From Vulcanimicrobiota bacterium (GTDB lineage: Bacteria > Vulcanimicrobiota > Vulcanimicrobiia > Eremiobacterales > Eremiobacteraceae): 64,000 nt of DNA. Position numbers and translations under genes: made by a program. The DNA lies in NCBI GenBank assembly GCA_013290125.1, contig JABCYQ010000004.1, forward strand, positions 62,001-126,000, read 5' to 3'. Below, in pieces: positions 1 to 64,000 of this stretch; the stretch's first letter is position 1, and each line of letters starts with the position of its first letter. The notes below the pieces were generated by a model. That model was not told where the DNA came from and did not search any database. It saw only the letters and a program-made list of their open reading frames with translations.

Positions 1-20
1 ATACGATGATTAGCGGTGGG

Positions 21-707
21 TCAACCTAGGGCGACGCTGGCTATACGTCGACGCGATCGCTTTTTGGTCGGAGGCAAGTGAGTCGCCTCGATGACGTTGA
101 CCGAACGGAGCAGTCCGCCGAACTGCTCGCGAGCAACTTCATAGCATTCGCAGCTCGCATCGGCGAGTCCGGCTCGATCTAGGAGTGTGATGACACCATG
201 GGCATACTCAATGAATCCGGCCTTCTGAAAAGTCGCAGCGGCGATCGTGACCCCGGAGCGTTGCGTGCCGAGCATCATCGCCAAGTACTCATGAGTAAGC
301 CTAATCTTCGCAGAGCCGACTCGATCGTACGTCATGAGAAGCCATCGCGCACAGCGCTCGTATACATGATGGAGCCGATTGCAGGCGGCCAACTGGCCGA
401 GCATGTTTACGTACGACTGTACGTACCGGTCGAGCAGCTGGCTGAACTTAAGATTGGCCCTTAGCGACTGAAATAATGTCGCATCGATCCTAACGGCGAA
501 CCCTGGGACCTGGCAATAGCACTCGTTTGCAGTGGTCTTCGCGCCCAGCAGCAGCGGGATGGCAGAGACGCCTTCGCGTCCGATCGTTCCGACTTCGATC
601 TGGCCTCCATCCTTCATCCGAGTGACGACGGAGAGCACGCAATCAATAGGAAAATATACGTCATCGATACGGACGTCCGGTTCGTAGATCTCGTCTTTTA
701 CCGACAA
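21..707 (-). CDS. Crp/Fnr-family transcriptional regulator, N-terminus frameshifted
   Basis: Cyclic-nucleotide-binding-type regulator: the stretch containing DDVYFPIDCVLSVV and the following GTIGREGVSA strand are typical of the Crp/Fnr sensor barrel. A C-terminal winged HTH lies at about residues 135-180 (LTHEYLAMMLGTQRSGVT). The intact frame opens only at a TTG at 707, which truncates the first beta strands. The missing N-terminus (ending FNAILTGLGNPEAAAVIKG) is readable just upstream in another minus frame, and removing one base near 722-724 joins the two with family-typical spacing. So this is either a one-base indel pseudogene or a sequencing error. The reading of the family is firm; whether the gene works is unclear. 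Its ligand cannot be read from sequence. Confidence 0.8.
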   Translation of the reverse strand: MSVKDEIYEPDVRIDDVYFPIDCVLSVVTRMKDGGQIEVGTIGREGVSAIPLLLGAKTTANECYCQVPGFAVRIDATLFQSLRANLKFSQLLDRYVQSYVNMLGQLAACNRLHHVYERCARWLLMTYDRVGSAKIRLTHEYLAMMLGTQRSGVTIAAATFQKAGFIEYAHGVITLLDRAGLADASCECYEVAREQFGGLLRSVNVIEATHLPPTKKRSRRRIASVALG

Positions 708-721
708 GTCGACGATCTGGC

Positions 722-879
722 CTGCCCTTGATTACTGCGGCGGCCTCCGGATTCCCAAGCCCGGTGAGAATTGCGTTGAACTTGAGGACTTCAAAGGTTG
801 GCCTTGAGACCGACCGAACCGACTTCGTTTGTTTTAGGCTTTTCACGTCACAATGCAGCTCTAGAAGCGGTGTTTGCAC
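722..879 (-). other. Displaced N-terminal segment of the Crp/Fnr gene
   Basis: In the minus frame that is not continuous with the downstream gene, this stretch encodes the helix and first strand expected at the start of a Crp/Fnr protein. A GTG at 879 is preceded by GGAGAGAGG, a good ribosome-binding site. From 879 to 21 the length is three times an integer plus one, so a single extra base explains the break. The rest of the gap between 707 and 1046 shows no other gene. Confidence 0.5.
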
Positions 880-1045
880 GAACCTCTCTCCGGGAAATTT
901 GGCGGAAATTGCTCGCATCCCTATGTGAAGCCCCGCCCTACCTCGCCGTATTACGCTCATACGTAATACTTTGCGGCTTCGGGTCCGCTTGGAAGTCGAT
1001 TCTATTGGGTATGTTAAGGCAGACTTACTCGCGAGGAGAGATACA

Positions 1046-1264
1046 ATGAAAACACTGACATGCAAGGACCTCGGCGGCAAATGCGGCGAGAAACTTTCGG
1101 CCGGATCGTGGGACGAAGTCGTAACTGTGATGACAAAGCACGTGATGGAGAACCATCCGGATGTGGCTCAACAAATGGAAGCGATGCACAACGAAGACCC
1201 AAAGCGATGGAGCCGAGAGAATAAGCCAAAGTGGGATGCGGCACCCGAGTCGTCAACGGTTTGA
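1046..1264 (+). CDS. DUF1059 small protein (72 aa)
   Basis: The short protein starts MKTLTCKDLGGKCGEKLSAG and contains VMTKHVMENHPDV, the usual pattern of DUF1059: a short beta part with two or three Cys, then a helix that carries His. The ATG at 1046 is chosen because GAGGAGAG lies 6-13 bases upstream; the longer frame has no such site. Function of the family is unknown; it is small and cytosolic. Its 3' end overlaps the end of the convergent membrane protein gene by 12 bases. Confidence 0.75.
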   Translation: MKTLTCKDLGGKCGEKLSAGSWDEVVTVMTKHVMENHPDVAQQMEAMHNEDPKRWSRENKPKWDAAPESSTV

Positions 1265-2971
1265 AAAATCGCCGGCCGTCAATTCCTGAGCCCGCCTGCG
1301 GGCGGTCCCAACATCAATCGCTCCCGACGCGAGCTGTTCAACGAGGTCCGCACGATCGGCGGCTCCTATAGCGGCGAGAGCGGCCGCCACCTCGCGTGCG
1401 ACGGAGCGCAGCAGATCGCGCTCTTCGGGATCGTAATTCTCTTCGTTGTCTCTGTTGCCGACGACAAGTGCGCCGAGCAGGCGGTTCTGCACCGCCATCG
1501 CAAATGCATAGCCGGATGAGCCTAGCGAACCCGGTGCGTCGCCAAGGTCTACATCCGAGAGATATGTTCGCAGGCGCACGAACGCAGCATCGTCGACGTC
1601 CACCGCAGTCGGGAATGCCTCGGAGTCGGAAGCCGCCGCCATCCGGTAGTGCGATCCGTGCTCGAGAAAGACCACCGCGGCAGAACACTTGAACGAATCT
1701 CGCACGGTATCCACGGCGCGATCCAACAACGCATCCGTCTTGCGTATATATCGCGCTTCATCGATATATCGACGCAGCGCCAAGACGGCCGCGCGCCGAT
1801 CGCGGAAGAACAGGCGGTCGATCACGCCCTCCACCCGCTTGTAGCCGAAGTCGAAGGAGAAGGCGAGGACCAGGGCCGCGACCGATTGGGCGATGATGCT
1901 GTCGTTGCGCGAGAGCGTCATGCGCTCGACGAAGGAACTGATCACCGCGAATATCCCGAACACAAGGGTCGTGACGATCGTGAAGACGATCGCGCGGTTG
2001 ATCACAAAGCCGACGTCGATGACGCGATGGCGCAGGATCGCATACGCATAGCCGATCGTGATGACGACGCTCGTCAAAACCGCGGCGCGCAGCGACGGGA
2101 AGAGCAGCCACGTGACCACACCGGAAAATCCGACGACCGTCGACCAGAACAGCCAGCGGACGCGCTGACGCTGCAGACCTCGGGCTCGGATAAACGTCGC
2201 CGCGAGAACGCTGAACATGACCACAAGCGCGAGCACGAGCGCCGGATAGCGAAGCTCGTAAAGCCAGACGATAAAACAGCCGGACGATGCGCGGGCGATG
2301 GAAAACGCGATAGCGTTCGCGCAGAACAAGAGCGCGCACGCCGCGACGACAGCGCGACAGGCAGCGAGCACGCGCGCGGCGATGCTGCCGGCGGCAAGGT
2401 CTTCAAAGGTCAGATACAACGCATACGCCGCGCACCCCGCGAGCACTTGTGCGATGGCTTCGTAGACGTTGCGCCACCCTGGCGCCAGCACGCCGTCGCT
2501 GACCGGCAACAAGGCGATCGCGAAGGCGGAGCTCGCAAGGCCGTAGTGCAGCGATGCGCGATCTCGCCCGCGCCATAGAAGGAAGAGACCGACCAGCAAC
2601 GTCACAAACTTGACGATGACGGACGGCGTCCAGAGCGAGGCCGCTTCGGGCACAGCGACGAGTTCCGTGACTTGCGACGTGACGCCGTCACGCGTGACGA
2701 CGTAGTCGATTCGATCGCCGACGCTGCTGGAGTCTTGCGTCGCAAGAACGCGGTCGTCGATGGACATCCGATCGAGCGCGAGCGTGTCGCCGCGACGAAG
2801 CGGCGTGCCGGACCGCGCGAACGCGGTCGAAACGACCGTGAGACCGCACGAGCCGCTGGGGGCAAATGTCGCACCCGGTCCGCTCTCGCGCGGCAGCGAC
2901 GCGATCTGAATCGCCATCAAGGAGACAGCAAAAGCGGTCACGATCGACGACAACAGCGTGCGCCGGTTCAC
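1253..2971 (-). CDS. Membrane sensor-like protein: PDZ-like, multi-TM and GAF domains, no output domain
   Basis: From the GTG at 2971 the protein has one N-terminal membrane anchor and a periplasmic PDZ-like segment (LRRGDTLALDRMSIDD). About seven to eight membrane helices follow, then a cytoplasmic helix with HRVIDVGFVINRAIVF near the membrane exit. A GAF-like domain follows (CSAAVVFLEHG to LLGALVVGNRDNEENYDPEERDLLRSV). This matches the front half of 7TM-GAF histidine kinases, but the protein ends just after GAF with no HisKA, HATPase or GGDEF domain. A longer start (GTG at 3070) would add a basic tail that looks non-coding. Function: probable sensor or partner protein, by inference. Confidence 0.65.
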   Translation of the reverse strand: MNRRTLLSSIVTAFAVSLMAIQIASLPRESGPGATFAPSGSCGLTVVSTAFARSGTPLRRGDTLALDRMSIDDRVLATQDSSSVGDRIDYVVTRDGVTSQVTELVAVPEAASLWTPSVIVKFVTLLVGLFLLWRGRDRASLHYGLASSAFAIALLPVSDGVLAPGWRNVYEAIAQVLAGCAAYALYLTFEDLAAGSIAARVLAACRAVVAACALLFCANAIAFSIARASSGCFIVWLYELRYPALVLALVVMFSVLAATFIRARGLQRQRVRWLFWSTVVGFSGVVTWLLFPSLRAAVLTSVVITIGYAYAILRHRVIDVGFVINRAIVFTIVTTLVFGIFAVISSFVERMTLSRNDSIIAQSVAALVLAFSFDFGYKRVEGVIDRLFFRDRRAAVLALRRYIDEARYIRKTDALLDRAVDTVRDSFKCSAAVVFLEHGSHYRMAAASDSEAFPTAVDVDDAAFVRLRTYLSDVDLGDAPGSLGSSGYAFAMAVQNRLLGALVVGNRDNEENYDPEERDLLRSVAREVAAALAAIGAADRADLVEQLASGAIDVGTARRRAQELTAGDFSNR

Positions 2972-3099
2972 CCTTACGGATTCTCTTGATGAGAAGCGGT
3001 GCCTCCGGCTGCGCGGGGGCAGGATGGACCTCGCCAATCCACCTAAGTACGGTACGAGTACGCTTGCCACACGCCGCTAAACCTGAGGTACATGCACCC

Positions 3100-4755
3100 A
3101 TGCACCGATCGCTACTCGCATTGATGATCGCCGCCGCGTTCGGCGCGACGCTCGCCGGCTGTTCGAAAATCAGCTCGCAAGCCGGCGCACCGGCTGCGAA
3201 CGGGGGGAATCCCCACACGATTCCCGGCGTCTTGCGCTGGGCCGGCGTCGCCGAGCCGGACACGATGGATCCGGTGGTCGGCAATCAGCAGATCGAAATC
3301 GATCTCTCCATGTTCTGGGCGGGTTATCTTTTCAACTGGAGCGACGAGAACCAGTTCGTTCCGGAGCTGGCCACGGTCGTGCCAACAACTGAGAATGGCG
3401 GCATTAGCGCAGATGGGCTGTCCATCACGTACCATTTGCGCAAGAACGTGAAATGGCAAGACGGGGCGCCGTTCACAGCCGACGACGTCATCTTCTCGTA
3501 CGATGCGGTGATGAACAAAGCGAATAACGTCGGCAGCCAGGTCGGCTATTCCGACATCACGTCGATAGACAAGAAAGACGACTACACGATCGTCGTCCAC
3601 CTGAAGGAGCGCTACGCGCCGTTCATCGCCGCGTTCTTCACGATGTCGGGCACGCCATATCCGATCCTGCCCAAGCATATCCTCGGCAAGTATCCCGATA
3701 TCAACAAAGTGGACTACAACCGGATACCGATCGGCACCGGGCCATTCCGCGTCGTCGAATACGACAAAGGCCGCCTGATCAAGATGGTAGCCAATCCGTC
3801 CTACTGGCGCGGGGCGCCGAAGATCAAGGAGATCGACTACTCGATCATTCCTGACGAGACCACCATCCTCACACAATTGGAGAGCGGCGAACAGGACTTC
3901 GAATACAATGCGCCGGCGTCGCAGGCGCCGAGCCTGGCGGATATCCCCGGTATCCACGTCTTCCACACGCCATTCACCTCATACCGCGAGATCGCGCTCA
4001 ATCTCCGCAATCCCATTCTCGCCGATTTGCAGGTGCGCCGCGCGCTGGCGTACTCGATCAACAAAACGGATCTCATCCATAAGATCTCGCACGATCTGTA
4101 CGTCGTCGCCGACACCGATCAGCCGCCGTTCCTCTGGGCGCACAACACGCACGTCACGACGTACGCGTTCGATCCGGCAAGGGCCAATGCACTGCTCGAT
4201 GCGGACGGCTGGACGATGGGCGCGGACGGGTACCGCCACAAGAACGGTCAGATACTTGAGCTCGGCATGACGGGCACCACCGGCGCCGCAGAGACCGCAA
4301 ATCTCGAAACGGTCGTGCAGGCTTACTGGAAAGCCATCGGGGTGAAGGCAGACGTGAAGAACGTCTACAGCGGACTGTTGTTCGCGTCGTACGGCGCGGG
4401 CGGTGTGTTGCAGAGAGGCAAGTACGATACCGGATTCTATTCCTGGATCAACGGCGTGGATCCCGACGATTCCGTCAATTTCATGTCCAACGAGTTCCCG
4501 GAGAATGGCGGGCAGAATTCGTTCTTCTTCGCGGATTCCAAGCTCGACGCCGCCGAGAACGTCGCGCTGACAGAGTACGATCAAGCCAAGCGTAAAGCGG
4601 CCTACGACACGATCCAGGAAATCCTCGCGGACCAAGTGCCGACGATCTTCATCTGGTATACGGCGCGCCAAGACGTCGCCAACATAGATCTGAAAGGCTA
4701 CAAACCGGCGCACGCCGTGACAACCTTCTGGAACACCTGGGAATGGAGCATCTGA
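3100..4755 (+). CDS. Peptide/solute ABC transporter substrate-binding lipoprotein (SBP_bac_5)
   Basis: Extracytoplasmic binding protein of the DppA/OppA cluster (551 aa). The ATG at 3100 gives a clean lipoprotein signal with lipobox LAGC (Cys21); the open frame extends upstream but has no signal there. Family landmarks include EPDTMDPVVGNQQIEIDLSM, WQDGAPFTADDVIFSYDAVM and IPIGTGPFRVVEYDKG. It would capture a peptide or similar solute for an importer. No permease or ATPase gene is adjacent, and the next gene is a paralogous binding protein that overlaps its 3' end by 13 bases, so the two are probably co-transcribed. The substrate cannot be read from sequence. Confidence 0.9.
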   Translation: MHRSLLALMIAAAFGATLAGCSKISSQAGAPAANGGNPHTIPGVLRWAGVAEPDTMDPVVGNQQIEIDLSMFWAGYLFNWSDENQFVPELATVVPTTENGGISADGLSITYHLRKNVKWQDGAPFTADDVIFSYDAVMNKANNVGSQVGYSDITSIDKKDDYTIVVHLKERYAPFIAAFFTMSGTPYPILPKHILGKYPDINKVDYNRIPIGTGPFRVVEYDKGRLIKMVANPSYWRGAPKIKEIDYSIIPDETTILTQLESGEQDFEYNAPASQAPSLADIPGIHVFHTPFTSYREIALNLRNPILADLQVRRALAYSINKTDLIHKISHDLYVVADTDQPPFLWAHNTHVTTYAFDPARANALLDADGWTMGADGYRHKNGQILELGMTGTTGAAETANLETVVQAYWKAIGVKADVKNVYSGLLFASYGAGGVLQRGKYDTGFYSWINGVDPDDSVNFMSNEFPENGGQNSFFFADSKLDAAENVALTEYDQAKRKAAYDTIQEILADQVPTIFIWYTARQDVANIDLKGYKPAHAVTTFWNTWEWSI

Positions 4756-6383
4756 ACGCCGTGAAACGCGGCGCGGCGCTGCTCGTCGCGCTGGCCGCGC
4801 TCTGCGCGTGCAGCAAAGTCGGCACAAGCGTGGGTGTCTTACCTCACGCGCAGACCGGTCAAGTGCGGATAGTCGGAGCGGGATCGATCGATTCGCTCGT
4901 GCCTGAACTTGCGGGCCTGCAGTCAGCCGTCGACCTCGGCATGTTCTGGGGCGGCTGGCTTTTCATCGTGAACGACCGCGGCGATCTCGAACCGGATCTC
5001 GCGCTCGAAATTCCGAGCCCGCAGAACGGCGGCATCAGCGCGGACGGCCGGACGATCACGTATCATCTGCGCACGGGCGTCAAGTGGCAGGACGGCGTGC
5101 CGTTCGGCGCTGGGGACGTGATCTTCTCGTGGCACGCGATCATGAACCCCGCGAACAACGTCTTGAGCAGATCAGGCTTCGACGACATCGCGTCCATGGA
5201 TGCGCCGAACGATCACACGGTGATCGTGCATCTCAAGCGGCCATATGCGCCGGCCATCGCGCAGTTCTTCGGGCCGGGCCCCGATCCGATGTGCATCCTG
5301 CCGGCGCACATCCTGGCCGGTCTGCACGACATCAATCACGCGGCGTACGACACAAAGCCGATCGGCACTGGACCATTCATGGTCCAGTCGTACCAGCCGG
5401 GCTCCGGAGTCGTCCTCGTCGCCAATCCCAACTACTGGCGTGGTCCGCCGAAGCTGCACGAGATCGACTACCTCTTCGTGCCTGACGCGAACACGCGCGC
5501 GATCATGATGAAGACGGGCGAAGCCGATCTGTACTACGATCCGCCGAACTCGCTCTTACCCGACCTCTCGGCGATCAGCGGCGTGCACGTTTTGCACACG
5601 ATCTTCAACGAGTATTGGTATCTCGTGTTCAACACGCAGCACAAGCCGCTCGACGATGTGCTCGTAAGACGCGCGATCTCTATGGGCACCGACCGAGATT
5701 ACATCGTGAGAACTGTCATGCATGGCGCGGCCGCGCCGGCGCAGGGCGACCAGTTGCCGGGCACGTGGGCCTACGACCCCACGGTCAAAGCACCCCCGTA
5801 TGATCCCACCGCGGCGCGCTCGATGCTGGACGCGGACGGCTGGCTCGTGGGCGCAGACGGCATTCGGGCGAAGGGCGGAAAGCGGCTTGCGATCGTCTTC
5901 GCGTATTCTTCCGGACGCGGTGACTCGGTCCGGCTCGCGCCGATCTTCCAAAGTTTGATGCGCAAGATCGGCGTCGACGTGGAACTCAAATCGTACCCGA
6001 GCGGCTTGTTCGAAGCTGCCGCGGCGGACGGCGGCATCCTCAACTCGGGCAAGTTCGACGTCGCGCACGACGGATGGATATCCGGGGTCGATCCCGATGA
6101 CGACACGGTCTATGCGTGCGACCAGGTGCCGCCGGCAGGTTACAATCACGCCTTTTTCTGTGACAAGCGCATCGACGAGCAAGAGGCGATCGCATTGACG
6201 CACTACGACCGCGCGACGCGTGCGCGCGCCTATTCGCGCATCGACTCGCTGTTGAACGAAGACGCGCCATACGATTTCCTCTACTGGACCAAGCGCGACG
6301 ACGCCGTTCGCGACACGCTTCACGGCTACCGGCCGGCACCGGCCGTCACGGAGTTCTGGAATTCGTGGCAGTGGTCGCAGTGA
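4743..6383 (+). CDS. Second SBP_bac_5 substrate-binding lipoprotein, tandem paralogue
   Basis: This 546-aa protein aligns along its whole length with its upstream neighbour: WQDGVPFGAGDVIFSWHAIM, KPIGTGPFMVQSYQPG and the C-terminal EFWNSWQWSQ versus TFWNTWEWSI. It has a short lipoprotein signal (LVALAALCAC, Cys23). The ATG at 4743 lies inside the preceding gene; GTG at 4761 is an alternative start that keeps the signal. Tandem duplication followed by divergence is the likely origin. The amidohydrolase gene begins 10 bases downstream, which suggests uptake linked to hydrolysis of an imported amide or peptide-like compound; that link is inference. Confidence 0.9.
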   Translation: MEHLNAVKRGAALLVALAALCACSKVGTSVGVLPHAQTGQVRIVGAGSIDSLVPELAGLQSAVDLGMFWGGWLFIVNDRGDLEPDLALEIPSPQNGGISADGRTITYHLRTGVKWQDGVPFGAGDVIFSWHAIMNPANNVLSRSGFDDIASMDAPNDHTVIVHLKRPYAPAIAQFFGPGPDPMCILPAHILAGLHDINHAAYDTKPIGTGPFMVQSYQPGSGVVLVANPNYWRGPPKLHEIDYLFVPDANTRAIMMKTGEADLYYDPPNSLLPDLSAISGVHVLHTIFNEYWYLVFNTQHKPLDDVLVRRAISMGTDRDYIVRTVMHGAAAPAQGDQLPGTWAYDPTVKAPPYDPTAARSMLDADGWLVGADGIRAKGGKRLAIVFAYSSGRGDSVRLAPIFQSLMRKIGVDVELKSYPSGLFEAAAADGGILNSGKFDVAHDGWISGVDPDDDTVYACDQVPPAGYNHAFFCDKRIDEQEAIALTHYDRATRARAYSRIDSLLNEDAPYDFLYWTKRDDAVRDTLHGYRPAPAVTEFWNSWQWSQ

Positions 6384-6393
6384 CGCCGGGCGC

Positions 6394-7920
6394 ATGAGCC
6401 GCGCTGCGGCATTCGTCAACGCCCGCCTGGGCACGCCGGGCGGATTCGTTCCCATAGGTTCGGGCGTGCTCGTGCAAGACGGCCGGATCGTACGCGTGCT
6501 CGAGTCAACGCCGACGGGGCTCGGTGCCGACGTCGAAATCATCGACTGCCGCGGCGGAGCGCTCTATCCAGGCTTCCACGACTGTCACATGCATCTCACC
6601 GCGACGGGCTTGCAGTCCGGCGATCACGACATCAAAACGTGTCGGGATGTCCCCTCGATCCTGGCGCAGATCAAACGGATCCATGAACCGCTCGTCTTCG
6701 CGGCTTCGTACGAAGACCACCGCTTAACAGAGGGGCGGCCACCGCTGCGCAGCGAGCTGGACGCGGTCGCCGGAGATCGCCCATGCCTTCTCTCGCGCAT
6801 CGACGGTCATTCGTGTGTGGTCAATAGCGCCGCCGTCGCGCTTTTCGGCGTGGGCGAAAAAGCGGGCGCCGAGCGCGATGAACGCGGCGAACTCACCGGG
6901 CGGCTGTTCGAAGCGGCGAACTACGCCGCGCAAAATGCGATGTTCGCGGCGCTTCCGTTCAATGCGTTGCGCCGCGCCGATGGCCGCGCTGCCGCGATGG
7001 CGCTGGCGGCGGGAATCACGACCGTGCACAATGTCATCGAGGGCGATCCGTCGCTCGAACATCTTCAATCGGTCTACCGTTCAGACGCGAGCCAGCCGGT
7101 GCGGGTGATCTCGAAGTCGTGCACGTTCAGCGTAGCCAAAGCGCGCGCGCTCGGCGGCCGCGTGTTCGGCGGCGACATCTTCCTCGACGGATCGATCGGT
7201 TCGCGCACGGCTGCCGTGGGACAGGCGTACCAGGACGACCACAAGCATGGGCACGGCAGCCTCTACGTGCAACCGGACCAGCTCGGCGAGCTTTTCGACG
7301 AAGCCGCGGAATCGGGTCTTTCACTGGGCGTGCACGCGATCGGTGATCGAGCGATCGGCGAAGCGATCGCCGCGTGGGAATCGGTGACGGCCCGACGCGG
7401 TCCGCTTCGGGGGCTGCGGCCGTCGATCGATCACTTCGAGATCGCGCTGCCGGATCAGATCGAGCGCGCCGCGCGCTGCGGCTTGCTCTTATCCATGCAG
7501 CCGGCGTTCGACTATCTTTGGGGTGGCGACGACGGCATGTACGCGCGACGCTTCGGCGCCGAGCGCGCCGCCGGCATGAATCTTTTCGCCACCGCGCGCC
7601 GGGCAGGCTGCGTGGTGTGCGGCGGCTCCGATAGCCCAGTGACGAAACTGTCCGCGCTGCTCGGCATCCACAGTCTCGTCAACCATCACGTCGCGGCCGA
7701 ACGCCTCTCGCTTGACGATGCGCTGCGCGCCTATACCGCCGACGCTGCGCTCCTCGCCTACGAAGAGAAGGAGCGCGGCGCGATCTCGCCCGGCATGGCG
7801 GCAGATTTCGCGATCCTTGAACAGCCGCTCCACGTCGTGCCTGCCACGCGCATCAAAGACGTGGCCGTCACGATGACCGTCATCGCCGGCGATGTCCGCT
7901 TCGACGCAGCGGCGAGTTAA
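6394..7920 (+). CDS. Amidohydrolase family protein (YtcJ-like, Amidohydro_3)
   Basis: Metal-dependent hydrolase of 508 aa. N-terminal beta-sandwich residues (FVNARLG...GVLVQDGRIVRV) precede the TIM barrel, which carries the metal site FHDCHMHL, a conserved LGVHAIGDRAI, a later SIDHFEIALP His, and GGSDSPV with the catalytic Asp. The family includes N-substituted formamide deformylases and related exoenzymes; the exact substrate is unknown. It is spaced 10 bases from the second binding-protein gene and reads as the third gene of that operon. There is no signal peptide, so it should act in the cytoplasm on imported solute. Confidence 0.88.
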   Translation: MSRAAAFVNARLGTPGGFVPIGSGVLVQDGRIVRVLESTPTGLGADVEIIDCRGGALYPGFHDCHMHLTATGLQSGDHDIKTCRDVPSILAQIKRIHEPLVFAASYEDHRLTEGRPPLRSELDAVAGDRPCLLSRIDGHSCVVNSAAVALFGVGEKAGAERDERGELTGRLFEAANYAAQNAMFAALPFNALRRADGRAAAMALAAGITTVHNVIEGDPSLEHLQSVYRSDASQPVRVISKSCTFSVAKARALGGRVFGGDIFLDGSIGSRTAAVGQAYQDDHKHGHGSLYVQPDQLGELFDEAAESGLSLGVHAIGDRAIGEAIAAWESVTARRGPLRGLRPSIDHFEIALPDQIERAARCGLLLSMQPAFDYLWGGDDGMYARRFGAERAAGMNLFATARRAGCVVCGGSDSPVTKLSALLGIHSLVNHHVAAERLSLDDALRAYTADAALLAYEEKERGAISPGMAADFAILEQPLHVVPATRIKDVAVTMTVIAGDVRFDAAAS

Positions 7921-7939
7921 TCGAAGGCATCGCGAAACT

Positions 7940-8875
7940 CTAAGCGTAGACGCCGCACGCATCTTTCGCACGACTTATGACCGCCGTTCTGAACTCTGCC
8001 GGCGCGAGCGCTTCGACGGCGCCGCCGAACCCGAGCACGTCGCCAATCGCGACCTCGCGCGATGGATAGGCGACGCGCGCCCTATGGTCGTCCGGGTCGA
8101 ACCGCGATTCCCACCACGCGAGCGCTTCCCGCACATCGTTCTCATCACGCAGGATGCGCAGCTCGACTTCGTAACGCGGCGCGCGGTCGGAAAGCGCCGC
8201 GCTCCATTCACGCCAGAACGACTCCAGATTGAAATCCGCAGGCCACTCGAAGCGCTCGGTCGTCGCCTTCGCGTCGATGATACGCTCGGCGCGAAACACG
8301 CGCATTTCTCCCGCAGAACGCGCCGGCACATACCAGATCCCCGCCTTGGCGACCAGCCCGAGCGGCTCGACGATGCGGCGCGTCACTTTGCCTGTCCGAT
8401 CGCGATAGTGAAGTGCGACGCGAAGATCGCTCCAGATCGCGCGCTGCAATTCCGCGAGGTGTTCGCGCGGCTGGTCGGCTTGCATCCAGCGCTTGGCGTC
8501 GATAAAGATCCTGCCCCGGGCGCGTTCTGCCGATCGACGTTTGTCGGCCGGCAATGCGCCGGCGAGGAGTTCGAGCGAACGAGACAGGCTGCCGCCAAGA
8601 CCCAGGTCGGCAAGCGGATTCGACGCGGAGATAAAGAGCGCGCGGATCTCTTTCTCACCGAGGTTCGTGAGCGCGGCCCGGTAACCGGCGGCAAGCACGA
8701 CGCCGCCGCGCGCGCCACGTTCGGCATAGACGGGGACCCCGGCGGCGCTCAGCGCGTCCACGTCGCGATAGACGGTCCGGGTGGAGACTTCCAGCTCTAC
8801 CGCGAGCACGTGGGCCGGCATCCGGCCCTTCGCCTGCAAGGTCAGAAGCATCATGAGAAGCCGGTCGCTCTTCAT
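7940..8875 (-). CDS. YafY-type transcriptional regulator with HTH_11 and WYL domains
   Basis: The N-terminal winged helix reads MKSDRLLMMLLTLQAKGRM then VSTRTVYRDVDALSAAGVPV, the classical YafY/HTH_11 start (311 aa). The middle region holds the WYL core (residues around IWYVPARSAGEMRVFRAERI), and a WCX-like C-terminus follows. It diverges from a VOC-fold gene, and the 54 bases between contain a perfect 10-bp inverted repeat. By analogy with other WYL/VOC pairs it probably represses or activates both promoters in response to a small ligand. The ligand cannot be told from sequence. Confidence 0.92.
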   Translation of the reverse strand: MKSDRLLMMLLTLQAKGRMPAHVLAVELEVSTRTVYRDVDALSAAGVPVYAERGARGGVVLAAGYRAALTNLGEKEIRALFISASNPLADLGLGGSLSRSLELLAGALPADKRRSAERARGRIFIDAKRWMQADQPREHLAELQRAIWSDLRVALHYRDRTGKVTRRIVEPLGLVAKAGIWYVPARSAGEMRVFRAERIIDAKATTERFEWPADFNLESFWREWSAALSDRAPRYEVELRILRDENDVREALAWWESRFDPDDHRARVAYPSREVAIGDVLGFGGAVEALAPAEFRTAVISRAKDACGVYA

Positions 8876-8894
8876 GCTTCAAGTATTGCAAATA

Positions 8895-8917
8895 TATATG
8901 ACAGTACCTGTCATATA
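8895..8917. promoter_or_regulatory. Palindromic operator between the WYL regulator and VOC gene
   Basis: Perfect inverted repeat: arms TATATGACAG (8895-8904) and CTGTCATATA (8908-8917) with a 3-base centre. It is the only long perfect palindrome in the 54-base divergent promoter region, and it ends just before the AAGGTGA ribosome site of the VOC gene. A homodimeric YafY-type regulator encoded next door is the obvious binder; binding itself is inferred. Confidence 0.75.
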
Positions 8918-8929
8918 AGGTGAGTTACG

Positions 8930-9367
8930 ATGGCAACATTCCACTGGCCGACCGGCCGACGGACCTCCAGCACCGGAGAAAGCGAGTTTACTTCGATGAG
9001 CACGACAGCGACCGCAGTTTCGATCACCGGGATCGACGTCACGACCTACCTCGTCAAGGATCCCAAGCGCGCGATCACGTTCTGGCGCGATGTTATGGGC
9101 TTGCCGTGCACGTGGTCCTCAGAACAAGGAGCGGAATTCGAACTGCCGGATGGCGCCACGTTCGGTCTCTGGCGCTTGGACGATGGGAACTGGTATGCGG
9201 GCAACGGCATCATGTTCCGCGTTGCCGACGTCAAAGCCGCAGCCGATCATTTCCGAACGCGGGGCGCGAAGATCGGCGATCATATCGAAGTGAATGAGGC
9301 GTGCTTCATGGCGTTCGGCGAGGACACTGAAGGCAACACGTTCATCCTCCACCAGCCCAAGAAATAA
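8930..9367 (+). CDS. VOC-family (glyoxalase-like) protein
   Basis: Single VOC module: VTTYLVKDPKRAITFWRDVMG begins the first beta-alpha-beta unit. GNGIMFRVADVKAAADHFRTRGAKIGD and a C-terminal MAFGEDTEGNTFILHQ complete the second. These fit dioxygenase/glyoxalase/bleomycin-resistance folds without pointing to a reaction. ATG 8930 has AAGGTGA seven bases upstream; ATG 8996 (MSTTATAVSI) aligns better with the paralogue at 33458-33823 but lacks a good site, so the first 22 residues are uncertain. Divergent from the WYL regulator, which probably controls it. Confidence 0.88.
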   Translation: MATFHWPTGRRTSSTGESEFTSMSTTATAVSITGIDVTTYLVKDPKRAITFWRDVMGLPCTWSSEQGAEFELPDGATFGLWRLDDGNWYAGNGIMFRVADVKAAADHFRTRGAKIGDHIEVNEACFMAFGEDTEGNTFILHQPKK

Positions 9368-9393
9368 TTGGGGCCGTATGAAGGGGGCCGAAT

Positions 9394-9456
9394 GAAGGGG
9401 CCGACTTTATGTCGGCCCAGGCAACGTGACGTGGGCCGACTAGCGTCGGCCCCTTC
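9394..9456. repeat. Composite palindromic element A (two hairpin arms)
   Basis: Left arm GAAGGGGCCGAC (9394-9405), loop TTTAT, GTCGGCCC (9411-9418). Right arm GGGCCGAC (9433-9440), loop TAGC, then GTCGGCCCCTTC ending at 9456. The outer 12-mers are exact reverse complements, so the arms can fold singly or as one long stem. A broken extra left half (GAAGGGGGCCGA) lies at about 9382-9393. It sits between the VOC gene and the 65-aa gene. Confidence 0.92.
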
Positions 9457-9489
9457 AAGCGGTAACGCGGAGATATTTTGGGGAAACAC

Positions 9490-9687
9490 ATGAGCACATA
9501 CACGTGGTCGGCTTCGTGCCAGCGCCGTGACGCGTTGCTGGCCGAGGCCGAATCCGGGCGGCTTGCGCTGCTTGCAGTTCACTCGGGCAATCCCGCGCGC
9601 CGTCGCATCGCCGCTTGGCTCGTGGAGTTCGGCTACTTCGTCGTCGGCGCCGGAATTCGCCTCGACCGGCTCCGGACGATGGATTGA
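9490..9687 (+). CDS. Small protein of the TYTWSA family (65 aa)
   Basis: The protein starts MSTYTWSA and ends in an amphipathic or weakly hydrophobic segment (IAAWLVEFGYFVVGAGIRLD). It is clearly homologous to the product at 27011-27241: shared residues include TYTWSA, RDAL, AEA-SGRLA, PARRRIA-WLV, GYFV-GAG-RLDR. Two diverged copies with conserved frame in one window argue that it is a real gene. The ATG at 9490 follows GGGGAAA. Palindromic elements lie on both sides (A upstream, B downstream). I do not recognise a function; a membrane-surface helix is plausible. Confidence 0.72.
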   Translation: MSTYTWSASCQRRDALLAEAESGRLALLAVHSGNPARRRIAAWLVEFGYFVVGAGIRLDRLRTMD

Positions 9688-9699
9688 AGGGGACTCATC

Positions 9700-9728
9700 G
9701 AAGGGGCCGACATAAAGTCGGCCCCTTC
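9700..9728. repeat. Palindromic element B (single long hairpin)
   Basis: GAAGGGGCCGAC (9700-9711), loop ATAAA, GTCGGCCCCTTC (9717-9728): one 12-bp perfect stem, equivalent to a left arm fused to a right arm. It lies 12 bases after the stop of the 65-aa gene, between it and the convergent Nudix gene, and could terminate transcription from both sides, although no long T run follows. Its last bases start the tandem repeat that follows. Confidence 0.88.
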
Positions 9729-9836
9729 AGTATGTCCGTGCCCCTTCAGTATGTCCGTGCCCCTTCAGTATGTCCGTGCCCCTTCAGTATGTCCGTGCCC
9801 CCTTCAGTATATCCGTACCCCTTCAATACGTCCGTT
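9722..9836. repeat. 19-bp minisatellite derived from the palindrome tail (6 units)
   Basis: Units CCCCTTCAGTATGTCCGTG at 9722, 9741, 9760 and 9779 are identical. A fifth unit (9798-9817) has one inserted C and two changes, and the sixth (9818-9836) is more diverged. The unit starts with the CCCCTTCAG end of palindrome B, so the array grew from the element's edge. It abuts the stop codon of the Nudix gene, and the last unit overlaps it. Confidence 0.92.
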
Positions 9837-10389
9837 AGGATTTCAGTAGACCCAGGTGGTCGAGCGCGGTGTAGATCGCGGCGACGTGGCTCTGCACGAA
9901 CACCTCGCCGGATCGCACACGCGCGAGCACCTCTCGAATCGGAACGAGCATCGTTTCAATATTTTCCGTCGAATCCGGCGCAGCGCGACCGGTCGGCGTC
10001 GCATCGCGGCCTAAGAACAGATACAATTTCCCAGTCGAACTCGTCGGATCGGCGGCGAACTCTGCGAGCAATTGAAGCGTGGGCGCGACGTAGCCCGTCT
10101 CTTCCTCAAGTTCGCGCACGGCGCAAGAAAGCGGATCCTCCCCGCGTTCCAGCGCACCGGCGGGCAGCTCGAGAACGACCTCGCCGTAACCGTGCTTGTA
10201 CTGACGGATCATGACGACTCGCTCGTCGGATGTCACGGCGAAGATCACGGCGAACCCATCATGAACTCGGACATAGTATGGATCGACGAGCGACCCGTCG
10301 GGAAGCCGGCAGACGTCGCGGCGCAGGCTATACCAAGGCGAGTCTACGACAAGCTCGGACGAGACGATTTCCCATTTGCGATGCGGCAT
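9835..10389 (-). CDS. Nudix hydrolase, ADP-ribose pyrophosphatase-like
   Basis: Contains a full Nudix box GX5EX7REUXEEXGU: GALERGEDPLSCAVRELEEE followed by TGY. The upstream beta part (WEIVSSELVVDSPWYSLRRD, MIRQYKHGYGEVVLELPAG) is typical of ADP-ribose and related sugar-nucleotide pyrophosphatases (NudF-like). The ATG at 10389 (MPHRKWEIV) is preferred over the in-frame start at 10425 because family members start next to this tryptophan strand. About 184 aa, cytosolic. Likely a housecleaning enzyme that hydrolyses ADP-ribose-type substrates; the substrate is inferred from family. Confidence 0.88.
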   Translation of the reverse strand: MPHRKWEIVSSELVVDSPWYSLRRDVCRLPDGSLVDPYYVRVHDGFAVIFAVTSDERVVMIRQYKHGYGEVVLELPAGALERGEDPLSCAVRELEEETGYVAPTLQLLAEFAADPTSSTGKLYLFLGRDATPTGRAAPDSTENIETMLVPIREVLARVRSGEVFVQSHVAAIYTALDHLGLLKS

Positions 10390-10486
10390 GCGTACCTGGC
10401 CGACGGGTTGGCGGCATGAAAGCACGTTTCCCCGGGACGCGACTCGCCGGCCGTATCGATTCCACTTGGAATTTCGTAAAAATGAA

Positions 10487-10521
10487 AGAGCGGCTGACGT
10501 TCGCCCTGCGTCAGCCGCTCT
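10487..10521 (-). terminator. Intrinsic terminator of the 99-aa gene
   Basis: Perfect 13-bp stem: AGAGCGGCTGACG (10487-10499) and CGTCAGCCGCTCT (10509-10521) around a 9-base loop. Read on the minus strand the stem is followed by a T-rich run (TTTCATTTTT), as expected for the gene ending at 10566. The stem sequence is unrelated to the GGGCCGAC family. Confidence 0.85.
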
Positions 10522-10525
10522 GCGT

Positions 10526-10550
10526 GGGCCGATATGAAATCGGCCCCTTC
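10526..10550. repeat. Palindromic element C (lone right arm)
   Basis: GGGCCGAT (10526-10533), loop ATGAA, ATCGGCCC (10539-10546) followed by CTTC. It is a right-arm copy with GAT/ATC at the loop base, and no left arm is nearby. It sits between the terminator at 10487-10521 and the stop of the 99-aa gene. Confidence 0.82.
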
Positions 10551-10565
10551 AGAGAATGCTGCGCC

Positions 10566-10865
10566 TTAGCCCGCGCGATGCAGCCGCGATTCGAGCACCG
10601 CGACGAGTTCGGCTTTGGGATTTTGCACGCCGTTCCACGTCGCGCGAAGCCGGCGAATCGCATCGGCGAGATCGGGCCGATGATAAAGATCGGTAAGCCA
10701 TTTTTCGAAGTCGCCATTTTGGAAGTGGCGCTTTATTTCAGCAGGCTGCAGAGCTTTTAGATGTAGCGCAAGTTCTCGGGGGTCGTCTGTCTTTACGGCG
10801 AACCAACTCTTGTGGCCCCTAGAGGCCGTGCCATCGCCGCTGGAATGAAAGATACGATCTTTCAC
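10566..10865 (-). CDS. Conserved-looking hypothetical protein (99 aa)
   Basis: Cytosolic, charged protein beginning MKDRIFHSSGDGTASRGHKS, with WFAVKTDDPRELALHLKAL and FQNGDFEKWLTDLYHRPDLA, then RRLRATWNGV. It shows a mixed alpha/beta pattern, no membrane segment and no Cys motif. Its good codon bias, its own terminator and its independent position argue for a real gene. I do not recognise the family. The following 248 bases up to the ABC gene show no coding or clear structural signal. Confidence 0.6.
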   Translation of the reverse strand: MKDRIFHSSGDGTASRGHKSWFAVKTDDPRELALHLKALQPAEIKRHFQNGDFEKWLTDLYHRPDLADAIRRLRATWNGVQNPKAELVAVLESRLHRAG

Positions 10866-11113
10866 TAGCAGTAACTCGCTTTCGAATTCAACTCGTTCCC
10901 TGATTCTATACCCACACGCGGTTGCAAAAACTCACTCCGGTTGTCCTTGCATTTTAGTCCGTTGGTCCTGTGAAAGCGTCAAGAGTGACCGCGCGCACGC
11001 GCCCGACCGACCGCTTAGACGAGCCACGAGCATACGACGAAATTCCATGGTCCGGCGTTACATGGCCAAATCCGATAGCGTCCCGGGCCGGCCTTGCGCC
11101 GATACTTTAGAGG

Positions 11114-11899
11114 ATGAGTGTTCCGCTGATCGACGTCTCGCGGCTTCTGAAGAGGTTCGACAAGACGGTCGCCGTCGATTCCATTTCCTTTAGCGTCGAA
11201 GCGGGCGAGATTTTCGGCTTCCTCGGGCCGAACGGCGCTGGCAAGACCACGACGATAAAGATGCTGACGGGACTGCTGCGTCCGACATCGGGACGCGCGC
11301 TCTTGGGCGGTTTAGACATCGTGCGCCGGCCGGAAGCGGCCAAGCGGCTCTTCGGGTATGTCCCAGACGAGCCGAATCTGTATCCCAAGCTCACCGCGGT
11401 CGAGTTCTTGAATTTCGTCGGCGACGTCTACGGGCTGGACGTGGGTCGCAAGCGATCGCGGATCGCAGAACTGCTCGAGTTGTTCGAACTGCGCGCGAAC
11501 GATGGCGAATTGCTCGAGGCGTACTCGCATGGGATGAAGCAGAAGGTCGCGCTGTGCGCCGCGCTGCTGCACGAGCCGCGCATCTATTTCCTAGACGAGC
11601 CCACAGTCGGGCTGGACCCTAAGAGCGCCCGCCTGCTCAAAGATATCCTGCGCGCCGTCACGCGCGCGGGCTGTGCCGTCATGATGTCCACGCACATCAT
11701 GGAGATCGCACAGACGTTGTGCGATCGCGTGGCGATCATCAACCGCGGTTCGATCGCGGCGATGGGCACCGTTCAGGAATTGCGAAACCTGCAGGGCGAC
11801 GCGACGCTCGAGGACGTCTTCCTCAACGTCACCGGCGGCGCAGCCGACGCCGCCGCAGCGGATGTGCGCCTCACGAACTTCGTCGCCGGAAAGCGCTGA
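11114..11899 (+). CDS. ABC transporter ATP-binding protein (ABC-2 type exporter)
   Basis: Nucleotide-binding domain of 261 aa with Walker A GPNGAGKTTT (about residue 39), Q-loop replaced by the GYVPDEPNLYPKLTAVE form usual in CcmA/NatA-like exporters, signature YSHGMKQKVALCAALL, Walker B IYFLDEPTVGLDP and H-loop MSTHIME. Together with the next gene it forms a two-component exporter; the stop is 5 bases from the partner's start. A GATACT hexamer ends 8 bases before the ATG, so the message may be nearly leaderless. The substrate is unknown. Confidence 0.92.
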   Translation: MSVPLIDVSRLLKRFDKTVAVDSISFSVEAGEIFGFLGPNGAGKTTTIKMLTGLLRPTSGRALLGGLDIVRRPEAAKRLFGYVPDEPNLYPKLTAVEFLNFVGDVYGLDVGRKRSRIAELLELFELRANDGELLEAYSHGMKQKVALCAALLHEPRIYFLDEPTVGLDPKSARLLKDILRAVTRAGCAVMMSTHIMEIAQTLCDRVAIINRGSIAAMGTVQELRNLQGDATLEDVFLNVTGGAADAAAADVRLTNFVAGKR

Positions 11900-11904
11900 C
11901 GGAG

Positions 11905-13527
11905 TTGTCCGTCATTAGGTTGCCGCGCCGCCGCGGTCTAGCGATCCAATCGATCTTGCTCACAGCCGACTTGCTGCGCATCCGCGCGCTTGCGGTGCGC
12001 CGCGAGTGGTCGAGCTCGACCATCCATGTCGCGGCCGTGTCCGCAGGCGCAACGCTCTTCAGTCTCATCTATCTCGGCACGTATCTCGGCGCGCACGCGC
12101 TCTGGCAAGCGGGCGCGATCGGTCTGCTCTCCACCGTTCCGCCGTGGGCGCTGCTCATCTATCTCTTGACGGATGTGGTCATCGCGTTCGGGCAGGCCTT
12201 GGGCGATCTGTACGCATCGCGCGACATGCCGCTGTTGATGACGATGCCGGTTCGCGTGCCGGCGCTGATCACGTCGAAATTCGTGCTTGGGGTCGTGCAG
12301 AACGAACTGTATGCGGCGGTGTTTCTCTTGCCGTTCGTGCTCGGCTACTTGAGCGCGCTGAACGCATCGTGGATCGCGTATCCCGTGATGATCGTCGGCA
12401 TCGCGGTTTTTCCGGCCATCCTCTATGCAGCGCTTGTGGTCGTGACCATTCTCGCGCTGCGCATCGTTCCGGCGCGCCTCGCCAAGGAATCACTGTGGCT
12501 CATCGGCGCCGTTGTGCCGACCGCGTTTTGGATCACGATGTTTTATCGTATCGCCCATATCACGGGCGACGTGACCGTCATGAGCTTGCCGGCGCCCCCG
12601 AGTTGGCTGCCGAGCACCTGGCTGGGCTGGGCGCTTGCCTCGTTCGGTGGCGCATCCCCGGGCGGCGTGGGCGCGGGCATCGGCTGGACCGGGCTGTTGC
12701 TCTTTGAGACGTTCGCTGTGTGCCCGCCGGCGCTCTGGCTCGTCTCCTACGCATTTGCGCGCGGCTGGAGCGATTCGTTCGCGACCGGCGCAGCGAAATC
12801 GGTCGATTCGCTCAACGCAATCGCGCCGCGACGAAGTGGACTGCGCGCGCTCGTTCTCAAGGATCTCTTGACCTTCGTGCGGACCCCGCAACTCTGGTTC
12901 AACCACATCGGCGCGCTCATGTTCGTCGTCTACCTTCTTGTCGGCCACGCGGTGCAGACACCGGTCTTTCCGCTGACGCTTCAGCTCGCGATGGTGCAGA
13001 TCGGCTTCGTCGCGATTTTGGGATCCGTGACGCCGGGGATGACGGCGCTCTCTCTCGAGCACTCAAGCATCTGGTTCTTGCGCTCCGCCCCGCTCAATTC
13101 GCGCGACATCCTCATCGCAAAGGTTCTCGTGCCATTCGCGCAGACAGGTACGATCGCGGCGATCGGCGGCGCGCTGCTTTCAGCAGGGTACGGTTTTCCG
13201 ATCGCATCGCGCGTCGTCGTCGTCGCGTTCGGCATACTGATGGCCGCATGTTCGGTGAGCCTCGGCGTTGCGTTCGACACGCGCTTTCCATCGTTCGCGT
13301 GGGAGAATCCGAACGCGATCAACCGCGGTCCAAGGATGGTGATCCCGTTCCTGAATGGTTTGGCAATGCTGGTGATCTGCTGTGGAGCGCTGTTCTTTTC
13401 GCGAGATGAATGGCCCGGCGCTGTCGGACTCGCGGCCGGGCTTGCGATCAGCGTTATTTTTTCGGCACTGATGGTCTGGCAGACTCTAGTCCGCGCGAGC
13501 CGGAACCTTGAACAACTGGAAGTTTAA
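11905..13527 (+). CDS. ABC-2-type exporter membrane subunit (about 12 TM)
   Basis: About 540 aa with roughly a dozen hydrophobic segments (AAVSAGATLFSLIYLGTYLG, WALLIYLLTDVVIAFGQALG, VVVVAFGILMAACSVSLGVA and others). It resembles the large exporter permeases that pair with a NatA-type ATPase. I take the TTG at 11905, just after the ATPase stop and behind CGGAG. The frame runs further upstream inside the ATPase gene, but that part is out-of-phase translation. Odd features are the internal soluble loop around residues 270-300 and the size, about twice a simple ABC-2 permease. Confidence 0.8.
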   Translation: MSVIRLPRRRGLAIQSILLTADLLRIRALAVRREWSSSTIHVAAVSAGATLFSLIYLGTYLGAHALWQAGAIGLLSTVPPWALLIYLLTDVVIAFGQALGDLYASRDMPLLMTMPVRVPALITSKFVLGVVQNELYAAVFLLPFVLGYLSALNASWIAYPVMIVGIAVFPAILYAALVVVTILALRIVPARLAKESLWLIGAVVPTAFWITMFYRIAHITGDVTVMSLPAPPSWLPSTWLGWALASFGGASPGGVGAGIGWTGLLLFETFAVCPPALWLVSYAFARGWSDSFATGAAKSVDSLNAIAPRRSGLRALVLKDLLTFVRTPQLWFNHIGALMFVVYLLVGHAVQTPVFPLTLQLAMVQIGFVAILGSVTPGMTALSLEHSSIWFLRSAPLNSRDILIAKVLVPFAQTGTIAAIGGALLSAGYGFPIASRVVVVAFGILMAACSVSLGVAFDTRFPSFAWENPNAINRGPRMVIPFLNGLAMLVICCGALFFSRDEWPGAVGLAAGLAISVIFSALMVWQTLVRASRNLEQLEV

Positions 13528-13575
13528 CATTCGGTTGAAGGAGGTCAGGATTGCGAACCGCAAGCGCATGACGGG

Positions 13576-16500
13576 ATGTCCATAGCAAGATTTGCAGTCA
13601 CGCGCCGGGTTGCCGTCGCGATGTTGTCTGCCGCGATCGTCGTCCTCGGTCTGTTCGCGTTGCCGCGACTCGCGGTGGCGCTCCTGCCGTCCTTCGCGCC
13701 GCCCGTCGTCTCGGTAAACGTCGCCTATACCAACGCCTCGCCGGAAACCGTAGAGACGACCGTGACGCGGCCGATCGAAAACGCCGTCAGCCGCGTCGCC
13801 GGCATCGATATTCTCGAGTCCACGTCTTCGCAGGGCCAATCGAGCGTTCGCGTCCAGTTCGTGTACGGCACCGACATCAACGCCGCGGCGGTGGACGTCC
13901 AGCAGCAAGTAGCCCGCATCCGGGCATCGCTCCCCAACGATCCAAATTTGCAAGAGCCGCAGATCATCAAAGCCGATCCGAACGCCACGCCGGTGCTTTC
14001 GTTGGAGGTGACCGATCCATCGCGCTCGCCGCGCGATCTTTCGGACATCGTCGTCAATCAGTTGTCCGACGAGTTGGCATCGGTGCAGGGCGTCGGAAGC
14101 GTGAACATCTCCGGCGTGACGCAACGGGCGATCATGGTCGAGCCGGACGCCCATAGGCTTGCTGCGTTCGGCCTCACGCTCAACAGTCTGATGACTCGCA
14201 TCAGCGACGAAAACGTGGACCTGCCGGCCGGTGTCGTGCAGATCGGCCCGCAAGAGTTCGGCGTCCGGACAAACGCGCTCTACAAAGCGCCCGACCAGGT
14301 CGCGGACACCATCGTGACTTTCCAAGACGGCGTGCCGATCCGTTTGCGCGACGTCGCGAACGTCACCGATTCCATCCAGGAACAGCGCGTGTTCACCCGG
14401 CTCAACGGTAGACCGTCGCTGCTGATCACGGTGACGGCCCAGCCGGATGCGAACATCGTTGAAGTCGCAAACGGCGTGTCTGACAAGATCAACGACATCA
14501 AGCAGCGCTTCCCAAGCGTCCAGTGGGCCACGCTCCTCGACCAGCGCGAATTCATCCTCATGGCATTGGCCTCGCTCGAGCACACGGCCATGTACGGCGC
14601 GATCCTGGCCGTGCTGATCATCCTATTGTTCTTGCATTCGTGGCGCGCCACCGTGATCGTGGCCGTCTCGCTGCCGGTCTCGATCTTAGGAACGCTCTTC
14701 GTCGCCTACGTCTTCCACGAGACGATCAACACCATCACGCTCGGAGGTATCGCGCTCGGGGTGGGGTTGATAGTCGATGACGCCGTCGTCGTCATCGAGA
14801 ACATCTCGCGCTTTTTGGGGAAGGGCCTCGCCCCGTCCGCCGCGGCCGAAGGTGCCACCGTTCAGATCTTGGGTGCGGTGATGGCGTCGTCAGCGACGGT
14901 GATCACGGTGTTCTTTCCGCTGCTGCTCATACCGGGTCTGCAGGGTCTGATCTTCGGGCCGTTTGCCATCATCGTGATGAGCGCCGTCGCCATCTCGCTT
15001 CTCGTTGCGATCACCGCAGTTCCGATGCTCTCGGCCGAACTCTTGCGGCGTCGCGGACAGAACCATACCGCGCCGGAATCCGCCGACCAACCGCGCGGAT
15101 CGTTCGCCGCTGCATTCGATCGCACGTACGAGCGCTTCGAACGCACGTATCGCGCGGCGCTTTCCTTCTGTCTCGACCGTCCGCTCGCGGTGCTCGGCAC
15201 CGCCACGGGTTTGTTCGCTCTCACCGTCATAGCGTTGCAGCTCGGCGTCGTGTCCACGGAGATCTTCCCGGCTTCGGATTCCAGATTCTTGCAATTCGAT
15301 CTGCAAGCGCCGAACGGCACCGCGCTCAACGTCATGAACGCGATCTCGATAACGGTAGAAAATGCGTTCGACCACGATCCGCGCGTCGTCGCCGTAGGTT
15401 CCACCGTGGGCCAGACCGGCGGCGGCGGCGGTTCGCGGCCGGTGACCAACCGCGCGAGCATCCAAGTCGCGCTCAAGCCGGGCACGAGCGGTGCAGTGGC
15501 TGCCGCGTTCGTCAAGGAATGGCACAAGAAGCTCATGGATGCCGCGTCGAAGGTGCCGCAATCGCCTTCGGAATCGGCATTGCACGACGCAATGGTGGGG
15601 ACGATCGTGCGCGGTCAGACGATCGACATCGTCCAGCGCCAGATCTCGCAAGGACAGACGGCGCTCGAGTTGGAGATCTTCGGACCGGATATCAACAAGC
15701 TGCTCACGATCTCCGATCAGGTCATGGACCAGATCTCGCGGATACCGGGCGTGCTGACGCCAGACAAGAACGTGACTAACTCGCAGCCGGAGATCGACGT
15801 CTCCATCGACCGCACGCGGCTCATGGAAGCGGGAATGGGGACTGGCGACTTGGCCCAGTTCGTCAGCACGGCCACGAACGGATCGATCGCGTCGTACTAC
15901 CAGATCAACGGCATCCAGTATCCGATCGTCGTGGAGATGCCCGCAAGCCAGCGCCGGTCGTATCCGTCGCTGCAGTCGCTCGAGTTCACGCCGTTCGGCT
16001 CGGCGTCGGCCGCGGCCGCCTCGGGAGCTGCGAAGGGGACTGCACCCACGTCGACTCTCGGAAGCATCGCCACGCTAACGGAAGGCCTCGGGCCGTCGGC
16101 GATCAGCCGCGAAGACCGCCAGCGGCGGGTCGAGATCAGCGCGCCCATCAGCGGTCGACCGCTCGGGCCGATCTTGGTCGACGCGGCCAAAGTGATGAAC
16201 AACTTCAATATGCCGGCCGGCTATCGCTGGGAGTATGGCCCTGAGATCCAACGCGGCGAAACGAGTTTCAACTCGCTCTACCTGGCCGTCGGCATCGCGA
16301 TCCTGCTCATCTACATGCTGCTCGCTTCGCAGTTCGAGTCATATGTGGACCCGCTCGTCGTGATGACGTCGATTCCGCTTTCGCTGATCGGCATCATCGG
16401 CTCGCTCGTCTTGACCAATCGCGCCTTCGGGCTGACGGCGTTCATCGGCTCGCTCATGCTCGTCGGCATCGCGGTGAAAAACGCCATCCTTGTCATCGAA

Positions 16501-16836
16501 TTCACGAAACAATTGCGCGAAGACGGCGTCGACGCTCGAGAAGCGCTGCTTCACGCGGGGCCTCTGCGGCTGCGGCCGATCCTCATGACGACGTTCGCCA
16601 CGATCGGCGGCATGCTGCCGCTGGCGCTCGGCATCGAAACCGGCAGCTCCACCCAAGCGCCGCTTGCGACGGTGGTGATCGGCGGGCTCATCACGTCCAC
16701 ATTCCTATCGCTGCTCGTCGTGCCGACGTTGTATCTTTTGATCGCACGGCGCAGCAAAGGGAAGTTCGTCTCGCGCCGCCGCGCACCGGAAGCCGATCCT
16801 GGAGCGGCTGAAGAGCCCGTTCCGGTCCTGCGCTGA
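13576..16836 (+). CDS. RND-family efflux pump inner-membrane subunit (AcrB/HAE1-like)
   Basis: 1086 aa with the full RND plan: TM1 (VAVAMLSAAIVVLGLFALP), porter loop containing SQGQSSVRVQFVYGTD, TM2-TM6 with GVGLIVDDAVVVIENISRFL (the paired Asp of the proton relay), second porter loop, and TM8-TM12 ending LLVVPTLYLLIARR. It would export drugs, lipids or other amphiphiles using proton flow. No membrane-fusion protein or outer-membrane channel gene is next to it, which is unusual. A very strong AAGGAGG at 13538-13544 lies too far from the ATG and instead serves a 6-codon TTG frame that ends 5 bases before it. Confidence 0.95.
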   Translation: MSIARFAVTRRVAVAMLSAAIVVLGLFALPRLAVALLPSFAPPVVSVNVAYTNASPETVETTVTRPIENAVSRVAGIDILESTSSQGQSSVRVQFVYGTDINAAAVDVQQQVARIRASLPNDPNLQEPQIIKADPNATPVLSLEVTDPSRSPRDLSDIVVNQLSDELASVQGVGSVNISGVTQRAIMVEPDAHRLAAFGLTLNSLMTRISDENVDLPAGVVQIGPQEFGVRTNALYKAPDQVADTIVTFQDGVPIRLRDVANVTDSIQEQRVFTRLNGRPSLLITVTAQPDANIVEVANGVSDKINDIKQRFPSVQWATLLDQREFILMALASLEHTAMYGAILAVLIILLFLHSWRATVIVAVSLPVSILGTLFVAYVFHETINTITLGGIALGVGLIVDDAVVVIENISRFLGKGLAPSAAAEGATVQILGAVMASSATVITVFFPLLLIPGLQGLIFGPFAIIVMSAVAISLLVAITAVPMLSAELLRRRGQNHTAPESADQPRGSFAAAFDRTYERFERTYRAALSFCLDRPLAVLGTATGLFALTVIALQLGVVSTEIFPASDSRFLQFDLQAPNGTALNVMNAISITVENAFDHDPRVVAVGSTVGQTGGGGGSRPVTNRASIQVALKPGTSGAVAAAFVKEWHKKLMDAASKVPQSPSESALHDAMVGTIVRGQTIDIVQRQISQGQTALELEIFGPDINKLLTISDQVMDQISRIPGVLTPDKNVTNSQPEIDVSIDRTRLMEAGMGTGDLAQFVSTATNGSIASYYQINGIQYPIVVEMPASQRRSYPSLQSLEFTPFGSASAAAASGAAKGTAPTSTLGSIATLTEGLGPSAISREDRQRRVEISAPISGRPLGPILVDAAKVMNNFNMPAGYRWEYGPEIQRGETSFNSLYLAVGIAILLIYMLLASQFESYVDPLVVMTSIPLSLIGIIGSLVLTNRAFGLTAFIGSLMLVGIAVKNAILVIEFTKQLREDGVDAREALLHAGPLRLRPILMTTFATIGGMLPLALGIETGSSTQAPLATVVIGGLITSTFLSLLVVPTLYLLIARRSKGKFVSRRRAPEADPGAAEEPVPVLR

Positions 16837-16842
16837 CGTCGC

Positions 16843-17622
16843 ATGCAGCAGCAACGCGTCAGCGAAAATGTGATCGTCTCCGTCAGCGCGCCGGTGGCGA
16901 CGCTGACGCTGAATCGGCCGGACAAACGCAACGCACTTTCGCTTCAGCTCATGCGTGACTTGACCGCTGCGTTTCGCGCGGCCGGGCAAGACGAATCGAT
17001 CAGGGCCATCGTCCTCAAGGCGGCTGGAAAAGTTTTCTCCGCCGGGCACGATCTTTCAGAGTTTCCGGGGCGCGACGAAGCGTTCTATCGGGAGCTCTTC
17101 GATACGTGCGTCGAATTGATGACCGAGATCCAGTCGGTGCCGCAACCGGTCATCGCCCAAGTCGAAGGCATGGCCACGGCGGCCGGCTGTCAACTCGTCG
17201 CCACATGCGATCTCGTGGTCGCCGCCGAGACGGCGACGTTTGCGACACCCGGTGTCAAGATCGGATTGTTCTGCTCGACGCCGATGGTGGCGCTCAGCCG
17301 CGCGGTTCCGCGCAAACTCGCGATGGAGATGTTGCTCACAGGCGAACCGATCGACGCGCACCGCGCCCTTGCGGCCGGGCTGATCAATGTGATCGCAGCG
17401 CCGGATAAAGTGGAAGAGACAGTCGCGACGCTGATCGCGAAGATCACTCGCTTCAGCCCGTTTGTGATCGGGCTCGGAAAGCGCGCGTTTTATCGCCAAG
17501 CCGAGATGGCACAAGACGACGCGTATGCGTTCACGAAAGATGTCATGACGCGCAACGCGGCCGCCGACGCCGCTCGCGAAGGCATCGCCGCCTTCCTGGA
17601 AAAGCGCCCACCCAAATGGTGA
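16843..17622 (+). CDS. Enoyl-CoA hydratase/isomerase family protein
   Basis: Crotonase fold of 259 aa: VATLTLNRPDKRNALSLQLM at the N-terminus, oxyanion-hole segment KVFSAGHDLSEF, second oxyanion motif QVEGMATAAGCQLVATCDLVVA, and the C-terminal trimerisation helices. The usual catalytic glutamates of hydratases are not obvious at the AGCQL position, so isomerase, hydrolase or lyase chemistry is possible. It starts 6 bases after the RND gene stop; co-transcription is likely but no functional link is clear. Confidence 0.88.
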   Translation: MQQQRVSENVIVSVSAPVATLTLNRPDKRNALSLQLMRDLTAAFRAAGQDESIRAIVLKAAGKVFSAGHDLSEFPGRDEAFYRELFDTCVELMTEIQSVPQPVIAQVEGMATAAGCQLVATCDLVVAAETATFATPGVKIGLFCSTPMVALSRAVPRKLAMEMLLTGEPIDAHRALAAGLINVIAAPDKVEETVATLIAKITRFSPFVIGLGKRAFYRQAEMAQDDAYAFTKDVMTRNAAADAAREGIAAFLEKRPPKW

Positions 17623-17637
17623 TTGAACGAATTGGCT

Positions 17638-17730
17638 GAAAGAGCCGACTTGAAGGGGCCGACTTGAAGGGGCCGACTTTATGTCGGCCCGCGTTTTGTC
17701 TGCTCGGGCCGATATGAAATCGGCCTCTTC
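17638..17730. repeat. Composite palindromic element D with reiterated left halves
   Basis: The main left arm GAAGGGGCCGAC (17666-17677), loop TTTAT, GTCGGCCC (17683-17690) pairs with a right arm GGGCCGAT (17706-17713) ... ATCGGCC ending near 17730. Upstream lie two tandem copies of the left half, GAAAGAGCCGACTT and GAAGGGGCCGACTT (17638-17665), a 14-base reiteration. It lies between two genes on the same strand. Confidence 0.9.
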
Positions 17731-17803
17731 CGGCAAGTCTGCACGGCCCCCGCACGTCACCATGGTATGGTCTGCCCATCTAACGTCAAGATGAGGAGTA
17801 GCC

Positions 17804-19123
17804 ATGCACAGTCGCTCGCCGTTTGCCCTTTGGGCCGCAGTTTTGCTCGTCGGAATCCTTGCAGCGTCTTCAATCGAACCGGTCCGCGCGGCGGTAGAAT
17901 CGCTTTTCTCGTGTGCTTCGACATCCGCGTGCCTCGAATGGGATAACAGCGGCGCCGGTCCAGCGATCAAGGGCGTTTCGACCGGCGGCAACGGAGTGTC
18001 AGGCCAGACAAAGTTCAAGAGTCTGGGGAAGACCGCCGGAACGGCTGGGGTGGTCGGCACTGACCTGAGCACAAGCGGCAACCTCGATGCCGGTGTGAGC
18101 GGAGTGTCCAAAAACGGCACCGGCGTCATCGGCACCTCTACCGCATACAACGGTATGCAGGGCTTATCAGCCGCCGCCGGCGCGAGCGGCGTCTACGGTC
18201 AGAATAGCACGAGCTCGGGCTTCGGCGTAGCCGGCCGCATAACGGCGACTGCGAAAGGCAGCGGCGCCGGCGTTTACGCGGATGGCGGCAACGCCAATAA
18301 CGCGATATTCGCCCGATCAACGACCGCCGATTCGATCTACGCATACTCCGACCAAGCAACATCGTTCACCGCAAACCAGGGCCCAGACGACAATAGTCCG
18401 GAGCTGAATCTGCAGGCCGGTGGAAGCAGTTCGGTGCACGAGATGCTGCGCGTTGTGTCCACTTCCGCTACCGACGTGTTCGACGTGGACAGCGCAGGCT
18501 TGATTAATTCGAACAGCGGTATCCAAGTGCTGAATTCACCGGCCCAGGCGGCTCTCTTGGGCAACCTGTCGGGCAACTATCAAAATCCTGCGCTGCAGAT
18601 TTACGGTGGCGGCTCCGGCACGAATTTCGGGGTCTTCTCGGTTCGCGATGTCAACGGCGATGAACAGATGAGCGTGAGCGACATCGGCAATATCGGGATC
18701 CATGGCCTGCTTTTCAGCCATGGATCGTGCTCGTCCGGGTGCATCGTGGGCGGCAAGCGCGTGCGCGCTGTCACCGAGTATACGCCCAAAGAGAGCGAGC
18801 CGACGATAGAAGACAACGGAGAAGCGCAGATCGTCGACGGGTCGGCCGATGTCGTCCTCGACCCGAAATTCGCAAACGTCATCGACGCGAATGCCGGCTA
18901 TCTCGTATCTGTGACACCCGAAGGCGACTGTCGCGGCCTCTACGTGGCGCGCAGATCTGCGCATGGATTTTCCGTGCGCGAACTTCAAGGTGGTCATGCC
19001 AGCGTGAGCTTCGAGTATCGGATCATCGCCAAGGAATTCGGCGTGAGCGAGCCTCGACTACCGATGACGACGGTGCCAACCGGCGTTTCTCTCGCGCGAT
19101 CGATAAGCCACCGGCACGTTTGA
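17804..19123 (+). CDS. Secreted Gly/Ser-rich repetitive protein (439 aa)
   Basis: N-terminal signal peptide (LWAAVLLVGILAASSIEPVRA). It is followed by short imperfect repeats rich in Gly, Ser, Thr and Asn (GVSTGGNGVSG, GVVGTDLSTSG, GVSGVSKNGTGVIG, GVYGQNSTSSGFGVAG), the pattern of extracellular beta-solenoid or head-fibre-like stalks. A more globular C-terminal part holds a CSSGCIVGG Cys pair and VTPEGDCRGLYVARRS. GAGGAG lies just ahead of the ATG. Possible roles are a surface or adhesion protein. I do not recognise a defined family. Confidence 0.7.
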   Translation: MHSRSPFALWAAVLLVGILAASSIEPVRAAVESLFSCASTSACLEWDNSGAGPAIKGVSTGGNGVSGQTKFKSLGKTAGTAGVVGTDLSTSGNLDAGVSGVSKNGTGVIGTSTAYNGMQGLSAAAGASGVYGQNSTSSGFGVAGRITATAKGSGAGVYADGGNANNAIFARSTTADSIYAYSDQATSFTANQGPDDNSPELNLQAGGSSSVHEMLRVVSTSATDVFDVDSAGLINSNSGIQVLNSPAQAALLGNLSGNYQNPALQIYGGGSGTNFGVFSVRDVNGDEQMSVSDIGNIGIHGLLFSHGSCSSGCIVGGKRVRAVTEYTPKESEPTIEDNGEAQIVDGSADVVLDPKFANVIDANAGYLVSVTPEGDCRGLYVARRSAHGFSVRELQGGHASVSFEYRIIAKEFGVSEPRLPMTTVPTGVSLARSISHRHV

Positions 19124-19147
19124 AATCATATCCCGAAGGGACCCACT

Positions 19148-19213
19148 GAAGGGGCCGACTTTACGTCGGCCCCACGTTTCGCTTGCTCGGGCCGACATAA
19201 AATCGGCCCCTTC
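19148..19213. repeat. Composite palindromic element E
   Basis: Left arm GAAGGGGCCGAC (19148-19159), loop TTTAC, GTCGGCCCC. Right arm GGGCCGAC (19189-19196), loop ATAAA, then ATCGGCCCCTTC ending at 19213, where one loop-proximal base is changed. Placed between the convergent genes ending at 19123 and 19262, so it could stop transcription from either side. Confidence 0.92.
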
Positions 19214-19261
19214 AGATATCCGAGCGAACGATCAATATCCGAGCGAAACGATCGCGAATCG

Positions 19262-19828
19262 TCAATGGCTGCAGGGCGGCGACTTCGGACGCGACATCAA
19301 TTCGTCGCGGGTCAGGCCGCGGAGGTTCGTGTCGTCGGCGACTAAGACCGTCGTGATCGCGCCGCACGAGACCACGACATCGTCGCCGAAAAAGCCAAAC
19401 GGTCCGTGGCGCCCGCGGAGCGCTTCTGCGGGGCCGCCGCCGCTGTCCGGCAACACCACCGCTATGATGGTACCGTCGGGTGCGAATATCGAGGTGACTG
19501 TGATTTGCAATCGGCCGCGTCGCCAAAAGGATCGTGCGCGCCGCGCGGCCACGATCGAGCCCCTGCCCAAGGAGCTCTTGGGAATCACGAGCACGCCGTC
19601 GACGTACACGTCGTCGACCGTCGACACGCTGAACGATTGGCCGGCGCGAGCCGATCGCGACGATATATCGGAGAGAATGCGAACGCGTATCGTCCGGTCG
19701 CTTTCGAGCGTGAGATCGGCGGCGCCAGACGGTCCTCGAACATCGCCGGCGCCGAAGCAGAGCACGCTGAGGATTGCCACGCCCAACAGGCGAACGCGAA
19801 CGCCATGACTTCTCGAATAATCGCTCAT
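19262..19828 (-). CDS. Secreted hypothetical protein (188 aa)
   Basis: N-terminal membrane/signal segment (VRLLGVAILSVLCFGAGDV), then a beta-rich domain: IRVRILSDISSRSARAGQSF, VYVDGVLVIPKSSLGRGSIV, LQITVTSIFAPDGTIIAVVL. The alternation resembles periplasmic beta-barrel domains in which a default value is guarded by a set of strands, but no family is certain. Its start overlaps nothing, and the divergent glycosylase gene begins 42 bases away. A single Cys pair (SCGA and PPCS) lies near the C-terminus. Confidence 0.6.
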   Translation of the reverse strand: MSDYSRSHGVRVRLLGVAILSVLCFGAGDVRGPSGAADLTLESDRTIRVRILSDISSRSARAGQSFSVSTVDDVYVDGVLVIPKSSLGRGSIVAARRARSFWRRGRLQITVTSIFAPDGTIIAVVLPDSGGGPAEALRGRHGPFGFFGDDVVVSCGAITTVLVADDTNLRGLTRDELMSRPKSPPCSH

Positions 19829-19870
19829 AAACGGACGCCGAAGTTACGGCCGGTCAAAGCGCAATCCTTG

Positions 19871-20386
19871 ATGACGCGCCGCCGCTGCAGTTGGGCGACA
19901 AGCGAACCCGAGCTGACCTATCACGATCGCGAGTGGGGCAGACCGACGAAGGACGAACATCGGCTGTTCGAGTCTCTCGTCCTCGAAGGCGCGCAAGCCG
20001 GCCTATCTTGGAATACCATCCTTCGCAAGCGAGACGGCTATCGCAAGGCTTTCGCTAGTTTCGACCCTGCCAAAGTAGCGCGCTTCTCGACCGCGCGCAT
20101 CAACGCGCTTGTGAAAGACCCCGCGATCGTCCGTCACAAGCAGAAGATCCAGAGCGCCGTCGCAAACGCCAAAGCATTTCTCGTCGTCCAGACCGAGTTC
20201 GGATCGTTCGCGCGGTACCTCAAATCGGACGCCGGCGTGTCGCCCGATGCGCTAAGCAAAGATTTGCGTTCGCGCGGCTTCAACTTCGTTGGGCCTACGA
20301 TCGCTCGCGCGTTTATGCAAGCGATCGGGATGATCGACGACCACGAGCCTGGCTGCTGGCGATACAAAGCAAAAGGCCGGCCATAA
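19871..20386 (+). CDS. tag: DNA-3-methyladenine glycosylase I
   Basis: Removes 3-methyladenine from alkylated DNA in base excision repair. The 171-aa protein shows the TagI zinc ligands: Cys6 and His18 at the N-terminus (RRRCSWATSEPELTYHDREW) and His158/Cys162 at the C-terminus (DDHEPGCWRY), the same order and C-terminal spacing as the Escherichia coli enzyme. The body has DEHRLFESLVLEGAQAGLSW, typical of the family. I start at ATG 19871 because upstream residues are not family-like. The stop codon lies inside the loop of the terminator hairpin at 20374-20396. Confidence 0.92.
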   Translation: MTRRRCSWATSEPELTYHDREWGRPTKDEHRLFESLVLEGAQAGLSWNTILRKRDGYRKAFASFDPAKVARFSTARINALVKDPAIVRHKQKIQSAVANAKAFLVVQTEFGSFARYLKSDAGVSPDALSKDLRSRGFNFVGPTIARAFMQAIGMIDDHEPGCWRYKAKGRP

Positions 20387-20396
20387 CGGCCGGCCT
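20374..20396. terminator. Bidirectional terminator hairpin between tag and the zinc-ribbon gene
   Basis: AGGCCGGCC (20374-20382), loop ATAAC, GGCCGGCCT (20388-20396), 9-bp perfect stem. AAAA precedes it and TCTCTT follows, so it can serve the convergent genes on both strands, although the U tracts are short. It overlaps the tag stop codon. Confidence 0.75.
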
Positions 20397-20420
20397 CTCT
20401 TCGTTGGCGTGGTTGCGCGG

Positions 20421-20774
20421 TTAGTACGCGCTCCGTTGCTGCTGGAAGCAGTCGCGGCAGTAGACGGGCTTGTCTCCGCGGGGTTGGAACGGCACTTCTG
20501 CCGGCCCTCCGCAGCTCGAGCACGTGGTTCGGAACATCTCGCGTGGGGCACCGCCGCCGCCGCCGCCGCCGCCGCCGAAGCGACCGCCGCTGGCGCCTGA
20601 GGATCCACCGCGGCTGGCTTTGCGCGCTGCACGGCAATCCGGGCAACGGCTCGGCTTGTTCTGGAAACCCTTTTGGGCGTAGAACTCTTGCTCGCCGGCA
20701 GTGAAAGTGAACTGCTGGCCGCAGTCCACGCAAGTGATAAGTTGGTCGGTAAACACCTTGGTTAAAACTCCCAT
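20421..20774 (-). CDS. Double zinc-ribbon protein with Gly-rich linker (117 aa)
   Basis: N-terminal ribbon: CVDC (Cys15, Cys18) and CPDC (Cys44, Cys47), with FTAGEQEFYAQKGFQNKPSRC between, the probable zinc-ribbon pattern of zf-trcl proteins. A run of 10 Gly plus Ser forms a linker. A C-terminal CxxC/CxxC ribbon follows (CSSC at 84-87, CRDC at 105-108). Nucleic-acid binding or redox-linked zinc storage are possible; no function is proven. I start at ATG 20774 behind GGAG; the longer GTG start (20801) would lie inside the hairpin and has no ribosome site. Confidence 0.85.
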   Translation of the reverse strand: MGVLTKVFTDQLITCVDCGQQFTFTAGEQEFYAQKGFQNKPSRCPDCRAARKASRGGSSGASGGRFGGGGGGGGGAPREMFRTTCSSCGGPAEVPFQPRGDKPVYCRDCFQQQRSAY

Positions 20775-20777
20775 TGC

Positions 20778-20799
20778 GCTCCGTGAGTAATCACGGAGC
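20778..20799 (-). promoter_or_regulatory. Hairpin that buries the ribosome-binding site of the zinc-ribbon gene
   Basis: On the minus strand the message reads GCTCCGTGA, loop TTAC, TCACGGAGC, then GCA and the ATG at 20774. The 9-bp perfect stem contains the only Shine-Dalgarno-like GGAG in its 3' arm, 4 bases from the start codon. Such a layout blocks initiation until the stem is opened by heat, by a protein or by coupled translation. The remainder of the 315-base gap up to 21089 shows no gene or clear palindrome that I can support. Confidence 0.7.
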
Positions 20800-21089
20800 A
20801 CTCGTCAGTGATTCGTTTCGGTTGGGGTGCTGACGATCGCTATGGGAGAACCGAGGTTTCCAATTTCGACGTCTGGGGGAGAAGCTCGCCCTACCACAGA
20901 CCAAAACCACATGAATAATATCACTATTGCATAGCGGAAGGCAAGTGCCGTACCGCTCGGTGGTCCAAGGCCTCGAAATACCGATGCCCGAATGGTGCGG
21001 CCGTGGCCGTCGGATCAGTCTCTTTCCAGCAAGGCGCTCGTCGAAATTAGCGACGGCGTTTTTGCTTTGACTCCGGAGATCGCCAGAAT

Positions 21090-23096
21090 ATGAGTCGTCT
21101 CGCGTTGGTCCTTTCACTCGGTGTCGCGGTCGTGGCGGCGCTCGCGGCGCCATCCCCCGCTTCAGCTCGCACGTTTGCGCTCGATGATCTCAGGCTCTTG
21201 ATCGATATCCAAGAGCCGCAGATCTCGCCGGATGGGTCGTCGATCGCGATCGTGGTGATCCGGCCGGACTACACCGCCGATACGTACGACACGACACTTG
21301 AACTCGTGAACATAGCTTCACATAATCGTCGCGCGCTCACTTCCGGTCGCGACGGCGTGAATTTTCCGCGCTGGTCCCCCGATGGCGGCCGGATCGCGTT
21401 CATCGCGGAGACGAGCGGAGACAATCCGACGGCGCAGGTTTTCGTGCTCAGCCTGGACGGCGGCGACGCGCGCCAAGTCACGCACGCCGCAAGCGATGTC
21501 CAACAGATCGCGTGGAGCCCGGACGGCAAGACGATCGCCTATGTGACGGCCGACGATTCAAAGACGCCGCCGGACGGGAACAAATACGATGACGGATTCG
21601 TCGTGGACAACAACGATTTTTTGGCGACGTCGGCGGCCACCCCGAACCATATCTGGCTCACGGCGGCAGACGGAACCTGGCATCGCCGCCTGACGTCAGG
21701 TCCGATGGGACTTCCGAGCATGAATGCGACGTACGCGACCACGTCCGCTATGCGCTGGTCGCCAGACGGCAGATACATCGCGTTCTCGCGAATGCCAAGC
21801 GCCGTCGAAGACGACGAATACTTGCAAGACCTGCAGGTGGTGGACGCGAGCACCGGAGCCATCCACAAACTGACGCCGGGCGTCTATCAGATGATGCCCG
21901 CGTTCTCTTCCGACGGAACGCAGATACTCTTCGCATTTCCGCACAATGGCGACTACAACCAAGGCAATGAGATCTTCGCGGCGCCGACCGCGGGCGGACC
22001 GGCACGTTCGCTGACCGCCGATCTCGACCGAAACGTCCTCATCGCGAAGTGGATGCCGGACGGCGCAAACGTCTTGGTCGGCGCGAACATAGGCACCGCA
22101 AGCGCGCTCTGGTTGCAGCCAGCGGGCGGCGGCGCGGCGCAACGCCTCGATCTCGGCGACGTCAACTGGATCAACGATAGCGACTGGGAGCCAGTCGCGG
22201 TTGGAAACGGCGGCTCGATTGCATTCACGGGCAGCACCGGAGCGGATCCGACTGAGCTGTACTACATGGCCACCACGACTTCGCCGCCCGTCAAGCTCAC
22301 GAATCTCAACGATTCGATAGCTTCGCTCGATCTCGGCAAAACGGTCAACATCGACTGGCGTTCGGACGGCTTCGCGGAGGACGGCACATTGACGTATCCG
22401 CCGGGATTTGTTCCAGGCCGGAAGTATCCGCTGGCCGTCTTCATCCATGGCGGGCCGATCTGGGCTAACAATACTTCGTTTAGCGACTTAACCCAACTTT
22501 TGGCATCGGCTGGATTTCTCGTGCTGCGACCCAACTACCGCGGCAGCGACAATCTCGGCAACGCGTACGAGCGCGCGATCTCGCCCGATGCCGGCGCCGG
22601 ACCCGGCCGAGACATCATGGCGGGAATCGCCGCCGTCGAAAATCTCGGCATCGTCGACGAGAAACGGATCGGCGTTTCCGGCTGGTCGTACGGCGGCTAC
22701 ATGACGTCGTGGATGATCACGCACTACAAGATATGGAAAGCAGCCGTCTCGGGTGCCGCTGTCGATGACTGGGTCATCGACTACGATGTCGCCGACGATC
22801 ATAAGGCTGACGCATTGCAGCTCGGCGCGACGCCGGAGAGCGATCCCGCGCTCTATCGTGCCGTCTCACCTCTGACGTACGCCGCAAATGTCACCGCGCC
22901 GACGCTCATCATGTGCGATACCGGTGACCCGCGCGTGCCGATTCCAGAATCGTATGAGTTCTATCACGCGCTCAAAGATTACCACGTGCCCGTCTCGTTT
23001 GTGGCGTACCCGGTCGACGGTCACTTGCCGCCGGATCCGGTGCGCAACGCGGACATCGACCGCCGCTGGGTCGCCTGGCTGAAGGACCACATGTAG
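21090..23096 (+). CDS. Secreted prolyl-oligopeptidase-family serine peptidase (S9C-like)
   Basis: 668 aa with an N-terminal signal segment (LALVLSLGVAVVAALAAPSPASA). A WD40-like beta-propeller follows (repeats such as FPRWSPDGGRIAFIAE, IAWSPDGKTIAYVT, MRWSPDGRYIAFSR). The C-terminal alpha/beta-hydrolase shows the nucleophile motif GWSYGGYMTS (Ser about 532), the acid in CDTGDPRVP (Asp about 613) and His in DGHLPPDP (about 645). This fits acylaminoacyl/dipeptidyl peptidases acting on short peptides in the periplasm. A GGAG lies about 14 bases upstream of the ATG. A strong terminator follows at 23136-23170. Confidence 0.93.
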   Translation: MSRLALVLSLGVAVVAALAAPSPASARTFALDDLRLLIDIQEPQISPDGSSIAIVVIRPDYTADTYDTTLELVNIASHNRRALTSGRDGVNFPRWSPDGGRIAFIAETSGDNPTAQVFVLSLDGGDARQVTHAASDVQQIAWSPDGKTIAYVTADDSKTPPDGNKYDDGFVVDNNDFLATSAATPNHIWLTAADGTWHRRLTSGPMGLPSMNATYATTSAMRWSPDGRYIAFSRMPSAVEDDEYLQDLQVVDASTGAIHKLTPGVYQMMPAFSSDGTQILFAFPHNGDYNQGNEIFAAPTAGGPARSLTADLDRNVLIAKWMPDGANVLVGANIGTASALWLQPAGGGAAQRLDLGDVNWINDSDWEPVAVGNGGSIAFTGSTGADPTELYYMATTTSPPVKLTNLNDSIASLDLGKTVNIDWRSDGFAEDGTLTYPPGFVPGRKYPLAVFIHGGPIWANNTSFSDLTQLLASAGFLVLRPNYRGSDNLGNAYERAISPDAGAGPGRDIMAGIAAVENLGIVDEKRIGVSGWSYGGYMTSWMITHYKIWKAAVSGAAVDDWVIDYDVADDHKADALQLGATPESDPALYRAVSPLTYAANVTAPTLIMCDTGDPRVPIPESYEFYHALKDYHVPVSFVAYPVDGHLPPDPVRNADIDRRWVAWLKDHM

Positions 23097-23135
23097 GGGA
23101 ACGAACCGAAGATATCTTACCGAAGGGATACTACT

Positions 23136-23170
23136 GAAGGGGCCGACGCTAGTCGGCCCTCGTTTTTTTT
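23136..23170 (+). terminator. Palindromic element F acting as intrinsic terminator
   Basis: GAAGGGGCCGAC (23136-23147), loop GCTA, GTCGGCCC (23152-23159), then TCG and eight consecutive T. It is a left arm of the GGGCCGAC family and at the same time a textbook rho-independent terminator for the S9 peptidase gene ending 40 bases earlier. Its partner arm G lies at 23584-23607, about 425 bases away, on the other side of a small gene. Confidence 0.88.
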
Positions 23171-23190
23171 GCGCGTTCGAATTCCAGAAA

Positions 23191-23568
23191 CTACGATGAG
23201 TAGAACACTCTTGTATATTGGTGCCATCCGTTATCGCGCGGCCATTTCGTCAGTGATGTGACCTTCAGTGCCGCCTTGTCGAATCGAGCACAACCGGACG
23301 GACTCGACACGGACATCGAAACCAACCTGCCGCCCCACTCGACATTCGCGACGATGACCGCCTTGTAGCAATGCCCGTCTCCCGGCATTCCTTTGACTTC
23401 CAATTCGTCGTGCGATCTTGAGGGCGTCTTAAACTCGCTGATAAGGTACTCTGCGGCGCTGGCGCAATCGCAGTGCGCTGCGCCGATCGCAGGCACCGCG
23501 CACATATTCGCGACAAGCGCCGCTGCGGCCAACGGCGGCAGAAAGATCAGTCCGATTGATTTCGTCAA
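23191..23568 (-). CDS. Secreted Cys-containing small protein (125 aa)
   Basis: TTG start at 23568 with a long hydrophobic N-terminus ending AVPAIGAA, a plausible signal peptide. The mature part has Cys in HCDCASAAEYL, GDGHCYKAVIV and SPSGCARFDKA, which suggests disulfides outside the cytoplasm. The domain is beta-rich (AVIVANVEWGGRLVSMSVS). The ribosome site is weak. It lies between the two arms (F and G) of what would be one palindromic element. No family recognised. Confidence 0.5.
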   Translation of the reverse strand: MTKSIGLIFLPPLAAAALVANMCAVPAIGAAHCDCASAAEYLISEFKTPSRSHDELEVKGMPGDGHCYKAVIVANVEWGGRLVSMSVSSPSGCARFDKAALKVTSLTKWPRDNGWHQYTRVFYSS

Positions 23569-23583
23569 CGGTCACGCCCGCTA

Positions 23584-23627
23584 GGGCCGAATAGCGTCGG
23601 CCCCTTCAGTTCGGTGGCCCCTTCAGC
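23584..23627. repeat. Palindromic element G, right arm with duplicated tail
   Basis: GGGCCGAA (23584-23591), TAGC, GTCGGCCCCTTC (23596-23607), followed by a second tail copy GGCCCCTTCAG at 23617-23627. It is the reverse complement of element F except for one base, so F and G form an inverted pair around the gene at 23191-23568. It also lies just downstream of the TonB-dependent receptor gene on the minus strand and may terminate it. Confidence 0.85.
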
Positions 23628-23633
23628 TCGGCT

Positions 23634-26600
23634 TCAATACTTCCAACTGATGAACGCGGTGTAGACCCGCGGCGGTCCATTCTTCTCCGCCTCGTAGGGG
23701 AACGGACTGTAATTATACTGGAACGGCTCGGTCGCGGCTGCGGTGTTCATGCCCGACGTCGCGCACGGAATCCCGAATCCGCAGTTCTGATAGAACGGAT
23801 TGTTGAAGGGCGCGGCGCCTGAGTAGTTGCCTAGCAGGTTCTCACCTCGAAGCCCGACCGTGTATTCCTGTCCACCTCTGCCGAACTCTTGAGAAATCGT
23901 CATGTTGAGCGTCGCGAGGCCCGGACCCTTGAGGCTGCCGGGATCGTTGCCTTCCGGCGTGCCGCGCGAACCGATGATCGTCGTACCGGTAGCGTCCGTG
24001 TAATAATATGCCTCTGACGAGCCATTCGGATTGTTGACATCGGTGTTCAGCACTTGCACTGGGACCGTCTTGCCGCTCGGAAGCGTCTCATAGATGTAGA
24101 CCATCTTGCCGACGCCGTAGCGATATCCCGACTCGTACGGCACTTCCATCGAGACATGCAGGCCGTTGGGCGTATCGTACACCAAGTTTGCGGTGGCGGT
24201 GATTGGCGCGACGTACGTGACGTGGAAGAAGTGATTCGCCGCGACGGCAGCGTTGTTCACCGTCGGGAAGAAGTCGGAATCGTAGTTCGCAAAGGTGTTG
24301 TCGTAGGTGGCTGAAAGCGTACCTGTAAGTCCGCGCTGGCGGTGTACGTCAAACGCGACTTCGACGCCGGTGTTCTCGTTGATGCCGGCATTGTATTCAT
24401 GGGCGGGGCCGAAGACCGGCAGACCCGTGACAGAGTTGTTGAACAAGAACGACGAGCTCGATACGACGTAGTCCGTGCCTTTGCGATAGTAGGGCGTGAT
24501 CCGCAGCTCTTTGCCGCCGCCGAAGTCGTGTTCCCACGACGCGTCATAGTTGATGGCGCGCTGCGGCCGTACCGGTGTATAAGGTTCGAAATTGTTCGTC
24601 GCCTGGTCGATCAGCGTTTGCTGATACAGATTGGTGATATGGTTCGTCGTGCCGAAACCCGGCAGCGGCACGAAGCAGCCGTTTGCGATGTTGCAGTTCT
24701 TCAGCGAGGTCGGAATATCAAAGGTGTTCTCGACCGCCGCGAGCGGCACGAACTCGATGTTCTTGCCGTACGAGAAGCGCAAAACGTTGCGCTCGCTCAG
24801 CTGATACGTGAGCGCGAGGCGCGGGCTGAGCTGCGACGGCGCCGTCACGTCTGCGCCTATAGGCTGGCCAGGTATGGTCGTGAGGATCGGATTGTTCGGG
24901 TTTGCCGGGTCCGGCGAGATGACGTACGAGGTATTGGCTTGCGCAGCATTTGCAGGCAGGCTATAGACCTGCTTGTCGAAGCGCAGACCCAAGACAACCG
25001 TGAAGCGGTCGGTGGGCTGCCAACGATCCTTGACGTAGATGTCGAAGCGGTGGATCGGATCATTGGACTGCGAGTTGTCGGTGACATACCTTTGCAGAGG
25101 CGCAAGGGCGGCACTAGTCGGAAGGTTGGCCGCGGATCCATTTATGATGGCGCCTGTCGCATTGATCGCTGCGTTGAGCGGCGCGATGTAGCAGCCTCCC
25201 CAGCCGCCCGACGGACCCGGGCCAGCTCCGAAGCTGCTGAATGCACCGAACGGCGCGTTGGTGGAGTTCAGGCAACCTGTGTCTTCAAGGGGCTCGGCGA
25301 GATTGTCGAACCACGGGAAGATCGCGGTGTTTTGATTCTTGAAGTACGTGGCGTCAGCACCTAACGCGATCTCGTGATGGGCGTTGATCTGATCGGTGAA
25401 GTCGGTCCCGATGCCGAGCCCAGTCGTCTGGAGATCCTGGTACGTGTCCGAAAATGATCCCAAGTTGTACGGATAGCGCGATACGAGATTCTCGCTCGTC
25501 CGGTGCAGCGTGATGTCGCCGAACGAAGACGACGTGAATTGACGCTTGAAGTTGATCTTGTCGATCACCGTGTTAAAAGTCTGTGTGTCAGCTACGCCAA
25601 TGTTCTGGTGCGAGATATGCTGACTCGGATACAATTCGAAGTAGTCGCTGAGCGGAACGGACAAGAAGTTGCCGCTGTCGTCTGAGATATTCTCCGTGCC
25701 GAGTATTTCCGTCTGGTTATTCGAACCGTACGGCGCGATCTTGCCGTCGACCAAGTAACCGAAATTTATCGTCGATCCGCTGAGCTGGCTCAAGAACTGT
25801 ACTTCGTTGGACTGGTCTTTACCGAAGTGATAGAAGAAGTTCATAACTTCGTCGTTGAGCGTGAAGTAATCTTGCAGTGCGAGGTTTGCGGGCAGAATCG
25901 TACGCTTGTCACCGTATTCGGTGCCGTCGCGCTGCCCGTCGTATGAGAAGTAGTACGAGAACTTGTTGTCCGGAGAGGCGCTGCCCCAATCCATCGAGAG
26001 CTCATGACCAAAGGTCGAAAACGTGGCTCGGCTCGTCGTCTCACCGGCACCAGGATAAGCGCCGCGGTTGACCACTTCGTTGATGACGCCGGAGTTCGTG
26101 TTGCCCTCGGAGACGTCGTAGCCGCCGGTCGAAAGCTGCACGCTGCGCACGCCGTTCAAGGAAGCGGCATTGAGGAACTGCCCGGTCACCGCGTCGGTAT
26201 TGTCCACGCCGTCCAATTCGTATCCGACGTCGTTCTCAGCGCCGGCGCGAATCGTTGGAAAGCCGGCGTTGTCGGTGGTGACGCCCGGCAACGCATTGAA
26301 CGCTTGGAAGCCGTTGGGGTCCTGCGGGGTGCCGTTGAGGTTGGAGAGCGTCGTCTGATTGATGACGTAGGTATCCGCGGTCTGCGTCGGCTGGATGAGC
26401 GAGGTGGTTCCGCGGACCGTGACGCGCGCCAAAGTCCTGGCTTCCGTCTGCATGTGACCATCGACGCGCAGACTCTGGTCCTGCGTCGTCGTGGCGCCCG
26501 GAATCGTGACCTGCTGATATCCGGCCTTCGTAAACGTCACCGTGTACGTATCGAGCGGCAGGCCGTTGAGCGCATAGAAGCCGTTCGGCCCCGTCACTGT

Positions 26601-26789
26601 GTGCGTCGAATACGACGGGGCGGCGGCGGAAACCGCGACACCGGCGAGCGGGTGCCCGGCCGCGTCGGTGACGTAGCCCTGCATGCCGCCGGTTGTGCCG
26701 GCGATCGATTTCGAGACTCCCGTGAAGCCGAATACCAGAGTCGCGATGACCATAACCAAAATGATTGCGAGCCGTGAAATGCTCTTCAT
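23634..26789 (-). CDS. TonB-dependent receptor with N-terminal carboxypeptidase-regulatory-like domain
   Basis: Large outer-membrane protein (1051 aa). Signal segment (LAIILVMVIATLVFGFTGVS), then a CarboxypepD_reg-like beta-sandwich (GGMQGYVTDAAGHPLAGVAV). A plug domain follows, including RAGAENDVGYELDGVDNTDA and GVRSVQLSTGGYDVSEGNT. A C-terminal beta-barrel with aromatic end (VYTAFISWKY) completes it. The Oar-like class imports or exports unknown ligands; no TonB/ExbBD genes are here. The ATG at 26789 is chosen for the GGAAGG site just upstream (an in-frame start at 26837 lacks one). The 220-base region upstream contains the promoter and a terminator for the neighbouring small gene. Confidence 0.92.
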   Translation of the reverse strand: MKSISRLAIILVMVIATLVFGFTGVSKSIAGTTGGMQGYVTDAAGHPLAGVAVSAAAPSYSTHTVTGPNGFYALNGLPLDTYTVTFTKAGYQQVTIPGATTTQDQSLRVDGHMQTEARTLARVTVRGTTSLIQPTQTADTYVINQTTLSNLNGTPQDPNGFQAFNALPGVTTDNAGFPTIRAGAENDVGYELDGVDNTDAVTGQFLNAASLNGVRSVQLSTGGYDVSEGNTNSGVINEVVNRGAYPGAGETTSRATFSTFGHELSMDWGSASPDNKFSYYFSYDGQRDGTEYGDKRTILPANLALQDYFTLNDEVMNFFYHFGKDQSNEVQFLSQLSGSTINFGYLVDGKIAPYGSNNQTEILGTENISDDSGNFLSVPLSDYFELYPSQHISHQNIGVADTQTFNTVIDKINFKRQFTSSSFGDITLHRTSENLVSRYPYNLGSFSDTYQDLQTTGLGIGTDFTDQINAHHEIALGADATYFKNQNTAIFPWFDNLAEPLEDTGCLNSTNAPFGAFSSFGAGPGPSGGWGGCYIAPLNAAINATGAIINGSAANLPTSAALAPLQRYVTDNSQSNDPIHRFDIYVKDRWQPTDRFTVVLGLRFDKQVYSLPANAAQANTSYVISPDPANPNNPILTTIPGQPIGADVTAPSQLSPRLALTYQLSERNVLRFSYGKNIEFVPLAAVENTFDIPTSLKNCNIANGCFVPLPGFGTTNHITNLYQQTLIDQATNNFEPYTPVRPQRAINYDASWEHDFGGGKELRITPYYRKGTDYVVSSSSFLFNNSVTGLPVFGPAHEYNAGINENTGVEVAFDVHRQRGLTGTLSATYDNTFANYDSDFFPTVNNAAVAANHFFHVTYVAPITATANLVYDTPNGLHVSMEVPYESGYRYGVGKMVYIYETLPSGKTVPVQVLNTDVNNPNGSSEAYYYTDATGTTIIGSRGTPEGNDPGSLKGPGLATLNMTISQEFGRGGQEYTVGLRGENLLGNYSGAAPFNNPFYQNCGFGIPCATSGMNTAAATEPFQYNYSPFPYEAEKNGPPRVYTAFISWKY

Positions 26790-26931
26790 GACAACCTTCC
26801 GCAAGAAACGCCCGAGGAACGACGTTTGACGTCGCATCCGATGCGATATCAGTGGGTTCTTTTGTGCGTTCGAAAACTCTTGCGTGTTAGGCGTTCATTC
26901 TGTCTCACCGAATTAACGAACCAATAATGAA

Positions 26932-26965
26932 GAAGGAACGCGATTTTATTCGGCCGCGTCCCTTC
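26932..26965 (-). terminator. Probable terminator of the 76-aa TYTWSA gene
   Basis: Imperfect stem GAAGGAACGCG (26932-26942) and CGCGTCCCTTC (26955-26965) with a 12-base AT-rich loop. In RNA read on the minus strand the central mismatch becomes a G-U pair. TTCATTATT follows. It lies 46 bases after the stop of the gene at 27011-27241. Confidence 0.6.
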
Positions 26966-27010
26966 TCATGTGTCGTGCATCGAACATCACCGCCCTCTCT
27001 AATCTTGCGG

Positions 27011-27241
27011 TCATGGCACCGGATGCAGTCGTGCGCCCGGCTTTGGCTGCGCGTGGCGTCCGCGATCGAGCCGCATTCCGGCGCCGATGACGAAGTAGCC
27101 GATCTTCACGAGCCATCCGGCGATGCGTCGACGCGCGGGATAACCCCGGCGACGTGCAAGCCGAGCAAGCCGGCCCGAATCCGCTTCTGCCATGAGCGCG
27201 TCTCGATGCTGGCGCGCAGCCGACCACGTGTATGTGTGCAT
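27011..27241 (-). CDS. Second TYTWSA-family small protein (76 aa)
   Basis: Starts MHTYTWSA and is homologous to the 65-aa product at 9490-9687 across about 58 residues (HRDALMAEADSGRLA, YPARRRIAGWLVKIGYFVIG, AGMRLDRG), then carries a basic extra tail ending GARLHPVP. A very strong GGAGGGAG lies a few bases ahead of the ATG. The C-terminal half could be a membrane-surface amphipathic helix. Its expression appears to pass through a roughly 300-base structured leader with an internal terminator. Function is unknown; the regulated expression is the main clue. Confidence 0.75.
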   Translation of the reverse strand: MHTYTWSAARQHRDALMAEADSGRLARLARRRGYPARRRIAGWLVKIGYFVIGAGMRLDRGRHAQPKPGARLHPVP

Positions 27242-27310
27242 GTGAACTCCCTCCTTTCAATGTTTAACTAGAGCTTGCGTCGCGCGTTTGCGAACACAGC
27301 GGTATAAAAT

Positions 27311-27339
27311 GAAGAGACCTCCGCTTTTGCGGAGGCCTC
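27311..27339 (-). terminator. Terminator hairpin inside the leader
   Basis: CCTCCGC (27318-27324), loop TTTT on the plus strand, GCGGAGG (27329-27335), extended by GAG/CTC outside a mismatch. In minus-strand reading, TCTCTTCATTTTATA follows. Its position between the leader and the strong ribosome site of the 76-aa gene suits conditional termination. Confidence 0.72.
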
Positions 27340-27377
27340 GACTCTAGTTGACGATCCCCGGCTCGCGGCCGGTTTGA

Positions 27378-27512
27378 TCATGCTCGATAGAGTCGACGCT
27401 CCCCGCGAGGCGCTCCAGCGCCTTCGCTGACAAGCCGGCGCGCTGCAACAGTCGGAATCACGGCGAGGCCGTGGTTTCCGCTGGTGCATTTCCGCGTCGT
27501 GGTCATCGGCAT
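27378..27512 (-). CDS. Possible 44-aa leader peptide
   Basis: Inside the structured leader, ATG 27512 follows GGAGG by 12 bases and opens a 44-codon frame (MPMTTTRKCTSGNHG...RRLYRA). Seven of its codons are Arg. The frame spans most leader stems and stops at the base of the CCGGC/GCCGG hairpin, so ribosome position could decide which stem forms. There is no homology signal, and it may be chance within GC-rich structure. Confidence 0.3.
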   Translation of the reverse strand: MPMTTTRKCTSGNHGLAVIPTVAARRLVSEGAGAPRGERRLYRA

Positions 27513-27551
27513 AGTGTATCGTTTCCTCCGCTTGTCAAGAAGGTTCACGAA

Positions 27552-27581
27552 ATACTACCACGCGCGCACTGCGGGTGTCAA
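27552..27581 (-). promoter_or_regulatory. Sigma70-like promoter of the leader
   Basis: On the minus strand TTGACA (27576-27581), an 18-base spacer, then TAGTAT (27552-27557). A start of transcription is expected near 27545. A second TTGACA at 27533-27538 lacks a convincing -10 at the right distance and lies in a pairing arm instead. Confidence 0.65.
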
Positions 27582-27594
27582 TGCTCGATCGACG

Positions 27595-27619
27595 GAAGGG
27601 GCCGACTTTATGTCGGCCC
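27595..27619. repeat. Palindromic element H (lone left arm)
   Basis: GAAGGGGCCGAC (27595-27606), loop TTTAT, GTCGGCCC (27612-27619), then an A-rich run. It lies 20 bases ahead of the endonuclease III-like gene and just upstream of the divergent leader promoter, so it could insulate the two. Confidence 0.85.
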
Positions 27620-27638
27620 AAGAAAAAAGTTGTATTCA

Positions 27639-28346
27639 ATGATCGACCTGCGGCGAATCGTCGTGCGGCTCTCGGCCGCATACGGCGCGGATCGAGATTC
27701 AGAAATACGCGATCCCTTCGCGCTGGTTCTGTACGAGAACATCGCGTATCTCGCGACTGACGATCGCCGCCGCGCCGCGTTCAACGCGCTGCGTCGTAGC
27801 ATCGGTCTGACCCCACGCAAAATCGCGGCTGCGTCGGACGCCGCGCTCATCGCTGCTGCCTCTCAAGGCGGCGTTTATCCGGAACTCCGCGCGGCTCGGA
27901 TGCGCGAGGCGGCACGACTGGTCCTGGACGAGTTCGGCGGCGACGTTGCGAAGATTTTGCGAGAAGAGCCGAAACGCCGCCGCCAACTGTTGAAGAGATT
28001 TCCGGCGATAGGCGACCCCGGAGTTGATAAGATTCTGCTTTTGAGCCGGACGCAACCGGTGCTCGCGCTCGATTCGAATGGGCTGCGCGTGCTCACGCGA
28101 CTCGGCGTCGCGCAAGAGAAAAAGAGTTATGCGGCGACGTATCGGGCGGTCCAAGAAGCGGCTGGAGAATTCGGAGCGCGCGATTTCGATCTGCTTATCA
28201 CGGCCAACGCTGTTCTTGCTCGACATGGCCGCGAAATATGCAAACGGACCGCGCCGTTGTGCGAACTCTGCGTGATCAACCGCTCCTGCGCGTACTACCG
28301 CACTATCCCGAAGGGGCCGACTTTACGTCGGCCCGGACAAACGTAA
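27639..28346 (+). CDS. Endonuclease III-like HhH/4Fe-4S protein
   Basis: 235 aa of the HhH-GPD base-excision superfamily. Near the C-terminus CKRTAPLCELCVINRSC gives C-x6-C-x2-C-x5-C, the [4Fe-4S] motif of endonuclease III. The helix-hairpin-helix segment is FPAIGDPGVDKILLL, and the following LALDSNGLRVLTRLG keeps the catalytic-type Asp. The position of the lyase Lys (GRK in Nth) appears to be Pro, so it may be a monofunctional glycosylase. The frame runs into palindromic element I, which supplies the last residues and the stop. Confidence 0.8.
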   Translation: MIDLRRIVVRLSAAYGADRDSEIRDPFALVLYENIAYLATDDRRRAAFNALRRSIGLTPRKIAAASDAALIAAASQGGVYPELRAARMREAARLVLDEFGGDVAKILREEPKRRRQLLKRFPAIGDPGVDKILLLSRTQPVLALDSNGLRVLTRLGVAQEKKSYAATYRAVQEAAGEFGARDFDLLITANAVLARHGREICKRTAPLCELCVINRSCAYYRTIPKGPTLRRPGQT

Positions 28347-28373
28347 CGTGGGCCGACTAGCGTCGGCCCCTTC
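28310..28373. repeat. Composite palindromic element I
   Basis: Left arm GAAGGGGCCGAC (28310-28321), loop TTTAC, GTCGGCCC. Right arm GGGCCGAC (28350-28357), loop TAGC, GTCGGCCCCTTC ending at 28373. It lies between convergent genes (stops at 28346 and 28397) and overlaps the end of the first coding region. Confidence 0.92.
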
Positions 28374-28396
28374 AAAATCCGAGCAAACGATCGAAG

Positions 28397-29005
28397 CTAC
28401 AGCATCACCAAGCCGCGGCGGATGCCCTCGGTGACGGCCTCGGTTCGCGAGCCCGCGTTGAGCTTTGACAGAATCGACGCGACGTGGAACTTGACGGTGT
28501 GCTCGGAGATGCGCAACTTACGTGCGATCGATTTGTTCCCGGTACCGGCTGCGAGAAGTCGCAGGACGTCGCGCTCGCGCGGAGTCAATCGGGAATCGTC
28601 GTGGGCATCGCTCGACCAGCGCGCTTCGGGGCTGACTGCGCCGAGAGCCAGAACCGTCTGCGGTGCGACGACGACCAAGCCGGCCGCCGCGGCTCGGACG
28701 GCGGCGACCAGGGTATCGTCTGCAGCCTCGCTCGGCAGAACGCCGCGAGCGCCCGACCGCAAGAGCGCGGCAACCGAGTCGACCGAAGCGTCGGTGAGGA
28801 CCAATGCGACGCCATGAACAGCAGAAACGCTGCGCGCATCGTCGCTCCGACCGAGATGCACGATCACGACATCCGCCGACTTCGCGTCAGCGGCACCGGC
28901 GACGGTCGAAGTTCCAGCTAGTTCGAAATCCGGCTCCCTGGCGATCGCCGACGCGATCGATTCACGCAGCTCCGGCGCATCGCTTGCGACGATGATGCGG
29001 ATCAT
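28397..29005 (-). CDS. LuxR-type regulator with a degenerate receiver domain
   Basis: 202 aa. The C-terminal GerE helix-turn-helix is well conserved (LTPRERDVLRLLAAGTGNKSIARKL, ISEHTVKFHVASILSKLNAGSR). The N-terminal receiver keeps the fold (MIRIIVASDAPELRES, LVLTDAS, LLRSGARGVLPSEA), but the phospho-acceptor Asp is His50 (VVIVHLG) and the conserved Lys is lost. It therefore should not take part in a normal phosphorelay. It overlaps the upstream HtrA-like gene by 4 bases (ATGA), so it is translated with the two proteases. It probably binds promoters in response to another signal or to proteolysis; that is inference. Confidence 0.88.
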   Translation of the reverse strand: MIRIIVASDAPELRESIASAIAREPDFELAGTSTVAGAADAKSADVVIVHLGRSDDARSVSAVHGVALVLTDASVDSVAALLRSGARGVLPSEAADDTLVAAVRAAAAGLVVVAPQTVLALGAVSPEARWSSDAHDDSRLTPRERDVLRLLAAGTGNKSIARKLRISEHTVKFHVASILSKLNAGSRTEAVTEGIRRGLVML

Positions 29006-29871
29006 GCAGCGCGGTCGGTACGTTTGGTCGATGACCCGGTCGTGACGACGAGTTCGCGTAAAGAGCCGCCGCGCAAGACCTCAACGCGCATCGACGTTCC
29101 GGGTTCGCGATCGCCGAGTTCGCGCTCGAGCACGCCGGGCCGGTCAAACGATCGCCCCTCCACGCTGACGATGATGTCGCCCGCGATCACGCCCGATCGC
29201 GCGGCCGGGCCGCCGGAAATGATCTCGGCGACAAGCAAACCGAGCTTGCCCTCTGCGCTATCCAATCGTACGATCTCGGCGCTGATCCCGATCCATGCTC
29301 TCTCGCCCCGCAGGCGCAGAAATCGCGCGACGCTTTCGCTCGGTACCGCGAGCGCCAGGCCATACGCGATCATGCTGTTCACGCCCACGACTCGTCCTCG
29401 CGCATCCATGAGTGGACCGCCGGAATTACCCGGCGCGAGCCTGACATCCGCTTCGATCCAACGGTGGACTCGGCCGTCCGCGTCGATCGGCTTTCGATGG
29501 ACGATACCGAGCGTCAACGCGCCGGCGATGCCCAAGGGCGCGCCGAACGCGGCGACGATGTCACCCACGCGCAGATCGGCGGCGTTTCCGATGGACGCCT
29601 TTCCAAGACCGGCCGACGGCGCGTCAAAACGCACCTCCGCCAGATCCCGCTGCTCGTCTCGAAACATGACTTCGCCCTGAAGTGTCGCACCGTCGCGGAG
29701 CTTGACGCGTGCCCGTCTCGCCGAACCGACCACGTGGGCGTTGGTCACGATGACCCCGCGGTCCCAGATGATGCCGCAGCCGCCGCCGCGATTGCTCACC
29801 GACAGTTCGACGGTCGCCTGCCCCATCGTTTTCGCGAGCTCAGCGCCAGCGTAGAAATCGAATGACGACAT
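29002..29871 (-). CDS. HtrA-like trypsin-fold protease with PDZ domain, no signal peptide
   Basis: 289 aa. Catalytic triad in the expected frames: His46 in VIVTNAHVV, Asp76 in EQRDLAEVRF, Ser150 in LAPGNSGGPLMD. A C-terminal PDZ-like domain follows (GLLVAEIISGGPAARSGVIAGDIIVSVEG). HtrA/DegP relatives normally carry a signal or membrane anchor, but this one starts MSSFDFYAGAELAKTMG with none, so it should be cytoplasmic. It is separated by 1 base from the upstream paralogue and overlaps the LuxR-type gene downstream. Confidence 0.9.
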   Translation of the reverse strand: MSSFDFYAGAELAKTMGQATVELSVSNRGGGCGIIWDRGVIVTNAHVVGSARRARVKLRDGATLQGEVMFRDEQRDLAEVRFDAPSAGLGKASIGNAADLRVGDIVAAFGAPLGIAGALTLGIVHRKPIDADGRVHRWIEADVRLAPGNSGGPLMDARGRVVGVNSMIAYGLALAVPSESVARFLRLRGERAWIGISAEIVRLDSAEGKLGLLVAEIISGGPAARSGVIAGDIIVSVEGRSFDRPGVLERELGDREPGTSMRVEVLRGGSLRELVVTTGSSTKRTDRAA

Positions 29872-29872
29872 G

Positions 29873-30787
29873 TCAGTCGGCTTCTTCGGCCGGGCGCTCG
29901 CCGATCGCGATCTCGACTTCGACCACGCGGCCGGCGCGGATGAGCGACGCCTTAGCCTTGCGTCCAGCCGCGTTGTCGCTCAAGTACGCCAACACATCGT
30001 GGACGTCGGTGATCGCGCTGCCATCGAGCGCGATCAGCACGTCGCCGAGCATAAGCCCGGCGCTCGATGCCGGCCCGTCAGGCTCGACCGAAAGTATGAT
30101 GACCGCTTCTTCGTTCTCGATCTTCAATTTCTGGCGCACGTCTTCGGGGATGCGCACCTGCTGCATTCCGACTCCGAGGTAGCCGCGCGCGGTGCCGCCG
30201 CGGGTCAACAGAGAGTGCACCGTGCGATCTACCGTGGCAGCCGGAAGCGTCAAAGCGGTCTGGCGCGAGAGCCCGCTCGTGTTGATGCCGATAATCCGCC
30301 CGCGGCCGTCCACGAGCGGACCGCCCGAAAACCCGCTATACAATGTAAGATCAGGCCGGATGAGGCGCTCGACCCGGCCGCCCTGCCAAGTCCGCCAGGG
30401 CCCGCCAAGCGCACTGATGACGCCCATCGTCGCGGCGACGCCGTCATCGTCGGATCGAGCGATCGCGATTGCGATCTGCCCGACCGCGAGGTCGTCGGGC
30501 GGCGCGAAATCAGCGGTGCGCAGCCCGGCGCCTTCAAATCGCAGCACGGTCAGGTCCACGCCTGGGTCGCGGCCAACGAGTTCGGCAGGCACGCAACGGC
30601 CATCGGGCAACGTGAGCTCGATCTCGGCATCACGCTTGACCGTATGGTCCGCGGTCACGACGATGCCTTCGCGCCAATGGACGCCGCTCGACGTGGAGCG
30701 ACGGCGCGCGTCGACGGCGACGACGGCGCCGGAGGCTTGTGCGACGGCAGTCGCGATGTCGTCGGAAAGAGATACTAGTGCGCTCAA
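29873..30787 (-). CDS. Second HtrA-like protease with PDZ domain, no signal peptide
   Basis: 304 aa, TTG start behind GGAG. Triad: His48 in VVTADHTV, Asp78 in DPGVDLTVLR, Ser154 in LYSGFSGGPLVD. The PDZ segment is YLGVGMQQVRIPEDVRQKL with EPDGPASSAGLMLGDVLIAL. It is a diverged paralogue of the next gene. Like it, it lacks an export signal. First gene of a three-gene operon that ends with the LuxR-type regulator. Palindromic element J lies just ahead of its start. Confidence 0.9.
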   Translation of the reverse strand: MSALVSLSDDIATAVAQASGAVVAVDARRRSTSSGVHWREGIVVTADHTVKRDAEIELTLPDGRCVPAELVGRDPGVDLTVLRFEGAGLRTADFAPPDDLAVGQIAIAIARSDDDGVAATMGVISALGGPWRTWQGGRVERLIRPDLTLYSGFSGGPLVDGRGRIIGINTSGLSRQTALTLPAATVDRTVHSLLTRGGTARGYLGVGMQQVRIPEDVRQKLKIENEEAVIILSVEPDGPASSAGLMLGDVLIALDGSAITDVHDVLAYLSDNAAGRKAKASLIRAGRVVEVEIAIGERPAEEAD

Positions 30788-30820
30788 GATATTCGCTCCA
30801 TCTCGTTTTACGTATTTTCT

Positions 30821-30860
30821 GAAGGGGCCGACTTTGAAGGGGTCGACTTTATGTCGGCCC
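30821..30860. repeat. Palindromic element J (left arm with duplicated half)
   Basis: A first half GAAGGGGCCGACTTT (30821-30835) is directly followed by GAAGGGGTCGAC (30836-30847), TTTAT, GTCGGCCC ending at 30860. One stem position is a T instead of C. It lies in the divergent region between the HtrA-like operon and the ABC transporter gene, one of the few members not found between convergent genes. Confidence 0.8.
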
Positions 30861-30944
30861 GGGAGAAATCGCGCTCGCTAATTATGACACCTGCCGCGGC
30901 TTCCGCGCAGCCGGTAAAAAGGCTAGGCTGCGGCGGCAGGAAAC

Positions 30945-32783
30945 GTGCGGGGCGGCCAAGCCGGCGAATCGAAGCGCGCGAGCATGCTCGGCTCCAGTCC
31001 ATTCGCGATCCTGCACTCGCGATCGTACGATCCAAAAGACAAGAAATCGCGCCCGCACGTAGACTTGCGTCGCGTCGCACGCTACTTCGCGCCGTACCTT
31101 CGCGAGGAATCGCTGGCGCTGGTCTGCATCCTCGCGTCGGGCGCGCTCGGACTGCTGCCGCCGCTGTTCACGCTGCGCATTATCGACAGCGCGATCCCGC
31201 ATCACGACATGACGGAGCTTCTGTTCGACGTCGGCGGGATGGTGGCAAGCGCGCTGGCCTCGGCCGCCATCGGAGCCGGGCAAGGGTATCTCAACGCCAT
31301 CGTGGGCGAGGGCATCATGCGCGATATGCGCGACGCGCTCGTGAGCCATCTGCATCGCATGCCGCTGTCGTTCTTCACCTCCACCAAGACCGGCGAGATC
31401 ATGAACCGCGTCTCGAGCGATGTCGATGCGATCGACAACGTCGTGACCGGCACGCTCGCCTCGATCGTGCAGAACGTGGTCTGGATTCTGACGACCGCCG
31501 TCGCGATCTTCATCTTGGACTGGCGGCTCGCGCTGCTCTCGCTCGTCGTCATCCCGATCATGATCGTGCCGCTCGATCCGGTCGGCACGCGCATGTATAC
31601 GGTCCGCAAGCAGACCCGCGAACAGCGCGACGTCATCGAGAGCCTCATCCAAGAGACGTTGTCGCTCTCCGGCATCACCTTGATCAAATCGTTCGTGCGG
31701 GAGAAACGCGAGGCGAAGCGCTTCCACGACGCCGGCACGAAGTTGATGAAGCTCGAGATCAACCTGGCGATGGTCGGCCGCTGGTTTCTCGCGATCGTGA
31801 TGGCGCTGCTCGTCATCGGCCCGGCGATGATCTGGTTGGGCGGCGGCTTCCTTGCCGTGCGCGGCGTGATGACCATCGGCGTGATCGTCGCGTTCGTGCA
31901 GTACCTCGCGCGCTTGTATGGCCCGGCGTCCGCGCTTGTGGGCGTGCAAGTACAAGTGGTCAGCGCGTTCGCCGTCTTCGAGCGGATCTTCGCCTACCTC
32001 GACATGACGCCGGAAGTGCCGCGCTCGCCAAGCGCGATCGACTTGGGCCTTGCCAAGGGGACGATCGATTTCGAGGCGGTGCGATTCAGCTACGCGCCAG
32101 AACGCGTCGTGCTCGATGGTGTGACGCTGCACGTCCGCCCCGGCCAGCTCGTCGCACTCGTCGGCCCGAGCGGCGCGGGAAAGACGACGATCGCAAATCT
32201 CGTGCCGCGTTTTTACGATCCGCAGGAAGGCAGCGTGCGCGTGGACGGTCACGACGTCCGCGACTTGGAGTTGGAGAGCCTGCGGCGCAACATCGGCATC
32301 GTGACGCAAGAGACGTTTCTCTTCCATACTACGATCGCCGAGAATCTGCGCTACGGCAAACCAGATGCGAGCCTCGACGAGCTTCAAGCCGCATGCAGGG
32401 CTGCGAACATCGACGCGTTCATCTCGACGCTGCCGGACACGTACGAAACAGTCGTGGGCGAACGCGGCCACAAGCTTTCCGGCGGCGAACGACAGCGGTT
32501 GGCCATCGCTCGCGTCTTGCTCAAGGACCCGCGTATCTTGATCCTCGACGAGGCGACGAGCTCGCTCGATTCCACGTCCGAATCGTTGATCCAAGACGCG
32601 CTGGTGCCGCTGATGCGAGGGAGGACAAGCCTCGTCGTCGCGCACCGCTTGTCCACAGTCTTGCGCGCCGACGTCATCTACGTGATCGATCGCGGTCGCG
32701 TCGTGGAAGCGGGCACACACGGCGAGCTCATCGCTCGCGGCGCGGCGTACGCGGCGCTCTATGCCGCCCAATTCCGTGAATGA
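30945..32783 (+). CDS. ABC transporter, fused membrane and ATPase domains (MsbA/exporter-like)
   Basis: 612 aa half-transporter. Six membrane helices (first YFAPYLREESLALVCILASG, with GEIMNRVSSDVDAIDN in the first coupling region) precede an ATPase domain. This domain has Walker A GPSGAGKTT, Q-loop GIVTQETFLF, signature LSGGERQRLAIARVLL, Walker B ILILDEATSSLD and H-loop VAHRLST. It would act as a homodimer exporting lipids, drugs or other amphiphiles. GTG 30945 follows GCAGG; ATG 30984 is an alternative start. The next gene begins 10 bases downstream, possibly co-transcribed. Confidence 0.93.
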   Translation: MRGGQAGESKRASMLGSSPFAILHSRSYDPKDKKSRPHVDLRRVARYFAPYLREESLALVCILASGALGLLPPLFTLRIIDSAIPHHDMTELLFDVGGMVASALASAAIGAGQGYLNAIVGEGIMRDMRDALVSHLHRMPLSFFTSTKTGEIMNRVSSDVDAIDNVVTGTLASIVQNVVWILTTAVAIFILDWRLALLSLVVIPIMIVPLDPVGTRMYTVRKQTREQRDVIESLIQETLSLSGITLIKSFVREKREAKRFHDAGTKLMKLEINLAMVGRWFLAIVMALLVIGPAMIWLGGGFLAVRGVMTIGVIVAFVQYLARLYGPASALVGVQVQVVSAFAVFERIFAYLDMTPEVPRSPSAIDLGLAKGTIDFEAVRFSYAPERVVLDGVTLHVRPGQLVALVGPSGAGKTTIANLVPRFYDPQEGSVRVDGHDVRDLELESLRRNIGIVTQETFLFHTTIAENLRYGKPDASLDELQAACRAANIDAFISTLPDTYETVVGERGHKLSGGERQRLAIARVLLKDPRILILDEATSSLDSTSESLIQDALVPLMRGRTSLVVAHRLSTVLRADVIYVIDRGRVVEAGTHGELIARGAAYAALYAAQFRE

Positions 32784-32793
32784 AGGTAAAAAA

Positions 32794-33369
32794 ATGCGAA
32801 AGCTGATCTATTCGATGAACACGTCGTTCGATCTATACATCGAAAGCCGCGATGGGAACTTCGCTTGGGCCATGCCGAGCGCCGAATTGCACAAGCACTA
32901 CAACGCTCTGATCGCGACAGCGACAACGCATCTGTCTGGCCGCCGCCTGTGGGAGACGATGTCCGCGTACTGGCCGACAGCCGAGTCCGATCCTGAGCGC
33001 ACGCCGGAGTCGCTCGAATTCGCTCGGTTTTGGAACGCAGCCGAACACATCGTCTTTTCGAGGTCTCTGCAGAAGGTCGAGCACGGCGCGCGTTTGGTGC
33101 GCGACGGTGTCATCGATGAGGTGAAACGCCTGAAGGCGGGTGTCGGGAGCGACATGCTAGTCGGCGGTCCTGGTCTTGCATCGGCGCTCGTCGACGCCGG
33201 CCTCGTCGACGAGATCCACGCTTATATTCACCCGGTCTTCGTCGGCAGCGGCAAGCCGTTTCTTTCCGGACTCAAGGATCGGCTTGATCTGACGCTGCTC
33301 GGTCTGCACACTTTCGCGAGCGGCGTGGTGCAGCTTCGCTACGCCCCGCGGATTCGTCAAAACGACTGA
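32794..33369 (+). CDS. Dihydrofolate reductase/RibD C-terminal-like family protein
   Basis: 191 aa. N-terminus MRKLIYSMNTSFDLYIES matches the RibD-C/DHFR-like reductases, with HLSGRRLWETM and later MLVGGPGLASALVDAGLVDEIHAYIHPVFVGSGKPF (NADPH-binding type). These proteins are often annotated as dihydrofolate reductase but their substrates are mostly unproven. GAAGG lies just ahead of ATG 32794. Its TGA stop overlaps the first bases of palindromic element K. Confidence 0.85.
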   Translation: MRKLIYSMNTSFDLYIESRDGNFAWAMPSAELHKHYNALIATATTHLSGRRLWETMSAYWPTAESDPERTPESLEFARFWNAAEHIVFSRSLQKVEHGARLVRDGVIDEVKRLKAGVGSDMLVGGPGLASALVDAGLVDEIHAYIHPVFVGSGKPFLSGLKDRLDLTLLGLHTFASGVVQLRYAPRIRQND

Positions 33370-33447
33370 AGGGGCCGACGCTAGTCGGCCCTAGATAACA
33401 AAACAGGGGCCGACATAAAGTCGGCCCCTTCAAATCGGCCCCTTCAG
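33368..33447. repeat. Composite palindromic element K with duplicated tail
   Basis: Left arm GAAGGGGCCGAC (33368-33379), loop GCTA, GTCGGCCC. Right arm GGGCCGAC (33407-33414), loop ATAAA, GTCGGCCCCTTC ending at 33431, followed by a repeat of the tail, ATCGGCCCCTTCAG (33434-33447). Located between convergent genes. The stop codon of the reductase gene (33367-33369) overlaps its first bases. Confidence 0.92.
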
Positions 33448-33457
33448 AAAATTCCGG

Positions 33458-33823
33458 CTATTTGGATTGGTGGAGGATGAAGTTGTTGCCCTCCGTGTCC
33501 TTCCCGAAGGCCATCTTGCAGACGGTCGTATCTTCGATTTCATCGCCGATCATGACGCCCCGAGCCTTGCACGATGCAACAGAATCCATCAGGTCATCGG
33601 TTCCGAACATCACGCCGTTGCCCTCATGCCACGGAACATGCGGCGACATATACAGCCCGAACGTCGCGCCATCTGAGAAAGTCCACTCGGCGCCCGTATC
33701 GCCGAACGTCACTGTTGGCGCGAATCCCAAAAGCTCCGTATAGAAATTCACGGCTCGCTCGACGTCCTTCACAAGATAATATGTCGCGTCGATGCGGTTG
33801 ATCTTCGTGGCGGTCTGCGCCAT
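33458..33823 (-). CDS. VOC-family protein, paralogue of the 8930-9367 product
   Basis: 121 aa from ATG 33823, chosen for GGAGAG nearby. It shares with the first VOC protein the segments DATYYLVKDVERAVNFYTELLG, SDGATFGLY, GNGVMFGTDDL, KARGVMIGDEIED and MAFGKDTEGNNFILHQ. It belongs to the glyoxalase/dioxygenase/resistance superfamily with unknown reaction. The longer frame to 33892 lacks a supporting site. The upstream divergent gene begins at 33912. Confidence 0.88.
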   Translation of the reverse strand: MAQTATKINRIDATYYLVKDVERAVNFYTELLGFAPTVTFGDTGAEWTFSDGATFGLYMSPHVPWHEGNGVMFGTDDLMDSVASCKARGVMIGDEIEDTTVCKMAFGKDTEGNNFILHQSK

Positions 33824-33911
33824 CGGTCTCTCCTTCAAAATCGTAGCGTGCGCAATCGAGGGCCGCTCCATTCGGCCGAAGGTTTGCGACATCCCGTCGT
33901 CCTAGCCGACG

Positions 33912-34562
33912 GTGCGGCGAGGGCAGTTCAAACGACTGGACGAACGCGGCTTCGTGGCCACGCATTCATCTCGCGGCGATCAAGGACATATACTTACGCG
34001 CCTCGAGGCGTTTAGCGATATCGTGATCGGGCTGACGCTGTCAGGGCTTGCGTTTTATCTGCAGGTGCCCAAATCGGTTCAAGAAGCGGTCGCACACCCC
34101 GCGCCCTACATCGCGTTTTTGGCGAGCTTTGCGATCATCTGCTCGATCTGGTGGATGCACAATCGGCTGTTCGCATATTTTTTCTACGCCGACGCGCTTT
34201 CGATCGTACTCAACTTCATGCTGCTGGCGTCGGTCGTGCTGCTCGGCGTCGCGCTGCAGATTTTCTTCAAGTTCGCCGACGGGGCGCAATCGGTGGTGAT
34301 CTACGCGGCGTGCCTCGGGCTGGTCTTCGGTTTGATGAGCGTGCTTTTCGCCAAGGGCCTAAAAGACAAACGGATCGTTCAGCCCGCAGAAATCCGGCGC
34401 GAGGGGCTTGGCCGCGCACGCCGCTGCGGCATCGTGGGCGTGGTCATGGTTGCTTCGCTCGCGGCGCTGCCGTACGGCGCTCAAACGGTTGAATATTGTT
34501 GGCTTGCCGCGCTTCCGCTTGTCACGCTGACGCGTATGATGGAACGGCGAGAAGCGGCTTAG
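33912..34562 (+). CDS. TMEM175/DUF1211-family membrane protein
   Basis: About 216 aa with six membrane helices. The hallmark of the family, an R-x-EAFSD motif at the first helix (RLEAFSDIVIGLTLSGLAF), is present, followed by WWMHNRLFAYFF, the typical histidine segment. TMEM175 members are single-repeat potassium channels in bacteria; channel activity here is inferred from family. The GTG start 33912 is uncertain (first 20 residues may be extra). Its end overlaps the pirin gene's end by 4 bases. Confidence 0.8.
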   Translation: MRRGQFKRLDERGFVATHSSRGDQGHILTRLEAFSDIVIGLTLSGLAFYLQVPKSVQEAVAHPAPYIAFLASFAIICSIWWMHNRLFAYFFYADALSIVLNFMLLASVVLLGVALQIFFKFADGAQSVVIYAACLGLVFGLMSVLFAKGLKDKRIVQPAEIRREGLGRARRCGIVGVVMVASLAALPYGAQTVEYCWLAALPLVTLTRMMERREAA

Positions 34563-35275
34563 AGAGCCGGCAGGTCCCAGAGAACTACTTCGCCCGAGCC
34601 GCGCAGCGCGAGTTGATCCACGCCGCCGATTCTCACCGCGTCGCCCGGTTTGAGCCGCGCGCCGTTCGCCTCGATGGCGCCATCGGCGACGAACAAGAAT
34701 CCCAGCCGGCCCGCTGCAAAATTGTGTTCCAAAGCCGCCTTCTCGATGCGTGCGACTCTGAGTCCGGCATCTTGACCTAGCCGCACCGCGGCATTCGGGA
34801 GCGATGCTCCGCCAGCGACCTCGAGCCAATGGTCGAAGCGATCCGCGAGCGTGAAGTCGCGCTGTCCGTAAGCAGGCGGCCGGCCGGCGCGATCCGGCAC
34901 GACCCACATCTGCACGAAATGCAGTTCCGATGCGCTCGAATGGTTGAATTCCGAGTGCCGAACTCCGGTGCCCGCGCTCATGTACTGGACGCCGCCCGGT
35001 CCGACGACGCCATGATTACCCATGCTGTCCTTGTGCTCAAGACTGCCGTCCAGGACGTATGTGACGATCTCCATGTCGCGGTGCGGGTGGGTCGGAAAGC
35101 CTTCGCCGGCGGCGACGTAGTCGTCGTTGAAAACGCGCAGCGCGCCCCACTGCACATTCGCCGGATCATGGTAATCGGCGAAGCTGAAGGAGTGGTACGT
35201 CCGCAGCCAGCCGTGGTCGGCGAAATAGCGATCGCCCGCGCGCTGGACGTCGAAAATCTTGGTAGGGACTTGCAT
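34559..35275 (-). CDS. Pirin-family protein (YhhW-like)
   Basis: 238 aa from ATG 35275 (MQVPTKIFDVQRAGDRYFAD) behind GGAGGA. Cupin metal ligands: His-x-His in FPTHPHRDMEIVTYVLDG and the second motif GVRHSEFNHS with C-terminal E/His positions as in YhhW quercetinase. Likely iron-binding dioxygenase or regulator of redox state; the substrate is unknown. It has a near-consensus sigma70 promoter and diverges from an HxlR regulator, a typical arrangement. Confidence 0.9.
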   Translation of the reverse strand: MQVPTKIFDVQRAGDRYFADHGWLRTYHSFSFADYHDPANVQWGALRVFNDDYVAAGEGFPTHPHRDMEIVTYVLDGSLEHKDSMGNHGVVGPGGVQYMSAGTGVRHSEFNHSSASELHFVQMWVVPDRAGRPPAYGQRDFTLADRFDHWLEVAGGASLPNAAVRLGQDAGLRVARIEKAALEHNFAAGRLGFLFVADGAIEANGARLKPGDAVRIGGVDQLALRGSGEVVLWDLPAL

Positions 35276-35297
35276 CTTTGGGGGTCCTCCGCGATAG

Positions 35298-35326
35298 ATT
35301 ATGCCTGCCGTCCTTGCTTCTGTCAA
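35298..35326 (-). promoter_or_regulatory. Sigma70-like promoter of the pirin gene
   Basis: On the minus strand TTGACA (35321-35326), 17-base spacer, CATAAT (35298-35303). This is an almost perfect consensus. Just upstream lie two TACTT copies spaced about 18 bases (within 35324-35348), plausible half-sites for the divergent HxlR-type regulator. Confidence 0.8.
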
Positions 35327-35401
35327 GTATGTTGCTAATTAAAAGTAAGGAATGTACCGCTCCCGGGTCCAAACAGGCTACCGAGCGTAAGTACCGCATG
35401 C

Positions 35402-35407
35402 TATAAT
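35402..35407 (+). promoter_or_regulatory. Consensus -10 box of the HxlR gene, nearly leaderless message
   Basis: TATAAT at 35402-35407 with the ATG of the regulator only 11 bases later (35419). No Shine-Dalgarno sequence is present. The expected start of transcription would give a 5' leader of about five bases. No good -35 is seen, as in activator-dependent or extended -10 promoters. Confidence 0.55.
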
Positions 35408-35418
35408 GGCGCAAGAAT

Positions 35419-35772
35419 ATGAGCGAACAATCAAGCGACGGCTCGAGCGACTTCTGCCCTCGCTTCCACCACGCGATCGAATTGATCGGCAAGCGCTGGA
35501 CCGGAGCGGTCCTTCGCGCGCTTTTGCGTGGGCCGCGTCGCTTCAATGAACTGCTGGGCGCCATACCGGATCTCTCGGATCGGCTGCTCGCCGAACGGTT
35601 ACGCGAACTCGAGGGCGAGGAAATCGTCTCGCGCCACGTCGACCCCGGCCCGCCGGTGCGCGTCGCCTACGAACTGACGGCTTCAGGCAAGGAATTGGAA
35701 ACGGCGTTGACCTGTGTCGGTCAATGGGCCGAACGTTGGGTCGCGCCGCCGAAACGTAAGCGCACCGCCTAA
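35419..35772 (+). CDS. HxlR-family transcriptional regulator
   Basis: 117 aa winged helix: CPRFHHAIELIGKRWTGAVL, then LRGPRRFNELLGAIPDLSDRLLAERLRELEGEEIV, the standard HxlR core with a Cys at the start of the domain that often serves as redox sensor. The C-terminal helix mediates dimerisation. It diverges from the pirin gene, so it probably controls it and itself. Confidence 0.92.
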   Translation: MSEQSSDGSSDFCPRFHHAIELIGKRWTGAVLRALLRGPRRFNELLGAIPDLSDRLLAERLRELEGEEIVSRHVDPGPPVRVAYELTASGKELETALTCVGQWAERWVAPPKRKRTA

Positions 35773-35819
35773 ACGAATCGAACGAACGATTATCTAGCCG
35801 ATCGAACGACTACCTGATC

Positions 35820-35925
35820 GAAAGGGGCCGACTTAATGTCGGCCCACGTTGTTTTTGCCGGGCCGATATAAAATCGGCCCCTTCATTGAGGCCCCGGCCC
35901 CTTCAGTGAGGCCCCGGCCCCTTCG
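35820..35925. repeat. Composite palindromic element L with tandem 20-bp tail
   Basis: Left arm GAAAGGGGCCGAC (35820-35832), loop TTAAT, GTCGGCCC. Right arm GGGCCGAT (35860-35867), ATAAA, ATCGGCCCCTTC ending at 35884. Two tandem 20-base units (35886-35905, 35906-35925), each ending in CCGGCCCCTTC, follow. They sit between convergent genes, next to the stop of the channel gene. Confidence 0.9.
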
Positions 35926-35933
35926 AAATATCC

Positions 35934-37001
35934 TCAAGAATTGTGGCGCAGGCTGCTTCGATCGCCGATCCATTGCGCTGGCGGTATCGCCCAATAGCGC
36001 GCGATACCGTTGAGAGGTTCCGAATACCGTCGGCGAATTTCGCAGAACTCTTTCCAAGCCGGCTCCGTATCTCGAAGCGCATACCCCGCCGCAGCCAGTC
36101 GAGCGCGGGCGTCGTCGTACTCTCGTCGTTCGACGCCGGCTCCGCCTTTGAGCGGCATGTTGAAGAAGTCTGCGAAGTCGTGGGTGGCATGCGTGCCGAG
36201 CTCGATCAGCAGGGCTGCCTGGCCGCTCGATTCGCCTTCCACCGTCGTGATCAAAAGCGTCGCGGCATCGAGCATGGCGCCGAGCGCGGCGATCCACGAT
36301 GCGTTGTCATGCGTCGATCGAAAGTAGAAAAGAATCGGATACGACAAGTGTGAATCGAGGATCTCCGCTATCCATCTCTGCATCTCGACGAAACTGTCGC
36401 TCATGTGCGAGCGGATGTCGAATTCGGCGTACGTCACGAGAAACGCGACGCCGGACGGCGGCGCACCGGCGCGTGAGTCCGTCATCGCGACCCTGACCTC
36501 GCGCCGCTGAAACGACGAGATGATGGAGAACAAGAACGTGAGCACCACAGCGACGATGCCGAGTCCAAGAGCGCCCGCCACGATAGACGTCATGCGCGCG
36601 GGCAGCGTCATGGCGACGTAATCTCCAAAGCCGATCGTCGTGAACGCCGTCCCCGCGAAGTAGACCGCATCGCCGAAACTATCGAGGGTCGGCTTGATCT
36701 GAGCGCGCATCCCGTAGTCGATCAATCCGAAGCCGAGGATGTTGCAGGCTTCCCAGAGCGCAAGTAGCGTGATCAACACAAACGGCGCGAACATCCCCAA
36801 AAAACTGTCGCGCCGCTCCATGTTTTGCATAGAGAGGCCGATCGATCGCCAATACGGCCATAGCGTTCGGACATAGATCACGCTCAAGCGCGCGCTCACG
36901 GAGACCGGTCGCGGCACGAGCACGGCGAAGAAGATGTCGCCCAGCACCCAGACTATGAGAAGTACACCTAGAGTGATGTAGAGAGCGTTCATCCGGGCCA
37001 T
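35934..37001 (-). CDS. Two-TM-type potassium channel family protein
   Basis: 355 aa. N-terminal membrane helices, then the pore: re-entrant loop and selectivity filter FTTIGFGDYVA, with an additional helix (IVAGALGLGIVAVVLTFLFS). A long C-terminal cytoplasmic part follows, with no clear RCK/TrkA-N GxGxxG signature. Selectivity for K+ is inferred from the TIGFGD filter. The C-terminal domain (about 170 aa) is unassigned and could be a novel gating module. ATG 36992 is an alternative start. Confidence 0.85.
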   Translation of the reverse strand: MARMNALYITLGVLLIVWVLGDIFFAVLVPRPVSVSARLSVIYVRTLWPYWRSIGLSMQNMERRDSFLGMFAPFVLITLLALWEACNILGFGLIDYGMRAQIKPTLDSFGDAVYFAGTAFTTIGFGDYVAMTLPARMTSIVAGALGLGIVAVVLTFLFSIISSFQRREVRVAMTDSRAGAPPSGVAFLVTYAEFDIRSHMSDSFVEMQRWIAEILDSHLSYPILFYFRSTHDNASWIAALGAMLDAATLLITTVEGESSGQAALLIELGTHATHDFADFFNMPLKGGAGVERREYDDARARLAAAGYALRDTEPAWKEFCEIRRRYSEPLNGIARYWAIPPAQWIGDRSSLRHNS

Positions 37002-37125
37002 GCTTGCGCCGCGGCGGCGGTTGCCCCTTGTCGGCGCATCGAACGGACGAGCGGGAGCAAAGTTCGACCCGGGGTTCGATTTTCGAGGTCTGCCGCGAGC
37101 GACCCAAGTCGGCTACGATCGATGC

Positions 37126-37326
37126 ATGTCGGACATCGCATCCTACTGGCGCGAGCAGACGCGCAAACGCCGCCTTCGCGCACGCGAACTCGGGCTCTGC
37201 GTTATCTGCATGAGCGCGCAGGCCCGACCCGTCCGCAAAACGTGCGAGCGCTGCTGTGCCGCGGCCACCGCCGCGACCAAAAAACGACGAGAACTTCGGC
37301 GCCGAACGCCGATAGATAGAGTATAG
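37126..37326 (+). CDS. Small basic Cys-rich protein (66 aa)
   Basis: MSDIASYWREQTRKRRLR then CVIC and CERCC separated by 12 residues, a possible single zinc knuckle, in an Arg/Lys-rich context with Ala-rich tail. It could bind nucleic acid or be a ribosome-associated factor. It diverges from the channel gene. No strong ribosome site is seen, so existence is moderately supported only by composition and the Cys pattern. Confidence 0.45.
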   Translation: MSDIASYWREQTRKRRLRARELGLCVICMSAQARPVRKTCERCCAAATAATKKRRELRRRTPIDRV

Positions 37327-37381
37327 GCGCCTAACGCGCGCCGCCAAACTCCAGAGCGTTGGGCAAAGGGAGGTCGCAAGG

Positions 37382-37873
37382 ATGCCAACCCACGCGCCGC
37401 CGACATCCGAAGAATCGGCCGCCATCTACGCCGAGGCGAAGAAACTCGCCGTCAGAATAAAGACGAAGCGCGGCGAGATCGTCTTTGAGTTCTACCCGGA
37501 TGACGCGCCGAGCACGGTGGCAGCATTTGTCAAACTCGCGCGTGCCGGATTTTACAACGGCCTAAAATTTCACCGGGTCGAACCCGGATTCGTCATCCAG
37601 GGTGGCTGCCCACTCGGCGACGGTACCGGCGGACCGGGTTACAACCTCAAGGCGGAATTCAATGATCGCAAACACGTGCTCGGCACAGTCGCGATGGCGC
37701 GCGCCGCGAGCCCCAACTCCGCGGGATCTCAATTCTACATCTGCTTGGGTGACGCCAAGTTCCTCGACAAACAGTACACCGTCTTCGGCCATGTGACGCA
37801 GGGCATAGACGCGGTGAAGGCGATTCAGGTGGGCGATGTAATGGAATCAGTGGTCGTCGAGTCTAAGGCGTAG
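37382..37873 (+). CDS. Peptidyl-prolyl cis-trans isomerase (cyclophilin type)
   Basis: 163 aa, no signal peptide, so cytosolic. Core: IKTKRGEIVFEFYPDDAPSTV, catalytic Arg in FHRVEPGFVIQGGCPLGDGTG, MARAASPNSAGSQFYICLGD and YTVFGHVTQGIDAV. GGGAGG precedes the ATG. It catalyses proline isomerisation in folding proteins. A LivK-type gene follows after 8 bases. Confidence 0.95.
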   Translation: MPTHAPPTSEESAAIYAEAKKLAVRIKTKRGEIVFEFYPDDAPSTVAAFVKLARAGFYNGLKFHRVEPGFVIQGGCPLGDGTGGPGYNLKAEFNDRKHVLGTVAMARAASPNSAGSQFYICLGDAKFLDKQYTVFGHVTQGIDAVKAIQVGDVMESVVVESKA

Positions 37874-37881
37874 GGGGAACT

Positions 37882-39132
37882 ATGACTCGTATAACAAGTT
37901 CGGGACGTAACGCGTCCATTATCGCCATCTCCGCGCTCGCGCTCACGCTCGGCGCGTGCGCGCACGCGGGTTCGGCCAGCGCTAGTCAGCCGGGCATCAT
38001 CAAGATCGGGGTGAGTCTGCCCATCACGGGCGTCGACGCATCCGACGGCGTGCCGGCGACCGAAGCCGTCAAGCTCGCGGTGGAAGATGCCAACGCGCAC
38101 GGACTCGTGCCGGGATTCACGCTTCAAGTCGAAGTGCTCGACGATGCGGTGAACGGGCTGCACAACGCGAAGCGCGGCGGCGAGAACTTTCAACGTCTTA
38201 ACGAAGATGGCGCGGTGCTCGGCGTGATCGGTCCGCTCAACAGCGACGTGGCGCTGACCGAGATCCCGCTGTCGAATGAAGACGGCTTAGCCCTCGTCAG
38301 CCCCGCGAACACGAGCCCCGGACTCACCAAAGGTACGCAAGCGCTCGAACTTCGCAGAGCGCACCCGGATCAAGTGACGTATTTCCGCGTCTGCACGACG
38401 GACGACATCCAAGGGCCTGCGGGCGCGACCTACGAGTATCAGCAGTTGAAAGCGCGCACGGCCTACGTGGTGGACGATTCGAACACGTTCGGCCGCGGCA
38501 TTTCCGACGAATGGGCCCGTCAGTTCGAAAGCGAGGGCGGCCGAATACTCGCGCACGAGCATTCCAACGGTCAGAGCGCCGACTATGCTCCTATCGCGGT
38601 ACGCATAAAAGCCGCGCATCCGGATATCGTCTTCTTCGGCGGCGAGGCGGGAACGGGCGGAGCGAAATTCAAGATCGCGCTCGACGCCGCCGGTCTCGGC
38701 AGCACGCCGTTCGCATCCGGCGACGGCATCCAGAACGCCGAATACCTCAATCTCACCGGCAAAGACGCCGAGAACAGCTACGCGACGGTCGCTGCGGTTA
38801 ACGCCGACGCGCTGCCGTCGGCGGGCGAGTTCGTGCGCACCTATCGCGCGCGCGAGACCGCGCCGCTCGGCGCGTATGCCGCTAACTCGTACGCCGCTGC
38901 GCAAGCGTTGATCGCCGCCATCGCGCAAGCCAGCGCGGATGATAAGGGTGCGCTTCCTTCGCGCGCCGATGTGCTCGCGAAATTGCGCGCGACACAGAAT
39001 GTGCCCACCGTGATCGGCTCGTTCTCCTTCGACGAGAACGGCGACACGAGCGAGCACATCATCTCGATCTACAAAGCGCGCGCCGGGAAGTGGGCCTTTC
39101 TCTATCAACGGGATTTCGCGTCAGGTCCCTAA
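37882..39132 (+). CDS. Branched-chain amino acid/amide-type ABC substrate-binding lipoprotein
   Basis: 416 aa periplasmic binding protein of the LivK/Leu-Ile-Val-BP fold, lipobox LGAC (Cys26). Landmarks: IKIGVSLPITGVDASDGVP, GVIGPLNSDVALTEIPL, LVSPANTSPGLTKG, and a C-terminal PTVIGSFSFDENGDTSEHI. Substrates of the cluster include amino acids, amides and aromatic acids. Its position ahead of the hcr-like genes makes an aromatic or small acid ligand possible (inference). No permease genes are adjacent. Confidence 0.9.
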   Translation: MTRITSSGRNASIIAISALALTLGACAHAGSASASQPGIIKIGVSLPITGVDASDGVPATEAVKLAVEDANAHGLVPGFTLQVEVLDDAVNGLHNAKRGGENFQRLNEDGAVLGVIGPLNSDVALTEIPLSNEDGLALVSPANTSPGLTKGTQALELRRAHPDQVTYFRVCTTDDIQGPAGATYEYQQLKARTAYVVDDSNTFGRGISDEWARQFESEGGRILAHEHSNGQSADYAPIAVRIKAAHPDIVFFGGEAGTGGAKFKIALDAAGLGSTPFASGDGIQNAEYLNLTGKDAENSYATVAAVNADALPSAGEFVRTYRARETAPLGAYAANSYAAAQALIAAIAQASADDKGALPSRADVLAKLRATQNVPTVIGSFSFDENGDTSEHIISIYKARAGKWAFLYQRDFASGP

Positions 39133-39150
39133 AATCAAGGGGAAGTCCAC

Positions 39151-39180
39151 GGGTTGAACGCTCGTTCCGTGGGTTGAACG
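39151..39180. promoter_or_regulatory. Direct repeat upstream of the hydroxylase operon
   Basis: GGGTTGAACG occurs at 39151-39160 and again at 39171-39180, exactly 20 bases apart (two helical turns). Between them CCACG and CGTGG plus GAACG and CGTTC give a weak inverted structure. It sits 14-43 bases ahead of the hcrC-like ATG and could be an operator or a small hairpin. Confidence 0.4.
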
Positions 39181-39193
39181 GGGCTAGTCGCAT

Positions 39194-39685
39194 ATGTCCA
39201 TCGCGCCGGCGAAGATCTTGGCGTCGCTCTCGATCAACGGGAGCGTCGTGGAATGCGCGTTCAATCCGAACAAGACGCTGCTCGAAGTCCTGCGCGAAGA
39301 CGTAGGGTTGACCGGAACAAAGCACGGCTGCGAGATGGGCCACTGCGGCGCGTGTACCGTGATCGTCGACGACTTGCCCGTGCTTTCGTGTCTGACGCTC
39401 GCGGTCGAATCGATCGGACACGAGATCAGGACGATTGAAGGCGTCGCGCGCGACGGCGTGCTGCATCCCGTGCAGCGCGCGCTGGCCGAGTCGGGCGGCG
39501 CGCAGTGCGGCTACTGCACGCCGGGCATCATCATGAGCGCAGTCGCGCTGCTCGAACAGAATCCGGCGCCAACGCGCGAAGACGTCGCGCAAGGCTTGAG
39601 CGGAAATCTCTGTCGCTGCACGGGTTATACGAAGATCATCGAGGCGGTCGAAAACGCGTCGGCAGAATTGCGAAGTGCGCGGTGA
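39194..39685 (+). CDS. hcrC: Two [2Fe-2S] cluster subunit of a molybdenum hydroxylase (hcrC-like)
   Basis: 163 aa small subunit of the xanthine dehydrogenase family. N-terminal plant-type [2Fe-2S] site: Cys46, Cys51, Cys54, Cys66. C-terminal helical [2Fe-2S] site: Cys105 and Cys108 (QCGYCTPG), Cys140 and Cys142 (NLCRCTGY). It relays electrons between the molybdenum and FAD subunits. It overlaps the next gene by 4 bases (GTGA). The specific enzyme is inferred from the FAD subunit at 42241-43245, which carries an extra Fe-S loop. Confidence 0.88.
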   Translation: MSIAPAKILASLSINGSVVECAFNPNKTLLEVLREDVGLTGTKHGCEMGHCGACTVIVDDLPVLSCLTLAVESIGHEIRTIEGVARDGVLHPVQRALAESGGAQCGYCTPGIIMSAVALLEQNPAPTREDVAQGLSGNLCRCTGYTKIIEAVENASAELRSAR

Positions 39686-42138
39686 GCGACGAGCGCACGG
39701 TAGGCGACGAGCGAATCGTTTCGACCGCCACAAATCCCGACATCGACGCCGCCGGCTTCACCGCCGACACCAAAGTCGATAGCATTCTGATCTCGGCCGA
39801 TCCGCACCCGGCCACAAAGCCTGAAGGTTTTTCCGTCGTCGGCAAGGCGTTGCCAAAAACAGACGCCTGGTCCAAGGTCACCGGCGCCGCGCTTTATGCG
39901 GACGACATCGTGCTGCCGCGCATGCTGCACGGCAAGCTGCTGCGCAGCACGCAGGCGCACGCGCGCATCAAGTCGGTCGACGCATCGCGCGCGTTCGAGC
40001 TGCCGGGCGTGGTGGCCGTGATGACCGGCGCCGATCTCCGCGTGAAGTACGGCATCTTGCCGTCGAGCCCGGATGAAGAAGTGCTCGCGTGCGACAAAGT
40101 GCGCTACGTCGGCGATCCGGTGGCGGCCGTCGTCGCAGACGACGAGTTGACCGCCGAAGAAGCGCTCGAACTCATCGCGGTGGAGTACGAACCGCTGCCT
40201 GCCGTCATGTCGATCGACGCCGCGCTGCGGACCGACCTGCCCAAACTTCACGACAATCCACGGCGCACGAACAACGTGCACAAGGAAGTGCATCTGGAGT
40301 TCGGCGACATGGACGCCGGTTTCGCGGCGGCCGTCAAGGTCTTCGAAGACGAGTTCTTCTTCGAAGGCAACACGCATGCGCCGATGGAGCAGCACTCCGT
40401 CGTGGCCTCTGCCGGCGCCGACGGCAAGCTGACGATCTGGGCGTCCACGCAGACGCCGCACTATCTGCACCGGATCGCGGCGCAAGTGCTGCAGATGCCG
40501 GCCTCGCGGATCCGCGTCATCGCGCCGCCCGTCGGCGGCGGATTCGGCGGCAAGACCGAGCCGTTCGCGCACGAACTCGTCGCCGCGTTCCTGGCGCGCA
40601 AGACCGGACGTCCGGTGAAGATCACGCTCACGCGCGAAGAGGTCTTCTTCGCGCATCGCGGGCGGCACCCGGTGAAGATGAAGATCCGCACCGGCGTGAA
40701 GTCGGACGGAACGATCACCGCCTGCCACCTGCAGACGTGGCTCGACGGCGGCGCGTACGGATCGTACGGCGTTGCGACGACGTACTACACCGGCGCGCTC
40801 GCAACGGTGACGTACAAGATCCCCGCGTATAAGTTCGACGGCTGCCGCGTGTTCACGAACAAGCCGCCGTGCGGGCCGAAGCGTGGCCATGGGACCACGC
40901 AGCCGCGCTTCGCGTTCGAGTGCCACATCGACAAGATCGCAGACGCGCTCGGCCTGGACGCCGCCGAGTATCGCAAGCGCATCTCGGTCGACGCGAATAC
41001 CACCACGGTGAACGGATTGCGCGTGACCTCGTGCGGTCTGCGCGAATGTTTGGATGCCGCGGAGAAGCGATCGCGCTACGCCGAGAAGCGTAAGATGCTG
41101 ACCAAAGGCAAGGGCATCGGAATAGCCGCGAGCGCGTATCTTTGCGGCGCGGGCCTTGCGATCTATTGGAACGAGATGCCGCACTCCGGCGCGATCGTGA
41201 AGGTCGATCGCGGCGGCGGTGTCACGATCTACTGCGGCACGAGCGACTGCGGTCAGGGTTCGGAGTCGATGCTCGCGGCTATCGTCGCCGAGACGCTCGG
41301 CGTGGATGTCATGGACGTCAGCGTCTGCGCAAGCGACACGGACCTCACGCCCGTGGACCTCGGCTCATACTCGAGCCGCGTGACGTTCATGGCGGGCAAC
41401 GCCGCGCGGCAAGCGGCCGACGGCGTGCGCGAGAAAATCGCGCAAGTGGCCTCCGAGAAGCTCGACGTTCCCATCGCGCGCATCGGCTTCGCGCGGCGGC
41501 GGGTGTTCGATGTCGCCGACCCTGCGAAGTCGCTCTCGTTCTTGGAAGCCGCACAGGCTGCCGAAGCGCGTTTCGGCACGCTAGCCGCTCCAGGCTCGTA
41601 CGCCCCGCCGCGCCACAACCCAGACTTCAAAGGTTCCGGCGTTGGGCCGTCGCCCGCGTATTCGTACAGCGTGTGCGTCGCAGAAGTGGACGTGGATCTC
41701 GAAACCGGCGAAGTGCTCGTCGAACGGATCACCCTCGCGCACGACGTCGGCCGCGCGATCAATCCGGATTCGGTGGAAGGGCAGATCGAAGGCGGCGTCT
41801 ACATGGGCATCGGCGAGGCGCTGATGGAAGAGTCCGCGTTCCGCGGCATCGAGCATAAGATCCCAAATCTGCTCGACTACAAAACTCCCACTTCGCTCGA
41901 CATGCCGCCGATCGAGACGATCATCATCGAGACGAACGACAGCGAAGGGCCGTACGGCGCAAAAGAGGCGGGTCAAGGGCCGCTCAATCCGGTGATTCCC
42001 GCAATCGCCAACGCGGTGGCGCACGCGATAAAAGGCCGCGTCTACGCCACGCCGATCACGTCGGACAAGGTGCTGCGCGCGCTCGATGCCGATGGCGGTG
42101 CCGTGCTGCGCGTGCGCCGGGCCCCCGCCCATGCGTAA
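39682..42138 (+). CDS. hcrA: Molybdopterin-binding large subunit (hcrA-like), Gln at the catalytic Glu position
   Basis: 818 aa starting at GTG 39682 (a longer frame runs into the upstream gene). Two-domain large subunit: GKALPKTDAWSKVTGAALYADDI at the N-terminus, GGGFGGKTEPFAHE and RGHGTTQPRFAFE near the active-site entrance, IYCGTSDCGQGSESMLAA for the cofactor, and GAKEAGQGPLNPVIPAIANAV at the end. In the family the residue after GAKxxG is Glu, the base of catalysis; here it is Gln. It could hold the molybdenum cofactor in an enzyme such as 4-hydroxybenzoyl-CoA reductase; activity is uncertain because of this Gln. Confidence 0.87.
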   Translation: MSDERTVGDERIVSTATNPDIDAAGFTADTKVDSILISADPHPATKPEGFSVVGKALPKTDAWSKVTGAALYADDIVLPRMLHGKLLRSTQAHARIKSVDASRAFELPGVVAVMTGADLRVKYGILPSSPDEEVLACDKVRYVGDPVAAVVADDELTAEEALELIAVEYEPLPAVMSIDAALRTDLPKLHDNPRRTNNVHKEVHLEFGDMDAGFAAAVKVFEDEFFFEGNTHAPMEQHSVVASAGADGKLTIWASTQTPHYLHRIAAQVLQMPASRIRVIAPPVGGGFGGKTEPFAHELVAAFLARKTGRPVKITLTREEVFFAHRGRHPVKMKIRTGVKSDGTITACHLQTWLDGGAYGSYGVATTYYTGALATVTYKIPAYKFDGCRVFTNKPPCGPKRGHGTTQPRFAFECHIDKIADALGLDAAEYRKRISVDANTTTVNGLRVTSCGLRECLDAAEKRSRYAEKRKMLTKGKGIGIAASAYLCGAGLAIYWNEMPHSGAIVKVDRGGGVTIYCGTSDCGQGSESMLAAIVAETLGVDVMDVSVCASDTDLTPVDLGSYSSRVTFMAGNAARQAADGVREKIAQVASEKLDVPIARIGFARRRVFDVADPAKSLSFLEAAQAAEARFGTLAAPGSYAPPRHNPDFKGSGVGPSPAYSYSVCVAEVDVDLETGEVLVERITLAHDVGRAINPDSVEGQIEGGVYMGIGEALMEESAFRGIEHKIPNLLDYKTPTSLDMPPIETIIIETNDSEGPYGAKEAGQGPLNPVIPAIANAVAHAIKGRVYATPITSDKVLRALDADGGAVLRVRRAPAHA

Positions 42139-42154
42139 CGGCGATTTCCTCGTT

Positions 42155-42219
42155 GAAGGGGCCGACTTTATGTCGGCCCACGTGGAGTTCGCCTGGGCCG
42201 ATATAAAATCGGCCCCTTC
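42155..42219. repeat. Composite palindromic element M, inside the hydroxylase operon
   Basis: Left arm GAAGGGGCCGAC (42155-42166), loop TTTAT, GTCGGCCC. Right arm GGGCCGAT (42195-42202), ATAAA, ATCGGCCCCTTC ending at 42219. It separates the large and FAD subunits, which normally are co-transcribed, so it might lower expression of the last gene rather than end it. Confidence 0.9.
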
Positions 42220-42240
42220 AGGCGAAAAGCGAGCATAATT

Positions 42241-43245
42241 GTGCTGCGCTTGCCGCCGTTCGAATATCACGCGGCCACCAGCGCCGAAGAAGCTGTCAGC
42301 TTGCTCGCGCGCTTTGGCCCGGACGCGCTACCCGTATCGGGCGGCACCGATCTGTACGCCAACATGAAGCAGCGCCTCTTCACGCCCAAGGTTCTCGTCG
42401 GCCTTCGCCCGATCGCTGATCTGCAGTTCATCGCCTACAACGCGGTGACCGGCCTTGCGCTTGGAGCGCTCGCCACACTGACGGATATCGCGGATAGCCC
42501 GGTCGTACGCAAGTACTACCCGGCGCTCGCGCAGGCCGCGGCGCTCATCTCCACACCGCAGCTGCGCAACACCGGCACGATCGGCGGCAACATCTGCCTT
42601 GACACGCGCTGCAACTACTACAACCAAAATCTGGATTGGCGCAAAGCGCTCAACTACTGCATGAAGAAAGACGGCGACATCTGCCGCGTCGCGCCCGGCA
42701 GTCCGAAGTGCGTCGCCGTCAACTCGTCGGACACCGCACCGGTCTTGCAAGCGTTCGGCGCCCGCGTGCACCTCACGTCGCCTACCGGCACGCGCGAGCT
42801 TCCCATCGCGGAATTCTTCCTCGACGATGGAATGTTCGCGTGGGCGCGGCGCCATGACGAGATCGTCACGAAGATCGTCATTCCGCCGCCTGCCGGCGAC
42901 ACGCGCAGCGCTTATCGAAAACTGCGGCTGCGCAACTCCTTCGACTTTCCGATACTCGGCGTGGCGGCCGTCGTGCAGCTCGACGGTGCAGGAAAATGCG
43001 TCGCCGCGAAGCTCGTGCTCAACGCAGTTTCATCACGGCCGGTCGAAGTCAGCGAAGCTGCGCGTGCGCTCGTCGGCTCAGCGCTAAGCCCGGAGACGAT
43101 CGGCGACGCGGCAGATGCTGCGTTCCGCGCCGGCCGTCCGCTCGACAATACCAGTGCGACGATCCCCTATCGCAAGCGCATGGTACGCGTCTTCGCCCAA
43201 CGCGCGCTCGAAGACGCCGCCCGAGCTGTGCCGCTCGCCGACTAG
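42241..43245 (+). CDS. hcrB: FAD-binding subunit with extra [4Fe-4S] loop (hcrB-like)
   Basis: 334 aa, GTG start. FAD site: SGGTDLYANMKQ and TIGGNICLDTRC. The loop after it has Cys124, Cys140, Cys148 and Cys157, spaced 16, 8 and 9, the same spacing as I recall for the four ligands of the [4Fe-4S] cluster in 4-hydroxybenzoyl-CoA reductase of Thauera aromatica. Ordinary CO dehydrogenase or xanthine oxidase FAD subunits lack this insertion. This makes a reductase of hydroxybenzoyl-CoA type the best guess, although other enzymes carry HcrB-like subunits. It is 1 base from the convergent DUF5916 gene's stop. Confidence 0.87.
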   Translation: MLRLPPFEYHAATSAEEAVSLLARFGPDALPVSGGTDLYANMKQRLFTPKVLVGLRPIADLQFIAYNAVTGLALGALATLTDIADSPVVRKYYPALAQAAALISTPQLRNTGTIGGNICLDTRCNYYNQNLDWRKALNYCMKKDGDICRVAPGSPKCVAVNSSDTAPVLQAFGARVHLTSPTGTRELPIAEFFLDDGMFAWARRHDEIVTKIVIPPPAGDTRSAYRKLRLRNSFDFPILGVAAVVQLDGAGKCVAAKLVLNAVSSRPVEVSEAARALVGSALSPETIGDAADAAFRAGRPLDNTSATIPYRKRMVRVFAQRALEDAARAVPLAD

Positions 43246-43246
43246 T

Positions 43247-45439
43247 TCATGTCCCCGCGCCGCCGCCGACATGCAAGATGAATTTGACGATCAAGCGGTT
43301 GAGCGTCGCGCCGGCTGCCGGCGATCCGAAATTCACGTAGAGCTCGTCTTGATTTGCGAACCGCTCGTGCAAGCCGAACGAGAAGTTCTTGCCTGGCGAC
43401 GCGAAGCCGCCGCTGCCGGATATCGAGCGATAGCCGATCGAGACATCCGCCTGCTTGCCTAGCGACTCGTCGAGCGCGACGCGGCGCAGCCACTGATTGT
43501 CGGCGCCGAAGTATTGATAGCGTTCGCGCGTGCCGTCGGTCTCCAGTGAGAGCGTGAGGCGCTGGCCGATCCTCTGCGACGTCGAAACTGTATATTGCTG
43601 GAGATAGGCAGACGTCGCCGCGCCGCCGGGAGCGTCGCACACGTTTGGGCCGCCGTTCGGCGGCGGCAATGCGAAGGCGCCGCCCGAAAAACTGGCGTCG
43701 ATCGGCGACGAAGAACCGTCGCGATAGCCGATTCCCAAGCCGCTCGAATCAAATGCGTTGGTCTGACCGCCGCTATAGTGCGGATAACACGTCAGGTATT
43801 GGCGCAGTTCGCTGTCGCTGAAGAACGGGTAAAGGGAAAACAAATCTTTGAAATCGACCGTCAGCTGACCGAAGCTGTCCGCCTCATGAACGGCGCCGGA
43901 TCGGTCTAGATAGCGGTCGGCGACGGCGGTGAAATCCCACCCCTTTATGACGTCGCCGTTGCTCCCAGCGCCGGCAAACTTCAGAATTCCCACGGGCCCC
44001 TTGATGTCGTTGATCTGCGTGAAGCCGTCGATGGGGTCGAAATACGGCCCGATGTCCTCGATCGCTGTGTAGACCGCATAGGCTTGCCGGTTCACTCCGA
44101 TCAGACCGATGTCGTCGCGCGCCAAGGCGGCATTTGGGACAAACGTGCCCCACTCTTGCGCTAGTTTGAAGCCGGCGCCGATCTCAGTCTTAGGGTTGAA
44201 ATAGCTCGAACCGAATTGGGCCGAGTCGTCGACGCCGTTGACGCGGCGTGCGATGACGCCATCGCCAAAGATGCTTAACGCCTGATCGGACGTGGCGTTC
44301 TGGAAACCGAATGCCGAGTCGTCAAAGCCTGAGCCTTTGACGTCGAGCAGACCGATAGAATTGTGACCCGCCGTGCCTTCCACTTTGAAGCCGCGATCGA
44401 ACTTGCCGATGCCTGGGCTGTAGAAGAGCGCATCGGAATCATTGATGTTGAAGACTTGCGGGCTCACGAAGTTCGCGCCTTGCGAGAAGAACGGCCGGTA
44501 TTCGTTCAAGAATCGCTGGAACTCTTGCGGCGCGATCGTCTGCTGGTCGATCTCCACATTCGAGAAGTCCGGCGCGAGCGTGCCGACAGCCGCGAGCGTA
44601 TCCGTGAACGGCACCGTGAAGTCGAGTCCCACGGTGGGCGGCGTCGTCGCTTCGAACGCTCCGCTGTTCACCTGGAAGAACTTGCGATCGCCGCCGAACG
44701 ATTCGAGACCGTAGATGTCGGCGCGCGGCTGCGGGCGGGCGGCACCGGCGCTGAGTTTGATCCCCGACAGCTCCGGCCAGTACTGCGAACTGCTGACGTC
44801 CTGCATATTCGCGTCGAAGGCCCACGAGTATTTCTCGTCGGTGGCGGCGATATGCCGCACGAAGTTGATCCGCCAAGCCTGAACGCCTGATGAGTGCGCC
44901 CGCAGATCTTTCAGCGGAATCACGAACTCGGCGGTCCACGTCGTGCCAGCCACGTTCGCAGCCGCTTGCCACGGCGGGGAGTAGCGGCTCGACTCCATCG
45001 AGTCTTCGTAGCGCACGCCGCGCGGCGTCACGTAGAAATCGTACATCTCGCTTCCGACGCCGCTCGTATCCAGGCTCACGCCAACTGAATCGTCGAGGCC
45101 CGATCCGACGTCGTTCGTGGTCTGCTTCGCCGTGATCGGCACGCCGGGCTGTTCGCACACGAACGCGACATAGATGTTCTTGTCGTCGTACAACAGGTAC
45201 GCGACGGTGTTCAGATGTGCCGGCTTGCGGCTGGTGAAATTGACGAAACTCTTCGCGGCAAGTCCGGTCTGCCAAATCGGATCGTCCGCCGTTCCGTCCA
45301 GAGCGGGCACATGTGCTGCGACGACTGCCGGGAACGAGTCCTTGCGATCGACCGACGCCGACGCCGGCAGCTGCACGAGCGCAAAGAGCGCGCAGACAAG
45401 CGCGTACAGTGAAAGAAGCCTTGCCGAAGCCGCTCTCAT
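43247..45439 (-). CDS. DUF5916 outer-membrane protein with N-terminal CBM9-like domain
   Basis: 730 aa. Signal segment (YALVCALFALVQLPASASV), then a CBM9-like beta-sandwich (ALDGTADDPIWQTG, YDDKNIYVAFVCEQPG, WTAEFVIPLKDLR). A DUF5916 beta-barrel follows (NEYRPFFSQGANFVSPQ and a C-terminal LYVNFGSPAAGATLNRLIVKFI). Such proteins sit in the outer membrane and may bind carbohydrate, but the function is not settled. It is convergent with hcrB, only one base away. Confidence 0.9.
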   Translation of the reverse strand: MRAASARLLSLYALVCALFALVQLPASASVDRKDSFPAVVAAHVPALDGTADDPIWQTGLAAKSFVNFTSRKPAHLNTVAYLLYDDKNIYVAFVCEQPGVPITAKQTTNDVGSGLDDSVGVSLDTSGVGSEMYDFYVTPRGVRYEDSMESSRYSPPWQAAANVAGTTWTAEFVIPLKDLRAHSSGVQAWRINFVRHIAATDEKYSWAFDANMQDVSSSQYWPELSGIKLSAGAARPQPRADIYGLESFGGDRKFFQVNSGAFEATTPPTVGLDFTVPFTDTLAAVGTLAPDFSNVEIDQQTIAPQEFQRFLNEYRPFFSQGANFVSPQVFNINDSDALFYSPGIGKFDRGFKVEGTAGHNSIGLLDVKGSGFDDSAFGFQNATSDQALSIFGDGVIARRVNGVDDSAQFGSSYFNPKTEIGAGFKLAQEWGTFVPNAALARDDIGLIGVNRQAYAVYTAIEDIGPYFDPIDGFTQINDIKGPVGILKFAGAGSNGDVIKGWDFTAVADRYLDRSGAVHEADSFGQLTVDFKDLFSLYPFFSDSELRQYLTCYPHYSGGQTNAFDSSGLGIGYRDGSSSPIDASFSGGAFALPPPNGGPNVCDAPGGAATSAYLQQYTVSTSQRIGQRLTLSLETDGTRERYQYFGADNQWLRRVALDESLGKQADVSIGYRSISGSGGFASPGKNFSFGLHERFANQDELYVNFGSPAAGATLNRLIVKFILHVGGGAGT

Positions 45440-45490
45440 GCTCTGTGTATCATCGTGTCGCGATAAAGTTTCGCTCTTGACAGGGCCGCA

Positions 45491-46261
45491 CTACCGGCGG
45501 CGGGCGGCAGCGATGCGCATCAGCAGCTCGTCGTCGTCAAGCGCGCTCGCCTCGGCGCCGAGCTTCGGGCGTAAGGCGGCGGCCACCCGCTGCGCAAGGC
45601 CGCGTGCGACGTCCGGCTGGAGCTGCGAACGCCGCGCGATATAGCGGTCGACAAGGTTGATCTCCTCCGGCGAGAGCGCAGACGTGCCGCCGATTCCCAT
45701 CGCCGGCTCCGGGTCGCCGTCGCCTTCCAGCCATCGTTTGGGGTCGGCCACTTCAAAGGCGCGGTCGCGGACGACGATCGTGCCGGCGGCGAGATCGCCG
45801 AGGCGCTTGTTCTGCGCCGACACGACCGCGCTGATCGCCGAGAACAGATAGAAGAAAAGCAGCGACTCCAACACGCGGATCAGATTTCGTATGACCGATT
45901 CAGAAAATCCGATCGGATAACCGCCGTCGCGCACGACGCGGATTCCGATGGCGCGCTTCCCGGGAGTCTGTCCGTTCCAAAGCGCCTCAAACAGGATGAA
46001 ATACCCGAAGTAGATCGCGAAGAGCGCGAAGATCGCGGCCGCCGTGATGATGGAATCCACTTGTGCCGGCTTGATGTGCAGCGATCCGAGAAAGCGATCG
46101 ATGCCGGAGCTTGCGAAACCAAATCCCGTCAGCAGTCCGATCGTGAGAACCGATTGGATGACGAGATCGACTAGAATCGCGAGGAAGCGGCTGCCGAGCC
46201 CCGCTAATTCGTAGTGAAAGGCGATGCTCTCCGGCGTGCGCACGACTACCGATCGTTCCAA
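45491..46261 (-). CDS. RDD-family membrane protein
   Basis: 256 aa, TTG start behind AAGGA. RDD core: LAGLGSRFLAILVDLVIQSV (R and DD) then WNGQTPGKRAIGIRVVRDGG. Three to four membrane helices are followed by a cytosolic tail. Proteins of this class often accompany SpoIIM and MoxR/DUF58/DUF4129 genes, as here, and probably help assemble or transport something in the envelope. It diverges from the SpoIIM-type gene with a very short shared promoter region. Confidence 0.87.
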   Translation of the reverse strand: MERSVVVRTPESIAFHYELAGLGSRFLAILVDLVIQSVLTIGLLTGFGFASSGIDRFLGSLHIKPAQVDSIITAAAIFALFAIYFGYFILFEALWNGQTPGKRAIGIRVVRDGGYPIGFSESVIRNLIRVLESLLFFYLFSAISAVVSAQNKRLGDLAAGTIVVRDRAFEVADPKRWLEGDGDPEPAMGIGGTSALSPEEINLVDRYIARRSQLQPDVARGLAQRVAAALRPKLGAEASALDDDELLMRIAAARRR

Positions 46262-46312
46262 GAACTGTCCTTACCGGAGGGCGAGTACGACGACCGGCCG
46301 AACGGCCGCCGC

Positions 46313-47302
46313 ATGACGCAGCGTAGTTTCGTCGAGCGACGCCAAGCGGGCTGGTCGCAACTCGAGGCGATCGTCGCGATCGCTGAGCGGCGCGGTCTGC
46401 GGGGGCTTGAAGCCGAACAAGTCGCCGAGCTCGGACGGCTGTATCGCTGGGTCACGTCGGATCTCGCGTATGCCGAGGGCCACCGCTTCGATCCGGCGTT
46501 GCGCGCCTACCTCAACCGCCTCACGGCGCGTTCGCACGCCTACGTGTATGGCGGCACGGTAGAGCGAGGTCGCGCGCGCGTCGCGCGATTCTTCGCGGAG
46601 ACGTTTCCGGCGGAAGTGCGCAACTCCCGTGGTTACATCCTCGCGTGCGCCGCGCTCTTCTCTTTGGCCGCTGTCGTGGCCTACTATCTCGTGACGGTCA
46701 AGCCGATAGATGCGTTTGCCATCCTGCCCGCGGAGCTGATCCAACCGATCCACAAGAGTTTGCACGACAGCAACTTCGCATTCAATCGCGACTACGCGGC
46801 GACGGTCTCGAGCGAGATCATGACCAACAACATCAAGCTCGCCGTCCTAGCGTTTGCCGGCGGTATGACGCTCGGAATCGCGACGCTCTACCTGCTGTTC
46901 TTCAACGGCTTGTATCTGGGTGGAACAGGCGCGCTCTACGCCAACGCGGGGTTCGGTTACGATTTCTTCGCGACGATCGCGCCGCACGGCGTCATCGAAC
47001 TCACGGCGATCACGATCGCCAGCGCCGCCGGAATCCTGATGGCGGCGGGCGTGATCGCGCCCGGACGCCTTCGGCGCATCGACGCGCTGCAGCGCAACAG
47101 CCGTCGCGCCGGCGTGCTCATAGTCGGCGTGTGCGCGATGCTGGTCGTGGCGGGCACGATCGAGGGATTTTATTCGCCCCAGCGATTTCCAGCTGCCGCC
47201 CGAATCGGGATGGGCGCGTTGACCGCGGTGGCGATGACGTGGTACTTCGGATTCTGCGGCCGCCGCCGCCTCGCAACCGATTCGCAAACTAACCTCGGAT
47301 AA
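46313..47302 (+). CDS. Stage II sporulation protein M-like membrane protein
   Basis: 329 aa from ATG 46313. Long basic cytosolic N-terminus (MTQRSFVERRQAGWSQLEAI) then several membrane helices. A conserved GMTLGIATLYLLFFNGLYLGG and ANAGFGYDFFATIAPHGVIELTAITI segment is typical of SpoIIM-type proteins in non-sporulating bacteria. It would work in the envelope with the RDD gene and the MoxR cluster around it. A palindromic element follows its stop. Confidence 0.88.
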   Translation: MTQRSFVERRQAGWSQLEAIVAIAERRGLRGLEAEQVAELGRLYRWVTSDLAYAEGHRFDPALRAYLNRLTARSHAYVYGGTVERGRARVARFFAETFPAEVRNSRGYILACAALFSLAAVVAYYLVTVKPIDAFAILPAELIQPIHKSLHDSNFAFNRDYAATVSSEIMTNNIKLAVLAFAGGMTLGIATLYLLFFNGLYLGGTGALYANAGFGYDFFATIAPHGVIELTAITIASAAGILMAAGVIAPGRLRRIDALQRNSRRAGVLIVGVCAMLVVAGTIEGFYSPQRFPAAARIGMGALTAVAMTWYFGFCGRRRLATDSQTNLG

Positions 47303-47317
47303 CTAAACTCGGATGCC

Positions 47318-47381
47318 GAAGGGGCCGACGCTAGTCGGCCCTGGCGAATATGACGTGGGCCGACATAAAGTCGGCCCCTTC
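47318..47381. repeat. Composite palindromic element N
   Basis: Left arm GAAGGGGCCGAC (47318-47329), loop GCTA, GTCGGCCC. Right arm GGGCCGAC (47357-47364), ATAAA, GTCGGCCCCTTC ending at 47381. Positioned between the convergent SpoIIM-type and DUF58 genes. Left and right arms carry different loop types. Confidence 0.92.
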
Positions 47382-47390
47382 AGTAAATTC

Positions 47391-47429
47391 GTTACGTCGA
47401 TTCGTTAAGTCGATTCGTTAAGTCGATTC
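47391..47429. repeat. 13-bp tandem repeat (3 units)
   Basis: Units GTTACGTCGATTC (47391-47403), GTTAAGTCGATTC (47404-47416) and GTTAAGTCGATTC (47417-47429). The array lies directly after element N and next to the stop of the DUF58 gene, and it may vary in copy number. Confidence 0.9.
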
Positions 47430-47441
47430 GACTAGCGATCG

Positions 47442-48791
47442 TCACAGCAGGCTGCGAGCTTTTACTTCCACGTACGCATTGATGAGCGACGTGGTCAATT
47501 TCGCCGCCGGCACGTCGATAACCGCGACGCCGCGCTGCGTCAGCACCGCAGCCGCTTTGCGTCGCTCCGAACGCAGCGAAGCCGCAACGCCCGCGCGATA
47601 GGCGTCGATTGCCGATGTCGGCTCGAGCGCAAGCGCGGCTTCGACGGCTTCGTCGTTCATGAGCACGCAGACGACGAGATGGCGCGGCGAGAGCATCGCC
47701 ACGTTCGCGAGTACCGTAGCCGATGCGACCGGATCGAACATGTCGGTGAAGAAAATGATCAGGCTGCGTTTCGGCTGGCGAGCACGCAAGTACGCAAACG
47801 CGCCGGTGTAGTCCGATTCCTCGAAACGCGGCTGGAGATCGAAGGCGGTCTGCGTCAGCGCGGATGCGTGGTGCGCACCCGAGCGCGGCGCCACATGCTC
47901 GAGCACGTTGCCGGCAAACGCCATCAGTCCGACCTTGTCGTCGGCAAAGCCCGCGATCGCAGCCACCGAGAGCGCTGCCGTGACAGCGTAGTCGAATTTG
48001 CGCTGCAAGCCGATGCGCGGCATCATGAGACGCCCGGCGTCGAGCACGACCATCACCGTCTGGCTCCGCTCGATGTCGAATTGCGACGCCATGAGTTTAC
48101 CGCGCCGTGCGGTGGCCTTCCAATTGATCGATCGGAATTCGTCGTTCGGCCCGAACTCGCGCAAGCTATCGAATTCGCCGCCGGACCCGCGCAAGCGCAT
48201 GATGCGAAAGCCCGCGTCCACCAGGCGACCGCGTCGCGCCAGCTCGCCGTAGCGTTCGACCGCCGAAAGATCCGGAAAAACTCGGACTTCGCACGCGCCA
48301 GGCACGACCCACCGCCGGCGGATGAGCCCGATGCCGTTCTCGGCGGTCACATACAGGTCGCCAAGCTGCTCTCGGCCGCGTTCGCGCGGCATGACCGGAA
48401 GTACCGCGGTTGTCTGACGGCGCGCACCGACCACCCCACGCGCGGCGTATTCCGGCAAGTCGAGGATATCGATCGGCGTATCGATGATCTCAAAGGCCAA
48501 CGGCGTCGCGCTCAGGTTGCTGACGGCATAGCGAAGCACGGCCGGACTGCGCAGCGCGAGATGATCGACCGGCAGGCGCTCAACGATGACATCGCGGCGC
48601 GCCGGACCGATCAAGGCGTCGGCCACTGCAAAACCGACGAGCACGAAGCCGAGCGCCGCTGCTATGAAAGCGAACGCGTGGACGAATTCAGCGGCGGCTG
48701 CGACGACCGCGATGATACAGAGCGCCGCGACGAAACGCGGCGTTACCCACGGGAAGCTCGGCGTCCAACGCCGGCGCGCCGCGCGAGGCAT
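47442..48791 (-). CDS. DUF58-domain membrane protein
   Basis: 449 aa. Two N-terminal membrane helices (FVAALCIIAVVAAAAEFVHA, FAFIAAALGFVLVGFAVADA) then a long soluble part. The DUF58 core (FGPNDEFRSINWKATARRGKLM) leads into a vWA-like domain whose metal site is degenerate (VVLDAGRLM instead of DxSxS). It usually works with a MoxR ATPase, which lies immediately upstream in the operon, 3 bases away, and possibly inserts or checks metal-binding proteins. The role here is inferred. Confidence 0.9.
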   Translation of the reverse strand: MPRAARRRWTPSFPWVTPRFVAALCIIAVVAAAAEFVHAFAFIAAALGFVLVGFAVADALIGPARRDVIVERLPVDHLALRSPAVLRYAVSNLSATPLAFEIIDTPIDILDLPEYAARGVVGARRQTTAVLPVMPRERGREQLGDLYVTAENGIGLIRRRWVVPGACEVRVFPDLSAVERYGELARRGRLVDAGFRIMRLRGSGGEFDSLREFGPNDEFRSINWKATARRGKLMASQFDIERSQTVMVVLDAGRLMMPRIGLQRKFDYAVTAALSVAAIAGFADDKVGLMAFAGNVLEHVAPRSGAHHASALTQTAFDLQPRFEESDYTGAFAYLRARQPKRSLIIFFTDMFDPVASATVLANVAMLSPRHLVVCVLMNDEAVEAALALEPTSAIDAYRAGVAASLRSERRKAAAVLTQRGVAVIDVPAAKLTTSLINAYVEVKARSLL

Positions 48792-48794
48792 TTG

Positions 48795-49784
<990 letters not shown>

Positions 49785-50948
49785 ATGGTGCGTGTTCCTT
49801 TCGCAGTGTGGCGGCGACGCGGACTGCCTCGAGCAATTCCGTATCGGTGGGTCGTTCGTAGGATCGTAGACGGTTGAGTTCGAGGACGCTGTCGGCCATC
49901 GCTCCGCCGTCCGGCCGGTGCCGGAGTGCGTCGGCGACGCGGGCGATCGGTGTTCCTTCGCCCATGCCGAGCGAGGCCGCTACGTCGCGCAGACACGCGT
50001 CGGCGACCGAGCGCAGCGCGATGCGCGCCGCTCCGCCGCGCGCGAGCAGCGCGGCCATTGACGCGAGATATTCCGACGACGTCCGTTCGGTCTCCATCGG
50101 AAGGCGGGTCACCGGTCCGAATCGGAAGAGCGAACCGACAAGCAACAGGACAAAGGCGAATCCGAGCAACGCCGCGCCGTAGCGCATCGGCGTTGGCAAG
50201 ACCGCCCAAAGCGAATCACCGCTCTGGAAGCCATGCGAGAACTCGTCGAAAGCGACGACTCTGGTCCGATCGCCACCGGCCGTCAACGCGTCGTACGCGA
50301 ATCGCGCATTGTCCGCGCGTGCGAGGTTCCGGTTCTGGAAAAGCGTGTGGTCGGTGATGACGACGACGCTGCCCTTTCCATAGTTATAGGTGGAAGCGAC
50401 GATGCCCGCGCGGTCCGCGACAAGCGGCGCCTGCGTCTGCGCCTGCCCAAGCGGGATACGCAGATTGGAATCACCGGATAGACTTGCGACACCAGACGTG
50501 AGCGGTGCGGAAACGGCAGGTTGAGCACGGTCGTTCTTCACGTGCTGACCGGCGATTGGCGGCACTTTCAGTTCGTCGGGCAGCGGCACAGTGCCGATGA
50601 TGACGAGCCGCCCGCCGGCTTTCACCCAGCGTTCAAGTGCGTCATAGTCCGCCAGACTGTAGCCGGCAAGTCCGACCGGCGAATCGGCTACCACATAGGT
50701 ATCGACGCCCACGTCGAGGTAGGCCGGGCGCCGTTCAAACCGCTCCACGCGCACGCCTTCGGTGCGCAAGAAATCGTAGAGCGCGCGATAGCCGCCAGGG
50801 TGCGCGTCGTATGTGGATTGCGAGTCGAATGTCGGCTGCGCGGCATGGAGGCGCACTTCCAGATAGGCGATCCCGCCGTAACCGATCAGCACGACGAGCG
50901 CCGCGATGGTCTCGAAGGTCGGGAACGCGCGGCGCGGCTTCTTCGCGT

Positions 50949-51899
50949 TCACTGCCGGATCCCGACGAGCGGTGCGAACGCGGAGTAGGATGCGTCTGCG
51001 GATGTCCATTCCCGCTCGGTCGCGTTCTTGTCGGCGTATGCGACGTCGGTGAACGCGCGTGCCAATTCGTCAAACGGCGAAGCCGCGCGTACGGCTGTCT
51101 GCCGCACGGCTCGACGATATTCGCCGGCGGTGCGCGCAGGGTCGTATGCGATGCGGCCTGAGCGATCGAGCACGACGAGTGCGGCTTGGAAAAGAAGAGC
51201 CACAGCGTTGCCGTAGGCGCCCTCGCTTGCCGCGCGCCGAGCTGCAGCATAACTCACATCGGGGTCGACCGGAATCGCGATCTCCGTGCCGATCCGCTCT
51301 TCGCCGCGACTGCGCGCGCGCCGCGCGAGGAGCATGAGCGCGATGCGGACTATCAGATAGATCAGTGCGGCCGCAGCGGCGGCAACCGCGACTACCGCGA
51401 TGATGTCGCCGACCACTACAGAAGAGGATCCGCTCTCAGCCGCGCGGCCGAGCAACTTCGACCAGAGATCAGCCAAGCGCTTCAAGATAATGTCCAGCCA
51501 CGATTCCTTTTGCTGGACCGGCGGCCCCGCATGCTCGACTGCGTATGCCGGGTCGGACAAGATCTTCTTCACAACGCCGCCGACGTCGCGCGGGGTCGAG
51601 ATCGAGGGAGCGCTTTCAAGGGCGGCGGCGCGCCGCAAAGATGCGGCGAGCGCGCTCAGATCCCGTGCGCGGTCGCGCGTCTTTTTCTCGAGCCGCGCCG
51701 CGTGCAGACCTGCCGCAAGCCATGGCTCGAGACTTCCCGATACGCGAACCGCGGGGACGTCGTCGCGCGATGGGTTCTTGCGTTCGGCGGCGCGATCGAG
51801 GGCCGCCGCTACGGATGCGTTGTCAAGAGTCGCCGCCGCCACAGCGGGCGTTGCGTTCGACGTCAACGCCGCGCAGAGCGCGAAGACCTGCCATTTCAC
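50949..51899 (-). CDS. DUF4129-domain membrane protein
   Basis: 316 aa with a signal-like N-terminus (ALCAALTSNATPAVAAA), a long linker, one membrane helix (VGDIIAVVAVAAAAAALIYLI) and the cytosolic DUF4129 C-terminus (YAAARRAASEGAYGNAVALLFQAALVVLDRSG, TAGEYRRAVRQT). The domain is often fused to transglutaminase modules elsewhere. It overlaps both neighbours by 4 bases, which suggests a single translation unit. Confidence 0.88.
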   Translation of the reverse strand: MKWQVFALCAALTSNATPAVAAATLDNASVAAALDRAAERKNPSRDDVPAVRVSGSLEPWLAAGLHAARLEKKTRDRARDLSALAASLRRAAALESAPSISTPRDVGGVVKKILSDPAYAVEHAGPPVQQKESWLDIILKRLADLWSKLLGRAAESGSSSVVVGDIIAVVAVAAAAAALIYLIVRIALMLLARRARSRGEERIGTEIAIPVDPDVSYAAARRAASEGAYGNAVALLFQAALVVLDRSGRIAYDPARTAGEYRRAVRQTAVRAASPFDELARAFTDVAYADKNATEREWTSADASYSAFAPLVGIRQ

Positions 51900-52909
51900 G
51901 CCTCGGCGATCGGCTGTGCCGCTCCGCCTCCTGCGAGTTGCCGCGCGAGATGTTCAAGATCGAAACCTTCGCGCCGAATGCGCGCGTCGTAATAGTACAT
52001 CGCGATGATCGAGAACAAAAGCGGCGTGAAGATCACCTGCATGAGGGTGATGATGCCGTAGAACAGCGGTGCGATCGCATCTGGAGACGGTTTGAAGATA
52101 AGGTAGACCGCGACTCCCAGCCCGCCTAAGATGATTTCAAGCGCGAAGATGATGCCGATGACGGCCGCCGCAACGCCAAAGGATCGCCAATACCCGCCCT
52201 TGGTGAAGACCCGCGCGAAGCCGGAAGTGAACGCCTTCATGGGGTCGACCGCCTCGACGATAACGGCCGCAAAGGAGAGCGCCCACGTCATGTAGAGCTG
52301 CTGCGCGGTCAAGAGAAGCCAGATGAATCCAGGGATGATCACGATCGCCATCAGAGCGGCGAAGACGGCCGGAAAGCGCGCGCCGACCGCGCCGAGAGCG
52401 GCCATGACAAAGATCAGCACTACCATGAAGAGCACAAGCGCGATGTAGGCGCCCAGAAGCGCGACGATCCACAAGATCGCTAGCAACAGCACGTGCCCCC
52501 AGCGGCGAAAAGCGTCGCGATAGCATTCGGCGAGGCTGATGCGCTCGCCGAGGTACGAGCGCGAGACTCCGGCGATGACGGCGGCATTCGCAAACGGTAG
52601 CGCGATCACGGTGAGCAGCAGCGAGAGACCCATGAACGGCAGGCTGGAGATGTAAGCGCTCGTGAGCTGGTTCATATCGGGCTGCGGCGGCGGCGCAGTT
52701 GGATTCTTAAGAGCGCTCGTCATCATGGAGATGTCGAATCCAAGCATGTCGCGCGACCCAAGGTATTGCAGCAGCATCGTCGGGATGATGACGACGACGA
52801 GCGCCCCGGTCAATACGAGGATGTTCTTCAGATACACGGTGAAGCCGCGATCGAGCATTTCACCAACACTCATCGGGCGAAGATTGACGGACGGCGCTTC
52901 GCTGCTCAT
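51896..52909 (-). CDS. Multi-pass membrane protein, paralogue 3 of the envelope operon
   Basis: 337 aa, about six to seven helices. It begins with a short motif also found in its two neighbours (SVGEMLDRGFTVYLKN) and ends with a cytosolic tail after IAMYYYDARIRREGFD. It resembles membrane domains seen with glycerophosphodiester phosphodiesterases (GDPD membrane-like), although no catalytic domain is present. Start overlaps by 4 bases with the next gene upstream. Function: unknown, possibly lipid or envelope related. Confidence 0.75.
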   Translation of the reverse strand: MSSEAPSVNLRPMSVGEMLDRGFTVYLKNILVLTGALVVVIIPTMLLQYLGSRDMLGFDISMMTSALKNPTAPPPQPDMNQLTSAYISSLPFMGLSLLLTVIALPFANAAVIAGVSRSYLGERISLAECYRDAFRRWGHVLLLAILWIVALLGAYIALVLFMVVLIFVMAALGAVGARFPAVFAALMAIVIIPGFIWLLLTAQQLYMTWALSFAAVIVEAVDPMKAFTSGFARVFTKGGYWRSFGVAAAVIGIIFALEIILGGLGVAVYLIFKPSPDAIAPLFYGIITLMQVIFTPLLFSIIAMYYYDARIRREGFDLEHLARQLAGGGAAQPIAEA

Positions 52910-53829
52910 CGCGCTGCGCTGTTCTCGCGGTTCTGGACGGCATCCTGGATTGCCGAGTAACGCGCCTTTGCGTCGAGGTAGAAGACGATTCCGGCGACGC
53001 CGATCAAGACGCCCACTTCTAAAGTGAATAACTCACGCAAAGCGACCCCGGCCGCAACGTGGTGAAACAAGAGATCAGCGATTCCCTCGACCGCGAGCGA
53101 GAAAAGCGCGCCAATGACGTAACAGGCAACGAGGGCTGACCCGAATGCGAGCGAGCGGGACCGCAAGGCTCGCACTGTCGTCATCTTCCATGCAAGCCGC
53201 GCCGCGCTGCCTATGCGACGATCGTCGACCGCAACTGCGCCGAACGCGCAATAGTAGCAGGCGGCGAATATGCAGGCTAAAAGCAATGACATCGCAAGTG
53301 TGAGGGCTGCGGCCGAGTCGGGTTCACGAAAAGATGGCCAGAAGTTCCAAAGAAAGATCCAGATTGCCACGCCGCCGGCAAAGCTCAGTACCAACAAAAA
53401 TAACGTGGCGAAATGCAAGACGGCGAGACGAAACCACAGATTAAGCGCACGCGGAAAGGCATTGAACGTATCAGGGCGCTCCCCGCGCAACACCCGAATC
53501 GTGACGGCGGCAAACACGCCCGCCGCAAGCGCGCCCACGATCATTTCCAGCGCGATTCGTACGGCGTCGCCTAGGCTGAACCTATCATTAGGGTCGTAAG
53601 AGAGGCGAAAAAACTGCGCAACAAGTTGCGGGTTCGTGATGACTGCTCCGACGGCAGAGGCTTGGCGCACTTGGTACGCTCGGTTTAGCCAGTCCACGAC
53701 GACGCGAAGCGGCAGGATGACTATGCCGTAAGCGAGCGACAGCGGCAAGAAGTTCTTCAACATCACACTGACTGCGCGATCGAATATCTCGCCAATCGAC
53801 TGGAACCGTGCTGCCTCCGGATTGTTCAT
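52906..53829 (-). CDS. Multi-pass membrane protein, paralogue 2 of the envelope operon
   Basis: 307 aa with the same plan: N-terminal FQSIGEIFDRAVSVMLKNFL, about six helices and a C-terminal FYLDAKARYSAIQDAV. Overlaps the flanking genes by 4 bases on both sides. Sequence is diverged from paralogue 1 but the IGEIFDRA and YLDAKAR boundaries are kept, so tandem duplication is old. No function assigned. Confidence 0.75.
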   Translation of the reverse strand: MNNPEAARFQSIGEIFDRAVSVMLKNFLPLSLAYGIVILPLRVVVDWLNRAYQVRQASAVGAVITNPQLVAQFFRLSYDPNDRFSLGDAVRIALEMIVGALAAGVFAAVTIRVLRGERPDTFNAFPRALNLWFRLAVLHFATLFLLVLSFAGGVAIWIFLWNFWPSFREPDSAAALTLAMSLLLACIFAACYYCAFGAVAVDDRRIGSAARLAWKMTTVRALRSRSLAFGSALVACYVIGALFSLAVEGIADLLFHHVAAGVALRELFTLEVGVLIGVAGIVFYLDAKARYSAIQDAVQNRENSAAR

Positions 53830-54731
53830 GTAGTCGTTCGCTGCTCGCGCGCCTTTGCGTCGAGATAGAACACCGCACCAGCAGCATTGACGAACACGGC
53901 GATCTCAGTCAAAGCGACCAACCTTACCACTGCTGCCGCATTGATTTGGTGTATCGCGATGCCTATCGCCGCTAAGACGTACGAAAACAAGATCCCGACA
54001 AGGACTATGGCCCACATACCGAATCCGAAAAGCAGCGATCTGACTGCGATGGATCTGCGAAAGCACGCCTTCCATGCGTTGCGAAGTGCGCCAAAAACGC
54101 CGAACTCGCCGAGCGCGGCGGCAGAGAATGCGCAAGCTCCCCAAGGGATCCAAGCGATCGCGAGCGCAAATGTCGCGAGGCACACAACGACGACGTACAC
54201 CATGGCGGCGCTATCGGAAAACGTTGCTTGATTGGTCGTCACGTCCCAAATGACTATCCAAATGAAGTAGGTCGCTGCCACGGTGAAGATCCCGCCGGCT
54301 ACTCCCCCTACGGACAAGAGCAAAACGCCGACAGCGTGCGGCCAGCGCCAAAACGCCCGCCTTATAGATGAAGACAACGAGGGTCGATCTCCGTTCACGA
54401 TTCCGGCCGTCGAAACCACGAGCATCGCGCCGGCGAGCGGAAAGATGACGAGCCCCAGGGCCATCAGCCACCAGGCATTTGCATCAAGGCGATACGCGGG
54501 ATTGAGGAGATTGAGATTTGTCGATCGACCCGGGTGAGCGATAGCGGACCCGATTGCCCCAAAGACCTTGCCGGAGGAGGAGCGCTCCACCCACGAAAGC
54601 AGGAGCGAATATGGCAGTAGAAACGCCCCGAAACAGAACGTCAACGACAAGAAATTCCGAAACAACACACTGATTGCGCGGTCGAAGATCTCGCCAATGG
54701 AAAGAAGCCGCGCTCCTTGAGGAACATCCAT
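53826..54731 (-). CDS. Multi-pass membrane protein, paralogue 1 and first gene of the envelope operon
   Basis: 301 aa. N-terminal LLSIGEIFDRAISVLFRNFL, six or so helices, and C-terminal FYLDAKAREQRTTT. It opens the seven-gene run that continues through DUF4129, DUF4350, MoxR and DUF58. All genes in the run overlap or nearly touch. Divergent from the asparaginase gene with a 64-base gap that must hold both promoters. Confidence 0.75.
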   Translation of the reverse strand: MDVPQGARLLSIGEIFDRAISVLFRNFLSLTFCFGAFLLPYSLLLSWVERSSSGKVFGAIGSAIAHPGRSTNLNLLNPAYRLDANAWWLMALGLVIFPLAGAMLVVSTAGIVNGDRPSLSSSIRRAFWRWPHAVGVLLLSVGGVAGGIFTVAATYFIWIVIWDVTTNQATFSDSAAMVYVVVVCLATFALAIAWIPWGACAFSAAALGEFGVFGALRNAWKACFRRSIAVRSLLFGFGMWAIVLVGILFSYVLAAIGIAIHQINAAAVVRLVALTEIAVFVNAAGAVFYLDAKAREQRTTT

Positions 54732-54795
54732 TGCGCTCGCCGTTCAATCTCCTTGGAGGTCGTCCCCGCCGGGCGCTCCGAAATGCGCGAGCACA

Positions 54796-55776
54796 ATGGA
54801 AGCAACCGGAAAAGTCGTCGTCACTCGCGGCGGGATAGAGGAGAGCGCACACGCCATTCGATTCGCCGTCGCCGACAGTGATGGTCGAATCGCCGCTTCA
54901 GGCGGCGACATCGAACAGCCCACATTCCTTCGGTCTTCAGCTAAGCCACTGATCTGCGCGGTGATCGTCGCGAGCGGCGCCGCGGATCACTTCGGCTTCA
55001 CCGAAAAGGAGATCGCGCTGATCGCGGGCTCGCATAGCGGCGAGCCGTACCACGTGGAGGCCGCGCGCAGCATGCTCGCAAAGGCGGGCTTGGATGAGAG
55101 CTCGTTGCGATGCGGTCCGCACGCCCCATACAATGCTGCCGCAGCGGCCGCACTTGCCGCGGCTGGGATCAAGCCGGGGCGCATCCATAATAATTGTTCG
55201 GGTAAACATTCGGGCATTTTGGCGCTCGGAATGCACCTCAGCGCCGGTCCGGAAGGTTATCTTGAGCCCGCCCATCCCGCGCAGGCGCTGATCCTGCGCG
55301 GCTATGCGGTTATGCTGGGCGTGCCGCTAGCTTCATTTGCAGTCGGCGTGGACGGCTGCGGCATCCCCGTGATCGCGACGCCGCTCTCCGTCGCCGCTCG
55401 ATTCTTCGCGCGATTCGCGCGGCCCGAGGGATTTCCGGCGGAATATCGGGAGGCACTCGTGCGCGTGCGCGATGCGATGATGCGCTACCCGGAAGTGGTG
55501 GCCGGCACCGACGAGTTCGACACCGATCTCATGCGCGCGTCACCCGGCGATATCGTGTGCAAAGGCGGGGCCGAAGGGTATCACGCAAGCGCTTCGCTGG
55601 CGCGAGGAATCGGTATGTGCGTGAAAGTCGTTGATGGAAATTCTCGCGCCGTGCCGCCGTTTGTCACCAAGCGGATGGTTCCGAGCGGCTTGCTGGTGCG
55701 CTATGAACGCGTAGAAGTAAAAAACAGAGCGGGCACAGTCACCGGCGAAATATTCGCGGTTCCGATTTCGCCTTGA
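54796..55776 (+). CDS. Asparaginase of the thermolabile/ReAV type
   Basis: 326 aa. Landmarks of the family: SSAKPLICAVIVASGAADHFGF, IAGSHSGEPYHVEAARSML, NNCSGKHSGILAL (the Ser-Lys pair of the active site in this class) and GVDGCGIPVIATPL with a metal-type Cys. It hydrolyses L-asparagine to aspartate and ammonia; the substrate follows from the family. The stop codon TGA overlaps the first bases of palindromic element O. Confidence 0.9.
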   Translation: MEATGKVVVTRGGIEESAHAIRFAVADSDGRIAASGGDIEQPTFLRSSAKPLICAVIVASGAADHFGFTEKEIALIAGSHSGEPYHVEAARSMLAKAGLDESSLRCGPHAPYNAAAAAALAAAGIKPGRIHNNCSGKHSGILALGMHLSAGPEGYLEPAHPAQALILRGYAVMLGVPLASFAVGVDGCGIPVIATPLSVAARFFARFARPEGFPAEYREALVRVRDAMMRYPEVVAGTDEFDTDLMRASPGDIVCKGGAEGYHASASLARGIGMCVKVVDGNSRAVPPFVTKRMVPSGLLVRYERVEVKNRAGTVTGEIFAVPISP

Positions 55777-55853
55777 AGGGGCCGACTTTACGTCGGCCCG
55801 AGGTTACTAACGTGGGCCGACATAAAGTCGGCCCCTTCAGCTGGCCCCTTCAG
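55775..55853. repeat. Composite palindromic element O with duplicated tail
   Basis: Left arm GAAGGGGCCGAC (55775-55786), loop TTTAC, GTCGGCCC. Right arm GGGCCGAC (55814-55821), ATAAA, GTCGGCCCCTTC ending at 55838, then a tail copy GGCCCCTTCAG (55843-55853). Between the convergent asparaginase and nagA-like genes. Confidence 0.92.
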
Positions 55854-55871
55854 ACAAGCCCCAAGAACATG

Positions 55872-56987
55872 TCAGCCGTCGGCGTAGATCAGTTCGCCGC
55901 CTACAAATGTGTGCGTCACACGATTGCGCCTATCCCAAACCGTGAAATCCGCGCGCATGCCTTCGCGCAAAGTTCCGATCTCATCATCGAGCCCGATCGC
56001 TCTTGCCGGCGCCCACGTCGCGCACACAACCGCCTCGGGAAGAAGCAGGCCGGTCGCGGCGATGATATTGCGCACGCCTTGATCCGGCGTGAGCAGGCTG
56101 CCTGCTATCACGCCTTCGCGCGTCACCGCCACTCCGCCCGAGGCGGAGACCGCATCGGTAAGCGGCATCGCATCGGTGGTCGCGACGAGATTGATCCCCT
56201 TGAGGCGATAGAGCAACGCGAGGTGTTCGGGCGAGACGTGGACACCGTCCGCGATGACTTCGCAAAATGCGGTAGGGTCGAGCAAGTAGGCGGTGAGGAT
56301 CGAAGATTTTCGGTGATGGAGCGGCGGCATCGCGTTGAACGAATGCGTGAGGATCGTGAATCCGTGTTCGATGGCGGCGTTGCCGATTGCGTACGTCGCA
56401 GCGGTATGGCCCGCGGAGAGGACGACGCCGCGCCGTCGCAGTTCGTCGGCAGCGCGCGCCGCGCCGTTGATCTCGGGCGCCATGGTCACGCGGCAACGCC
56501 CGGTCGTCCACGTATCAAGCAGCGCTTCCACGCGCGCCGGCGTCGGTTCGAGCAAGAACTCTTCTTGATGCACGCGGCGGTACTCGCGATTGAGAAACGG
56601 ACCTTCGAAATGCAGACCGAGCGGCCGCGCACCGGTCAATGGTAAGCACGAGCGGCGCGAGATCACCGTGGCCGCGTGCAACATCTGATCCCACGGACTT
56701 GTCATGATAGAAGGAAGAAAAGCGGTGACGCCATGCGTCGGCGCGTCCGAGCACAACGTCTCGAGTGCATCGATAGGATCGCGATTGAACCAGTAGCGGC
56801 CGACGCCGTTGACGTGGAGATCGATAAGTCCCGGAGTGATCGTGCTCCCCGGCGGCAACTCGTAGGTGAGGAACTGAGGTCCATCCTCGATGGACGCAAC
56901 GCGTCCTGCCTCCACACGGATGCAGCCCTGACGAGAACCGCCGTCACCCATTGCGACGAGCGCCGGCCCAACTGTTGCGGAGCGCAT
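55872..56987 (-). CDS. nagA: N-acetylglucosamine-6-phosphate deacetylase-like protein
   Basis: About 371 aa from ATG 56987, 2 bases after the upstream gene. Amidohydrolase barrel with DLHVNGVGRYWFN at the first strand, LGLHFEGPFLN (metal-binding Glu), SAGHTAATY and THSFNAMPPLHHR (metal His residues) and ATTDAMPL (catalytic Asp). NagA removes acetate from N-acetylglucosamine-6-phosphate in amino-sugar recycling. It ends a six-gene operon with a phosphohexomutase, fitting amino-sugar metabolism. Substrate from family. Confidence 0.87.
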   Translation of the reverse strand: MRSATVGPALVAMGDGGSRQGCIRVEAGRVASIEDGPQFLTYELPPGSTITPGLIDLHVNGVGRYWFNRDPIDALETLCSDAPTHGVTAFLPSIMTSPWDQMLHAATVISRRSCLPLTGARPLGLHFEGPFLNREYRRVHQEEFLLEPTPARVEALLDTWTTGRCRVTMAPEINGAARAADELRRRGVVLSAGHTAATYAIGNAAIEHGFTILTHSFNAMPPLHHRKSSILTAYLLDPTAFCEVIADGVHVSPEHLALLYRLKGINLVATTDAMPLTDAVSASGGVAVTREGVIAGSLLTPDQGVRNIIAATGLLLPEAVVCATWAPARAIGLDDEIGTLREGMRADFTVWDRRNRVTHTFVGGELIYADG

Positions 56988-56989
56988 CC

Positions 56990-58336
56990 TCAGGCGCGGA
57001 TCATGGCGAGCAATTCCGCGGTCTTGCGTTCCAGCAGCTCGGCGGTGTCGGCTTCGACGTTGAGGCGCAGCAGTGGTTCGGTGTTCGATGGACGCACGTT
57101 GCACCACCAGTCGGCATATTGGATTGTGACGCCGTCGAGGTGGTCGATCTGCGCATCCGCATAGCGCGCTTCCAATTCCGCCAGCTTCGCGGGGATGTCG
57201 TCGACACGGCTGTTGATCTCTCCCGATCTGCGGCGCGAATCGAGCGGCGCGATCAACGCGCTGATCTTCATGTTCTCACGCGACATGAGCTCGATCACGA
57301 CGAGAAGCGCTATCAACCCCGAATCGGCGAAATAGTGATCGCGGAAGTAGAAATGCCCGGAGTGCTCGCCGCCGAAGACCGCCGACTCCTCGCGCATAAC
57401 CGCTTTGATGATCGAGTGGCCCACTTTGGTGCGCACCGGCCGACCGCCCTCGGCGCTGATGATCTCCGGCACGCTGCGCGAACAGATGAGATTGTAGAGG
57501 ATGGTCGCCTGCGGATGCTTGCGCAGCAGCATTTTCGCGACGAGCGCCGTCACCATGTCTCCGCCGACGAGTTCGCCCCGTTCATCGGTGATGAAGACAC
57601 GATCCGCGTCGCCGTCAAACGCGGCGCCAAGGTCCGCGCCGTGTTCGCGAACCGCGCGCTGCACGTCAGCCATGTTCTCCGCTTCGATCGGGCTCGCCGG
57701 ATGATTTGGAAATTCACCATCGAGTTCGAAATACAGCGGGATCACATCGATGGGCAGATGCTTGAAGATCGCCGGCACGATGAGACCGCCCATGCCGTTG
57801 CCGCAGTCGATCGCGACTTTTAGCGGACGAATCGCACCGCGGTCGATGAAGGAGAGGCAATGCTCGGCGAAGTCGTCGAGCACGTCGCGAGGGCGGACCG
57901 TGCCCGTGCGTTCGGGCGTGGTAAAGCGACCCGATGCAGCGATGTCTCGAATGGCGTAGACGCCGGTCTCGGCGGATAGCGCGATCGCCTTTTCCCGGCA
58001 GAGCTTGAAGCCGTTATATTCTTTCGGGTTGTGCGATGCGGTGATCATCGCGCCTGCCGGATAGCCGAAGTGGCCGACTGCGAAGTAGAGTTCGTCGGTC
58101 GAAGTGAGCCCGAGGTCGACGACGTCCGCGCCGCCGGCGGTCACGCCGCGAGCGAATGCGCGAAAAAGAGGCTCGGACGAAGCGCGCATGTCGCGCCCGA
58201 CGGCAACCGTAGAACAGCGCAAAAACTCCACAAAAGCCCGGCCGATGAGTTCGGCGGCGCTCTCATCGATTTCCGACGGATAGATACCGCGGATATCGTA
58301 GCTTTTGAAGATGTTCGGGTTCGGCCGAGTCTGCAT
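56990..58336 (-). CDS. Phosphomannomutase/phosphoglucomutase (alpha-D-phosphohexomutase)
   Basis: 448 aa from ATG 58336, where residues MQTRPNPNIFKSYDIRGIYP begin the family; the frame upstream is not protein-like. Active-site serine loop ITASHNPKEYNGFKL, metal loop FDGDADRVF, sugar loop GGEHSGHFYF and phosphate-binding VRPSNTEPLLRL. It interconverts hexose 1- and 6-phosphates; mannose, glucose or glucosamine cannot be separated from sequence. Downstream is nagA, upstream a 35-aa membrane protein. Confidence 0.93.
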   Translation of the reverse strand: MQTRPNPNIFKSYDIRGIYPSEIDESAAELIGRAFVEFLRCSTVAVGRDMRASSEPLFRAFARGVTAGGADVVDLGLTSTDELYFAVGHFGYPAGAMITASHNPKEYNGFKLCREKAIALSAETGVYAIRDIAASGRFTTPERTGTVRPRDVLDDFAEHCLSFIDRGAIRPLKVAIDCGNGMGGLIVPAIFKHLPIDVIPLYFELDGEFPNHPASPIEAENMADVQRAVREHGADLGAAFDGDADRVFITDERGELVGGDMVTALVAKMLLRKHPQATILYNLICSRSVPEIISAEGGRPVRTKVGHSIIKAVMREESAVFGGEHSGHFYFRDHYFADSGLIALLVVIELMSRENMKISALIAPLDSRRRSGEINSRVDDIPAKLAELEARYADAQIDHLDGVTIQYADWWCNVRPSNTEPLLRLNVEADTAELLERKTAELLAMIRA

Positions 58337-58338
58337 CC

Positions 58339-58446
58339 CTACTTGGGCCACTGGAAGTTCGCAGGCACGTGACTGAGAAACACAATGGCTGCGATCACGA
58401 CGACGAGCATGGCCAGCAGACGCCACAATTTGGGAGGCTTGTCCAT
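58339..58446 (-). CDS. Small single-pass membrane protein (35 aa)
   Basis: MDKPPKLWRLLAMLVVVIAA followed by IVFLSHVPANFQWPK, one hydrophobic helix after a basic start. It ends 2 bases before the phosphohexomutase ATG, and its stop region (AAGTAGGG) supplies that gene's ribosome site. The conserved-looking layout of basic start, helix and short polar tail in an operon argues for a real gene. Function unknown. Confidence 0.6.
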   Translation of the reverse strand: MDKPPKLWRLLAMLVVVIAAIVFLSHVPANFQWPK

Positions 58447-58482
58447 AGGAAGGGGAGAGTTGTCTTTTCGCCGCGCGCGGCC

Positions 58483-58947
58483 CTACCGCGTCAGTTCGAG
58501 CGCGTAGAGAAGCTCGCACGGGCTGTCGGGGTCGGTCTGCGGAATCGACTTCCAGCCGGTCGCCTCGTATAGACGAATCGCTTCGCGGAACACGCTCTTC
58601 GTGTCGAGATCCAGGCCGATCAAGCCGGCATCGCTCGCAGCGTTCACCGCGGTCTCGAGCAGCGCGCGCCCGATCCCCCTGCCGCGATGCGCATCGGATA
58701 AGAAGAACTTCGAGAGCGTCGCGCGGCCGTTTCCGCGCGGCGTGATGATGACCGAACCGACGACGCATGCGTCGACCTCGACGACGAATGCCATGACACC
58801 CGCCGCGGGTTGCCCAAAGGTCATCACGTCGCGGTCGATGCCTTCGGGATCCGCTTTGACGCCGTACTCTCGCATCGTGTCGAAGACAATTTTGCGAACC
58901 GCATCGCCGTCGGCCGGCAGCGCGCGGCGGATGACCGTCGGGTTCAA
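58483..58947 (-). CDS. GNAT-family N-acetyltransferase
   Basis: 154 aa: IRRALPADGDAVRKIVFDTM at the N-terminus, central VVGSVIITPRG, acetyl-CoA loop LSDAHRGRGIGRALLE (RxxGxG/A) and C-terminal IRLYEATGWKSIP. The substrate is unknown. It overlaps the phzF-type gene by 4 bases and is followed by the 35-aa gene after 36 bases. Confidence 0.9.
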   Translation of the reverse strand: MNPTVIRRALPADGDAVRKIVFDTMREYGVKADPEGIDRDVMTFGQPAAGVMAFVVEVDACVVGSVIITPRGNGRATLSKFFLSDAHRGRGIGRALLETAVNAASDAGLIGLDLDTKSVFREAIRLYEATGWKSIPQTDPDSPCELLYALELTR

Positions 58948-59723
58948 ATCTCTATCGCGCCGACAAGATAGGGAGCAGCATGGCCCGCCATCTTCACGCG
59001 CTCACCGACCTGCGTGCACCAAAGCTCGCCGCCGCGTTTTGAGACCTGACGCGCTCGCATCTCAGTCTTACCGAGCCGCTCGCTCCAATATGGCGTCAGC
59101 GTGCAGTGCGCCGAGCCCGTCACCGGATCTTCGGGCACGCCGAGCCTCGGCGCAAAGAAGCGTGAAACGAAGTCGACATCCTCACCTGGGGCAGTGATGA
59201 TGAAGCCGTGCGCGTCCAGCCGCGCGAGGGCGGACATGTCCGGTTCGATCGATCGAATCTCGCGCTCGCTATCGTAGACCGCTAGATACGAAGTAGCGAG
59301 CAAGAGCTGCTTCGGCGCTTTCCTTAGCGCCTCCACAAGTCCGGGCAGCGGCGCAGTCGGGCGAGCTCGCAGCGCCGGAAAATCCATTTCCAGGCGTCCG
59401 TCCTTCTGACTTACGTGTAACGGTCCGCTAGGGGATCCGAAGGTAACCGCGGACCGCGTGCGGTCGAGATGTTCGAAGACGACGTACGCGGAGGCGAGCG
59501 TGGCGTGCCCGCACAGATCCATTTCAACTTCCGGCGTGAACCAGCGGATCGCGAACTCATCACCATCGGGGACGATGAATGCCGTTTCGGCGAGATTGTT
59601 CTCGGCAGCGATCGACTGCATCACGTCATCCGCGAGCCACGACGTAAGGGGGCAAACGGCGGCTGGGTTGCCGCCGAATGCCTTAGACGTGAACGCGTCG
59701 ATCTGGTAGAGTGGGATGCGCAT
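58944..59723 (-). CDS. PhzF-family isomerase
   Basis: 259 aa: YQIDAFTSKAFGGNPAAVCPL at the first strand, catalytic Glu in AAENNLAETAFIVP, IRWFTPEVEMDLCGHATLASAY and second half-site PRLGVPEDPVTGSAHCTLTPYW. It belongs to the diaminopimelate-epimerase fold; the substrate is unknown (PhzF itself works in phenazine synthesis, which no neighbour suggests). It lies 6 bases after glnA in the same direction. Confidence 0.92.
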   Translation of the reverse strand: MRIPLYQIDAFTSKAFGGNPAAVCPLTSWLADDVMQSIAAENNLAETAFIVPDGDEFAIRWFTPEVEMDLCGHATLASAYVVFEHLDRTRSAVTFGSPSGPLHVSQKDGRLEMDFPALRARPTAPLPGLVEALRKAPKQLLLATSYLAVYDSEREIRSIEPDMSALARLDAHGFIITAPGEDVDFVSRFFAPRLGVPEDPVTGSAHCTLTPYWSERLGKTEMRARQVSKRGGELWCTQVGERVKMAGHAAPYLVGAIEI

Positions 59724-59729
59724 CGCCGA

Positions 59730-61178
59730 TCACAGGTCGTGGTAGAGGTAGAATTCGTACGGATGCGGACGTATCTTGACTTCTTGGATCTCGCGCGTCC
59801 GCTTGTAGTCGATCCACAGATCGATGATCTCTTGCGTGAAGACGCCGCCTTCCAGGAGAAACGCGTGGTCCTTTTCGAGCGCCTCTAACGATTCGTCGAG
59901 GCTGCCCGGAACGGAGCGGATTTTCTTCGCTTCGCGCGCAGGGAGATCGTAGATGTTCGTATCGAGCGGTCCGAAGCCGGCTTTGGTCGGGTCGATCTTG
60001 CGCCTGATCCCGTCGAGACCGGCCATCAGCAACGCGGAGAATGCGAGGTAAGGATTCGACGTGCAGTCCGGTGGCCGGAACTCGATGCGCTTGGACCGGC
60101 TGAAGCGCGGCCCTTTGAAGAAGATCGGCACGCGGATCGCGGCCGAGCGGTTTCCTTTTGAGAACGCGACGTTGACCGGCGCTTCGAAGTGCGGCACGAG
60201 GCGCTTATACGAGTTGGTCGTGGGCGCACAGAAGGCCATCAGCGCGTTGATGTGGGTGAGCAGGCCGCCGATGTAGTGCAGCGCGGTGGGCGAAAGTTCG
60301 GCGTAGCCGTTCTCGTGATAGAAGAGGTTCTTGCCGGCCTTCCAAAGGCTCATGTGCACGTGCATGCCCGATCCGTTGTCGCCAAAAAGCGGCTTCGGCA
60401 TGAACGTGACCGTCTTGCCGTACTTACGCGCGACGTTGCGCGTCACATACTTGTAGATCATCACGTTGTCGGCTTGGGTCACGAGATCGTTATAACGGAT
60501 GTCGATCTCCGTCTGTCCGGCCGTCGCGACTTCATGGTGATGCATCTCGACGGGCACGCCCCATTCCTGGAGCGAGAGCACCATCTCCGAGCGGATGTCC
60601 ATGTGCTTGTCCGACGGCGCGACCGGATAGTAGCCTTCTTTCGGCCGCAAGGCGTAACCGAGGTTCGGCGTTTCCACCGAGCCTGAGTTCCAGTGCGCTT
60701 CTTCCGAGTCGATGACAAAGCCCATCATGTTCGGTTGAATGTCAAAGCTCAGGTGGTCGAGGATGAAGAACTCGAGCTCGGGCCCGAAGTAGGCGGTGTC
60801 GGCGGTTCCGGATTTCTTCAGAAAAGCGGCGGCCTTCTTCGCGATGCCGCGCGGATCGCGCGAGTACAGCATTTGCTCGCGCGGATCGAAGATGTCGCAG
60901 ATGAACGAGACGGTTGGCACCGAACAGAACGTGTCCACCCGCGCCGATGACGGCTCGGGCAGCATGATCATGTCGCTCTCTTGAATGGCCTGGAATCCGC
61001 GGATGCTCGATCCGTCAAAGCCGATGCCGTGGACGAATGCGTTTTCGTCTACTTCGCCGGCCGGCACCGACGTATGCTGCCACATGCCCGGCATGTCGAT
61101 GAACTTGAAGTCCACGATCTTGGCGCCATGTTTTTTGATGAAATCCAATGCCGCCTTTGCAGGCGATGCTTTCGCCAC
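59730..61178 (-). CDS. glnA: Glutamine synthetase, type I
   Basis: 482 aa. It condenses glutamate and ammonia to glutamine with ATP. Family residues: FVHGIGFDGSSIRGFQ, DPRGIAKKAAAFLKKSG, FGPELEFFILDHLS, HMSLWKAGKNLFYHENGYAE, NSYKRLVPHFEAP and a C-terminal DTNIYDLPAREAKKIRSVPG that places Tyr where adenylylation occurs in GlnA-I. It is the first gene of an operon with phzF, GNAT, a small membrane protein, phosphohexomutase and nagA. Glutamine feeds amino-sugar synthesis, which may be why nagA is present. Confidence 0.95.
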   Translation of the reverse strand: MAKASPAKAALDFIKKHGAKIVDFKFIDMPGMWQHTSVPAGEVDENAFVHGIGFDGSSIRGFQAIQESDMIMLPEPSSARVDTFCSVPTVSFICDIFDPREQMLYSRDPRGIAKKAAAFLKKSGTADTAYFGPELEFFILDHLSFDIQPNMMGFVIDSEEAHWNSGSVETPNLGYALRPKEGYYPVAPSDKHMDIRSEMVLSLQEWGVPVEMHHHEVATAGQTEIDIRYNDLVTQADNVMIYKYVTRNVARKYGKTVTFMPKPLFGDNGSGMHVHMSLWKAGKNLFYHENGYAELSPTALHYIGGLLTHINALMAFCAPTTNSYKRLVPHFEAPVNVAFSKGNRSAAIRVPIFFKGPRFSRSKRIEFRPPDCTSNPYLAFSALLMAGLDGIRRKIDPTKAGFGPLDTNIYDLPAREAKKIRSVPGSLDESLEALEKDHAFLLEGGVFTQEIIDLWIDYKRTREIQEVKIRPHPYEFYLYHDL

Positions 61179-61329
61179 GCTTTACCGCCCTCCATCATGG
61201 AACGATTCGCAGGCCGTAGAACCGGCCCGCATGGATGCATTGTACGCTGGGAAGGCCGGAGTACATTTAGCCGCCTGTCGCACGTTCTCGGCGACCGGTT
61301 CGACAAATGGCGATGGTCTGTGGATAGAT

Positions 61330-62109
61330 TCAGGAAGATGGGGTTTCGGCGACTCGCGCCTCCTGCAACGCCTTAAGCCACATGCAAGCCGACATCGCAA
61401 AGGCCTGCACAACATACATCTCGCCGAACGCGTAGGCGGCCGAGCCGACTATATCCAGTGCGGGCGCAAAACTGTAAGCACGTCCTGTGCCCGCCGCGAG
61501 ATATACCATCGCCCACAGTGCGCCTGCGATCGGAATGATGACCGCGTATGCGATGGCGATGTTGAGCCCCAGCAGAACAAAAGAGCGCAAGTGGACGCCG
61601 GACGTCACACGCACGGACTCGATCACGGCCTTTGGTCCGGGAACACCTTGCGCCGCAAGCACCGGAGCGCATATAAGCCGGCCACAGATGAAGATTCCGA
61701 TGGCGGCGCCAGTTAGATCCGCGACGAGCGTATTGGAATCCACCTCACGAAGGACAATGTCAATGCCGAGCTTGCAAAGCCAAGGGATTAAAATCAACCC
61801 TGCGGCGACCGTCAGCCCAGCGACGCACACTTTCATCGCCTTCTTCCAGTCCATGGTGAAAGCGGGATCGTACACGACGCGCATCGCATTTGCGAGCGCA
61901 AAGAAAGACCAAGGCGCGAGCAGCGCGGTTGCAAAGCTCATGCCAAGGGTTATAGTGAACGCGCGCCACATCAGCGTGCCGACGATCACGACGAGCGCGA
62001 TCAACAGCCCGACGACCCGCCACGATCGGATGGTCGCGGCAAACGCCCGGTCGTAGGCTGCGCCAAACAATGAACCGAGGCGAGGTACACGATCTTTCAG
62101 CGGCGGCAT
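61330..62109 (-). CDS. Multi-pass membrane protein, paralogue 3 of the right-hand triple
   Basis: 259 aa from ATG 62109 (MPPLKDRVPRLGSLFGAAYD). Six helices, with IRSWRVVGLLIALVVIVGTL after the N-terminal motif GSLFGAAYDRAF, and a C-terminal MYVVQAFAMSACMWLKALQE. Clearly homologous to the two upstream genes. I know no family. The 151-base gap between it and glnA shows no gene. Confidence 0.7.
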   Translation of the reverse strand: MPPLKDRVPRLGSLFGAAYDRAFAATIRSWRVVGLLIALVVIVGTLMWRAFTITLGMSFATALLAPWSFFALANAMRVVYDPAFTMDWKKAMKVCVAGLTVAAGLILIPWLCKLGIDIVLREVDSNTLVADLTGAAIGIFICGRLICAPVLAAQGVPGPKAVIESVRVTSGVHLRSFVLLGLNIAIAYAVIIPIAGALWAMVYLAAGTGRAYSFAPALDIVGSAAYAFGEMYVVQAFAMSACMWLKALQEARVAETPSS

Positions 62110-62122
62110 ATAGTCTATGCGA

Positions 62123-62932
62123 CTAGGCCGGCGCGACTGCGGCCTGCACTGGTTCGGCGGGCTGCGCCGCTTCAAGCGCTTTGAGCCACATGCAGAGCGA
62201 AAGCTGCGTCGCTTGGGTCATGTAGGCTGAAATGACGACGTTGATTGAGGCGAACGCGACCGCACCCGCGGACGCGTAGTCCAATCGGGCCAGCGCTGGA
62301 TCTAATCGCGACACAGCCGTCAGAGCGGCACCCCAGACAAGTCCATACAATCCTCCAGCAGCCACCGGCAAAACAATTCCTGCTAGAGTGATTGCGAGCG
62401 AAGGCCAAACACTAGTCGCCGTAAGTCGCCACGACGCTTGGAGCGAATCGGACACAGATGATCCCCGCGCAGCGATCGCCGCCGCGCAGCACCATCGAGT
62501 CCAAAGCCAGATTCCAGCTACAATTCCGGGTATCGCCGCAAGCCAAAGAATTGGGTTGTTTCGCTCGACCACAGCAAAAACCGCGACAAGATTGGCAATG
62601 ACGATCGTAAGCGCCGCCACGAGAGACGTACCGAACATGCTCGCGACCCGCCCAGCGTCCATACGGAACGCCGGGTCGAAAACTAAGCGGAGACTATTTG
62701 CCATGCCGAAGAACGCCCACACAAAAAGGGGCAACTTCGATATTGACACGCCCGCATCGATGGTGAGGCTAGAACCTTGGTAACTTCCAACGATGAGCAC
62801 ATACGCTACGATGAGGCCAACGACGCGCCAGGATCGGACGATGAGAAAGACCGCTCGATCGAAAGCGGAGCCGAGCAATGGTCCAATCGGCGGCAACGCG
62901 GCGGCGACTTGCGACGGCGCCGAAGTCATCAT
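62123..62932 (-). CDS. Multi-pass membrane protein, paralogue 2 of the right-hand triple
   Basis: 269 aa. N-terminal PPIGPLLGSAFDRAVFLIVR then SWRVVGLIVAYVLIVG, and C-terminal YMTQATQLSLCMWLKALEAA. The start overlaps the previous gene's stop by ATGA. The motif SWRVVG and the ending MWLKAL are the clearest shared marks of the three. Confidence 0.72.
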   Translation of the reverse strand: MMTSAPSQVAAALPPIGPLLGSAFDRAVFLIVRSWRVVGLIVAYVLIVGSYQGSSLTIDAGVSISKLPLFVWAFFGMANSLRLVFDPAFRMDAGRVASMFGTSLVAALTIVIANLVAVFAVVERNNPILWLAAIPGIVAGIWLWTRWCCAAAIAARGSSVSDSLQASWRLTATSVWPSLAITLAGIVLPVAAGGLYGLVWGAALTAVSRLDPALARLDYASAGAVAFASINVVISAYMTQATQLSLCMWLKALEAAQPAEPVQAAVAPA

Positions 62933-63696
62933 GCCGGTTCGGGAGGAGCCGGTTGCGCGTCCTGGAGCGCCTTCAGCCACATGCAGACCGCGAGGGCCGT
63001 GGCCTGCGTGACGTAGATCTGGCTGATGAGAACGAGGCCCGTGGCCCCTGTGTAAATCCCGAGCGCAAAAGGAGTGCCGCCGGGCATGGCGTTGAGTATG
63101 AGCCGCGCGGTTCCGCCGATCGCAAGGCCGATCACAAGCCCCGCAATGAAAGTTGCGCCTTGGATGACGAGCGTCTGCCAGAAGGCGGAAGCGGTCAGAC
63201 CCCACGATGCGGTTAGCGCCCGAGACGCCGGCGTTCCCCGCGCGCCGAGAGCGGCGCCACAAGACCAGCGTACGTATATCCAGATACTGACAAGCAGTCC
63301 TGGGATCGCGACGAGCCACGAGAGATCGTTCTGGACTCCGGCGCGGATCAACGCGACGAAGCCGACGATATTCAAGAGGGCGACAGTTAGGCCGGCGATC
63401 AGCTGCGCCCCGAACATGTGGCCGGCGGTGAGATTGGTCATCTTGTACGCCGGATCGAAGACGAGGCGGATCGCGTTCGCCATCGCGAAGAATCCCCAGA
63501 TGAACAACAACACGTTCGGCAAAGTCGAATTCGCCATGCCCGGCAGACTGATGATCGCGATTCCGATGACGGCGAGGAGCGCGGACACACGCCATGATTG
63601 GATCACGCTCGTCACCGCGCGATCGTAGGCTGCGCCAAGCAGCGGCCCTACTGGCGGCAACGCGAGTCCCGCGGAGGACTGGCTCATCGTTGGCAC
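62929..63696 (-). CDS. Multi-pass membrane protein, paralogue 1 of the right-hand triple
   Basis: 255 aa. N-terminal PPVGPLLGAAYDRAVTSVIQ then SWRVSALLAVIGIAIISL; C-terminal YVTQATALAVCMWLKALQDA. Overlaps the Fpg/Nei gene end by 13 bases and the next paralogue by 4. All three proteins share a DRA motif in the first amphipathic segment, as do the three membrane proteins at 51896-54731. Confidence 0.72.
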   Translation of the reverse strand: MPTMSQSSAGLALPPVGPLLGAAYDRAVTSVIQSWRVSALLAVIGIAIISLPGMANSTLPNVLLFIWGFFAMANAIRLVFDPAYKMTNLTAGHMFGAQLIAGLTVALLNIVGFVALIRAGVQNDLSWLVAIPGLLVSIWIYVRWSCGAALGARGTPASRALTASWGLTASAFWQTLVIQGATFIAGLVIGLAIGGTARLILNAMPGGTPFALGIYTGATGLVLISQIYVTQATALAVCMWLKALQDAQPAPPEPA

Positions 63697-64000
63697 TCCC
63701 TGCAGTAATACGTCGACTCGCCGCCGCTATGGATCGACGAAATCCGATGACCACATCGCGGACAAACAGACTTCGATCGGGCATGGATCTTCATGAACGA
63801 TCGGTCCTGCTTGTGCAGCGGGTGATGTTTTCCGGCGTACTGCTGCTGGACGGTCGCGACCGAATCCTGTAGCACAGAGCGCATCGCGGCGTACAGTGCT
63901 CGACGCTCATCGTCTGATAGCGTGCTCGTCCGACGCAGCGGCCGAATGCGTGCGGCGAACAGGATCTCATCGGAATACGCGTTGCCGATGCCGGCCACGA
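63684..64000 (-). CDS. Fpg/Nei-family DNA glycosylase, C-terminal part cut by window edge
   Basis: The visible part starts inside the H2TH domain: AGIGNAYSDEILFAARIRPL, then helix and the C-terminal zinc finger C-x2-C-x16-C-x2-C (CPRCGHRI...YYCRECQR). This combination is specific for formamidopyrimidine-DNA glycosylase or endonuclease VIII (repair of oxidised bases). The catalytic N-terminus lies beyond the right edge, so the exact type cannot be said. Confidence 0.9.
   Translation of the reverse strand, partial: VAGIGNAYSDEILFAARIRPLRRTSTLSDDERRALYAAMRSVLQDSVATVQQQYAGKHHPLHKQDRSFMKIHARSKSVCPRCGHRISSIHSGGESTYYCRECQR

Follow-up and report, generated by a model that had tools for sequence, protein, structure and literature searches.

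The window (the whole stretch of DNA that was analysed, 64,000 nucleotides) carries on its minus strand, in this order, a promoter, a structured leader of about 300 nt with an upstream open reading frame (uORF), an intrinsic terminator, a strong Shine-Dalgarno sequence (SD) and a 76-codon gene. We read the leader as a transcription attenuator that is switched by translation of the 44-codon uORF, and put the probability of this reading at about 0.85. The parts, their order, their geometry in 42 homologous loci and the locus-specific complementarity within them were shown computationally. Class-wide conservation of this layout was seen in Candidatus Eremiobacterota, an uncultured group for which no report of attenuation was found in the literature searched.

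The leader and its relatives

A sequence-only reading of this DNA had described a near-consensus promoter, a structured leader, a terminator and a very strong ribosome site ahead of a 76-aa gene, and each of these was borne out (Table 1). The promoter call is weak taken alone, because about 0.7 matches with a 10/12 score are expected by chance per 1.7 kb; a promoter stands at the equivalent position in the 42 homologous loci, and we place the transcription start at about 27545. The leader folds with -129.7 kcal/mol (z -5.7; 0 of 100 shuffles equally low), and its terminator has the sequence GAGGCCTCCGC-AAAA-GCGGAGGTCTC followed by TTCATTTTA. The uORF, which has its own SD and occupies the leader, had been overlooked. 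The leader is present once in its own genome, gave no match in Rfam at gathering or relaxed thresholds, and matched no class among the Rfam riboswitch and T-box covariance models. No phage match was seen.

Table 1. Features of the attenuator locus (positions in the window)
Feature	Position	Strand	Remark
Sigma-70 promoter, TTGACA-18 nt-TAGTAT, TG before -10	27552-27581	-	10/12 match; kept in 42/42 loci
SD GGAGG of uORF	27525-27529	-	
uORF, 44 codons + TGA, MPMTTTRKCTSGNHGLAVIPTVAARRLVSEGAGAPRGERRLYRA	27378-27512	-	ATG at 27512, TGA at 27380-27378
Local hairpin GGCGC-TGGA-GCGCC	27409-27422	-	in uORF, directly 5' of antiterminator arm
Antiterminator 5' arm, CGCGGGGAGCGTCGACTCTAT	27387-27407	-	within uORF
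Apex hairpin CCGGC-CGCGA-GCCGG	27358-27372	-	in antiterminator loop
Antiterminator 3' arm, CTAGAGTCGAGGCCTCCGC	27329-27347	-	overlaps terminator 5' arm
Intrinsic terminator, tail TTCATTTTAT	27304-27339	-	stem 27339-27314
SD of small gene, AAAGGAGG	27250-27257	-	
Gene of 76-aa arginine-rich protein	27011-27241	-	regulated gene
Terminator-like hairpin	26938-26968	-	3' of small gene

Nucleotide search against 61 relatives returned a full match in one genome of the same genus only, and fragments in another, so a protein profile was needed to find relatives. Loci were collected by using the small protein as bait (profiles A1 and A2), which gave 42 loci from 23 genera and two families of Candidatus Eremiobacterota. 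All 42 have a promoter, an SD with a uORF, an intrinsic terminator and then the gene; the uORFs span 24-46 codons with their stop 20-39 nt ahead of the terminator stem, and the distance from terminator to gene is 26-136 nt throughout. Layout limits, which were fixed but derived from the same data, were passed by 40 of 42 leaders versus 0.2 of 42 expected from dinucleotide shuffles. The sequence-only reading had made its case depend on conservation in relatives, and both layout and complementarity are kept in the 42 loci. The T-run of the terminator often almost touches the SD of the gene (e.g. L118), which leaves no space for another promoter, so the gene relies on read-through. A terminator 3' of the small gene was found in 3 of 38 loci only.

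The closest genome (G001) shares 87% identity over the leader, with the ORF intact, and has a perfect apex hairpin CGAGCC-TAAG-GGCTCG in place of the one in the window. For a third species of the genus (G002) only short stretches could be aligned, yet promoter, 44-codon ORF, terminator and gene are all present. A covariance model built on 12 core leaders recovered six non-training leaders at the correct sites (G027, G109, G105, G102, G114 and G088), and found three extra leaders that the protein search had missed (G046, G021 and G036), in every case ahead of a member of this gene family. Its weak matches, on examination, were mostly ordinary terminators, and one HMM match (L248 in G118) was a false positive in which the leader is absent.

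Several features of the surroundings were recorded along the way. The small gene stands in two tandem copies behind a single attenuator at two loci (L225 in G013, L224 in G012). At three loci (G003:C12, G007:C4 and G009:C7) the element adjoins a homologue of the ABC transporter encoded at 30945-32783 of the window, and the neighbourhood is thus partly conserved. Many f2 leaders, judged by eye, adjoin an apparent opposite-strand tRNA gene 100-250 nt before the leader promoter (L234, L235, L236, L238, L239, L244, L245, L246 and others).

Pairing between the uORF and the terminator

The mutually exclusive hairpins that had been claimed for the leader were recovered as an antiterminator and a terminator. 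The last ~10 codons of the uORF (27407-27387) pair with 27347-27329, overlapping the 5' arm of the terminator, and the uORF stop lies within the antiterminator loop. In the window leader the antiterminator including its apex reaches -43.9 kcal/mol versus -21.3 kcal/mol for the terminator hairpin. Arm sequences differ by locus (GTGTGCGGGG with CCCCGCACAC in G005; GGTGGAGGTTTC with GAAGCCTCCGCC in G009), and pairing was therefore compared between own and swapped arms across the 42 loci: own arms gave -29.8 kcal/mol and swapped arms -23.7 kcal/mol (z -11.1; 0 of 20,000 permutations). The signal was also obtained by subset (f1, z -6.1; f2 core, z -4.6; genus g12, z -4.15; one locus per genus, z -8.7), and no such signal came from the opening 45 nt of the uORF, used as a control (z +2.3). 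The choice between terminator and antiterminator is thus conserved through locus-specific complementarity.

RNA truncated where the 5' arm of the terminator ends adopted the antiterminator fold in 35 of 42 loci, with own pairs covering 0.72 of the arm versus 0.51 for swapped pairs (0 of 20,000). When 26 nt at the uORF stop were masked to mimic a ribosome, the terminator folded in 41 of 42 loci. With the ribosome further upstream and the full terminator present, the equilibrium was poised (antiterminator in 20 loci, terminator in 22), and in the window leader with everything present the terminator state was slightly ahead; the model consequently requires kinetic precedence, with the antiterminator forming first. 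The local hairpin directly 5' of the antiterminator arm could act as a pause site or as an anti-antiterminator. A GGGTC/GGACC hairpin overlaps the antiterminator arm in a 12-locus f2 subset; the swap test for a conserved anti-antiterminator gave z of about 0.4 and did not support one.

Judged by sequence comparison, the uORF is conserved as a reading frame and not as a peptide. Its pN/pS is 0.5-1.0 in most groups versus 0.18-0.60 for the small gene (a value of 2.0 came from one pair with only seven differences), and a search with the uORF peptide returned the closest genome only, plus noise. Because the peptides are barely conserved, the case for translation of the uORF, which we infer, consists of its SD, frame and geometry. 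The leader is taken up by a uORF that looks translated, which suggests that the sensor is the ribosome. Since the frame is kept without the peptide and no single-residue runs are shared, the position of the ribosome is favoured as the signal, ahead of a specific peptide causing arrest or one particular amino acid.

Proposed switch, known systems and rival explanations

In the proposed mechanism, transcription would begin near 27545 and a ribosome would trail RNA polymerase through the uORF. On reaching the uORF stop it would cover ~26 nt and hide the last codons, so that the antiterminator would be blocked, the terminator would fold and an RNA of ~235 nt would be released. With the ribosome stalled upstream, or with none loaded, the antiterminator would form first and polymerase would continue into the 76-aa gene. 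Full translation would thus terminate, and slowed translation or too few ribosomes would read through; by analogy with the systems below, the trigger may be general translation stress or ribosome shortage and not one amino acid.

The loci share two features of uORF-dependent attenuators, an intrinsic terminator preceded by a uORF that has a ribosome binding site (42 of 42 loci) and antiterminator pairing between uORF and terminator 5' arm (in the swap tests). The proposed mechanism is of the known whiB7/wblC and ilvB1 type, and the regulator family is new. At whiB7/wblC of Actinobacteria, translation of the uORF favours a Rho-independent terminator and disturbed translation leads to the antiterminator and read-through, and the use of a uORF-controlled terminator/antiterminator with an intrinsic terminator is the same (PMC11550727); the target there is a WhiB-type transcription factor, whereas here it is an arginine-rich protein without a Pfam match in 18 members. 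At ilvB1 of M. tuberculosis a ribosome at the uORF stop masks ~26 nt, which blocks the antiterminator so that the terminator forms, and the geometry of uORF stop, antiterminator and terminator is equal to ours, but ilvB1 has LVVI regulatory codons and controls branched-chain amino acid synthesis (PMC13236596), and no comparable run of codons occurs here. The duf1127-1 gene of Sinorhizobium meliloti, which is induced by tetracycline and chloramphenicol, likewise has a short uORF ~30 nt past the transcription start (in a leader of ~280 nt), an arginine-rich small target, attenuation by translation state and a uORF-containing sRNA (PMC12218461). It differs in lacking an intrinsic terminator (termination is presumably by Rho), whereas a strong one is present at all loci here, and in having its attenuation element at the uORF start (PMC12218461). 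With vmlR of Bacillus subtilis the locus shares the uORF, an apex hairpin on the antiterminator and the intrinsic terminator; vmlR encodes an ABCF resistance factor and has a 3-codon uORF inside an anti-antiterminator, an element that is unsupported here (PMC9226507).

An attenuator of the his/trp/ilv type, in which the ribosome would halt at uORF control codons for want of one amino acid, would use identical terminator/antiterminator/uORF logic. The 5' parts of the uORFs are enriched in Thr (11.0% versus 5.8% expected), Asn (6.4 versus 1.7), Met and Ile, with MTTT in the window and TT in many loci. However, the Thr and Asn enrichment is only modest, no run of one amino acid was found to be shared among the uORFs, two loci have no Thr in the 5' part, and enrichment of codons starting with A is equally expected from an unstructured, well-initiated start; the regulated gene, moreover, is not a biosynthesis enzyme, and we consider this explanation unlikely. 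It is very unlikely that the locus holds two adjacent small genes, a functional 44-aa protein with its own terminator and a 76-aa gene living on unregulated read-through: uORF length and a core GLAVIP are common to the window and the other two species of the genus, but uORF length ranges from 24 to 46 codons over all loci, and the peptides evolve almost freely while the uORF end stays complementary to its own terminator.

The sequence-only reading had left the choice between riboswitch and attenuator open, and the complementarity in 42 loci strongly supports the attenuator. A ligand-binding riboswitch, with the ribosome uninvolved and the ORF accidental, would account for the strong folding of the leader and for the terminator/antiterminator expression platform. 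Against it stand the lack of an Rfam match or a visible conserved aptamer core, leaders that are unlike outside the pairing arms, and an SD, ORF and fixed stop distance in 40 of 42 leaders where 0.2 are expected, so that we regard it as highly improbable. We give equally little credit to a stand-alone trans-acting sRNA of ~235 nt, which had been offered earlier as an alternative. Promoter and terminator do bound such an RNA, but it always precedes the same gene family (45 loci), has no constant seed region, and is expected instead as the terminated transcript of the attenuator, terminated leaders yielding such RNAs anyway, as at duf1127-1 (PMC12218461).

The attenuator reading would connect an unnamed family of arginine-rich small proteins with the cell's translation state, a parallel to actinobacterial whiB7 and rhizobial DUF1127, and this link would be the first testable hint at the purpose of these proteins. 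Partner-swap tests are able to detect attenuators that lack sequence conservation and are missed by Rfam.

The small protein family

The family comprises arginine-rich proteins of 49-76 aa. With a cut-off of E ≤ 0.01, 48 of 149 genomes from the phylum gave a match, a small number of the weak ones being doubtful; beyond the phylum, no convincing match was obtained in 14 genomes. Pfam gave no match in 18 family members, NCBIfam gave none in the members tested, and no significant relative was found among solved structures. Homology to DUF1127 was considered and rejected, with no match to the small protein, including in a search of its own genome. An AlphaFold2 model shows two helices, and the protein is probably of two-helix form on this prediction; with pLDDT 68 and pTM 0.30 the model is too weak to support a fold search. 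We tentatively suggest, as a conjecture that may well fail, that the small protein is a class-wide effector of translation stress, a new ribosome or RNA factor that would be made only when ribosomes slow or run short and that would be guarded by the attenuator in many Eremiobacterota of the two families.

A paralogue of the 76-aa gene lies at 9491-9688 of the window on the plus strand (71% identity over 63 aa) and is without the promoter-uORF-terminator leader. It sits between REP-like repeats, 3' of a VOC-family-like gene, and the same arrangement is found in the closest genome (L099). A tandem repeat of ~20 bp (ccccttcagtatgtccgtg) follows directly after the paralogue at 9712-9830, and a REP-like palindrome (TTGGGCCGACATAAAGTCGGCCCCTTC), with ~55 copies in the genome, several of them as close inverted pairs, lies at 27587-27620.
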